A stretch of DNA of 32,348 nucleotides from a virus. Shown one piece after another: positions 1 through 32,348 of the stretch. Location of the stretch: positions 1 to 32,348 of IMG/VR virus record IMGVR_UViG_3300046009_004071. The stretch is one strand, 5' to 3'. Position numbers and translations under genes: made by a program. Position 1 is the stretch's first letter, and each line of letters begins with the position of its first letter. The notes beneath the pieces are model-generated. The model was not told the DNA's origin, searched no databases, and saw only the letters and a program-made list of their open reading frames with translations.

Positions 1-1
1 T

Positions 2-172
2 GGTATCGGATGTGATACTTGTAACTGCACTAAGGATTTATATAATGAGTATAAGTTGTACGTCACTGGTGTTATGGTGGTTCTAGTACCCGAATCGGGT
101 TCAGATGTCATTCTGCTACCGATGGACACTAATAAAATAACTAGCGTGATTTTAAAAAGAAATGGATTATGA
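2..172 (+). CDS. C-terminal fragment of an unknown protein, cut by window start
   Basis: An open frame runs from base 2 to a TGA at 170-172, giving 56 residues with no start inside the window. It contains a CDTCNC cysteine cluster near its visible N-terminus, then a mostly beta-prone hydrophobic stretch (VTGVMVVLVPESG). The stop overlaps the ATG of the next gene (ATGA), a typical phage operon junction that supports it being a real coding end. The family is not recognised. The clustered cysteines could bind metal, but too little is visible to say more. Confidence 0.6.
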   Translation, partial: GIGCDTCNCTKDLYNEYKLYVTGVMVVLVPESGSDVILLPMDTNKITSVILKRNGL

Positions 173-600
173 TTTTAAGAAGAGAGCTTAAAGGCGATAA
201 GGTAACCGCCTACTATAAATCAAGCAATATTCTGAGTTCTGTATACGACTCAACCAATAGAACGTTGGAAATCACCTTCAAAAGAGGTGCGAGATATATC
301 TATGAAGAGGTTGGTAATGTCGACTACGCGAGATTTGAGCTGGCTGATAGTCAAGGCAAAGTATTAGATAGTCACATAAAAAAATACAAAGTATCCAAGC
401 TGGATAACATTGAACCTAAATTGATTGAGGAAGATATTGAAAAATATACTGAATTAGAGGTGACTAATATCGTTTCATCAGTGGTGGACCGAATATTATC
501 AATTATCTCCAGTAGTGATACGTATAACTCACCAGACATTCTTTCTAAGATAGCAAAAGAATGTGAGAAAGGTATCGAGATGACAAAAAGATTCCAATGA
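169..600 (+). CDS. KTSC-domain protein
   Basis: This 143-residue protein has a KTSC-type domain at about residues 16-72. The family pattern is visible in order: SSNI, then YD, then LEITFKRGARYIYEEV, then A-S-G and a closing HIKKY. KTSC domains are small (about 60 residues) and common in phages and bacteria; their molecular role is not established, although some are found fused to RNA- or DNA-associated domains. The rest (73-143) is charged and helical and not recognised. The start overlaps the stop of the upstream gene by ATGA, and the stop overlaps the next small gene in the same way, so the three are probably co-translated. Confidence 0.8.
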   Translation: MILRRELKGDKVTAYYKSSNILSSVYDSTNRTLEITFKRGARYIYEEVGNVDYARFELADSQGKVLDSHIKKYKVSKLDNIEPKLIEEDIEKYTELEVTNIVSSVVDRILSIISSSDTYNSPDILSKIAKECEKGIEMTKRFQ

Positions 601-716
601 TATTCGGTTCTGAACCTGATTGGGATGATGTTGCTGGTGATGAGTTGGCGGCGATGGTACTTATTTTCGTAGCTGCGTGTATTTTGTTATTCGGAGGTAT
701 ATTTTTTTCGCTGTAA
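597..716 (+). CDS. Small single-pass membrane peptide (39 aa)
   Basis: An ATG at 597 overlaps the stop of the KTSC gene (ATGA) and opens a 39-residue frame ending TAA at 714-716. The first 18 residues are acidic (EPDWDDVAGDE). They are followed by an uninterrupted hydrophobic segment of about 19 residues (MVLIFVAACILLFGGIFF) that would span a membrane once. The acidic N-terminus would be expected outside and the short C-terminus inside by charge, though there are no clear positive anchors. Small membrane peptides of this type in phages are sometimes lysis or superinfection proteins, but nothing here identifies a role. Support comes from the stop-start overlap and the clear membrane segment. 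Confidence 0.6.
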   Translation: MIFGSEPDWDDVAGDELAAMVLIFVAACILLFGGIFFSL

Positions 717-745
717 TCCGCTATTTATGAGCAAAGTATTATACT

Positions 746-1129
746 ATGTTCAAACCAGACCACCTGCACGTTTTAATAAAAGGCACATGTAATAAACCGC
801 CGTTGGATACAGAAAGTTTAAACGATTGGTTTATTAGATTGGTTGATAGAGTTAGAATGGTGGTGGTCGCTGGTCCAACGTCCGTATACGTGAACGAAGA
901 GGGTAATGAAGGTCTTACGGGTACCGTAACTCTCGCAACTAGTCACGCCTCCATCCATGTTTGGGATCGTTCGACCCCACCCATGTTTCAGTTCGACCTT
1001 TATTCGTGTAGCTGTTTTTCTGTTAGCGAGATATTGGAGCATCTATCAGAATTCGAACTGATTTCGGTAGAGTGGTTGTTTATTGACCGAAACGATGGGT
1101 TTAAAATAATTGAGGCTGGAAAATGTTAA
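746..1129 (+). CDS. speD: Pyruvoyl-dependent S-adenosylmethionine decarboxylase-like proenzyme
   Basis: The 127-residue length matches bacterial class 1B SpeD. The family core is visible: GLTG at 56-59, then TSHASIHVWD at 65-74, then FDLYSC at 83-88. By alignment from memory, S66 is the serine that self-cleaves to form the pyruvoyl group, H71 matches the processing histidine and C88 the catalytic cysteine. The residue before the serine is Thr65, where bacterial enzymes have Glu, and there are two extra residues between the motifs. In bacteria SpeD decarboxylates S-adenosylmethionine for spermidine synthesis, and phage homologues are known. Some family members have changed substrate to ornithine or arginine, so the substrate is uncertain. 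CTATTTATGAGC at 721-732 is a weak match to the late-promoter element. Confidence 0.75.
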   Translation: MFKPDHLHVLIKGTCNKPPLDTESLNDWFIRLVDRVRMVVVAGPTSVYVNEEGNEGLTGTVTLATSHASIHVWDRSTPPMFQFDLYSCSCFSVSEILEHLSEFELISVEWLFIDRNDGFKIIEAGKC

Positions 1130-1132
1130 AGA

Positions 1133-1261
1133 ATGGGTTTAGAAGATATTCCTATAGAGCCAGATGATGATTTTTTTGACGAATCTATTGTTAATGAAGA
1201 GTCAGAATTCGTTGATGGATGTATTTTTCAACCCACATCTGATGATGATATACAAATTTAA
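1133..1261 (+). CDS. Small acidic protein (42 aa), unknown
   Basis: This 42-residue frame opens four bases after the stop of the SpeD-like gene and ends TAA at 1259-1261. It is strongly acidic, with about 15 Asp or Glu residues and only a single basic-side-chain candidate absent from the middle (EPDDDFFDESIVNEESEF). There is one cysteine and no recognisable domain. Acidic peptides of this size in phages are sometimes DNA mimics or inhibitors, but nothing here supports that specifically. The tight spacing suggests co-transcription with the enzyme upstream; the late-type promoter 20 bases after its stop starts a new unit. Confidence 0.45.
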   Translation: MGLEDIPIEPDDDFFDESIVNEESEFVDGCIFQPTSDDDIQI

Positions 1262-1281
1262 TAACAACTATTGGAATTATT

Positions 1282-1297
1282 CATATTTATAGTAAAA
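1282..1297 (+). promoter_or_regulatory. Late-type promoter element
   Basis: The sequence CATATTTATAGTAAAA ends 7 bases before the ATG at 1305. It matches an element that recurs before structural genes on both strands of the window (1776, 10793, 16359, 18029, 18770, 18823; minus strand 27177 and 30723). The shared core is CATATTTA followed by an AT-rich tail. The identification as a late promoter is inferred from position and from the gp55-like sigma gene at 30752. Confidence 0.55.
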
Positions 1298-1304
1298 ACA
1301 ACTT

Positions 1305-1754
1305 ATGTCTAGTTTTCATGGTAAACCATCGATAATTCACCCAGCCAGCGGTGCGACATTAAGTGCTTATACGTACATTGAGGTTTACGTAGGTACGGGA
1401 GGCGGTTCTGCCACAATAAACGGTATGCCATTTCTTCTTTCAGCAGGGTCGAACATAAAAATAATGATTCGTTCGATATCAGATGTTGTGGGTAACATCT
1501 ACTTACTAGGCTTACCGATAAACGTACTCCAAGGTACGCCTACCTTAAGTGGTTATGTTATACAACCATTAACATTACCAAACCCAGTTGAAGGTATATT
1601 CACGATATATGCGGGAGAAACTTATACCGTCAACGGTAACCTTACTATTAACGGAACTCTGATTATCCAATTAGGCGGTACGCTTATTATAACTGGTGGT
1701 ACGATAATTCAAAACGGTACGATTAATAATGGCGGTACAATTATATTCAACTGA
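1305..1754 (+). CDS. Putative virion protein with C-terminal beta-repeat tail; paralogue A
   Basis: This is a 149-residue protein. Residues 1-85 are closely similar to the next gene: both begin MSSFH, share HPASGATLSAYTY, GTGGGSATING and LPINV or VPINV, and lack charged residues over long stretches. Residues 100-149 are found only in this copy. They form a short repetitive strand pattern (YTVNGNLTINGTLII, GGTLIITGGTIIQNG, GGTIIFN) typical of a beta-solenoid or trimeric fibre tip. Low charge, Gly/Ser/Thr richness and its own late-type promoter suggest a virion surface or tip protein; that is inference. No named family is recognised. Confidence 0.75.
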   Translation: MSSFHGKPSIIHPASGATLSAYTYIEVYVGTGGGSATINGMPFLLSAGSNIKIMIRSISDVVGNIYLLGLPINVLQGTPTLSGYVIQPLTLPNPVEGIFTIYAGETYTVNGNLTINGTLIIQLGGTLIITGGTIIQNGTINNGGTIIFN

Positions 1755-1775
1755 TTGATATTTATCGAACATTAG

Positions 1776-1792
1776 CATATTTATTATTATAA
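1776..1792 (+). promoter_or_regulatory. Late-type promoter element
   Basis: CATATTTATTATTATAA lies in the 45-base gap between the two paralogues and ends 8 bases before the ATG at 1800. It is placed like the element before the first paralogue, so the duplication seems to have included the promoter, or each copy is driven separately. Confidence 0.55.
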
Positions 1793-1799
1793 CCTAAAA

Positions 1800-2069
1800 A
1801 TGTCCAGTTTTCACGCTATACCACCAATAATACACCCAGCCAGTGGTGCAACGCTAAGTGCCTATACATATATGCAAGTATACGCTGGAACTGGTGGCGG
1901 TTCGGCGACCATAAACGGAACGTCAGTATTATTGGCCGCTGGTAGTAGTTTTGATATCATGGTCAATTCAATATCTTCAGTGAGTGGCAACGTGTATTTG
2001 TTAGGTGTACCAATAAACGTAATGCAAGGAACGTCAATAATAGGGGGTTATTACGGCCCTGTAGCTTAA
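1800..2069 (+). CDS. Putative small virion protein; paralogue B
   Basis: This 89-residue protein is the short paralogue of the upstream gene. It shares the N-terminal 85 residues (MSSFHAIPPIIHPASGATL at the start, then GTGGGSATINGTSVLLAAGS and YLLGVPINVMQGT) and ends GYYGPVA in place of the beta-repeat tail. It has no cysteine and almost no charge. Two versions of one fold, one with and one without a repeat extension, suggest a long and a short form of the same surface subunit, or a decoration protein and a fibre-bearing variant. Its function is unknown. It lies 16 bases before the next gene. Confidence 0.7.
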   Translation: MSSFHAIPPIIHPASGATLSAYTYMQVYAGTGGGSATINGTSVLLAAGSSFDIMVNSISSVSGNVYLLGVPINVMQGTSIIGGYYGPVA

Positions 2070-2085
2070 AAAAAAATAATATAAA

Positions 2086-2907
2086 ATGAATAAAATAGCA
2101 ATCAAACCAACAGGCCTTAAAGGTAACGAACAAATTAATAGAATGATTGAACTTATGGGTCAGACACCCATAAAGGAAGGTGTAGACCGTTCGGTCATTG
2201 AGTTGACTAAAATGGGGCCAGATGGCAAAGTGTATGGTATCGTAAGAGAAAACCACGAATATTATATCAAAATCAGCGATAAGACCAATGATTTGGTCAA
2301 AGAGGATTTTAATTATATCGGAGGCCTTAAAAATAAGAAAGAATGGGTATTCCCATCTTACGCTAAAGCTATAAAACAGCTTAATCTTAAATTCATGTCC
2401 TTGTGTGAGGCCACGGGTACAAAATCAAACATAAATGTTTTTGAAGATGATTGTTTGATTTCAGAACATCACCCGTATAAATCAAGTCAAACACTATCCG
2501 CTACTAAAGGTATGGGTGACGCTGAGGAGTACGTGGTTGATAAAAAAGGTGCTGAGTTGTCGTTTGATTCTAAAGAAGGTAAGGCTGAGGATGGGTTCGG
2601 TGATAACGTAGCTGAAAAAGACGTTGTGGATGAGTTTGAAAAGGTAAAACTATCTAAGAACGAATCTAGAATAAACCAAGTTTTAGTAGGTGAGGGTAAG
2701 GATGTGTCTGTTAAGAATGGTAACATCGCGGTTAAACGTCAATTGAGTATATTGGAGACCATAAACAAGATTGATGAGGCGGTTTCCGTTGCCACAGGTG
2801 AGCGTAAGAAAGAACAGATTTCCACAGTAGAGTCAATACTTAAAAAACTATCTAAAGAGGAAATCGTATCTATTCTTGAGAACGTAACAGGAAAAAAAAA
2901 ACTCTAG
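2086..2907 (+). CDS. Unknown phage structural-region protein, N-terminal part of a likely frameshifted gene
   Basis: This frame encodes 273 residues from an ATG preceded by an A-rich leader. Residues 1-105 look like a compact domain (IKPTGLKGNEQINRMIELMG, ELTKMGPDGKVYGIVRENHE, YYIKISDKT, IGGLKNKKEW, PSYAKAIKQLNLKF). After residue 110 it becomes charged linker, ending in a helical segment (LSILETINKIDEAVSVATGE). The frame ends KKKL-stop directly on a run of ten A's at 2892-2901. The -1 frame is open from that run to 4298, so this is probably the N-terminal part of a 737-residue protein. It sits among virion genes; its role is not recognised. Confidence 0.8.
   Translation: MNKIAIKPTGLKGNEQINRMIELMGQTPIKEGVDRSVIELTKMGPDGKVYGIVRENHEYYIKISDKTNDLVKEDFNYIGGLKNKKEWVFPSYAKAIKQLNLKFMSLCEATGTKSNINVFEDDCLISEHHPYKSSQTLSATKGMGDAEEYVVDKKGAELSFDSKEGKAEDGFGDNVAEKDVVDEFEKVKLSKNESRINQVLVGEGKDVSVKNGNIAVKRQLSILETINKIDEAVSVATGERKKEQISTVESILKKLSKEEIVSILENVTGKKKL
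2892..2901 (+). other. Homopolymer slippery site, candidate -1 frameshift
   Basis: Ten consecutive A's are read as GGA AAA AAA AAA CTC TAG in the upstream frame. A -1 slip gives AAA ACT CTA GCC GAA and enters a frame that stays open for 465 further codons. The downstream frame has no ATG, GTG or TTG before 3027, and the ATG there is mid-domain without a visible ribosome site. Ribosomal -1 slippage, transcriptional addition of one A, a real mutation and a homopolymer sequencing error all fit the raw sequence. Confidence 0.65.
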
Positions 2908-4298
2908 CCGAAACTAAAGCTGATGGCATTTCAACAGGTTTATTTTCTGATGAAGAAAATGGTTACGTCTTAGATGAAACCAAATATAAGCTTAAAATAG
3001 ACGCACCCGAAGCATCTAATGGTAGCATGGACAGCACACCTAGTTTTGGTGATGCGCCAGCCCCTGAACCTAGTTTTGGTGATGACAACCAAGACACTCC
3101 TGATGACGCCGAAGGTGATAACCCTTTCGAAAAAAAACCTTTTGACGCTGGTGTTGATGTCGATGAGGAAAGTGACCCTAAGAAATTCATACAGCAACTG
3201 GCTGGTAAAATCGGACAATCGTTAAGGGATTATGAAAAGGGTTTGGGTAATCCTGATTTTGAGTTGGAAAAATTTGTAATCAATTCCGTAATATCAGCAA
3301 CCAATACCGCAGATATGGACGATTCAGACCGAAAGGATATTATAGATAAAATCGAAACCAGCGGTGATGATAACGACAATCAAGAATCGGATTCAGAAGT
3401 TAAAGATGAAACTGATGTTGATGACAGCCAATCTGATTCTGATCAAATGGACGGTGAACAGGTCGATGAGATGTCGTTGGGTGATGACATAGAAGAGATA
3501 TTCTTAGAATGGTCCAAACCTATGGAGTTGACCACTCCGATTTCAGTTTCAGGTGGTCTTAAATACCATTTGGATAATAAGATACCTTTAGGTGAGTCCG
3601 TATTCAGATATGGTTCCGAGAAATATATACAACTATTAAAAGAAGTTAAAAGCCTAAAAAATTCCAATCTCATATCATTAAATGAGAATGACGAATTCAT
3701 CGTCAATTCTGCCATTCCGAAAGTAACTTACCTTAACGGTAAAGAAATACTGTTAAATGCTATATATGAGGAAGAAACTGACGATGAATTGATGTCAGAG
3801 GACGAGATGGTCGAACATCTTCCCACCTTCACACAGATAGCTGCATTAGGCGCCCCGATACTGGCCTTAATCATGCGTAATATACTGAAGGGTAACGAGA
3901 AGTCAGCCAAACAGATTCTAAATAAGGAATTAGAGGGTAAGCCTAATGATAACGTAACTGAATCTGATGTGTTGAATGGTATCAAACAGATTATCGCTGA
4001 GGCTGAGTACAAGGGTAAGACCGTTGAGCTGAATAAACCTAAGCGCGGCGGTTCAAAGAAATTCTATGTTTACGTTAAAGACCCAAGTAGCGGTAATATT
4101 AAGAAAGTATCATTCGGAGCTAAATCGGGTGGCGGTAATCTTGCAGTTAAATTAAAAGACCCGAAAGCTAGAAAGGCATTCTCAGATAGACATAATTGTC
4201 CTGAAAAGAAAGATAAAACAACCGCAGGGTACTGGAGCTGCGCATTGCCGCGTTATGCTAAAAGTCTTGGGCTGAGCGGAGGTGGTCGTTATTGGTGA
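2901..4298 (+). CDS. C-terminal part of the frameshifted structural-region protein
   Basis: The frame is open from just after the stop at 2877-2879, with its first ATG at 3027 (423 residues from there). Reading from the slip at 2901 gives 465 residues; about 42 of these lie before the ATG and read like normal coding sequence (GISTGLFSDEENGYVLDE). Next comes a Pro/Asp-rich linker with a repeated PSFGD unit, an acidic middle, and a predicted helical segment (FTQIAALGAPILALIMRNIL). The C-terminal 90 residues form a basic domain (KKFYVYVKDPSSGNIKKVSF, then FSDRHNCPEKKDKTTAGYW, then SCALPRYAKSLGLSGGGRYW) of a type I recall at the ends of phage virion proteins. If translation starts at 3027 instead, the protein is a separate acidic polypeptide; I think this less likely. 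Confidence 0.75.
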   Translation, partial: TLAETKADGISTGLFSDEENGYVLDETKYKLKIDAPEASNGSMDSTPSFGDAPAPEPSFGDDNQDTPDDAEGDNPFEKKPFDAGVDVDEESDPKKFIQQLAGKIGQSLRDYEKGLGNPDFELEKFVINSVISATNTADMDDSDRKDIIDKIETSGDDNDNQESDSEVKDETDVDDSQSDSDQMDGEQVDEMSLGDDIEEIFLEWSKPMELTTPISVSGGLKYHLDNKIPLGESVFRYGSEKYIQLLKEVKSLKNSNLISLNENDEFIVNSAIPKVTYLNGKEILLNAIYEEETDDELMSEDEMVEHLPTFTQIAALGAPILALIMRNILKGNEKSAKQILNKELEGKPNDNVTESDVLNGIKQIIAEAEYKGKTVELNKPKRGGSKKFYVYVKDPSSGNIKKVSFGAKSGGGNLAVKLKDPKARKAFSDRHNCPEKKDKTTAGYWSCALPRYAKSLGLSGGGRYW

Positions 4299-4323
4299 TA
4301 ACAATGATAATATTTTATAAATT

Positions 4324-4968
4324 ATGAGTTATTTAGTCGCAAATTTACCGCCTATACAATGTTTCGTCAGAAAGGAGTTTCTCTATGACTTCAAAAGTGG
4401 TCATAATGAGTACGAACCTTGTTATTGGGTGTCAGTAAAATCTATTAAGGGTAAAGCTTTATATATTGAGAGCTTATTGACCAACTTTGGGGCTTTATAT
4501 GATAAATTACCTATTTCAGCTTATGTATGGAAAACCGATATTGATATTGATAAATTATTCCCTTTGGATTACCTAGAAATCTGGGACGCTTTTTCTTATA
4601 ACATATCGGTAATTCAAAAATCGACCTTAAGCGGATTGAGGTGTAAGGTCCTGATGAAAGATAAAGAAATGTATAATGGTACATATATGTTTACTATAGA
4701 TAGTTGCCACAGCGAACCTAATGAACTTAACACATCGTTGTCTGAAACACCTAATGAACATAAAAGTTTTAACATAATAAAATTGGATAATGGCCAATTC
4801 TCGGCACAACCGAATAATAGAATTTTATTCTATGACCAATCTTTAACACCCAAAGGCGTAACCATACCTGATTTTAAAGTATCAACGCACTCATTCAGCT
4901 GCGAAAACGGACTGAAGTGGTCTTCTGGTGACGAAGATGATTTTTTTTACAAAATGACTGAAAAATAA
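4324..4968 (+). CDS. Conserved phage protein of unknown function
   Basis: This 214-residue protein begins MSYLVANLPPIQCFVRKEFL and is rich in aromatic residues. Visible blocks are CYWVSVKSIKGKALYIESLL, GALYDKLPISAYVW, PLDYLEIWDAFSYNI, MFTIDSCH and the Q/N-rich LDNGQFSAQPNNRILFYD. I have an impression of similar proteins beside virion genes of marine T4-like phages but cannot name a family. It has no signal peptide or membrane segment, and the two cysteines near residues 13 and 33 are not in a motif. It stands between the frameshifted gene and a small helical gene, with A-rich leaders on each side, and is likely part of the same structural-region transcription unit. Confidence 0.75.
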   Translation: MSYLVANLPPIQCFVRKEFLYDFKSGHNEYEPCYWVSVKSIKGKALYIESLLTNFGALYDKLPISAYVWKTDIDIDKLFPLDYLEIWDAFSYNISVIQKSTLSGLRCKVLMKDKEMYNGTYMFTIDSCHSEPNELNTSLSETPNEHKSFNIIKLDNGQFSAQPNNRILFYDQSLTPKGVTIPDFKVSTHSFSCENGLKWSSGDEDDFFYKMTEK

Positions 4969-4992
4969 TACTATTAAATTAAAATATTAACA

Positions 4993-5244
4993 ATGCGTAA
5001 CACAATTTTAGAATCACTTAGAAACCTGTCCGAAGGGGGCGAAAATAAGAATTATATGTTCTTCCAAAATCTTAAAACCATAAGAGACGCAGCCGATGCA
5101 ATACTTGGTATGAACGAGAATATGGTCGATATGATACTCTCAAACGGACACGATTGGGCCTCTGATCATATTGCAACGTCCAAAGATGATGTTGAGGAGG
5201 TTTATAACTTTTTAAAAAACTCAGCGTCCAATGCACAAAAATGA
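4993..5244 (+). CDS. Small helical phage protein (83 aa), unknown
   Basis: This 83-residue protein is predicted mostly helical (YMFFQNLKTIRDAADAILGM, then NMVDMILSNGHDWASDHIAT, then SKDDVEEVYNFLKN). The HDWASDHIATSKDD stretch looks conserved and could be a small binding module, though no named domain is recognised. Its 3' end overlaps the start of the next, multidomain gene by 14 bases in another frame. The two are therefore probably translated together and may act together. The start codon follows an A-rich leader without a Shine-Dalgarno sequence. Confidence 0.7.
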   Translation: MRNTILESLRNLSEGGENKNYMFFQNLKTIRDAADAILGMNENMVDMILSNGHDWASDHIATSKDDVEEVYNFLKNSASNAQK

Positions 5245-8200
5245 TAAACCTTATAGACAAGAAGTATCAACGTCTGGCGTAATAAAAAGAACGTTCGATA
5301 CCAACATAGACCCTTCTGAATTAGTATGGCATAGGGATAAGCGGGACCGAGTGGTAACCCCAACCAACGAGAATGATTGGATGATTCAATTTGATAATGA
5401 ATTACCTAAGAAGTTGATTATAGGTGAATCAGTTATCATACCTAAAGAAACGTACCATAGAGTTATTAAAGGTGATAGCAACTTAGTTGTTGAAATCCAA
5501 GAATTTGATTCGTTGGATGAATTGGTTGTTTGTGAATCAATTGAAGAGGAATTGACTGCTTATCATGGTGGACCACATAAATTTGATAAGTTTGAATTAT
5601 CTAAAATAGGCACAGGCGAAGGCGCACAAGTTTTCGGTTGGGGATTGTATTTTACGGATTTAGAGAGTATTGCGAGGCATTATGCTGATGTATTAGGTGC
5701 GCCAAAAATTTTATACAAAGGGAAAGACATCAATACTATATCTGATTTCAAAGATATTTTCTACTATTTAGATCCAGATAATAGCGAATTTACTTCTTTT
5801 TCAAACGTACAGCAGGTGAAAAAAATATTAGACACTGTACAGCAGATGGCAGAATCTTTTTTAAACTCAAATTATGACAAAAATGATGTTTATGAACAAA
5901 CCTATGCAGAAGAATCTAAAAAGGTTCTAAATTCTATTAAAAAAATAAAAAACAATATTTCTGAACTAACAGTACGAAAGGGTAAAAACCTCTACAAAGT
6001 ATCCCTCCACAAAGGGAAAGAACCCTCCCAATACACTTGGTTGGAGTGGGATAAAGGTGTTGATAGAAAACTGATTAATTTGATAAAAAATAAGTTAACT
6101 GAAGAGCAATATAAGGAAGGTTTTTTTACCATCATAAAGTCATTAGGTATTTCACAGGAACGATATATAAAAGATGGGGAATCGCTTTACAATGCCTTGG
6201 TGATTGCTCTTGGTTCAGATAAGGCAGCATCATTATTCTTGCTTGAAAACGGTATTGATGGAATAAAATACCCTGCTGAAAGCATAGCAAGGGGAGCGAC
6301 AAGTAATACTGCAAGTGGCTTTAACTATGTTGTGTTTGATGAAAACGCTATAAGCATAGAAAAATATACACAATTAGAATCAATTAAAGAGGGCAAAAAG
6401 AAAAAAGGTAAAGGTAATAAAGACGCTTGTTACCATAAGGTCAAAAGCAGATATGACGTATGGCCATCGGCTTATGCTTGTGTTCCAGAAAACACTTCTA
6501 AAGCGCTAACTAGATATGGTTGGAGAGACGTAAATCAACTTAATATTGGTGATGAAATAATGACATATAATATCGAAAAAGATGAGTTGGAGTTTAAACC
6601 GATATTAAATCTGCATAGATATAAAGATGTTAAAACTAATGTTGTTAGAAGCGGAAATAACGGTTTTATATTTGAAGCAACCGACAACCATAAATGGGTC
6701 GTTAAATTACCAATAATTAAAGGGACTAAATCACAAAAATATGAAAGAATTACCGATAAAGCGTTAATTGAAACCAGTGATTTATTAGTTAATAAGAGTA
6801 ATAAACATTTGGTTGTTTCAGCACAATATAATGGTGGTGATAATATTAATTTTGATAAAATATTTAAATATGGTACTAACTGGGTTAAATACATTTTAGA
6901 TATAACTAGCGAACAAAGACAAGCATGGTTATTTAGTGCTATTGTTTATGATGGTAATCAACAAAAAATAGAAAGATTAACCGAAAATACGAATAATATA
7001 GATGAGTTAAATTGGTTATATACTGGACCGCACGGGAAACAATCTTTCGGCTTTAAACAAAAAGACATTGAACACAGAGATGCGTTTTTATTATCAGCTT
7101 TCTTAAACTCTGGTTTAGTAACATGGAAAAAAGTTAGTGACAAAGACATTTATTCATGTCATTATACTAGCAATAAAAGATTTAAAAACACATCTAATTT
7201 TAAATTAGTTAAAGAAAACATTGCAGATGTTTGGTGTCCAGAAACAGAAAATGGTACTTGGGTTATGATGCAAGAAACTGATGGTAACGGTATTATTACA
7301 ATAACTGGAAATTCAGGTGCCTTAGTTCAGTGCAGAAAGGTCGGGGCTAAGAACTGGGGTAATAAGTCTGAGGGTACTGATATCACTGAAGATGCTGATG
7401 CTGTAAATGAAATTTCTGATTTTATGCATTATATTGTAAGTTCATATAAGAATGAAAGAATAGTCATGTCACATGAAGACAAGATTATTTTTAAACCTAC
7501 TCCTATCGATAAACAACGAGTCGGACCTAAACCAAGAGGTTTTTGGTACGGATTCGGTAGTTCTTGGTTAGATTGGGTTCGTAGTGAAATGCCTGATTGG
7601 GAAACGGATTACGTCCATCTGGTTAAGGTTAATGACTCTAGAATATTAAAAATTAGCACGTTTGACGAGTTATTAGCATTCACGGAAGAGTTTGGTGTTA
7701 AAGGTGATTACGCATTCGGTGGGTCGCATCCAAAATCTAATATAAATTGGGCAGAAGTGGCTAAACGTTATTCGGGTATAGAAATAAACCCCTACATCAG
7801 CAAGGGTAGAATGAAATTCATGTGGTATTATCCTTGGGATGTTGCATCTGGATGTGTTTGGGGTGAGGATGGCATAGTTTCTATTGAATTATTGGACGAA
7901 GATGAGATTGAGCGTGACTTTGATGAGGCCAGCGGTAAAAGTGCTAAAGTCGAAGAAAAAACCGATTACTCAAAAGAGAAAAAAAAAGGTCTTCACGGTT
8001 GGTTTGAGAGAAGAGGTGGCGAGGGTTCTCAAGGTTGGGTAGACTGTAATACGTGTAAGAAAGACCCTGAGACTGGTCGGAAAAAATGTAAACCTTGTGG
8101 TAGAAAAGAAGGTGAGAAACGGTCCAAATATCCAGCGTGTCGACCTACACCTTCAGCATGTAAAACCAAAGATAAAGGTGAAAAATGGGGAAAGAAGAGT

Positions 8201-8260
8201 GAAAATACAGTATCTTTGATAAGAAATCTTATACATGATTACGCTAACCCTAAAAATTAA
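5231..8260 (+). CDS. Multidomain polyvalent protein: cupin-like, ADP-ribosyltransferase-like and Cys-rich domains, with an intein
   Basis: The precursor is 1009 residues and the spliced protein would be 731. Residues 20-90 look cupin-like (LVWHRDKRDR at 31-40, YHRVIKGDSNLVVEI at 75-89). Residues 110-376 resemble the ADP-ribosyltransferase domain of polyvalent proteins: AYHGGPHKFDKF (H112), GTGEGAQVFGWGLYFTD (Y140) and a closing NYVVFDENAISI. Residues 398-416 plus 695-709 form a split extein domain (ACYHKVKSRYDVWPSAYA joined to SGALVQCRKVGAKNWG). Residues 768-884 hold GFWYGFGSSWLDW and WYYPWDVASGCVW, a further unnamed domain. Residues 920-978 are Cys-rich (GWVDC, CKPCGRK, YPACRPT, SAC), resembling DUF5872 as I remember it. 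It may be a virion protein injected to modify host targets; that is inference. Confidence 0.8.
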   Translation: MHKNDKPYRQEVSTSGVIKRTFDTNIDPSELVWHRDKRDRVVTPTNENDWMIQFDNELPKKLIIGESVIIPKETYHRVIKGDSNLVVEIQEFDSLDELVVCESIEEELTAYHGGPHKFDKFELSKIGTGEGAQVFGWGLYFTDLESIARHYADVLGAPKILYKGKDINTISDFKDIFYYLDPDNSEFTSFSNVQQVKKILDTVQQMAESFLNSNYDKNDVYEQTYAEESKKVLNSIKKIKNNISELTVRKGKNLYKVSLHKGKEPSQYTWLEWDKGVDRKLINLIKNKLTEEQYKEGFFTIIKSLGISQERYIKDGESLYNALVIALGSDKAASLFLLENGIDGIKYPAESIARGATSNTASGFNYVVFDENAISIEKYTQLESIKEGKKKKGKGNKDACYHKVKSRYDVWPSAYACVPENTSKALTRYGWRDVNQLNIGDEIMTYNIEKDELEFKPILNLHRYKDVKTNVVRSGNNGFIFEATDNHKWVVKLPIIKGTKSQKYERITDKALIETSDLLVNKSNKHLVVSAQYNGGDNINFDKIFKYGTNWVKYILDITSEQRQAWLFSAIVYDGNQQKIERLTENTNNIDELNWLYTGPHGKQSFGFKQKDIEHRDAFLLSAFLNSGLVTWKKVSDKDIYSCHYTSNKRFKNTSNFKLVKENIADVWCPETENGTWVMMQETDGNGIITITGNSGALVQCRKVGAKNWGNKSEGTDITEDADAVNEISDFMHYIVSSYKNERIVMSHEDKIIFKPTPIDKQRVGPKPRGFWYGFGSSWLDWVRSEMPDWETDYVHLVKVNDSRILKISTFDELLAFTEEFGVKGDYAFGGSHPKSNINWAEVAKRYSGIEINPYISKGRMKFMWYYPWDVASGCVWGEDGIVSIELLDEDEIERDFDEASGKSAKVEEKTDYSKEKKKGLHGWFERRGGEGSQGWVDCNTCKKDPETGRKKCKPCGRKEGEKRSKYPACRPTPSACKTKDKGEKWGKKSENTVSLIRNLIHDYANPKN
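6479..7312 (+). mobile_element. Intein in the polyvalent protein, with degenerate endonuclease domain
   Basis: Residues 417-694 (278 aa) form an intein. Cys417 begins block A (CVPENTSKALTRYGWRDV, then LNIGDEIMTYN). TDNH at 484-487 is the block B TxxH. Block F/G is ADVWCPETENGTWVM followed by ITGN with Asn694 last and Ser695 as the +1 nucleophile. The penultimate residue is Gly instead of the usual His. Removing it joins WPSAYA to SGALVQC, a continuous conserved-looking domain. The central part has weak LAGLIDADG-like helices (LFSAIVYDGN at 567-576, FLLSAFLNSG at 619-628); the second lacks the acidic residue, so endonuclease activity is doubtful. Confidence 0.85.
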
Positions 8261-8264
8261 GTGA

Positions 8265-8429
8265 ATGACACCTATTTATAGATACGATGAGCGGAAATAC
8301 GAAATGAACGAGCCGATTGTTATTGAACCAGAAGTGGAACCAGATATTCAAGTTTCACCGAGGCGAAAAGCTAACGATTCACCATTCACACCTCCAATCA
8401 AACGCCCACAAACTAAACCTAAAGCATAA
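8265..8429 (+). CDS. Small Pro-rich protein (54 aa), unknown
   Basis: The frame opens 5 bases after the polyvalent gene and ends TAA at 8427-8429, sharing one base with the ATG of the next gene. It has 54 residues: an acidic centre (EPIVIEPEVEPD) and a basic Pro-rich end (SPRRKANDSPFTPP, KRPQTKPKA), probably disordered. A partial late-promoter match (CCTATTTATAGATACG, 8271-8286) lies just inside the frame; if it is used, translation would more likely begin at the in-frame ATG at 8304 (41 residues). No family is recognised. Confidence 0.5.
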   Translation: MTPIYRYDERKYEMNEPIVIEPEVEPDIQVSPRRKANDSPFTPPIKRPQTKPKA

Positions 8430-8848
8430 TGAAATTGATTTATATAAATAAAGTCGGAAAGGATTGGGACGGTAAATTTATCTATGAATTTATCTTTTCC
8501 AAAACCACCGAAGGTGTGGATGGTGAAGCTTGGGATACATACCCCGCCAGCGGTCAGCCTGAACCACCAGATAAACAATTTATTGATGCAGTGGGTAGGA
8601 TTGAGACCGATGAATTTTCTCTAATCTGCATACAGGATAGTGATACCTTTTCAGTTTGGGATGCAGTTGACGGCGTAGTGGCATTGTGTTGGGAAGATAT
8701 AACAGAGTATGAAGAATACCCACAGAATAGACTTAAATTTTTCTTTGGTGATGATATGTCAATAATCAAAGATAGCCTTTATGCAAAGGATATAACAATA
8801 GAATGGAAATATAGTAAAAATGAGCTACAAAAAGGACATTATCAGTAA
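8429..8848 (+). CDS. Conserved phage protein of unknown function (139 aa)
   Basis: This 139-residue acidic protein opens with two strand-like segments (MKLIYINKVGKDWDGKFIYE, FIFSKTTEGVDGEAWDTYPA) and a Pro-rich turn (SGQPEPPDKQF). Later segments read SLICIQDSDTFSVWDAVDGV and RLKFFFGDD. I recall similar proteins beside structural genes of other large phages but cannot assign a family. The start codon overlaps the upstream stop (TAATG), and its last 29 bases overlap the next gene in another frame, so it is tightly coupled on both sides. Confidence 0.75.
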   Translation: MKLIYINKVGKDWDGKFIYEFIFSKTTEGVDGEAWDTYPASGQPEPPDKQFIDAVGRIETDEFSLICIQDSDTFSVWDAVDGVVALCWEDITEYEEYPQNRLKFFFGDDMSIIKDSLYAKDITIEWKYSKNELQKGHYQ

Positions 8849-9518
8849 GTTGAATGAGGTTAAAAACGAGTTACCTAGTAGGATTGCAAAATCTTCAAGC
8901 GACATTGTTTCGGCATATAATTCAACCGTAAGTAAAATGAAAGGACTACCTAATATCGGTGACGATGAAGCTGAACAATTGGCGTCTGCTGCAATCTCCA
9001 ACGCAGTTAAAGAAGAAGGTGTAGTTGTTGAAGTCGGTGCTGAAAAAGTACATACAGGTAAATTCGACAGATGTATAATCGATGTGAAGAAAAAGAGTCC
9101 TGACGTTGACGCTTATGCGGTATGTCAAGCATCATTAGGCCCATCAGCAATAAAAAAATCACATAGACGTAAACCAGAAGACGAATACGTCAGAACTAAT
9201 GAGGTAAAAGATATTAGATCCATTGAGGACATCGAGGCTGGTGAGGAAGATTACGAAGAAGAATTAAAAATTAAACAAGATATGGAAGAAGCTAACAAAA
9301 ATACTCCTAAAATCAGCAAGAAAATCGCATTATTAAAAATTAAAGACGAATTAGAATCGTTTTTACACGTATATGAGTCTAATCTAAGTGATGATGAAAT
9401 GCAAAGAGTAATCGAATCATTACGTGGGTTAGTATCAATAATTAATCTTTCAGAGTCTAAGATAAAGATAACCAAAGCTCAACTTAATACTCTCATTGAA
9501 TCAAAACGTAAGAAATAA
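8820..9518 (+). CDS. Helical phage protein of unknown function (232 aa)
   Basis: This 232-residue protein is mainly helical. Residues 75-107 contain a recognisable block, VHTGKFDRCIIDVKKK then DAYAVCQASLG, with two cysteines. It is of a type I remember in phage structural-region proteins, but I cannot name it. The middle is very acidic (DIEAGEEDYEEELKIKQDME). The C-terminal 65 residues form two amphipathic helices likely to make a coiled coil (ALLKIKDELESFLHVYESNL, LNTLIESKRKK). The start overlaps the upstream gene by 29 bases; the next gene follows after 5 bases. Confidence 0.75.
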   Translation: MSYKKDIISKLNEVKNELPSRIAKSSSDIVSAYNSTVSKMKGLPNIGDDEAEQLASAAISNAVKEEGVVVEVGAEKVHTGKFDRCIIDVKKKSPDVDAYAVCQASLGPSAIKKSHRRKPEDEYVRTNEVKDIRSIEDIEAGEEDYEEELKIKQDMEEANKNTPKISKKIALLKIKDELESFLHVYESNLSDDEMQRVIESLRGLVSIINLSESKIKITKAQLNTLIESKRKK

Positions 9519-9523
9519 TCGAT

Positions 9524-10777
9524 ATGAAAGAAAATAAATATAGTAATCTGATTCGTAAAGCCTTATCTCAATCAACTGATAAAGGTATGCTGTATGAAGG
9601 GTTCGGTTACCCAGAAAACATAGCTGAAAGAATGCACCCTGATATTGAGGATGCTATTAAAAACCGAAAAACTTCAATAGGTGACCACCCAGCTTTACCA
9701 AAGGTTGGGGTCAGGGCTTTTGATCAGAAACTACTATTGGATAGATTTGTTGAGGTTACCAACGCATGTAAAGAGGCTTTCGATGTCAATTCAATTGATG
9801 ATGATACGTTATCTGTGATATCTGAAGGGGCAAGCAATTTAATATTGGGTTGCATGGAGACTGAACGCAAGCATCGACCTACGCTGGAGGAACTCGCAAT
9901 TGAGGCGGTCATGGAAGACTATGGAATCAGAGAAGATCTGATTGAGTTTAACGCCAAATTAGTTGACCGACTTACCCAAGAGAAGAAATTGACCAGAGAA
10001 TTTGAGGACGAAAAATTCACAATGGAGTTCGATAAGGCTGATGATATGGATAACGCTGAGGGTGAGATAATGAAACGGAGATTCATCAATGCCATGGTGC
10101 AAGGCGGTGCCAATAAATGTAATCATATGTTCCATTTGAAAAACAGGGAACTGACCGATATCGACCCAACGTTATTGAACAAGTATAAAAAAGTGATGGC
10201 ACTGAACGACTATCTGTATTTCAGTACACCTAAACCAGAAACTGGCAAACCTATGGGCGTGGTCAACGTGGATTACACGGAAGACGGTAAAATCAGGATA
10301 AATGCTGAAGCCTTAATCTTTCCAGTACTTATCCATGAATTGGTTAAAGGCGTGTTGGAAGCAATATCTTTACACGGATTCACCGATGATGAAAAATTAA
10401 ATGAGTTTGTTGTAAGCCAAGCCGACTTTTTGGCGGCAGAGCCTTGGGATTTGAGAATGGGTCCAGCTCTATGGGGGCGTATGTTGAATTGCATTCCTAA
10501 TGAAGACCATAATATGAAGCACCATGTGTTCCATAACTTAGTTCGTAAGCCTGTGGGTGAATTCAATTCAACTATGAAAGAAATCATGGCTGGTACAAAT
10601 GAAGGTAAACGAATTGTATCAGAAATCATTAAAGTCGTGAAAGAAAATTCAGAATTGGATACGTTGGAGGAAGAGCTAAATTCTGAGGTCAATTCAGCCA
10701 AAGAAAAAGCAGTTGCCGAGCTTAGAGATATGCTAAAATCAGGTGTACAAGGTCTAATAAGTCGACTTGAGCAGTAA
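9524..10777 (+). CDS. Unknown phage protein immediately upstream of terminase (417 aa)
   Basis: This 417-residue protein of unrecognised family is largely helical and acidic. Notable blocks are EGFGYPENIAERMHPDIEDA near 25-44, METERKHRPTLEELAIEA near 111-128, MVQGGANKCNHMFHL near 191-205, IFPVLIHELVKGVLEAISLHG near 264-284 and PALWGRMLNCIPNEDHNM near 314-331. HELVKG looks like part of a zinc-protease motif but lacks the second histidine, so I do not call it one. The C-terminus is a coiled-coil-like Glu/Lys stretch. It lies directly before the terminase gene, separated by a late-type promoter, and may be a virion or packaging-associated protein. Confidence 0.75.
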   Translation: MKENKYSNLIRKALSQSTDKGMLYEGFGYPENIAERMHPDIEDAIKNRKTSIGDHPALPKVGVRAFDQKLLLDRFVEVTNACKEAFDVNSIDDDTLSVISEGASNLILGCMETERKHRPTLEELAIEAVMEDYGIREDLIEFNAKLVDRLTQEKKLTREFEDEKFTMEFDKADDMDNAEGEIMKRRFINAMVQGGANKCNHMFHLKNRELTDIDPTLLNKYKKVMALNDYLYFSTPKPETGKPMGVVNVDYTEDGKIRINAEALIFPVLIHELVKGVLEAISLHGFTDDEKLNEFVVSQADFLAAEPWDLRMGPALWGRMLNCIPNEDHNMKHHVFHNLVRKPVGEFNSTMKEIMAGTNEGKRIVSEIIKVVKENSELDTLEEELNSEVNSAKEKAVAELRDMLKSGVQGLISRLEQ

Positions 10778-10792
10778 TTAACTCAATATCAA

Positions 10793-10808
10793 CATATTTA
10801 CTATTAAA
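10793..10808 (+). promoter_or_regulatory. Late-type promoter element before terminase
   Basis: CATATTTACTATTAAA ends 8 bases before the ATG of the terminase gene at 10817, the same spacing as the elements at 1776 and 18029. It is one of the clearer members of the recurring set. Confidence 0.55.
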
Positions 10809-10816
10809 CGGTAAAT

Positions 10817-13800
10817 ATGTTGACCGCAAATGAGATTTATGAAGAATACGCTAAATGTCTAATCGACCCAGCGTATGTAATTGAGACGTATTTTAAAACG
10901 TTCGATAAAACTAATAATGGTTATGTACCATTTAAACTGTTTGATAAACAGAAAGAGATTGTACGCGCTCTTAAAACCCACCGTCATAATATAATTGCCA
11001 AACCTAGGCAAGCGGGAGTGTCTACCACAGTCGCAGCCACTACTTCCGTATTGCTAGGTTTTGCCGATGAGAACAACCCAGAGGCTATTTTGATTGTTGC
11101 CAACAAACAAGATATGGCATTCGAGTTCCTTTCTAAAATTAAGGACTTCTTGAACCAGATACCTAGATGGGCTTGGGGTCCAGAATATTACGGTTCGCCA
11201 GAGAAAGAGCGAAAGACTATATTCTCAGCTGAATCTAAGAAAGAGATAAAACTACCTAACGGTTGCCGAGTTAAGGCCGTAGCGACATCACCAGACGCTC
11301 TTAGAGGTTATACCCCGACCTTGTTGATTATGGACGAAGCTGCGTTCATTGAGGATGGTAAAGAACTGTTCGGGGCAGCTCAAACGGCTTTGGGTACGGG
11401 TGGAAAAAGTGTACTCATATCGTGCGTTACTGATGATACTTTTATCTACACCGATAATGGATTGCGACAAGTCGGTGATTTTATTAATGTTAATGAACCT
11501 GATGACCCGATGCACGGATATGTCGTTAATAAGTATGGGGTATTGGGTAATGGAGGTGTTAGATATTCTGATTTATTCGTCAATAACGGTTTACAGGATA
11601 CCGTAAAAATTACAACCAAGTACAATTTCTTAGAAGGTACCAAACCACATAAACTTTGGTCTTACAATAAATCAACAGACAAATACGATTGGCATACATT
11701 GGATAGTCTATCTATAGATGATTTTGTGTTAATAAAATATGGCGGTATGGTTTTCGGTAATTTCGACACAATTGATTTGGATTATTCGTTCTCAAAAAAA
11801 GAAAAACAGCCTAGAATAATTTATGATAAGGTAACAGAAGATTTAGCTTATTTAATAGGTTTATATATTGCTGAGGGTTCAACATATAAGAAATATAATG
11901 ATGAAGGTAAACATATTGGTACGAATATTACGATAACATGTGGCGATGATATCAGTTCAGCAATCGATAAATGCGGTTTTAACTATTCTTGTCACGATGG
12001 TTTACACTATACAATTTCTTCGAAGTACTTAGGTGCGATATTAGAACATCTTGAAGTGGATTTATCTCTAAAATCAAATGATAAGTTTTTTAGTAATAGA
12101 CTGTTATCGCTATCCAAAAAAAATACTATGGCCTTAATTAGGGGTTATATGGATGGTGACGGTTATTCCGATAGCGTTAGAGGTAGGATTGGTGTTAACA
12201 CTTCATCCAAAAAACTATGTTTACAATTGAAACATATGTTAATGAATTTCGGTATTCTTACTGATTACAGTGAGGGGGTATGTGGCCCAACCGATAGAGT
12301 TAAAGTCTCAAGTAATTATTATAGGATTTCCGCAACGTCAGAAAATGCTAAAAAATATTATGATTTAATCGGGTTTTCTTTTGAAAGGAAACAAATCAAA
12401 AAATGCGCTTTAAAAGATAAATCAAAAAATCACCACTATAATCTCGTCCCTAACGGTAAAAAAATCTTAAGGCGCATTATCGATGATAACGGTTTAACAT
12501 ATTATTTCAGAGGTAGCGGATTGAAAGTTAATCGTCTATTTATTGAGAAAGGTAAGAGTGCTGATATATCTAAACCTATATTCGTTAGTTTTATCGACCA
12601 AATAAAAAAATTAGGTGTAGACATAGAGCCTTATGATATTGACCGTATCATAATAGAAAATAGTATTTGGTGTAGAATTAAGAATATTGAGTTAGGTAAG
12701 GCTAAAACATATGATTTCTCGTTACCTGAAAATCCAGATGACTTTTGGTGCCACTCTGTTTTATATAACGGTATGTTAGGACATCAAACCCCAAATGGAC
12801 TAGATGAGTTGTACTATGAAACATACGATTTGGCCTTAAAAAAACTTAATGATTTCAATATTATTGAAATGCGTTGGTACCAAGACGATAGATATAACGT
12901 TGGGCTTAAATGGTATCGTTACACCGATAAAGAAAAGAAAAATAAAGAAGTTATCGATGAAGAGGACTTCACCTTCGATTCTTACCGTAAGAAAATTGCG
13001 GACGGCTATAAGCCAACATCACCTTGGTATGAGGCAATGTGTCGGGGGATGAATAATGACGCCAGACTAATTGCTCAAGAATTGGACGTGTCTTTCTTAG
13101 GTTCTGGCGGTAACGTTGTGTCCGATGAATACATTGAACACCATAGGAATAGAAACGTACAAGATCCAAAATATGTCAGCGGTAGCGAAAGCGAGCTTTG
13201 GGTATGGGAGGAGCCTATCGAGGGACATGAGTATATATTGGCCAGTGACGTGAGTAGAGGTGATGGTGCCGACTATTCAACGTTCACCATAATAGATTTC
13301 ACTACTATGACTCAGGTCGCTGAATATATGGGCCGAACCCCACCAGATAAATTATCAAATCTTTTATTTGAGTATGGAACGTTGTACAACGCTTTAGTAG
13401 TAGTCGATATCACTGGTGGTATGGGTGTCGCTACCGTATTAAAACTTCAAGACATGAAGTACCCTAACTTATATTACGGTGAAAAAGGTGGTCAAGGGTT
13501 AAAAAAACGTAAAGACATGGATAAGTATAACTCAGACAATGAGATTGCTGGGTTCCAAGTAGGTAGTGATAGAACTAGGTTGGTCTCTACGTTTGAGAAA
13601 ATGATTAGGATTAATAAAGATGAGGGAGATGACCACGGTATAAAAATACGTTCAACAAGACTTTTATCCGAATTGAATTCCTTCGTGTATATCAATGGTA
13701 GGGCTGACCATACAAAGGGCAAGCACGATGACTTAATCATGGCTATGGCTATGGCGTTATTCATATTAGAGAACTCATTTAAACAGCTTAAGGCGATAGA

Positions 13801-13981
13801 ACAGAAAACTAGAGCAATGTTGGCCAGCTGGGTTTCATTTTCTACTTCAGGTGAACTTAAGGTCGCTGACGTTAATAATGTTAATAAAAATAAAAACAAA
13901 CCTAATTTCAGTCCGACTGTAGCTAAAAATATGCAAGACCCAAAGGGTGAATATATGTGGCTTTTCGGAGGTTTCAGATAA
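10817..13981 (+). CDS. Terminase large subunit (gp17-like DNA-packaging motor) containing an intein
   Basis: The precursor is 1054 residues; without the intein the protein is 599, close to T4 gp17. The ATPase domain shows a Walker A variant at 62-70 (KPRQAGVST) and Walker B at 169-177 (LLIMDEAAF, D173 and E174). The coupling motif SVLIS-TPNG is split by the intein. The nuclease domain shows acidic metal-binding candidates in ASDVSRGDGADYS (D811), VVVDITGG (D864) and KHDDLIMAMAMAL (D971/D972). The motor docks on the portal, translocates DNA into the prohead using ATP and cuts concatemers into headfuls. The late-type promoter lies just upstream. The family assignment is secure from motif order. 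Confidence 0.97.
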   Translation: MLTANEIYEEYAKCLIDPAYVIETYFKTFDKTNNGYVPFKLFDKQKEIVRALKTHRHNIIAKPRQAGVSTTVAATTSVLLGFADENNPEAILIVANKQDMAFEFLSKIKDFLNQIPRWAWGPEYYGSPEKERKTIFSAESKKEIKLPNGCRVKAVATSPDALRGYTPTLLIMDEAAFIEDGKELFGAAQTALGTGGKSVLISCVTDDTFIYTDNGLRQVGDFINVNEPDDPMHGYVVNKYGVLGNGGVRYSDLFVNNGLQDTVKITTKYNFLEGTKPHKLWSYNKSTDKYDWHTLDSLSIDDFVLIKYGGMVFGNFDTIDLDYSFSKKEKQPRIIYDKVTEDLAYLIGLYIAEGSTYKKYNDEGKHIGTNITITCGDDISSAIDKCGFNYSCHDGLHYTISSKYLGAILEHLEVDLSLKSNDKFFSNRLLSLSKKNTMALIRGYMDGDGYSDSVRGRIGVNTSSKKLCLQLKHMLMNFGILTDYSEGVCGPTDRVKVSSNYYRISATSENAKKYYDLIGFSFERKQIKKCALKDKSKNHHYNLVPNGKKILRRIIDDNGLTYYFRGSGLKVNRLFIEKGKSADISKPIFVSFIDQIKKLGVDIEPYDIDRIIIENSIWCRIKNIELGKAKTYDFSLPENPDDFWCHSVLYNGMLGHQTPNGLDELYYETYDLALKKLNDFNIIEMRWYQDDRYNVGLKWYRYTDKEKKNKEVIDEEDFTFDSYRKKIADGYKPTSPWYEAMCRGMNNDARLIAQELDVSFLGSGGNVVSDEYIEHHRNRNVQDPKYVSGSESELWVWEEPIEGHEYILASDVSRGDGADYSTFTIIDFTTMTQVAEYMGRTPPDKLSNLLFEYGTLYNALVVVDITGGMGVATVLKLQDMKYPNLYYGEKGGQGLKKRKDMDKYNSDNEIAGFQVGSDRTRLVSTFEKMIRINKDEGDDHGIKIRSTRLLSELNSFVYINGRADHTKGKHDDLIMAMAMALFILENSFKQLKAIEQKTRAMLASWVSFSTSGELKVADVNNVNKNKNKPNFSPTVAKNMQDPKGEYMWLFGGFR
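11423..12787 (+). mobile_element. TerL intein with LAGLIDADG homing endonuclease
   Basis: Residues 203-657 (455 aa) form an intein inserted in the terminase coupling motif, between SVLIS and TPNG. It begins at Cys203 (CVTDDTFIYTDNGLRQVGDF) and has the block B TxxH at 275-278 (TKPH). It has two good LAGLIDADG helices, LIGLYIAEG at 346-354 and LIRGYMDGDG at 440-449, each with an acidic residue, so an active endonuclease is plausible. The C-terminal block is DDFWCHSVLYNGMLGHQ, ending His-Gln, with Thr658 as the +1 residue. Terminal Gln instead of Asn is uncommon but known in working inteins. Confidence 0.93.
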
Positions 13982-14000
13982 TTATATATAAATAACAATT

Positions 14001-14243
14001 ATGGCAACACAAAGAACCTTTACTAGACAGACCTACGGTAAGAACCCACAAACCTTATACAGATGGTCTACAACCCTTGGACCACAAGATAAACTTAAAA
14101 CTAAGTCTACGGTTGTTAAAGGGTGTGACGCTTTACCGAATAGTCAAGGTGAGGATTGGACAAACGGTTATGTGTATGAAGTGGTAGTAGTTGATGGTCA
14201 AGTTAAGAAATTGGCTTATGTTGCGTGTGATTATGTTGCGTAA
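14001..14243 (+). CDS. Small conserved protein between terminase and portal (80 aa)
   Basis: This 80-residue basic protein begins MATQRTFTRQTYGKNPQTLY and ends in strand-like sequence (NGYVYEVVVVDGQVKKLAYV, then ACDYVA). It has two cysteines and no named family. It lies 19 bases after terminase and 49 bases before portal, so it is probably a virion or assembly component. In T4 this gap holds the sheath and tube genes, but this protein is far too small to be either. Its leader contains ATATAAATAACA, a weak late-promoter-like sequence. Confidence 0.7.
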   Translation: MATQRTFTRQTYGKNPQTLYRWSTTLGPQDKLKTKSTVVKGCDALPNSQGEDWTNGYVYEVVVVDGQVKKLAYVACDYVA

Positions 14244-14271
14244 ATGAATTCATTTTTTCGGATTCTAAGAT

Positions 14272-14285
14272 ATATTTAAATAAAT
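14272..14285 (+). promoter_or_regulatory. Weak late-type promoter element before portal
   Basis: ATATTTAAATAAAT ends 7 bases before the portal ATG at 14293. It keeps the ATATTTA core and spacing of the recurring element but lacks the leading C and the usual TTAT tail. Confidence 0.35.
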
Positions 14286-14292
14286 CAAAATA

Positions 14293-16341
14293 ATGAGCAA
14301 AGAACAAACAGTATTTCAGAGGTTAACCAGCGTGTTCACCCCTTACGGCATAGATCAAGATAAGATAAGCAATAAGTATTCAATACAATCTGATGAACTT
14401 ATTCGGACTACATCTAAGGCTGAGTTTGAAACAAAATCATTACAGGCCAGACAGAATAAATTCTTAGGCGGTCTATGGCAGAGGGTTGAGAATGAGACTT
14501 TCCAAAAAGCAGTTCAGTACGAAATTACGAGGATTGGTGGTTACTCTGATTTTGAGGCCATGGAGTTCTACCCTGAAATCGCAGCAACCCTCGATATACT
14601 TTCGGAAGAATCCACCACTGTCAACGATATAGGTCGAGTATTGAACATATATTCTAATTCACCTAGGGTTAAAGGCGTCCTTGAGGATTTGTTTTTCAAT
14701 CGGTTGGATATCCACACAAGTTTACCTATGTGGATTAGGAATTTGGTAAAATATGGGGATAATATGGTTTTTTTGAATACTGACGATAAACGAGGTGTCA
14801 TTGGCGCAAAACAGTTACCAAACTTTGAAATTGAACGGAGAGAGGGTGGTGTTTACGATGCAGTTTATTCTAGGGCTGTGAATTCATCAGAACCCAAAAA
14901 TGATAAGGTCAAATTTTATTGGAGGGGGAAAGACTTAGAATTTGAGAACTGGCAGATAGCACATTTTAGACTATTAGGTGATGATAGACGTTTACCATAT
15001 GGGACCAGCGTCCTCGAAAAGGCCAGACGCATATGGAAACTCTTATTGTTATCTGAAGATGCTATGATGGTTTACCGAATCACAAGAGCACCTGAGCGTA
15101 GAATATATAAGATATTCGTAGGTAACGTTGACCCAGAAGACGTGCAATCGTATATCAACGAAATCGCAAACAGATTTAAGCGTATGCCGATTATCGACCC
15201 AAAAACAGGTCAATTGGATTTGAGAATGAATGTATTGGGTAACGATCAAGACATATTCGTACCTGTTAGGGATGAATCCGCACCTAGTCCGATTGAGACG
15301 TTGCCAGGTGGATCAAATCTTGGTGAAATCGCAGACATTGAGTACCTCCAGAGAAAGTTATTCACCGCATTAAGGGTACCTAAAGCCTTTTTAGGTTTTG
15401 ATGAGGCTCAAGGTGAAGGTAAGAACTTGGCCTTATTGGATATCAGGTTTGCTAGAACAATCAATAGAATACAACAAGCGGTCATTCAAGAACTAAATAA
15501 GATTGCGATAATACACTTATTGCTCTTGGGTTTTGATGATGAATTGGATAACTTCACAATAACGATGAATAACCCATCGACACAGGCTCAAATGTTGAGG
15601 ATTCAGAATCTTCAACAAAAAGTGACTCTGGTCAAGGACGCGGTAAGTGATATAGGCAATGGTTTCGGTACGATGTCATTAACTAGGGCCAGACGAGAGA
15701 TACTTGGCTGGAGTGATGACGAGAACCGACAAGACCTTCTTGAACAAAGGATGGAAAAGGCCGCTTCAGCTGAATTGGCCAACACTGCGAACGTTATCAA
15801 ATATACGGGGCTATTCGATAAGGTTGATAAACTGTATGGTGATATGGAAATCGCCAGAATGGGTGGTGTCGTACCTGAGATGGGTGAGGATGGTGAAGCA
15901 ACTGATACCAGTGGCGGAGGTGGTGGCTTCGGAGGTGGTGGTGGCTTCGGAGGTGGTTTGGATTTGGGAGGCGGCTCTGACGTTGAGTTTGAAGAGGCTG
16001 AAGGTGAGGAGGCTGAAGGTGAGGAGATACCATCACCGACTGAAGGTGAAGCAACCCCTGAAGCGCCAGCAGCTGAGCCAGTTCCAGAGATAGGTGAAAG
16101 CTTAAGTCGCACTGAAAAACTATTGACCGAGGAAATAATAAAACTTAAGAAACAAGTGCAACCAAGGGTTGACAAGTACAAGGATATCTACATGAATCGT
16201 CTTTTGGAATCTATACACACTCCTAGTATTGAGGCCAAAATCAACGAGAATAAAGTTAAAATGTACGATAAAGGATTTAAGCTTAATAACGAAATAAATG
16301 AAATTTTAAAAGATATTGACGGAGTTATCAAACAAAAATAA
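14293..16341 (+). CDS. Portal protein (gp20-like)
   Basis: This 682-residue protein forms the ring at the capsid vertex through which DNA enters and to which terminase and neck dock. The portal signature of T4-like phages is visible: YSDFEAMEFYPEIAATLDIL near 85-104, NDIGRVLNIYSNSPRVK, then the membrane-like clip region and LLLSEDAMMVYRITRAPERR near 252-271. TLPGGSNLGEIADIEYLQRK and LRVPKAFLGFDEAQGEGKNL follow near 336-380. It is longer than T4 gp20 (524 aa). The extension near 537-600 has a Gly-rich stretch of two GGGGGFG-type units and an acidic EEAEGEEAEGEE repeat, then a helical C-terminus. Position between terminase and protease agrees with the T4 order. Confidence 0.95.
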   Translation: MSKEQTVFQRLTSVFTPYGIDQDKISNKYSIQSDELIRTTSKAEFETKSLQARQNKFLGGLWQRVENETFQKAVQYEITRIGGYSDFEAMEFYPEIAATLDILSEESTTVNDIGRVLNIYSNSPRVKGVLEDLFFNRLDIHTSLPMWIRNLVKYGDNMVFLNTDDKRGVIGAKQLPNFEIERREGGVYDAVYSRAVNSSEPKNDKVKFYWRGKDLEFENWQIAHFRLLGDDRRLPYGTSVLEKARRIWKLLLLSEDAMMVYRITRAPERRIYKIFVGNVDPEDVQSYINEIANRFKRMPIIDPKTGQLDLRMNVLGNDQDIFVPVRDESAPSPIETLPGGSNLGEIADIEYLQRKLFTALRVPKAFLGFDEAQGEGKNLALLDIRFARTINRIQQAVIQELNKIAIIHLLLLGFDDELDNFTITMNNPSTQAQMLRIQNLQQKVTLVKDAVSDIGNGFGTMSLTRARREILGWSDDENRQDLLEQRMEKAASAELANTANVIKYTGLFDKVDKLYGDMEIARMGGVVPEMGEDGEATDTSGGGGGFGGGGGFGGGLDLGGGSDVEFEEAEGEEAEGEEIPSPTEGEATPEAPAAEPVPEIGESLSRTEKLLTEEIIKLKKQVQPRVDKYKDIYMNRLLESIHTPSIEAKINENKVKMYDKGFKLNNEINEILKDIDGVIKQK

Positions 16342-16358
16342 CAATTACTGCCATTATT

Positions 16359-16376
16359 CATATTTATAAATATAAA
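16359..16376 (+). promoter_or_regulatory. Late-type promoter element
   Basis: CATATTTATAAATATAAA ends 10 bases before the ATG at 16387. The stretch is partly palindromic and also contains TATAAATA, the T4 late-promoter sequence, in the same orientation. Confidence 0.55.
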
Positions 16377-16386
16377 CTATCGCACC

Positions 16387-17142
16387 ATGTATAATTTTGG
16401 TTCACTTTTAGACAGTCTAAAAGAATTCGTTGTAGACTCCGTTGTCAATAAAACGCCTTATGACAAGAAACAATTAGGTTCAGTACTTAGGCTTATTAAA
16501 GAGAATCGCGTTTTATACACGCAGTTCAAAGTGTTCGAGAACGTTAGGACACATCACAGTGAGGACGATTTCGTCATATCAGAATTCATATCTGAAACCG
16601 TTAAACAATTGGACGGAATTAGCCGAAAAGATATCATAAAAGCTAATCGTTTGTTTAAAGAATCTTTGGATATGTTGACCAATAAAAGAGATTTGGTTGA
16701 ATCTATCGCAATCAATTCAGATATAGCTAAACTCATTTTCTCCAATGACGTTAAAGAACGGGCTGCGGTAAAAGGTAGTATCAAAGAACATATCAAAAAT
16801 AATACTATTGAGAAACCTGTGACAGGGGATTATGTGCCTACTGATATGTTGGCCAAAGTTTTAGTTGATAGATTCAATAAGAAGTATGCTGAACTTTCTG
16901 AGTCAGATATAACGTTGGTGAAATCACTTATGAGCGATGACAAAGTAACGCAAGAAACCGAATTCAACGCTATCATCAAAGAGTGTTTGAACAGAGTTAA
17001 CAGTCAGATTTCCGAAAGTGATGCGACAGTCAAAGAAAAACTATTGTTAGTCAAAGAAAGATTGTTAGATATGGGTTTTGTTTCTGAAACGTATGAACAG
17101 GATATGATTAAAATGATAAACTTAAAAGATTCATTGAATTAA
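16387..17142 (+). CDS. Helical protein in the head-assembly cluster (251 aa), unknown
   Basis: This 251-residue protein is almost entirely helical with many charged residues (FGSLLDSLKEFVVDSVVNKT, LGSVLRLIKENRVLYTQFKV, VKEKLLLVKERLLDMGF). It has one cysteine and no membrane segment. It occupies the place between portal and prohead protease where T4 has small prohead-core genes (gp67 and gp68). It may therefore be an internal scaffold-core component, but sequence similarity is not visible to me and it is much larger than those. The next gene starts one base after its stop, so the two are translationally linked. A clear late-type promoter precedes it. Confidence 0.7.
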   Translation: MYNFGSLLDSLKEFVVDSVVNKTPYDKKQLGSVLRLIKENRVLYTQFKVFENVRTHHSEDDFVISEFISETVKQLDGISRKDIIKANRLFKESLDMLTNKRDLVESIAINSDIAKLIFSNDVKERAAVKGSIKEHIKNNTIEKPVTGDYVPTDMLAKVLVDRFNKKYAELSESDITLVKSLMSDDKVTQETEFNAIIKECLNRVNSQISESDATVKEKLLLVKERLLDMGFVSETYEQDMIKMINLKDSLN

Positions 17143-17143
17143 T

Positions 17144-17530
17144 ATGTCAGTAGCAGTAAGAAAACACATTGTCGAAGTTTCCAGCCGTGACTTGATACCT
17201 AATGTAAGTTATGACCAATGGTTTGAACTGGATTTATGCGAAGGTGCATTATGTAAGAGAATAAAGACACCTGAAGACTATAATGGATTTTTGCTAAGAT
17301 ATAAAAAAGGTTTAAGTATTCCTAAGCATAGAAATAATGATGAATATCACATACTTCAAGTTAAAGATGGTGTAGTATTAGATTTAGTCACAAACGATGT
17401 TTATACTAAAGGGGATACGATTGTCTTTGATAAAGGGCAAGAACACGAATTGAAATGTATCGAGGAAGCATACGTTTTCTGTATGATGACCGATAACTAT
17501 GAAGTGGTAAAAAAATTAACCCAAATATAG
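17144..17530 (+). CDS. Cupin-fold protein (128 aa)
   Basis: This 128-residue protein has a single cupin barrel at about residues 45-120. The first cupin motif is visible as SIPKHRNNDEYHILQVKDG (His and Glu spaced as metal ligands) and the second as KGDTIVFDKGQEHELKCI (GD, then H). The fold can bind a metal or sugar-like ligand; the substrate cannot be told from sequence. It starts one base after the upstream helical gene and lies inside the head cluster, which is unusual for an enzyme-like fold, so a virion-associated or regulatory role is possible. Confidence 0.75.
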   Translation: MSVAVRKHIVEVSSRDLIPNVSYDQWFELDLCEGALCKRIKTPEDYNGFLLRYKKGLSIPKHRNNDEYHILQVKDGVVLDLVTNDVYTKGDTIVFDKGQEHELKCIEEAYVFCMMTDNYEVVKKLTQI

Positions 17531-17587
17531 TTGAAATAACTTGACCTAGACCGATTATTAATGTATTATTAAACAAATATTTTAATA

Positions 17588-18013
17588 ATGCATAAAAAAG
17601 GAAAAACCGTACAATTAAATAATTTCAACAACCATAAGGTAAAGTACGGCACGATTGACGTAACAGATAACAAATCGGTTTATTTGACTCTGTCAACTTG
17701 GATTACCCCGAAAAACACTAATGCACAACCAGAACAACTGGTAAGCACAATCAATAAGCGCGTTAGAACACACATACACGCATATCTGAACACTGTTACC
17801 AATCACGGATTCAGGTATATCGTAGATACAGATTTAAGAAGTTCTGGTATCCGAACAGGTAAAAAAAGTTTTATGTCCTCAGACATAACTTTATTCGTCA
17901 ACACGAAATTTGATAATATTTCTGATTACATTGAAAAGATGTCAGAGTATATTATAACTAATATCGAAACAGATTACGCCCAACTATTAGATTTCAGCAA
18001 GAATAAAAAATAA
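17588..18013 (+). CDS. Unknown protein before the prohead protease (141 aa)
   Basis: This 141-residue basic protein starts MHKKGKTVQLNNFNNHKVKY. It continues with alternating strands and helices (KSVYLTLSTWITPKNTN, LVSTINKRVRTHIHAYL, SDITLFVNTKF, YIEKMSEYIITNIETDY). It has no cysteine and no named family. A cluster of Thr, His and Arg residues in the centre may bind nucleic acid or other charged partners; that is a guess. It lies between the cupin gene and the protease gene. An AT-rich leader (17561-17587) resembles the late element only loosely (GTATTATTAAACAAAT). Confidence 0.65.
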   Translation: MHKKGKTVQLNNFNNHKVKYGTIDVTDNKSVYLTLSTWITPKNTNAQPEQLVSTINKRVRTHIHAYLNTVTNHGFRYIVDTDLRSSGIRTGKKSFMSSDITLFVNTKFDNISDYIEKMSEYIITNIETDYAQLLDFSKNKK

Positions 18014-18028
18014 TTTATCGACATGGTG

Positions 18029-18044
18029 CATATTTATTATAAAA
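18029..18044 (+). promoter_or_regulatory. Late-type promoter element before prohead protease
   Basis: CATATTTATTATAAAA ends 7 bases before the ATG at 18052. It is identical to the element at 18770-18785 and best represents the consensus. Confidence 0.6.
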
Positions 18045-18051
18045 TGCAACT

Positions 18052-18747
18052 ATGTCGAATGTATCGATTTTAAGAGCTGGAGAAACTGGGTTCGGGTATC
18101 TGATTGAACGTGACGCGGGTTATATTTCGCCTGACGACAAAAGAAACTATTCATTTATCAATGAAATGAAGAAGTTTGAGCAAGGCTCGAACGTTATAGC
18201 TGAACCGTATTATATCTACGCGGTGCTACAAAAATACGGAGTTAAGAATAGAAACGGAAGAGTATACCCTGAAGATATCCTTAAATCACAGTCTAAGGCT
18301 TATCAAGTCTTAATTGACGAGAGACATGCTATTGGTGAACTTGACCACCCTGCCGAATCCATTATCGCAGGTGATAGAATTTCACATAACATCGTTGAGA
18401 TGTGGTGGGAAGGAAATGTCCTTATGGGTAAGATTGAGATTCTTATGTCACCAGGTTTCATTAACCTCGGTATAGTATCCACCACAGGAGACCAAGTAGC
18501 AAACTTACTTAGACACAGAATCAAAATAGGCGTCTCATCAAGAGGCGTCGGTTCCATTGAGGATGTTCACGGAATACAAGTGGTACAGAATGACTTTGAA
18601 CTTATTTGTTGGGATATTGTGACAAATCCAAGTACACCTGGTTCTTGGATATTCAACGATTTAAATAAATCTTCAGCTATGAAGATGGAAGTGGTAGAAT
18701 CTAAACATAAGATAATCAGCGGATTAGATAAATTTTTATTAGGTTAA
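18052..18747 (+). CDS. Prohead maturation protease (gp21-like)
   Basis: This 231-residue protein is close in size to T4 gp21 (212). The herpesvirus/T4-type serine protease fold is supported by KNRNGRVYPEDIL at 65-77, the catalytic His in ERHAIGELDHPAESI (H99), a strand region SHNIVEMWWEGNVLMGKIEI, and the nucleophile in IGVSSRGVGS (S162 or S163). The C-terminal DFELICWDIVTNPSTPGSWI block is typical of the family. In T4 the enzyme digests the scaffold and trims capsid and other proteins after (L/I)xE sites before DNA packaging. Its own late-type promoter and the scaffold and capsid genes just downstream fit that role. Confidence 0.93.
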   Translation: MSNVSILRAGETGFGYLIERDAGYISPDDKRNYSFINEMKKFEQGSNVIAEPYYIYAVLQKYGVKNRNGRVYPEDILKSQSKAYQVLIDERHAIGELDHPAESIIAGDRISHNIVEMWWEGNVLMGKIEILMSPGFINLGIVSTTGDQVANLLRHRIKIGVSSRGVGSIEDVHGIQVVQNDFELICWDIVTNPSTPGSWIFNDLNKSSAMKMEVVESKHKIISGLDKFLLG

Positions 18748-18769
18748 AAATTTTTTTTCAACATCATAA

Positions 18770-18785
18770 CATATTTATTATAAAA
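18770..18785 (+). promoter_or_regulatory. Late-type promoter element, distal copy before scaffold
   Basis: CATATTTATTATAAAA lies in the 126-base gap between protease and scaffold genes, about 88 bases before the scaffold ATG. It is identical to the element before the protease. Confidence 0.55.
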
Positions 18786-18822
18786 CTGATACAAATTTTT
18801 TTATCCGTTTGTGACACTATTG

Positions 18823-18838
18823 CATATTTATTAGAAAA
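18823..18838 (+). promoter_or_regulatory. Late-type promoter element, proximal copy before scaffold
   Basis: CATATTTATTAGAAAA is a second copy 53 bases downstream of the first, 35 bases before the scaffold ATG at 18874. The leader is A-rich with no Shine-Dalgarno sequence. Two promoters in series would fit very high output of scaffold and the capsid gene behind it. Confidence 0.55.
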
Positions 18839-18873
18839 AACCATTAATAAGAAAAATACAAATTAAAAAAAAA

Positions 18874-20127
18874 ATGGCAAAACAACAAGAAACAGATTTT
18901 GTGAAAGAAGCGCTTTTGGACATTCAGTCCATTAAAGCAGCTTTAACTGAAAACGCGAAAGAAACACTTCGGGCAATCGCTAGGGAAGAAATTGACAGCG
19001 TGATCAATGAGTCGTTATCTGAGGATGACGATTTCGAAGAAGAGGATGTTGAAGGTGAAATGGAAGGTTCTGAGGAAGGTGAGACTGATGTCGATGCCAA
19101 TCCTTATGATGGGGAGACTGAAGGCGATGAGCTGGATGTTGATTCATTAGAAGGTGATGATGAACTTGAAATCGAACTCGATGACACCGAAATGGGCGGT
19201 GAAGATGAAGTCGACATGGACGATATGGACGTGGTTGACGTTGATCTATCAGACGCACCAGATGAGGAAGAAATCGATTTGACTGACGCTTCTGATGATA
19301 TGGTATTATCAGTTTATAAAGAACTGACCGATACCGATGAAATTGAGGTCATTGGTGACGAGATTCACATGGACATCAAGGAACCTGGAAAGTTCATCCT
19401 TAAACCAAAACAATCAGCCGTAGAAATCAAAGTTGATGATGAATTGGGAATGGAAGAAGAAATGGAAATGGAAGGCGAAATGGGAATGGAAGAAGAAATG
19501 GACGAGACCATATATGAAGTATATATGGACGAAGAAGCCGATGAGATGGAGGAAGGTTATGAAATGGAGGAAACTGTCGAGGAGGGCGAAATTGACGAGG
19601 AAGAAATGCTTGATGAAGCTATTCCTGTCGGAAGTGCTCAGGCCCGTAGGGTGCCAGGTCGTAATACCCCAATCAAAGGTGCTGGTGCCAAAGGTGTCAA
19701 GGTGGAGTCAAAAGCTTCAGAATATGAAAAGCTTCTGACCGAATCAACGAAACTTAAAAAAGAGAACGAAATCTTCAAAGAGAACCTGATCAATTTCAGA
19801 AAGACTCTGGCTGAGACCGCTCTCTACAACTTCAATCTGACCTACGTTACTAAGATTTTCTTGGAGCATGCTACAACTAAAGACGAGAAAGTCAGCATCA
19901 TGGAAAGATTCGATGGCGTTAAATCTATTAAAGAATCCAAAGCTCTCTATGATAAGATTGTAAATGAAATGGGTTCAAGGAAGACAATCAGCGAAAGCGT
20001 ATCGAAACTCGATAAGTCTGTTGCTTCTGGAAAATCCAACTTAAGCGAACATACCGCTTATGTAGATAATGAAACCGCTCGTATCCGTGAACTGATGGAG
20101 AGAGTGGAAGGTAAGAAATTACTATAA
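18874..20127 (+). CDS. Prohead scaffold/core protein (gp22-like)
   Basis: This 417-residue protein lies between protease and major capsid, where T4 encodes the gp22 scaffold. Residues 45-250 are extraordinarily acidic, with long Glu/Asp runs and repeated EEEMEME-type units. A small strand-rich island interrupts them (DEIEVIGDEIHMDIKEPGKF near 151-170). The C-terminal third is basic and helical (ESTKLKKENEIFKENLINFR near 290-309), as expected of the part that contacts the capsid shell. It would fill the prohead as a temporary core and be digested by the protease. Candidate (L/I)xE sites are present, for example LTE. Acidic repeats make direct family comparison unreliable; the call rests on position and composition. 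Confidence 0.85.
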   Translation: MAKQQETDFVKEALLDIQSIKAALTENAKETLRAIAREEIDSVINESLSEDDDFEEEDVEGEMEGSEEGETDVDANPYDGETEGDELDVDSLEGDDELEIELDDTEMGGEDEVDMDDMDVVDVDLSDAPDEEEIDLTDASDDMVLSVYKELTDTDEIEVIGDEIHMDIKEPGKFILKPKQSAVEIKVDDELGMEEEMEMEGEMGMEEEMDETIYEVYMDEEADEMEEGYEMEETVEEGEIDEEEMLDEAIPVGSAQARRVPGRNTPIKGAGAKGVKVESKASEYEKLLTESTKLKKENEIFKENLINFRKTLAETALYNFNLTYVTKIFLEHATTKDEKVSIMERFDGVKSIKESKALYDKIVNEMGSRKTISESVSKLDKSVASGKSNLSEHTAYVDNETARIRELMERVEGKKLL

Positions 20128-20160
20128 TAACAATAATAACTAAAAAAAAACAAAAAACAA

Positions 20161-21966
20161 ATGTCACATCTATTAACTTCTGGTATGGTCGGTAACATCG
20201 GCCTTAACCACATGAAAGAAGTAAGGAAGAAGGTCCAAGAGAAATGGGATCAAACGGGCTTCCTTACAGGTCTTAAAGGCCACGTGAAAGAAAACATCGC
20301 TCAGCTGTATGAGAACCAAGCTTCTAGCTTGATCACAGAAAGCACCACAGCGCAGTCTTCTGGATCATTCGAAACCGTTGTATTCCCAATCGTAAGACGC
20401 GTATTCTCTAAGCTTCTGGCTAACGATATCGTATCTGTACAAGCTATGAACCTGCCTATCGGTAAGCTGTTCTTCTTCGTACCTGTTACGTCTTCTAGGG
20501 TTAACGGTTCGGGTGTAGCTGGTAACGACTACGACACCGTTCCTTACGGCACTACTTTCTCAGCTCATACTGGTATGAACCAACTTCCTGAGTGTGTTGG
20601 TGTAGGTGGTTGTGTAGTAACCCCATTCTTACAGAAAAATCTATATGATATTTTCTACAATGATGGTTTGTTTGATAACTCTAAAGGTACTCTTACTATT
20701 CAAGTTGGATTTGTAAACAAAGTTGCCTTGAATACTAACGGTACATTCTCTGATGTTGCACCTTCGGCTACATTGGCTACTGCGACAGACGGGTCTGTTC
20801 GTGAAGTAATCGTTCGTGTATCTGGTTTCAGCAGCACTAATAAAGGTCGTTTGACTGGTCCTGATGGTAACCAAATGGATACTGAGTCATTCTTGGCATC
20901 CTTAGTTGTCGTTAACTCAGGTTCAACAATCTTAGATGCAAATGGTGATACTATTATCGGTGCATCTTCAGTGACTGACGGTACCAATAAAGTTCCATTC
21001 CGCGTTGTAACTCAAAAATATGGTAAAGGTATCGTTGATTATGATGATGTCTGTGATTCAGCTGGTCATATCTATCTAGGTCTAGACCTTATTCACCCAG
21101 TATCTATCAATGCTACTAATACTACATTTGACGGTTATATTGGTATGTCTGCAACTACTGCTAGTGCAACTACTTTTGGTGTTGCTTGGGCTAAATATGC
21201 TACTCTTGAATTCGAAACTGAAATGGGTGAGGTATCCTTCCGTCTTGATGAGGTTGTAGTATCTGTTGAAGAGCGTAAGCTTCGTGCTACTTGGTCTCCT
21301 GAGCTTGCTCAAGACGTAAGTGCATTCCATAACATCGATGCTGAAGCTGAACTTACTGCTCTTCTTTCTGAGCAAGTTGCTTCTGAAATCGACCGCGAAA
21401 TTCTTCGTGACCTCCGTAGCCTTGGTGCTTGGCAGTTGCGTTGGGATTACTACGGATGGAGAAAGGCTAGCAGCGCTTCTAACGCTTACACTCAGAAGGA
21501 CTGGAATCAGACCCTTATCACTAAGGTCAACCAGATTTCAGCTCAAATCCATAAGTCAACCCTTCGCGGTGGTGCTAACTTCATCGTAGTATCTTCAGAG
21601 ATTTCTGCAATCTTCGATGACCTTGAGTACTTCCACGTAAGTGATGCTTCTCCTGAGCAAGATCAGTATAACATGGGTATCGAGCGTATCGGTTCTTTGG
21701 GTGGTCGTTACCAAGTGTACCGTGACCCATATGCACCAGCTTGGTCTATGATTATCGGTCACAAAGGTAAGTCTCTGTTGGATACAGGTTATGTTTACGC
21801 ACCTTACGTGCCTATGCAGTTGACCCCAACTATGTACAATCCATTCAATTTCGCTCCAGTAAAAGGGATTATGACACGTTACGCGAAGAAAGCGGTTAAC
21901 AACCGATTCTACGGAGCGATCCGCGTAGATGGTGTACCTACCTTTAACGTAGCTGAACTGCGCTAA
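20161..21966 (+). CDS. Major capsid protein (gp23-like)
   Basis: This 601-residue protein, longer than T4 gp23 (521), builds the capsid shell on the HK97 fold. Residues 1-60 are an N-terminal region likely removed by the prohead protease after LITE (57-60), as T4 gp23 is trimmed near residue 65. The shell domain is recognisable in SGSFETVVFPIVRRVFSKLL, SVQAMNLPIGKLFFFVP, RKLRATWSPELAQDVSAFHN and SEQVASEIDREILRDLRSLG. YQVYRDPYAPAWSMIIGHKG and the C-terminal FYGAIRVDGVPTFNVAELR agree. Residues about 160-345 look like an inserted surface domain with different third-base use. The gene has no promoter of its own and is followed by the strongest terminator in the window. Confidence 0.95.
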   Translation: MSHLLTSGMVGNIGLNHMKEVRKKVQEKWDQTGFLTGLKGHVKENIAQLYENQASSLITESTTAQSSGSFETVVFPIVRRVFSKLLANDIVSVQAMNLPIGKLFFFVPVTSSRVNGSGVAGNDYDTVPYGTTFSAHTGMNQLPECVGVGGCVVTPFLQKNLYDIFYNDGLFDNSKGTLTIQVGFVNKVALNTNGTFSDVAPSATLATATDGSVREVIVRVSGFSSTNKGRLTGPDGNQMDTESFLASLVVVNSGSTILDANGDTIIGASSVTDGTNKVPFRVVTQKYGKGIVDYDDVCDSAGHIYLGLDLIHPVSINATNTTFDGYIGMSATTASATTFGVAWAKYATLEFETEMGEVSFRLDEVVVSVEERKLRATWSPELAQDVSAFHNIDAEAELTALLSEQVASEIDREILRDLRSLGAWQLRWDYYGWRKASSASNAYTQKDWNQTLITKVNQISAQIHKSTLRGGANFIVVSSEISAIFDDLEYFHVSDASPEQDQYNMGIERIGSLGGRYQVYRDPYAPAWSMIIGHKGKSLLDTGYVYAPYVPMQLTPTMYNPFNFAPVKGIMTRYAKKAVNNRFYGAIRVDGVPTFNVAELR

Positions 21967-21989
21967 TCGTAAGATTTAGCGGATAATAT

Positions 21990-22024
21990 AAAGAGGCTGG
22001 CCTAGTGTCAGCCTCTTTTTTTTT
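21990..22024 (+). terminator. Rho-independent terminator after the capsid gene
   Basis: AAAGAGGCTG (21990-21999) pairs with CAGCCTCTTT (22009-22018) across a 9-base loop and runs directly into T's up to 22024. It lies 24 bases after the capsid stop and ends the head transcription unit. Confidence 0.9.
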
Positions 22025-22064
22025 GGTTAAAAATTAAAAAGGTTTATCTTTCAATATTTATATG

Positions 22065-22072
22065 TATATTTG
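22065..22072 (+). promoter_or_regulatory. Bacteroidota-type -7 element before homing endonuclease
   Basis: TATATTTG matches the TAnnTTTG -7 consensus of Bacteroidota vegetative promoters and lies 17 bases before the ATG at 22090, just after the terminator. No clear TTG element is found at the expected distance upstream, so the match is partial. Confidence 0.4.
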
Positions 22073-22089
22073 CATTAAATAATCAGAAC

Positions 22090-23796
22090 ATGAAAAAGAA
22101 AACTGTATTAACAGATGATGATATTTCAAATATCATCAAGATATATCAAGAAGCCAGTATCGGTATCGAAGTTTTGGCTGGTAAGTTTAATGTGGGTAAA
22201 CTGAAGATTAAGGATATATTGAATCAACATAATATACCTATAAAGAAAAAAGGTGCTCAAGTTATTAACGGCGATAGCTCGGAGATTGAAGCTTCACGCG
22301 TATTCAGATATACCGTTACAGATGATAGTAAAAAACTGATTGCGGTATGTAAATCGACTAATAGGGAGTTTGACGATATTAATAATGTGTCGGGCGCGTT
22401 AACCAGTCACATCATGTCAACATACGGTGACGTACCCATCCCAAGCAACACATATCAAAGAAAGAAATACGAAAAAGAGTATGGTAAAAAGTGGTTTGAA
22501 GAATATTTTTATATTAAGGAAGTCGATAAACCAATCACTAGGAAGTGTAATCTATGTAATTGGGAAACGGTTGACGTGAACAATGCGACTGGTTGTTTTG
22601 AACAACATTTGTCTGATACCCATAACATCAGTTTAATGGAATATTTAGAAGATTTCCCAGAGGACATAAAATACCATTCTAAATACGATAAATTGAAGCA
22701 TAGGTCAAATCCTAACAATCACGTCACATGTATGGTATGTGGTAAGAAGGTGGGTTACATCACCGCCAAACATCTCTCAACCCATACTATGACCTTGAGT
22801 GACTATCGGATAAAATATCCTAATAGTAGGGTATTATCCAATGAGTATAAGGATAATCTTAAAGCTAGATATGAAGAAACATTAAGGCATTTTGAACCTG
22901 TGTATTCCACCAAACCACAGGAAGAAATTTACAATATTATAAAATCTTTTGGCGTTAATGTTAAGAAAAACGATAAGTCTCTATTGGGTGGGGTTGAAAT
23001 AGATATTTTACTACCAGATAAGAAAATCGGTTTGGAGTATAATGGATTGTATTACCATAGAGAGGGTATGGGTAAGGATAAAAACTATCACCTAAATAAA
23101 ACCAAATTGATGAACGATTCTGGTTATAGTTTAATCCATGTGTTTGAGGATGAATGGATAAGTAATAAAGAACTGGTAATCAATAAAATAACCCATTTAT
23201 TGGGGCTGAGTACTTCTATTTCTATAGGCGGAAGACAGTGTAGGGTAGATAGGGTTGATTCAAGCGTCAAATCTGATTTTCTATATATGAACCATATACA
23301 AGGTAATGATAAGTCTGAGATATCTTATGGGGCGTATTATGGCGATAAGCTGATCGCTGTGATGTGTTTCACCAATAAGAGGTCAATGAATGGTACCTTA
23401 ACTAATGTGAATGAGTACGAATTATCCAGATATGCGACTGATATTAATTATAGAGTAGTAGGTATTGCTGGAAAGCTGATCAAACGCTTTATTCGTGATT
23501 ATAACCCAAAGAAGATTATCAGTTTCGGTGATAGAAGATGGGTATTAAATGGTGATTATAATATGTATACCAAATTGGGGTTTGAGTTGACTAAAACATA
23601 TGCGCCAGAATATAGGTATTACAACCCGAAGATATCCAGAAACAAACGTTTGCATAAATTCGGTTTTGGTAAGAGTTCCTTAAAAAAGAAACACCCAGAA
23701 TTAGATTTCTCTAAAACTGAGCGTGAGTTGATGTTAGATTTGGGCTATGATAGGATTTGGGACTGCGGTTTGTTCAAGTACGAGTTAAACTGTTAG
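22090..23796 (+). CDS. Free-standing homing endonuclease, Vsr/EDxHD-like nuclease with zinc fingers
   Basis: This 568-residue protein has several modules. Residues 8-50 resemble a helix-turn-helix (IIKIYQEASIGIEVLAGKFN). C153/C156 with H173/H178, and C214/C217 with H228/H232, form two zinc-finger-like units, the second followed by LSDYRIKYP. Residues 298-357 form the nuclease core: GGVEIDILLPDKKIGLEYNG (E303, D305, E316), YYHREG (H323), then YHLNKTKLM and LIHVFEDEW. This matches phage homing nucleases related to the Vsr mismatch endonuclease. The C-terminal 200 residues (YGDKLIAVMCFTNKRS, YELSRYATD, IISFGDRRW, RIWDCGLFKYEL) form a GNAT-like accessory domain often found with these nucleases. 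It probably cuts a related phage genome near the capsid gene and spreads by repair. Its last 4 bases overlap the convergent next gene. Confidence 0.85.
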   Translation: MKKKTVLTDDDISNIIKIYQEASIGIEVLAGKFNVGKLKIKDILNQHNIPIKKKGAQVINGDSSEIEASRVFRYTVTDDSKKLIAVCKSTNREFDDINNVSGALTSHIMSTYGDVPIPSNTYQRKKYEKEYGKKWFEEYFYIKEVDKPITRKCNLCNWETVDVNNATGCFEQHLSDTHNISLMEYLEDFPEDIKYHSKYDKLKHRSNPNNHVTCMVCGKKVGYITAKHLSTHTMTLSDYRIKYPNSRVLSNEYKDNLKARYEETLRHFEPVYSTKPQEEIYNIIKSFGVNVKKNDKSLLGGVEIDILLPDKKIGLEYNGLYYHREGMGKDKNYHLNKTKLMNDSGYSLIHVFEDEWISNKELVINKITHLLGLSTSISIGGRQCRVDRVDSSVKSDFLYMNHIQGNDKSEISYGAYYGDKLIAVMCFTNKRSMNGTLTNVNEYELSRYATDINYRVVGIAGKLIKRFIRDYNPKKIISFGDRRWVLNGDYNMYTKLGFELTKTYAPEYRYYNPKISRNKRLHKFGFGKSSLKKKHPELDFSKTERELMLDLGYDRIWDCGLFKYELNC

Positions 23797-23990
23797 AATT
23801 GTACTATTTGCGTACCACATGATAGTTCAAATACCTCAACTTGAGATCCGCTATCATATTCAAACTTTTCCCAATCATCGTTCAGGTACCACCATCTAAC
23901 GTGGTCACCGTTGTCTAATTCGCGATAGATTTCTCTATTGTGTTCGTCGAATTCTTGCTTCACTATTGTCGTTTCCAACTTATCAGTCAA
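23793..23990 (-). CDS. Small unknown protein (65 aa)
   Basis: This 65-residue acidic protein is rich in Trp and aromatic residues in its centre (GDHVRWWYLNDDWEKFEYDS) and ends ELSCGTQIVQF. No family is recognised. Its ATG overlaps the 3' end of the 79-residue gene upstream on the same strand by 8 bases, which supports co-translation. Its 3' end overlaps the convergent homing endonuclease gene by 4 bases, so the two transcripts meet with no space for a terminator between them. Confidence 0.55.
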   Translation of the reverse strand: MTDKLETTIVKQEFDEHNREIYRELDNGDHVRWWYLNDDWEKFEYDSGSQVEVFELSCGTQIVQF

Positions 23991-24222
23991 AAGCGGCTTG
24001 CATTAGTCGTGTAACTGGGTTGTATTCTTGCTGTACATATTTTACGATATGTTCAGATTCGGTACGAATGGTTCCGTGTTCACCGTGTGTTATAATTCCG
24101 TTTCCGTTCGTTTTGATTCTAAGGATTCCATTACCCAAATCAACAGATTCAATGTTATTCGATTTGATTGTGTGCGTGTTTGTTGACGCCTCTAAGATTA
24201 ATTCATTTGCAAAGTTTTCCAT
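23983..24222 (-). CDS. Small beta-rich protein (79 aa), unknown
   Basis: This 79-residue protein has short alternating strands (NNIESVDLGNGILRIKTNGN, GIITHGEHGTIRTESEHIVK) and a helical end (YVQQEYNPVTRLMQAAFD). Rich in Thr, Asn and Gly, it lacks cysteine and has no named family. The ATG follows a run of A's, and an imperfect host-type -7 element (TATCTTTA, minus strand, 24266-24259) lies 37 bases upstream. It overlaps the next gene by 8 bases. It could be a small regulatory or early protein, but there is no direct evidence. Confidence 0.55.
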   Translation of the reverse strand: MENFANELILEASTNTHTIKSNNIESVDLGNGILRIKTNGNGIITHGEHGTIRTESEHIVKYVQQEYNPVTRLMQAAFD

Positions 24223-24258
24223 TTTTTTTTGTTTTTATTTATCAGTTAGTTATTATCG

Positions 24259-24266
24259 TAAAGATA
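24259..24266 (-). promoter_or_regulatory. Imperfect Bacteroidota-type -7 element
   Basis: On the minus strand TATCTTTA lies between the genes starting at 25034 and 24222. It departs from TAnnTTTG only in the last base. It would serve the two small genes at 24222 and 23990. Confidence 0.25.
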
Positions 24267-24278
24267 CTGAAAATATTA

Positions 24279-25034
24279 TTAACTCTGGCATGTTAAGAAC
24301 CCAAAATATTGTTCAGCTGTTAATGGGATTATAGCCCCCTTTGGTTCAATCTCTTCATTTAGTTCAACCAGAAGAATATCACCTTGTCGTTTTATTTCTT
24401 TAATATGCGGTATAAGATTCTCATGAACCCTGAATGTTGACGCAACGGCTTCGAGTGGATTATCCTTATATTTATCTTCAATCCAGAGCCAATGCTCTTT
24501 ATTTGTTGTGGTACACCAGCATTTCAGCGCGTATGCGGTAGTGTTAAGATTTTCTGGACTGACTCTGCTATTATGCGTAATAGTACTCACATCGACTTCA
24601 TGTATTTCATAGATATTATCAAATTCATGATAACCTAAAAATTCACCACTTTCCGAATACACTTTCTGTGTTACTTTTTTACCATCGGTGTGTATACGTT
24701 TGTGGCCAAGGCTCTCAATCATATCTGAAATGTCAATCAGGTTGAATACTTTTACCCTAAAACTATCTTCAGTGATGGCGAACGCTTCAGCATACGTAAA
24801 CGGTTCAGCGTATTTGAACGCTTCTTCTACTTTATCGGTAAATTCGGGCATTGGCCAATCTATGTATTGCTGTGCCTTTCTGAATGGTTCTAAAAACTCC
24901 GAATTGAGTCGTTCATCTGTTCTATAAAACATTTTAAGATAACGAACGGTCTCGTCGAACGGTGTATCATTAAATTCGGACTTATCAAATGATATTGCGA
25001 TTCCGCTGGTTCTGGATGTGAATAGTTTTGACAT
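24279..25034 (-). CDS. Unknown protein (251 aa), possibly early-expressed
   Basis: This 251-residue soluble acidic protein has no recognised family. The N-terminal half is helical (PFDETVRYLKMFYRTDERLN, KVEEAFKYAEPFTYAEAFAI). The C-terminal half contains a compact block, TAYALKCWCTTTNKEHWLWI followed by PLEAVASTFRVHENLIPHIK and RQGDILLVEL, that reads like a small folded domain with a CxC pair. It has a host-type -7 element upstream inside a large inverted repeat (25049-25091), unlike the late-type elements before structural genes. This suggests an earlier or separately regulated gene placed at the end of the baseplate block. Confidence 0.7.
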   Translation of the reverse strand: MSKLFTSRTSGIAISFDKSEFNDTPFDETVRYLKMFYRTDERLNSEFLEPFRKAQQYIDWPMPEFTDKVEEAFKYAEPFTYAEAFAITEDSFRVKVFNLIDISDMIESLGHKRIHTDGKKVTQKVYSESGEFLGYHEFDNIYEIHEVDVSTITHNSRVSPENLNTTAYALKCWCTTTNKEHWLWIEDKYKDNPLEAVASTFRVHENLIPHIKEIKRQGDILLVELNEEIEPKGAIIPLTAEQYFGFLTCQS

Positions 25035-25048
25035 TATAATACGTTTTA

Positions 25049-25091
25049 GTTATTGACTCCACAAAGATACGTTTTTTTCGGAGTCAATAAC
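25049..25091. repeat. Perfect 12-bp inverted repeat with promoter-like loop
   Basis: GTTATTGACTCC (25049-25060) is exactly complementary to GGAGTCAATAAC (25080-25091), with a 19-base spacer. The right arm contains the stop codon of the acetyltransferase-like gene, and the spacer contains TATCTTTG on the minus strand. On the plus strand the second arm is followed by five T's, so it could also end rightward transcripts. It may be an operator, a terminator hairpin, or both. Confidence 0.7.
25062..25069 (-). promoter_or_regulatory. Bacteroidota-type -7 element inside the inverted repeat
   Basis: Minus-strand TATCTTTG fits TAnnTTTG exactly and lies 28 bases before the ATG at 25034. A TTG lies 15 bases upstream in the repeat arm, closer than the usual 17-23. 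The placement inside a palindrome suggests a controlled promoter. Confidence 0.4.
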
Positions 25092-25758
25092 TTTTTAAAT
25101 CCTCCATACCACTAATCACCCATTCTGGTACTTCATCATCAGGGTGGTTGTCATTAGTCTTCGAGTCTTTAAACCAAGTCGTCAGTTCAGATATGTCATT
25201 GAAGTCAAATTCATCATCCTTACCACTACTGACAAGATAATCAACCCATTTGGTCCAAGTCGCGTCATAACCATATTTTACCATATCCATCATAAAAGAT
25301 TTTACAGTCTCGTCTTTAATGTTCTTAATATCGGATATGTCCAAATGGTTCGTTTGCGATTTTTTATGTTCTTCATAATTGAAGTCGAATAGGTCATCGA
25401 GTTCAGCTCTCATATTTGCACCAGATTGGGTCAATGACGTTCTTTCAAGATTCTCATAACCGTATTTTTTTGCTAAGAATATCATCAGAATCTTCCCATA
25501 ACCTTTACCTTTGGCGATGGATTCTATGAACGATATGTTGACTTCGCCATCGTAAATCGTGTAGAATACTTTAGCCAATGGAGTATCACCACCTTTCTCA
25601 TATATAACTGCCTTATAATTATCTTGACCGTGTTGGTGGTCTAGATGTTCATCTGTGAAATCATACCGCTTAAGTATTTTATAGGGTGAACCTTTTTTGA
25701 CTTGGCCGTAATCTTCTTTTTGGATTGCCTCCCTTAATAATTCACGAACTGACTTCAT
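25084..25758 (-). CDS. GNAT-like acetyltransferase domain protein
   Basis: This 224-residue protein carries a GNAT core at about residues 45-115: strands around YKAVIYEKGGDTPLAKVFYT and VNISFIESI, followed by KGKGYGKILMIFLAKKYGY. That last segment matches acetyl-CoA-binding motif A (Q/RxxGxG/A), here as GKGYGK. The remaining 100 residues are acidic and not recognised (FNYEEHKKSQTNHLDISDIK; FDFNDISELTTWFKDSK). GNAT enzymes transfer acetyl groups to amines, but the substrate is unknown. It overlaps the structural gene upstream by 4 bases (ATGA), so it is expressed with the baseplate-region genes and could modify a virion or host protein. The catalytic residue is not obvious. Confidence 0.65.
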   Translation of the reverse strand: MKSVRELLREAIQKEDYGQVKKGSPYKILKRYDFTDEHLDHQHGQDNYKAVIYEKGGDTPLAKVFYTIYDGEVNISFIESIAKGKGYGKILMIFLAKKYGYENLERTSLTQSGANMRAELDDLFDFNYEEHKKSQTNHLDISDIKNIKDETVKSFMMDMVKYGYDATWTKWVDYLVSSGKDDEFDFNDISELTTWFKDSKTNDNHPDDEVPEWVISGMEDLKSY

Positions 25759-27170
25759 TGGCTATATCGTAGTTCAGATAGGCTTGTTATATCGAAGTAT
25801 AACACTTCAGCTAACGTAGATACTTCCAGATTGCTAGATATTCTTATATCCACATAGTAAGTGTTCGGTAATAGGCTAAGCGTATCCAACAAGAAGTAAT
25901 TATGATTATTAGCCATCTCTATGGGTTGGTAATCGATGATTGTTAAATCATTCCTACCTTCTTTAACATATAGACGATACTCAGCCTTATCAACTTTTTG
26001 TTCTTGGTTTACGGTATAAGGTATCTTTGTCTGAATAATAACTTTCCTTATATCACCACGTTTAACCTTTTCCCCTCGTTGTATACCAGATGCGACAATG
26101 CCTACTTTTTTCGGTAGATATGAATTGTCACCTATATTGTACCAAGATGATGAATCTTTCAATGCGAAATCCAATGTTATGTTAGGTCGGTTTATTCCGT
26201 TGATAGTTATCCCAGACCAAGTATCATTGAACATCAGGTCAGGCGTGTTGTCGTTGGTAGTCGGTACTATTATATCTATGGAATAGACCCCTCTAGTAAC
26301 GTGTGTGACGGCACTAGGTGTGTAAGCTGAAAACACATCACCTTCAGAATCTGTGACCACCACTGATGGGATCGTATCTAAGTTAGTGGGCGTTCCACCT
26401 AAATTCACATAAAGATATAATTTGTTCTGTTTATCAAGATAGAAATCATGTCTATCATCAGTAATATATTCTGAATAAATAGATTCCACATATGGTTCAT
26501 AGATACTTTGGGTGTGTCTGGTAAAGAAACCGACATATTGATATCTATCGGTTCCCAATTGTTCATATTCTTGTTGATACGCTAAAACGAGTCCGTTGTT
26601 CGTGTTACCTGTCAACACCCCATTTACATAATCTGTTATATCCATGTCTAGATTCTCATTGCCCAATGAGAAATGCTGTGTTGCTATGGTGATACCACTG
26701 GTGGCACCTGTATAGGTTCCAGCTTGCGTCCAAGCTGATAATGTGGTTGCGCTAAACCAGTTCGCTGGTGTCACATTGAGTGCGGTTTGACCCGCAACGT
26801 ATGCACAGTCTTCATAGTCATAACCTATACCCTCTTCCCAAAATTGTGTGATTGGGAACAGTATCAGGTCAAAAGATGTAGATCTTTCTTTATTTATACA
26901 TGTGTTAGTATCTTGACCTAGTAGAGCTTTATCCAATGACCCTGTATTGGTCATTTTAAGCCTGTGTGTGAACTTTGTTATTTCGGGGAAGGTGTTACCA
27001 GTGTAATAACTTTTTAAGCGATTCAGGTCGAAGAAAAATATGAATCTGGTATATTGGTTATCCACACCTTCACCACCGTAATACAATTCAGTGACTGGGT
27101 TTCTTCCTGTGTTGGTGAAACTGTTCAATATTATTGTATTATTCTTATCAAAATATGTTTTTACTACCAT
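25755..27170 (-). CDS. Putative tail/baseplate structural protein with DNRLRE-like domain
   Basis: This 471-residue protein is almost wholly beta-rich. The first 200 residues resemble the DNRLRE-type jelly-roll domain: RFIFFFDLNRL near 42-52, a hydrophobic repeat, then FPITQFWEEGIGYDYEDCAY near 105-124, then a D-I-T-D-Y-V-N-G strand near 173-184. The rest reads as two or three Ig-like or Fn3-like modules (KLYLYVNLGGTPTNL, RGVYSIDIIVPTTND, AEYRLYVKEGRNDLTIIDYQ, NTYYVDIRISSNLEV). Such chains usually form tail or baseplate appendages or receptor-contact proteins. The late-type element on the minus strand at 27177-27194 and the gp5-like gene upstream agree with a virion role. The family is uncertain. 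Confidence 0.7.
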   Translation of the reverse strand: MVVKTYFDKNNTIILNSFTNTGRNPVTELYYGGEGVDNQYTRFIFFFDLNRLKSYYTGNTFPEITKFTHRLKMTNTGSLDKALLGQDTNTCINKERSTSFDLILFPITQFWEEGIGYDYEDCAYVAGQTALNVTPANWFSATTLSAWTQAGTYTGATSGITIATQHFSLGNENLDMDITDYVNGVLTGNTNNGLVLAYQQEYEQLGTDRYQYVGFFTRHTQSIYEPYVESIYSEYITDDRHDFYLDKQNKLYLYVNLGGTPTNLDTIPSVVVTDSEGDVFSAYTPSAVTHVTRGVYSIDIIVPTTNDNTPDLMFNDTWSGITINGINRPNITLDFALKDSSSWYNIGDNSYLPKKVGIVASGIQRGEKVKRGDIRKVIIQTKIPYTVNQEQKVDKAEYRLYVKEGRNDLTIIDYQPIEMANNHNYFLLDTLSLLPNTYYVDIRISSNLEVSTLAEVLYFDITSLSELRYSQ

Positions 27171-27176
27171 AGCGTC

Positions 27177-27194
27177 TTTATTGGTAAATATATG
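27177..27194 (-). promoter_or_regulatory. Late-type promoter element, minus strand
   Basis: Read on the minus strand, CATATATTTACCAATAAA ends 6 bases before the ATG at 27170. It has the ATATTTA core and AATAAA tail of the recurring element and shows that minus-strand baseplate genes share it. Confidence 0.5.
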
Positions 27195-27196
27195 AA

Positions 27197-28243
27197 TCAG
27201 TTAATCCTCACGTTCTTAGACAAGATAGTTTGGGTAGGGTATTCTAAATATTCCTTAATGTAATTCTCACCTTGTACGGCTGAAGGTTTAAGGCCAGGGA
27301 ATCTATGGACGTGATTCATGAACGCCAATTCCAACTTTTTAAGATAGTCCAATAGTGTGTCGCCAAAGGCTACGGGGTGAGCAGTTTCTATGATATTGGT
27401 TATTTCTTCTTCTGTTATATAATTCTCGTTATTCGTTATACTATATTTTCTATCCGTATCACTATGACCTATAATGTTTATCTTATCGGCCACAAGGTTT
27501 ATCACGCTACCTTTTTTGCCGCTTGAGTTACATCCGCTTAAATTATTTGTCGTTGGATTATTAAGCGGTGAAAATTCAGGAGTACATGAGTCTTTACTAT
27601 CTTCAATATCGGTATTGAATCTAAGCTGTATGTAAGCTGGATTATCGCTGTTGAATACTATGGTGTTGTTCTCGACATGTTGACCAGCCCTTAAAAGTGC
27701 TTCATTGGGTTTAAAAATTATATCTGAGTTGTCTCTACCTTGCACTGCGATATCTTCCCTATTTGGGAATACACCTTTAGTATCTTTGAGAGTATTTAGA
27801 TTAGTGCTGGGTGAAATGGGGGATATTGATAGACTATTGAGTGCGTTGGTATCTATTCTATCTTCCTTTAGGAATTCTCGACTACCGATAAGGGGTCCGA
27901 AATATAAGCGGTCTGAATATCGGTCACTAGGGTCTAATAGCATTATGAATACCACCTCACCTACCTTTGGTACCACATTAAGATGTTTTGGTAACATAGG
28001 GTAGCAGTTAGGTAGTAATCTATCGTCCAAAATAGGTTGGTCGTATTGATTGGTGTCTATTCTACACCTGATGACATTCGGATCAGCATTAAATACCTCA
28101 TCTCTTTTCCTTTGGGCTTGGTTAACGTTGTTCACTGGGATTTCACCCACTAATTTCACCACGCCTAATTGTATGATAGATTCTTTAGGTAATTTATTGA
28201 ATGTATTACCTATCCCTATCGAATATTTTTTATCTAAGCTCAT
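27197..28243 (-). CDS. Baseplate spike/hub protein, gp5-like OB-fold without lysozyme
   Basis: This 348-residue protein resembles the spike-base protein of T4-like baseplates. Residues 20-120 look like the OB-fold domain: IIQLGVVKLVGEIP near 23-36, VIRCRIDTNQYDQPIL near 56-71, then NVVPKVGEVVFIMLLDPSDR near 89-108 and SDRLYFGPLIG. Beyond that are a polar linker and a strand-rich part (AYIQLRFNTD, SVINLVADKINIIGHSD). The C-terminus is MNHVHRFPGLKPSAVQGENY. There is no lysozyme catalytic domain between them, unlike T4 gp5. It sits on the membrane-puncturing end of the tail. The OB-fold assignment is fairly confident; the exact gp number is less so. Confidence 0.7.
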   Translation of the reverse strand: MSLDKKYSIGIGNTFNKLPKESIIQLGVVKLVGEIPVNNVNQAQRKRDEVFNADPNVIRCRIDTNQYDQPILDDRLLPNCYPMLPKHLNVVPKVGEVVFIMLLDPSDRYSDRLYFGPLIGSREFLKEDRIDTNALNSLSISPISPSTNLNTLKDTKGVFPNREDIAVQGRDNSDIIFKPNEALLRAGQHVENNTIVFNSDNPAYIQLRFNTDIEDSKDSCTPEFSPLNNPTTNNLSGCNSSGKKGSVINLVADKINIIGHSDTDRKYSITNNENYITEEEITNIIETAHPVAFGDTLLDYLKKLELAFMNHVHRFPGLKPSAVQGENYIKEYLEYPTQTILSKNVRIN

Positions 28244-28244
28244 C

Positions 28245-28415
28245 TTATACGTTTCTCTCTTTTAAGATTGCGTTTATTTTAGCGAATTTAATCTCATATT
28301 CAGTCATCTTATCTATATCAGATAATATCCTACTCTTGAGCGCTTCGTAAGCGTTTGCAATCTCTTTAGCCTCTATAACTAGTTGGCTATTAGTTTTATT
28401 CATCAAATCAGACAT
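28245..28415 (-). CDS. Small coiled-coil protein (56 aa)
   Basis: A 56-residue frame opens at ATG 28415 and ends TAA at 28247-28245, one base before the ATG of the gp5-like gene. It is predicted to be one long helix with heptad-like hydrophobics (QLVIEAKEIANAYEALKSRI, EYEIKFAKINAILKERNV). The tight spacing to the gp5-like gene, and 29 bases from the upstream stop, fill an otherwise empty gap. Minus-strand CTATAAATGAAA just before it resembles TATAAATA. It may be a chaperone or minor baseplate subunit; there is no direct evidence. Confidence 0.65.
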   Translation of the reverse strand: MSDLMNKTNSQLVIEAKEIANAYEALKSRILSDIDKMTEYEIKFAKINAILKERNV

Positions 28416-28444
28416 AATTTCATTTATAGTTGAATTCAGATATA

Positions 28445-28888
28445 TTATTGAACAACACCTTGCGCTGATGGTATGTTTATATTTGTCCCCACAACGGTTA
28501 CAGGTCCACCAGCATTGGCTCCACTGGCGTTTATTATAATGGCACCAGGGTCGATTATCGTAGTTACTTTAGCTTCAGTCTGTATCGCATTTACAATTTC
28601 TTCCATTGTTATAACCATCAAGGCCGTCATGACATTATTACCTTCTTGGAATATTTCACCGTTCACGGCATCGGATTCACTGAATCTGGATATTACCCTC
28701 GCGGCCATGTCTCTAGCACTGAGTCCAGGCCTCATTTTAGCTCCTATGAATAACAGTGGTGGTGGTATAGTATCAGCAGGTTGTTTCATCAAGCTGAATA
28801 CCGATTGGATTATCTGTAGTATATTACCTATCGAGCTTCTACTTTCGGTTACAACGCCAGCTTTCTTATCACTTTTACAATCTCGCAT
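28445..28888 (-). CDS. Unknown baseplate-region protein (147 aa)
   Basis: This 147-residue protein has a helical N-terminal half (SIGNILQIIQSVFSLMKQ), then PPPLLFIGAKMRPGLSARDM and AARVISRFSESDAVNGEIF. The C-terminus is uncharged and strand-prone (ASGANAGGPVTVVGTNINIP). The Pro/Gly-rich block PPPLLFIGAKMRPGLS looks like a conserved interaction element. No named family is recognised. It lies one base after the stop of the 477-residue gene upstream and before the gp5-like gene, so it is probably a minor structural component of the baseplate hub region. Confidence 0.65.
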   Translation of the reverse strand: MRDCKSDKKAGVVTESRSSIGNILQIIQSVFSLMKQPADTIPPPLLFIGAKMRPGLSARDMAARVISRFSESDAVNGEIFQEGNNVMTALMVITMEEIVNAIQTEAKVTTIIDPGAIIINASGANAGGPVTVVGTNINIPSAQGVVQ

Positions 28889-28889
28889 A

Positions 28890-30323
28890 TCAATAACTTA
28901 TAGGTATATTGTTTCTTATTGAGCGTATCACATCTTGTGGTATCCCTACCAAACTAAGAATGATCGCTAATTGGGCCTGTCCCTTCTCTTTCTGAGCTTC
29001 GACCAGATTTCTAGCTATTAGCGCTGTGATATATTTTAATACTTTCTGTAGTAGTATTTCTATAATCATATCTCTAATCCTGTCGATGATTATTCGCATG
29101 AGTTGAGCGTTCTTCTTCATGAAGTCTATCGGGTCAGAATATTCAGCGGTCGGTCCATACGCTATTTTGTAATTGACTAAAAATATTGTAACAATCTTAG
29201 GGCCAAGTATGGCGTTGACAAAGGCTCTTATTATAGATTTGAACATGGTTCCTATGAAATCCAATTTTACTGAATACTCGTCAACAGGTTGACCCGCAAA
29301 CCCAGCTGTATGGTTGGCCATTGTTGTTATGACATTACTGATTATAAATCTCTGTTCCACGTAGTTTGATGCACCTGAGTAGTTAGTCACACCTGATAAT
29401 TCAGTTCTGAAATCAGTCAATATCTCTATAGGCATATTAACATCCACAGTTGAACATGTCTTAAGTTGTCTTATACCTTGTTTCCTGTTTCTAGCTTCTT
29501 CTTTAATTTCTCTTAGTTGTGGGTTTGAGAATGTGAAAAACGAGTCATCTATAACTTCATCTTCATTAGCATTGATAATACATTGTGTAACTGAGTTTAT
29601 AGCAGCTTCAAGCTCTAATTGTTTTTCAGTTTTATTAACATCCAGATTGAATGAGATTGTACCAAATAGACTATCGACTATGTTTGTTATCAGTTGACCT
29701 GAAGGAAATAGCCTTACACTATCGATAAAGTCATTATTTAAGTCAGTAAGATTATCGTATTGCGCCGTAGGTTTAATATTAAAACTATTGTTAATAGGTA
29801 GACCAGTCTGATAGAACCTGAAGTCTAATATGTTATTCCAAGTATTCGGGTTTGGTGAATCTTGTATTGTATAATACAAGAAAGTGTTCATATCGGTTGA
29901 GTTTACCCCGCTGGCCACATCTTCGTAAAGTAATCCACCTGCTTGAGTTTCTGGGTTTACTTTAAGTATATTGAAAAAATCCAAGTCGCTTACTGGGATA
30001 TCGATTCCGTTTTGGATCATCCATGTTGGGAGTGACGGATTGATGCCACAGGCCACAAGGCTTTTAAGTTCTACTTTAAGCGATTCTTTTATTAGCGATT
30101 CACTTTCTTCGGTGGCGTATGTTAACACATCGACTAGCACTTCTCGGATTTCTTCGAATCCTACTAAAGAAAAAATCAGGTCCATCAAGAAGTCTTGAGA
30201 GTTACCTTGATTGTTGATTGATGGGAATGAGTTGTTAATCGCTAATTTCGGAAAATCATCCGTTAGCGTTCTTAATGCAGCAATATTGCCAAATACACTT
30301 TCTTTTTGGGCTACGATTGACAT
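28890..30323 (-). CDS. Large unknown baseplate-region structural protein (477 aa)
   Basis: This 477-residue protein is predicted mixed at the N-terminus and helical at the C-terminus. The last 150 residues contain long amphipathic and hydrophobic helices (FIGTMFKSIIRAFVNAILGP, KIVTIFLVNYKIAYGP, MRIIIDRIRDMIIEILLQKV, LAIILSLVGIPQDVI). The hydrophobic helices are interrupted by charges and more like an oligomer interface than true membrane spans. The N-terminus begins MSIVAQKESVFGNIAALRTL. It shares one base with the stop of the upstream gene and is one base from the next. By position it is a baseplate or tail component, and the size would fit a wedge or hub protein, but I do not recognise the family. 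Confidence 0.65.
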   Translation of the reverse strand: MSIVAQKESVFGNIAALRTLTDDFPKLAINNSFPSINNQGNSQDFLMDLIFSLVGFEEIREVLVDVLTYATEESESLIKESLKVELKSLVACGINPSLPTWMIQNGIDIPVSDLDFFNILKVNPETQAGGLLYEDVASGVNSTDMNTFLYYTIQDSPNPNTWNNILDFRFYQTGLPINNSFNIKPTAQYDNLTDLNNDFIDSVRLFPSGQLITNIVDSLFGTISFNLDVNKTEKQLELEAAINSVTQCIINANEDEVIDDSFFTFSNPQLREIKEEARNRKQGIRQLKTCSTVDVNMPIEILTDFRTELSGVTNYSGASNYVEQRFIISNVITTMANHTAGFAGQPVDEYSVKLDFIGTMFKSIIRAFVNAILGPKIVTIFLVNYKIAYGPTAEYSDPIDFMKKNAQLMRIIIDRIRDMIIEILLQKVLKYITALIARNLVEAQKEKGQAQLAIILSLVGIPQDVIRSIRNNIPISY

Positions 30324-30712
30324 TATTCATTTTCTTGTTCATCTTTCTCCTTCATCCTAGCTTCAATGAGCTTTCTGATTTCAGCAAAGTCTTGCGCTTT
30401 AACTTCGTTAGCACTATGATTACCCATATTTACAGCCATGTCACCAGCGTGTTTTATGGTTTCATTCTGTAGTCTGGCCACCTCTAACTTTAATTTGACA
30501 TTGGAAGTCTTTTCTTTCAATAAATCGGTTTTAGCTTTAGCCACCTTAGTATGGTCGTCAACGTCTTCTGGTTGAGAACCCAATGTAAGTTCATTGATAG
30601 TTTTTTGAGCCTCTTTAATATTTGAACAGGCCTCATTATAAACTTCTTGTAACACCACCTCTAACGATGGTATGTTATTTACTTTTACCTTTGTTCTAGT
30701 TGGACGTGGCAT
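30323..30712 (-). CDS. Helical protein (129 aa), possible small terminase-like or core protein
   Basis: This 129-residue protein starts with a basic arm (MPRPTRTKVKVNNIPSLEVV). It continues as helices: LQEVYNEACSNIKEAQKTIN, then DHTKVAKAKTDLLKEKTSNV and KLKLEVARLQNETIKHAGDM, a likely coiled coil. It ends in a charged tail (EARMKEKDEQENE). The length, basic N-terminus and central coiled coil resemble small terminase subunits, but a helical structural protein is equally possible. No terminase small subunit is found elsewhere in the window. It has a clear late-type promoter upstream and shares one base with the next gene. Confidence 0.6.
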   Translation of the reverse strand: MPRPTRTKVKVNNIPSLEVVLQEVYNEACSNIKEAQKTINELTLGSQPEDVDDHTKVAKAKTDLLKEKTSNVKLKLEVARLQNETIKHAGDMAVNMGNHSANEVKAQDFAEIRKLIEARMKEKDEQENE

Positions 30713-30722
30713 GGCTTTTTCC

Positions 30723-30738
30723 TTTATTAGTAAATATG
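30723..30738 (-). promoter_or_regulatory. Late-type promoter element, minus strand
   Basis: Read on the minus strand, CATATTTACTAATAAA ends 10 bases before the ATG at 30712. It differs at only a few bases from the plus-strand elements and sits in the 39-base gap after the late sigma gene. Confidence 0.55.
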
Positions 30739-30751
30739 CGGAAAGTAGTTT

Positions 30752-31561
30752 TTAGTCACTGTCAATTTCAATGTTCTTAATCAGTTTATATAAGGCCTTA
30801 TATCTTCTCATCGCCAATCTGACTTCTTTTACAGTCAGACCTGAGTGGGTTACTATAACTTCCATAATCGCCAATTTATCATGTTTATTCCCTCCGCCTA
30901 GGATGGGTGTGACCAGTTCTTTGTTTTCTAAGATATCTATGAGCGTGGTACCCAATTTCATCTCATTCTTAGACATATATATACCTAATGTCGCAGAACT
31001 CTCCATTTCCTTTTTAATGGCTGATACCATGCTCTTAATCAGATTCTCTACATCTAATGAATGGTCTTCGATTTCGTATTGATATTCATCTTTAGTTTCC
31101 AGTTCGGAACTCACATCATCGAAATCATCGTATTTCTTAATACTTTTGGCGTCATCCTGTAGTTTACCTATAAGATATCTCTTAATGATTGTCCCATAAT
31201 AGGAATAAGCCTTAAACTTTCTATCTGAATCAAATTTATGGGCTTTCAATATTAAGTTGTTAAGCGCATCCATGTGCAGCTCTTCGAACGATATGCCCTC
31301 ACGATATAGTTTATATCTTTTTATGATATACTCGACCATTTTATTCAACGGTTCTTTCAATCTACGATTGTATATCAGCTCTCGATGTAACGCGTGTTCG
31401 CTGGTTCCGCTCCAGATTAAATTAGCTTTCTCTGGTTCAGTAAGATATCTCGGATCATTAATGTCAGGTATCATGATACCAGAATTCAAAAATTCTGCTA
31501 CCGCTCTCTCTTCTTCTTCACCGAAATAGTCATTGACCTTTTTCTTTCGTTCTTTGACCAC
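30752..31561 (-). CDS. gp55-like late-transcription sigma factor
   Basis: This 269-residue protein resembles T4 gp55 (185 aa), the small sigma factor that directs host RNA polymerase to late promoters. Region 2 of sigma factors is visible at about 70-133: LNKMVEYIIKRYKLYREGIS, FEELHMDALNNLILKAHKFD, then FKAYSYYGTIIKRYLIGKL, with the aromatic cluster that melts DNA. The rest (140-269) is charged and helical (IEDHSLDVENLIKSMVSAIK; LTVKEVRLAMRRYKALYKLI) and could bind polymerase or, through the last part, DNA. It is the obvious reader of the recurring late-type element. It has no clear promoter inside the 12-base gap upstream, so it is transcribed with the glycosyltransferase gene. Confidence 0.8.
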   Translation of the reverse strand: MVKERKKKVNDYFGEEEERAVAEFLNSGIMIPDINDPRYLTEPEKANLIWSGTSEHALHRELIYNRRLKEPLNKMVEYIIKRYKLYREGISFEELHMDALNNLILKAHKFDSDRKFKAYSYYGTIIKRYLIGKLQDDAKSIKKYDDFDDVSSELETKDEYQYEIEDHSLDVENLIKSMVSAIKKEMESSATLGIYMSKNEMKLGTTLIDILENKELVTPILGGGNKHDKLAIMEVIVTHSGLTVKEVRLAMRRYKALYKLIKNIEIDSD

Positions 31562-31573
31562 CTTTCATTTCGA

Positions 31574-32347
31574 TTACCCCTCATATGTTATTGCCCTCGG
31601 TTTGTTAAAGTAAAACTCTTTTTTAGCTTTATCCAACCACCATTTCGATTCAGTAGGGTCCATCTCTTGGCTATAAGTATGGAATAATGAGCCTTCTCTC
31701 ATATTGGTATGTTTGTAACCGAACCTAGGGATTGTCATCACTTTAGCATCATTATGAACCATTCTCAAGAGGAATTCATAAATGAATGTTAGTTTGATAG
31801 CAGATTTAAAACCTCCGAAGTCTTCAAACAAGCTTTTCTTAATTACCATACCGTCAATATTGAAGTTCTGATAAGCTAATAGTGCGTTTGAATCCAAGAA
31901 CCCCATCTCGTCAGAGAATCTGTACGCCCAGACCGCTTCGTTTGTGGTTCCGATGAAATTACCGTCACCATTGACATCTGCGATGATCGGTAAGAAGATG
32001 TCCACTTCAGGATATGCTTCAATGTACTTAATAGCGTTCTTGAACCATATGGTCGAATACTCATCATCGTATTCCAACAATGATAGATATTTTGTTTTAA
32101 CTTCACTCACACCTAAGTTGAACTGAGTACAGAAATCTGTTTCACCTTCATTTTCAACAACTCTGACCTTAGTTTTGATTGTCGAGAACTTGAAACTCTT
32201 CAGATACTGTGAGGTTTCACTGTCTTTCGGTACCACCAATAGAACTTCGTCTGGCGCGACTCTTTGTTTTTCAATGCTCTCCATCGCAATAGCGAAGCTG
32301 GCTTTGGTACTATCTGTTAATTCGTGGATAGGTACGATTACGGTAAT
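31574..32347 (-). CDS. Family 2 glycosyltransferase, N-terminus cut by window end
   Basis: The minus-strand frame stays open to the window edge, giving 257 visible residues. The first ATG (32284) is internal: the codons before it read ITVIVPIHELTDSTKASFAI, the usual GT-A N-terminal strand and turn. Next are EKQRVAPDEVLLVVPKDSE, then KYLSLLEYDDEYSTIWFKNA, with EYDDEY in the place of the DxD nucleotide-sugar-binding motif. IYEFLLRMVHNDAKVMTIPR and RFGYKHTN follow. The enzyme would transfer a sugar from a nucleotide sugar to a protein, glycan or DNA; the acceptor is unknown. Its linkage to sigma and baseplate genes suggests virion decoration, which is inference. Confidence 0.75.
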   Translation of the reverse strand: MTVIVPIHELTDSTKASFAIAMESIEKQRVAPDEVLLVVPKDSETSQYLKSFKFSTIKTKVRVVENEGETDFCTQFNLGVSEVKTKYLSLLEYDDEYSTIWFKNAIKYIEAYPEVDIFLPIIADVNGDGNFIGTTNEAVWAYRFSDEMGFLDSNALLAYQNFNIDGMVIKKSLFEDFGGFKSAIKLTFIYEFLLRMVHNDAKVMTIPRFGYKHTNMREGSLFHTYSQEMDPTESKWWLDKAKKEFYFNKPRAITYEG

Positions 32348-32348
32348 A

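Follow-up and report, generated by a model that had tools for sequence, protein, structure and literature searches.

In retroviruses and totiviruses, a frame change near the close of the capsid-associated ORF leads from Gag to a minor Gag-Pol fusion (Atkins et al. 2016, PMC5009743). The phage locus described here, in which a first frame (P1) is followed by a second one (P2), shares this layout as well as cleavage by a protease in the particle, the latter being only proposed for P1-P2. Unlike Gag and Gag-Pol, P1-P2 belongs to a DNA phage, its proteins are unrelated, the protease is of the T4 type and the slippage is probably transcriptional. A short and an extended form of a structural protein are also made in the cases of lambda gpG-GT, gene 10 of T7/T3 and Listeria phage PSA (PMC5009743). 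These are tail chaperones or extensions of coat and tail-shaft proteins, which sets them apart from P1-P2. Moreover, LxE cleavage tied to the junction is not known to us in any of them.

Thermus dnaX and certain IS elements, in which slippage occurs at A9 runs, have in common with P1-P2 a run of at least nine A's of conserved length, placed near a stop and giving, or in P1-P2 predicted to give, two products from one gene (PMC1088944), although P1-P2 is a gene of a phage structural region. With regard to processing, the nearest relatives in kind are the T4 prohead core and internal proteins (gp22, gp67, IPI-III and Alt), cut by gp21. This protease acts C-terminal to the glutamate in L/I-X-E, and in the internal proteins it removes short N-terminal targeting sequences (PMC9026906). 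As in T4, the P1-P2 gene lies in a head cluster with a gp21-type protease, and its N-terminal part ends in L/I-x-E (PMC9026906); in contrast, no sequence similarity to the T4 proteins was found, and the T4 system works without recoding and without fused modular cargo. The P1/P2 frame change is not annotated in the collections searched, and no description of it was found in the open-access literature. New here is the conservation of [LIVM]xE, the gp21-type cut consensus, both behind the junction and at the end of the N-terminal domain.

Organisation of the Locus

The window, that is, the whole stretch of DNA analysed, corresponds to a virus record in IMG/VR and is 32,348 bases long; its relevant features are collected in Table 1. 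ORF1 closes with GGA AAA AAA AAA CTC TAG, read as ...G-K-K-K-L-stop, and the first ATG of the -1 frame is found at 3027. The ending of ORF1 on the A10 run and the extent of the open -1 frame, both pointed out in an earlier sequence-only reading, were confirmed when re-read from the sequence. A frame change at the run would join 272 residues of the first frame to 465 of the second, giving the 737-residue fusion proposed in that reading, a proposal that is borne out by the constant order of P1 and P2 and by the -1 offset of most relatives (see below).

Table 1. Coordinates of the P1-P2 locus and associated features in the window.
Feature	Position	Strand	Evidence or remarks
ORF1 / P1, short product, 273 aa	2086..2907	+	Folded N-terminal domain (about aa 10-110), then mostly disordered linker
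I-K-E (aa 29-31), candidate cut site of the prohead protease, following a short N-terminal helix	2170..2178	+	[LIVM]xE in 54/57 aligned sequences
Candidate [LIVM]xE site ending the N-terminal domain (residue 108)	2401..2409	+	57/58; next residue A or S in 52
I-S-E (aa 125-127), candidate linker site	2458..2466	+	[LIVM]xE in 53/58
-1 frame ORF / P2, used from 2901 (465 aa)	2880..4298	+	Reached only after the frame change
A10 slippage run, 0-frame GGA AAA AAA AAA	2892..2901	+	A9-A12 in 100/101 -1 loci, 88 exactly A10
L-A-E, first LxE past the junction	2904..2912	+	[LIVM]xE at most 16 aa behind the run in 96/101 loci; 21% expected (shuffling)
ORF1 stop codon, one sense codon past the A10 run	2905..2907	+	At most 1 sense codon between run and stop in 78% (60 non-redundant shifted loci) vs 49% expected (codon resampling)
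L-D-E directly before TKYKLK, proposed mature P2 start	2970..2978	+	Glutamate invariant in 15-sequence alignment
P2 core domain (PFDAGV..DPKKFIQQ..EKFVINSV..), three predicted helices	3120..3359	+	61/61 non-redundant loci
Basic C-terminal module (phrog_7595), exchangeable	3996..4295	+	PHROG E 2.1e-13; 27/61 loci; also in other cultured phages
Stand-alone 83-aa ORF, domain embedded in P2 of relatives	4993..5244	+	64% identity over 59 aa to P2 of locus L004; in P2 of 23/61 loci
T4 gp21-type prohead core protease, proposed processing enzyme	18052..18747	+	PF03420 Peptidase_S77 E 1.9e-23; phrog_207

Conservation of the Frame Change

Loci obtained from scans of viral contigs and genome contigs were examined with profiles for a P1 domain with the P2 core domain behind it. 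This gave 108 distinct loci carrying both, 61 of which are non-redundant as judged by shared 10-mers around the junction, with identities to P1 and P2 of the window that range from about 24-31% up to 89%. The carriers are large, mostly uncultured T4-type phages. P2 lies in the -1 frame relative to P1 in 101 of these loci, in the +1 frame in none and in a single frame with P1 in 7. An unbroken A run lies within the overlap in all but one of the shifted loci (A9 in eight, A10 in 88, A11 in three and A12 in one), and no run at these 100 junctions is shorter than nine. The comparison with related phages that had been suggested from the single sequence has revealed the same arrangement and a conserved run, present in roughly one hundred relatives.

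Homopolymers are error-prone, and two loci (L146 and L147) read A11 and sit in one frame, as would be expected if the shift were an assembly or sequencing error and the true gene a single frame with 9 or 11 A's. However, the run has equal length in independent metagenomes and in about 60 non-redundant lineages, with the stop conserved behind it; closely related loci from separate metagenomes (e.g., L010-L013 and L032) contain an identical A10. Taking into account the prevalence of the -1 frame, the conserved A9-A12 and the retention of A10-A11 by single-frame loci, the frame change is not a sequencing error. The number of independent lineages rules out such an error for the family, and its probability is negligible.

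Among the seven single-frame loci, L018 and L019 are devoid of the run, L025, L027 and L099 have A10, and L146 and L147 have A11. In L027, L099, L146 and L147 the usual ORF1 stop is still present directly behind the run, in another frame. Since these seven relatives encode P1 and P2 in one continuous frame and read straight through, P1-P2 constitutes one chain, as had been suggested for the window. In a quick tree of the two domains, with many weak forks, the single-frame loci are scattered over several places between lineages with the shift, which is also present in the deep clade formed by L028, L030, L031 and L196. This scatter, together with the natural A10/A11 differences among relatives, could reflect phase variation, in which changes of the A-run length in the DNA would turn the fusion on or off within the population. 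Nevertheless, random switching predicts about one third of single-frame loci, far from the 7 of 108 observed, and this explanation appears improbable.

It could also be argued that P2 is a separate product started internally, for instance at ATG 3027, the A run being a mere A-rich leader. This is what locus L194 seems to do, where the A run is absent and the stop codon of ORF1 overlaps with an ATG (TAATG, in 3530-3720); since they overlap in this way, P1 and P2 are here two genes. P2 of L194 has a start of its own, and therefore the fusion is not indispensable. L196, a different contig of the MAG to which L194 belongs, has an A9 frame change. For the remaining loci, internal initiation is hard to reconcile with the strict -1 frame of all shifted loci, with the existence of single-frame relatives and with the conserved coding sequence located 5' of the first ATG. 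The coding residues that had been noticed ahead of ATG 3027 contain the LxE-TKYKLK motif, conserved there across relatives whose identity to the window is about 30-89%. Moreover, the P2 frame ahead of the core domain is free of ATG in 26 loci and of ATG, GTG and TTG in 13, and none of these three codons precedes YKLK in 42 of the 88 loci with a clear motif of this type. Loci without upstream start codons thus rule out internal initiation as a general route, and a separately started P2 is very improbable, still more so than phase variation.

The distribution of long runs agrees with selection at the junction. In the fetched loci, A/T runs of at least nine are found 89 times at the junction, 19 times elsewhere in P1-P2, 37 times between genes (0.14 Mb) and 12 times in other coding sequence (about 1.5 Mb, an over-counted total, since the fetched loci overlap and are partly redundant). 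Among the 60 non-redundant shifted loci, the second P2 codon encodes Leu in 39 cases, and 38 of these have CTA or TTA, which represent 63% of Leu codons. Judged by comparison, the frame change is a conserved and selected feature, and as a feature of the sequence the recoding event is certain. Other A9-A10 runs of the window, at 2068, 18865 and 20142, lie just 5' of the start codons of P1, a putative scaffold gene and the capsid gene, and are perhaps A-rich leaders.

Slippage by the Polymerase or by the Ribosome

Conservation of run length among homologs is used by Baranov et al. (PMC1088944) as a criterion for purposeful transcriptional slippage, and in many bacterial genomes selection against runs becomes visible at a length of nine. 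The junction has both properties, an A/T run of at least nine and a length conserved among homologs. Transcriptional slippage is favoured because the run is at least nine long, unbroken and found in any codon phase (A10 starts at codon position 3 in 80 loci, and all three phases occur), with no stimulator at a fixed spacing, and because single-frame loci keep the run.

The main competing mechanism is a programmed -1 ribosomal frameshift on A_AAA_AAA inside the run, the RNA polymerase being faithful. Every conserved run has this heptamer in the -1 register, the direction of the shift is always -1, and in the window the slippery heptamer occurs in the 0 frame at 2892-2898 and 2895-2901. Furthermore, RNA pairing downstream of the run exceeds the codon-resampled expectation: the 90 nt behind the run give a mean z of -1.75 +/- 0.22, compared with about -0.3 to -0.5 further downstream, and the excess begins about 30-47 nt behind the run. 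This excess structure in the relatives could hint at ribosomal recoding. The RNA of the window itself has no excess structure downstream of the run (z -0.50).

Against a ribosomal mechanism, seven A's would suffice, yet the minimum is nine, and the phase of the run varies. Upstream SD-like sequences are not enriched (13 of 101 loci, 9.25 expected). The strongest hairpin lies at a variable distance, from 0 to 97 nt behind the run, often just past the KYKLK codons to which it seems tied. With no SD enrichment and no hairpin fixed in position relative to the run, a canonical frameshift stimulator is not clearly recognisable, in spite of the excess structure in the relatives. In about 60 loci, over the stretch matching positions 2902-3010 of the window, the hairpins often follow the position of the KYKLK codons rather than that of the run. 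Among ribosomal slip tetramers of E. coli, A_AA.G is the strongest and A_AA.A is weak (PMC4066793); most junction runs nevertheless end on AAA.

The previous statement that ribosome and polymerase could both slip is still fair; the comparative data lean towards transcription, although not decisively. From these patterns, slippage in vivo would probably be due to the polymerase, ribosomal frameshifting being possible but the less likely of the two.

Head Genes and Protease-Type Sites

The P1-P2 gene is located upstream of T4-type genes for terminase (phrog_2), portal (PF07230), prohead core protease (PF03420 Peptidase_S77) and major capsid protein (PF07068), and a gp21-type protease is therefore encoded in the same genome. 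The major capsid protein of the window contains I-T-E at about residue 61, which we take to be the place where T4-type capsid proteins are cut. Its closest named relatives are those of Flavobacterium phage immuto and Microcystis phage Mel-JY01, and large phages of a similar kind from fresh water have been attributed to hosts among the Bacteroidota (PMC9723584, PMC12619734).

Several other elements were observed around these genes. The terminase large subunit gene (10817-13981) is split by a LAGLIDADG-type insertion that is probably an intein. A large ORF at 5231-8260 shows a match to an ART-PolyVal-like domain that stays under the cut-off (PF18760 E 3.2e-4), an insertion that looks intein-like by eye and a run of nine A's near its 3' end at 7979. 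A homing-endonuclease-like gene (phrog_3339, 22090-23796) is found downstream of the capsid gene, an ORF on the minus strand (30752-31561) gives a weak match (phrog_234, E 0.007) to a family of late sigma factors, and two adjoining ORFs (1305-1754 and 1800-2069) have similar N-terminal halves.

AlphaFold2 modelled P1 with confidence only for about residues 11-110, which places the candidate site at residue 108 at the end of the domain. Sites of the L/I-x-E type stand at conserved places both in P1 and at the junction, where the sequence usually reads L-x-E-T-K-Y-K-L-K. LxE is a short motif, and its occurrences at aa 39, 55 and 73 of P1 sit inside the folded domain, where cleavage is unlikely.

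The initial comparison with the frameshifted tail proteins of other phages was not sustained, since the gene adjoins T4-type head genes, which as neighbours give no support to a tail protein, and carries protease-type LxE sites. Because of these neighbours and sites, a head-core polyprotein fits better.

The P2 Core and Its Exchangeable Modules

P2 ranges from about 220 to 816 residues, the shorter ones being cut by contig ends, and its modularity (Table 1) would be expected of exchangeable cargo. Neither P1 nor P2 matched Pfam, and P1 had no match in PHROG. The family of the C-terminal module, phrog_7595, has no assigned function, and this module is the only part of the window P2 that is matched in cultured phages. 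The P1 part and the P2 core domain were not found in the annotated phages searched, nor did the profile search detect them in the examined stretches of Flavobacterium phage immuto and LR756508. Foldseek gave no match against the PDB with E below 0.001, VIA-align gave only middling Z values (5.6 or less) for part of P2, and the structure search showed that two uncharacterised viral proteins resemble P1.

Proposed Mechanism and Significance

The best-supported reading is that of a frame-skipped head polyprotein. Thus, one gene would give two head-core proteins: most readings would stop just behind A10, producing P1, and a minor fraction, gaining one base in register at the run, would give P1-P2. 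The most likely source of the extra base would be RNA polymerase slippage, leading to mRNAs with about 11 A's, and ribosomal -1 slippage on A_AAA_AAA would yield the same protein. P1 would act as the targeting and core part, and P2 as cargo carried into the prohead in a ratio set by slippage. Finally, the T4 gp21-type protease would cut after [LIV]xE, also at the sites that immediately follow the junction, freeing P2 inside the head.

Comparison among the relatives supports the conservation of the -1 change and of the run, a single chain, conserved LxE motifs and, in the window, a gp21-type protease gene. Cleavage and location in the head may be considered fairly probable, and for the role of P2 as cargo the balance is about even. 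We estimate a probability of roughly 0.6 for the explanation as a whole, a frame-skipped P1/P1-P2 prohead-core polyprotein from which the protease releases P2. More tentative, and somewhat doubtful at present, is the broader proposal of a Gag/Gag-Pol-like system of tailed phages, in which A10 slippage would set the cargo dose, P1 would carry the cargo into the prohead, and LxE cleavage would free it, probably to be delivered with the DNA.

At the P1-P2 junction, slippage by the polymerase and slippage by the ribosome can be told apart cleanly by experiment. In addition, a run of at least nine A's followed by LxE provides a rule to find and correctly annotate a gene that is now split in these genomes. 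If the proposed explanation is true, this would be a very widely conserved phage recoding event, in a virion-region gene of poorly annotated large T4-type phages, and phages too would dose and release capsid cargo by means of frame-skipping plus a head protease.
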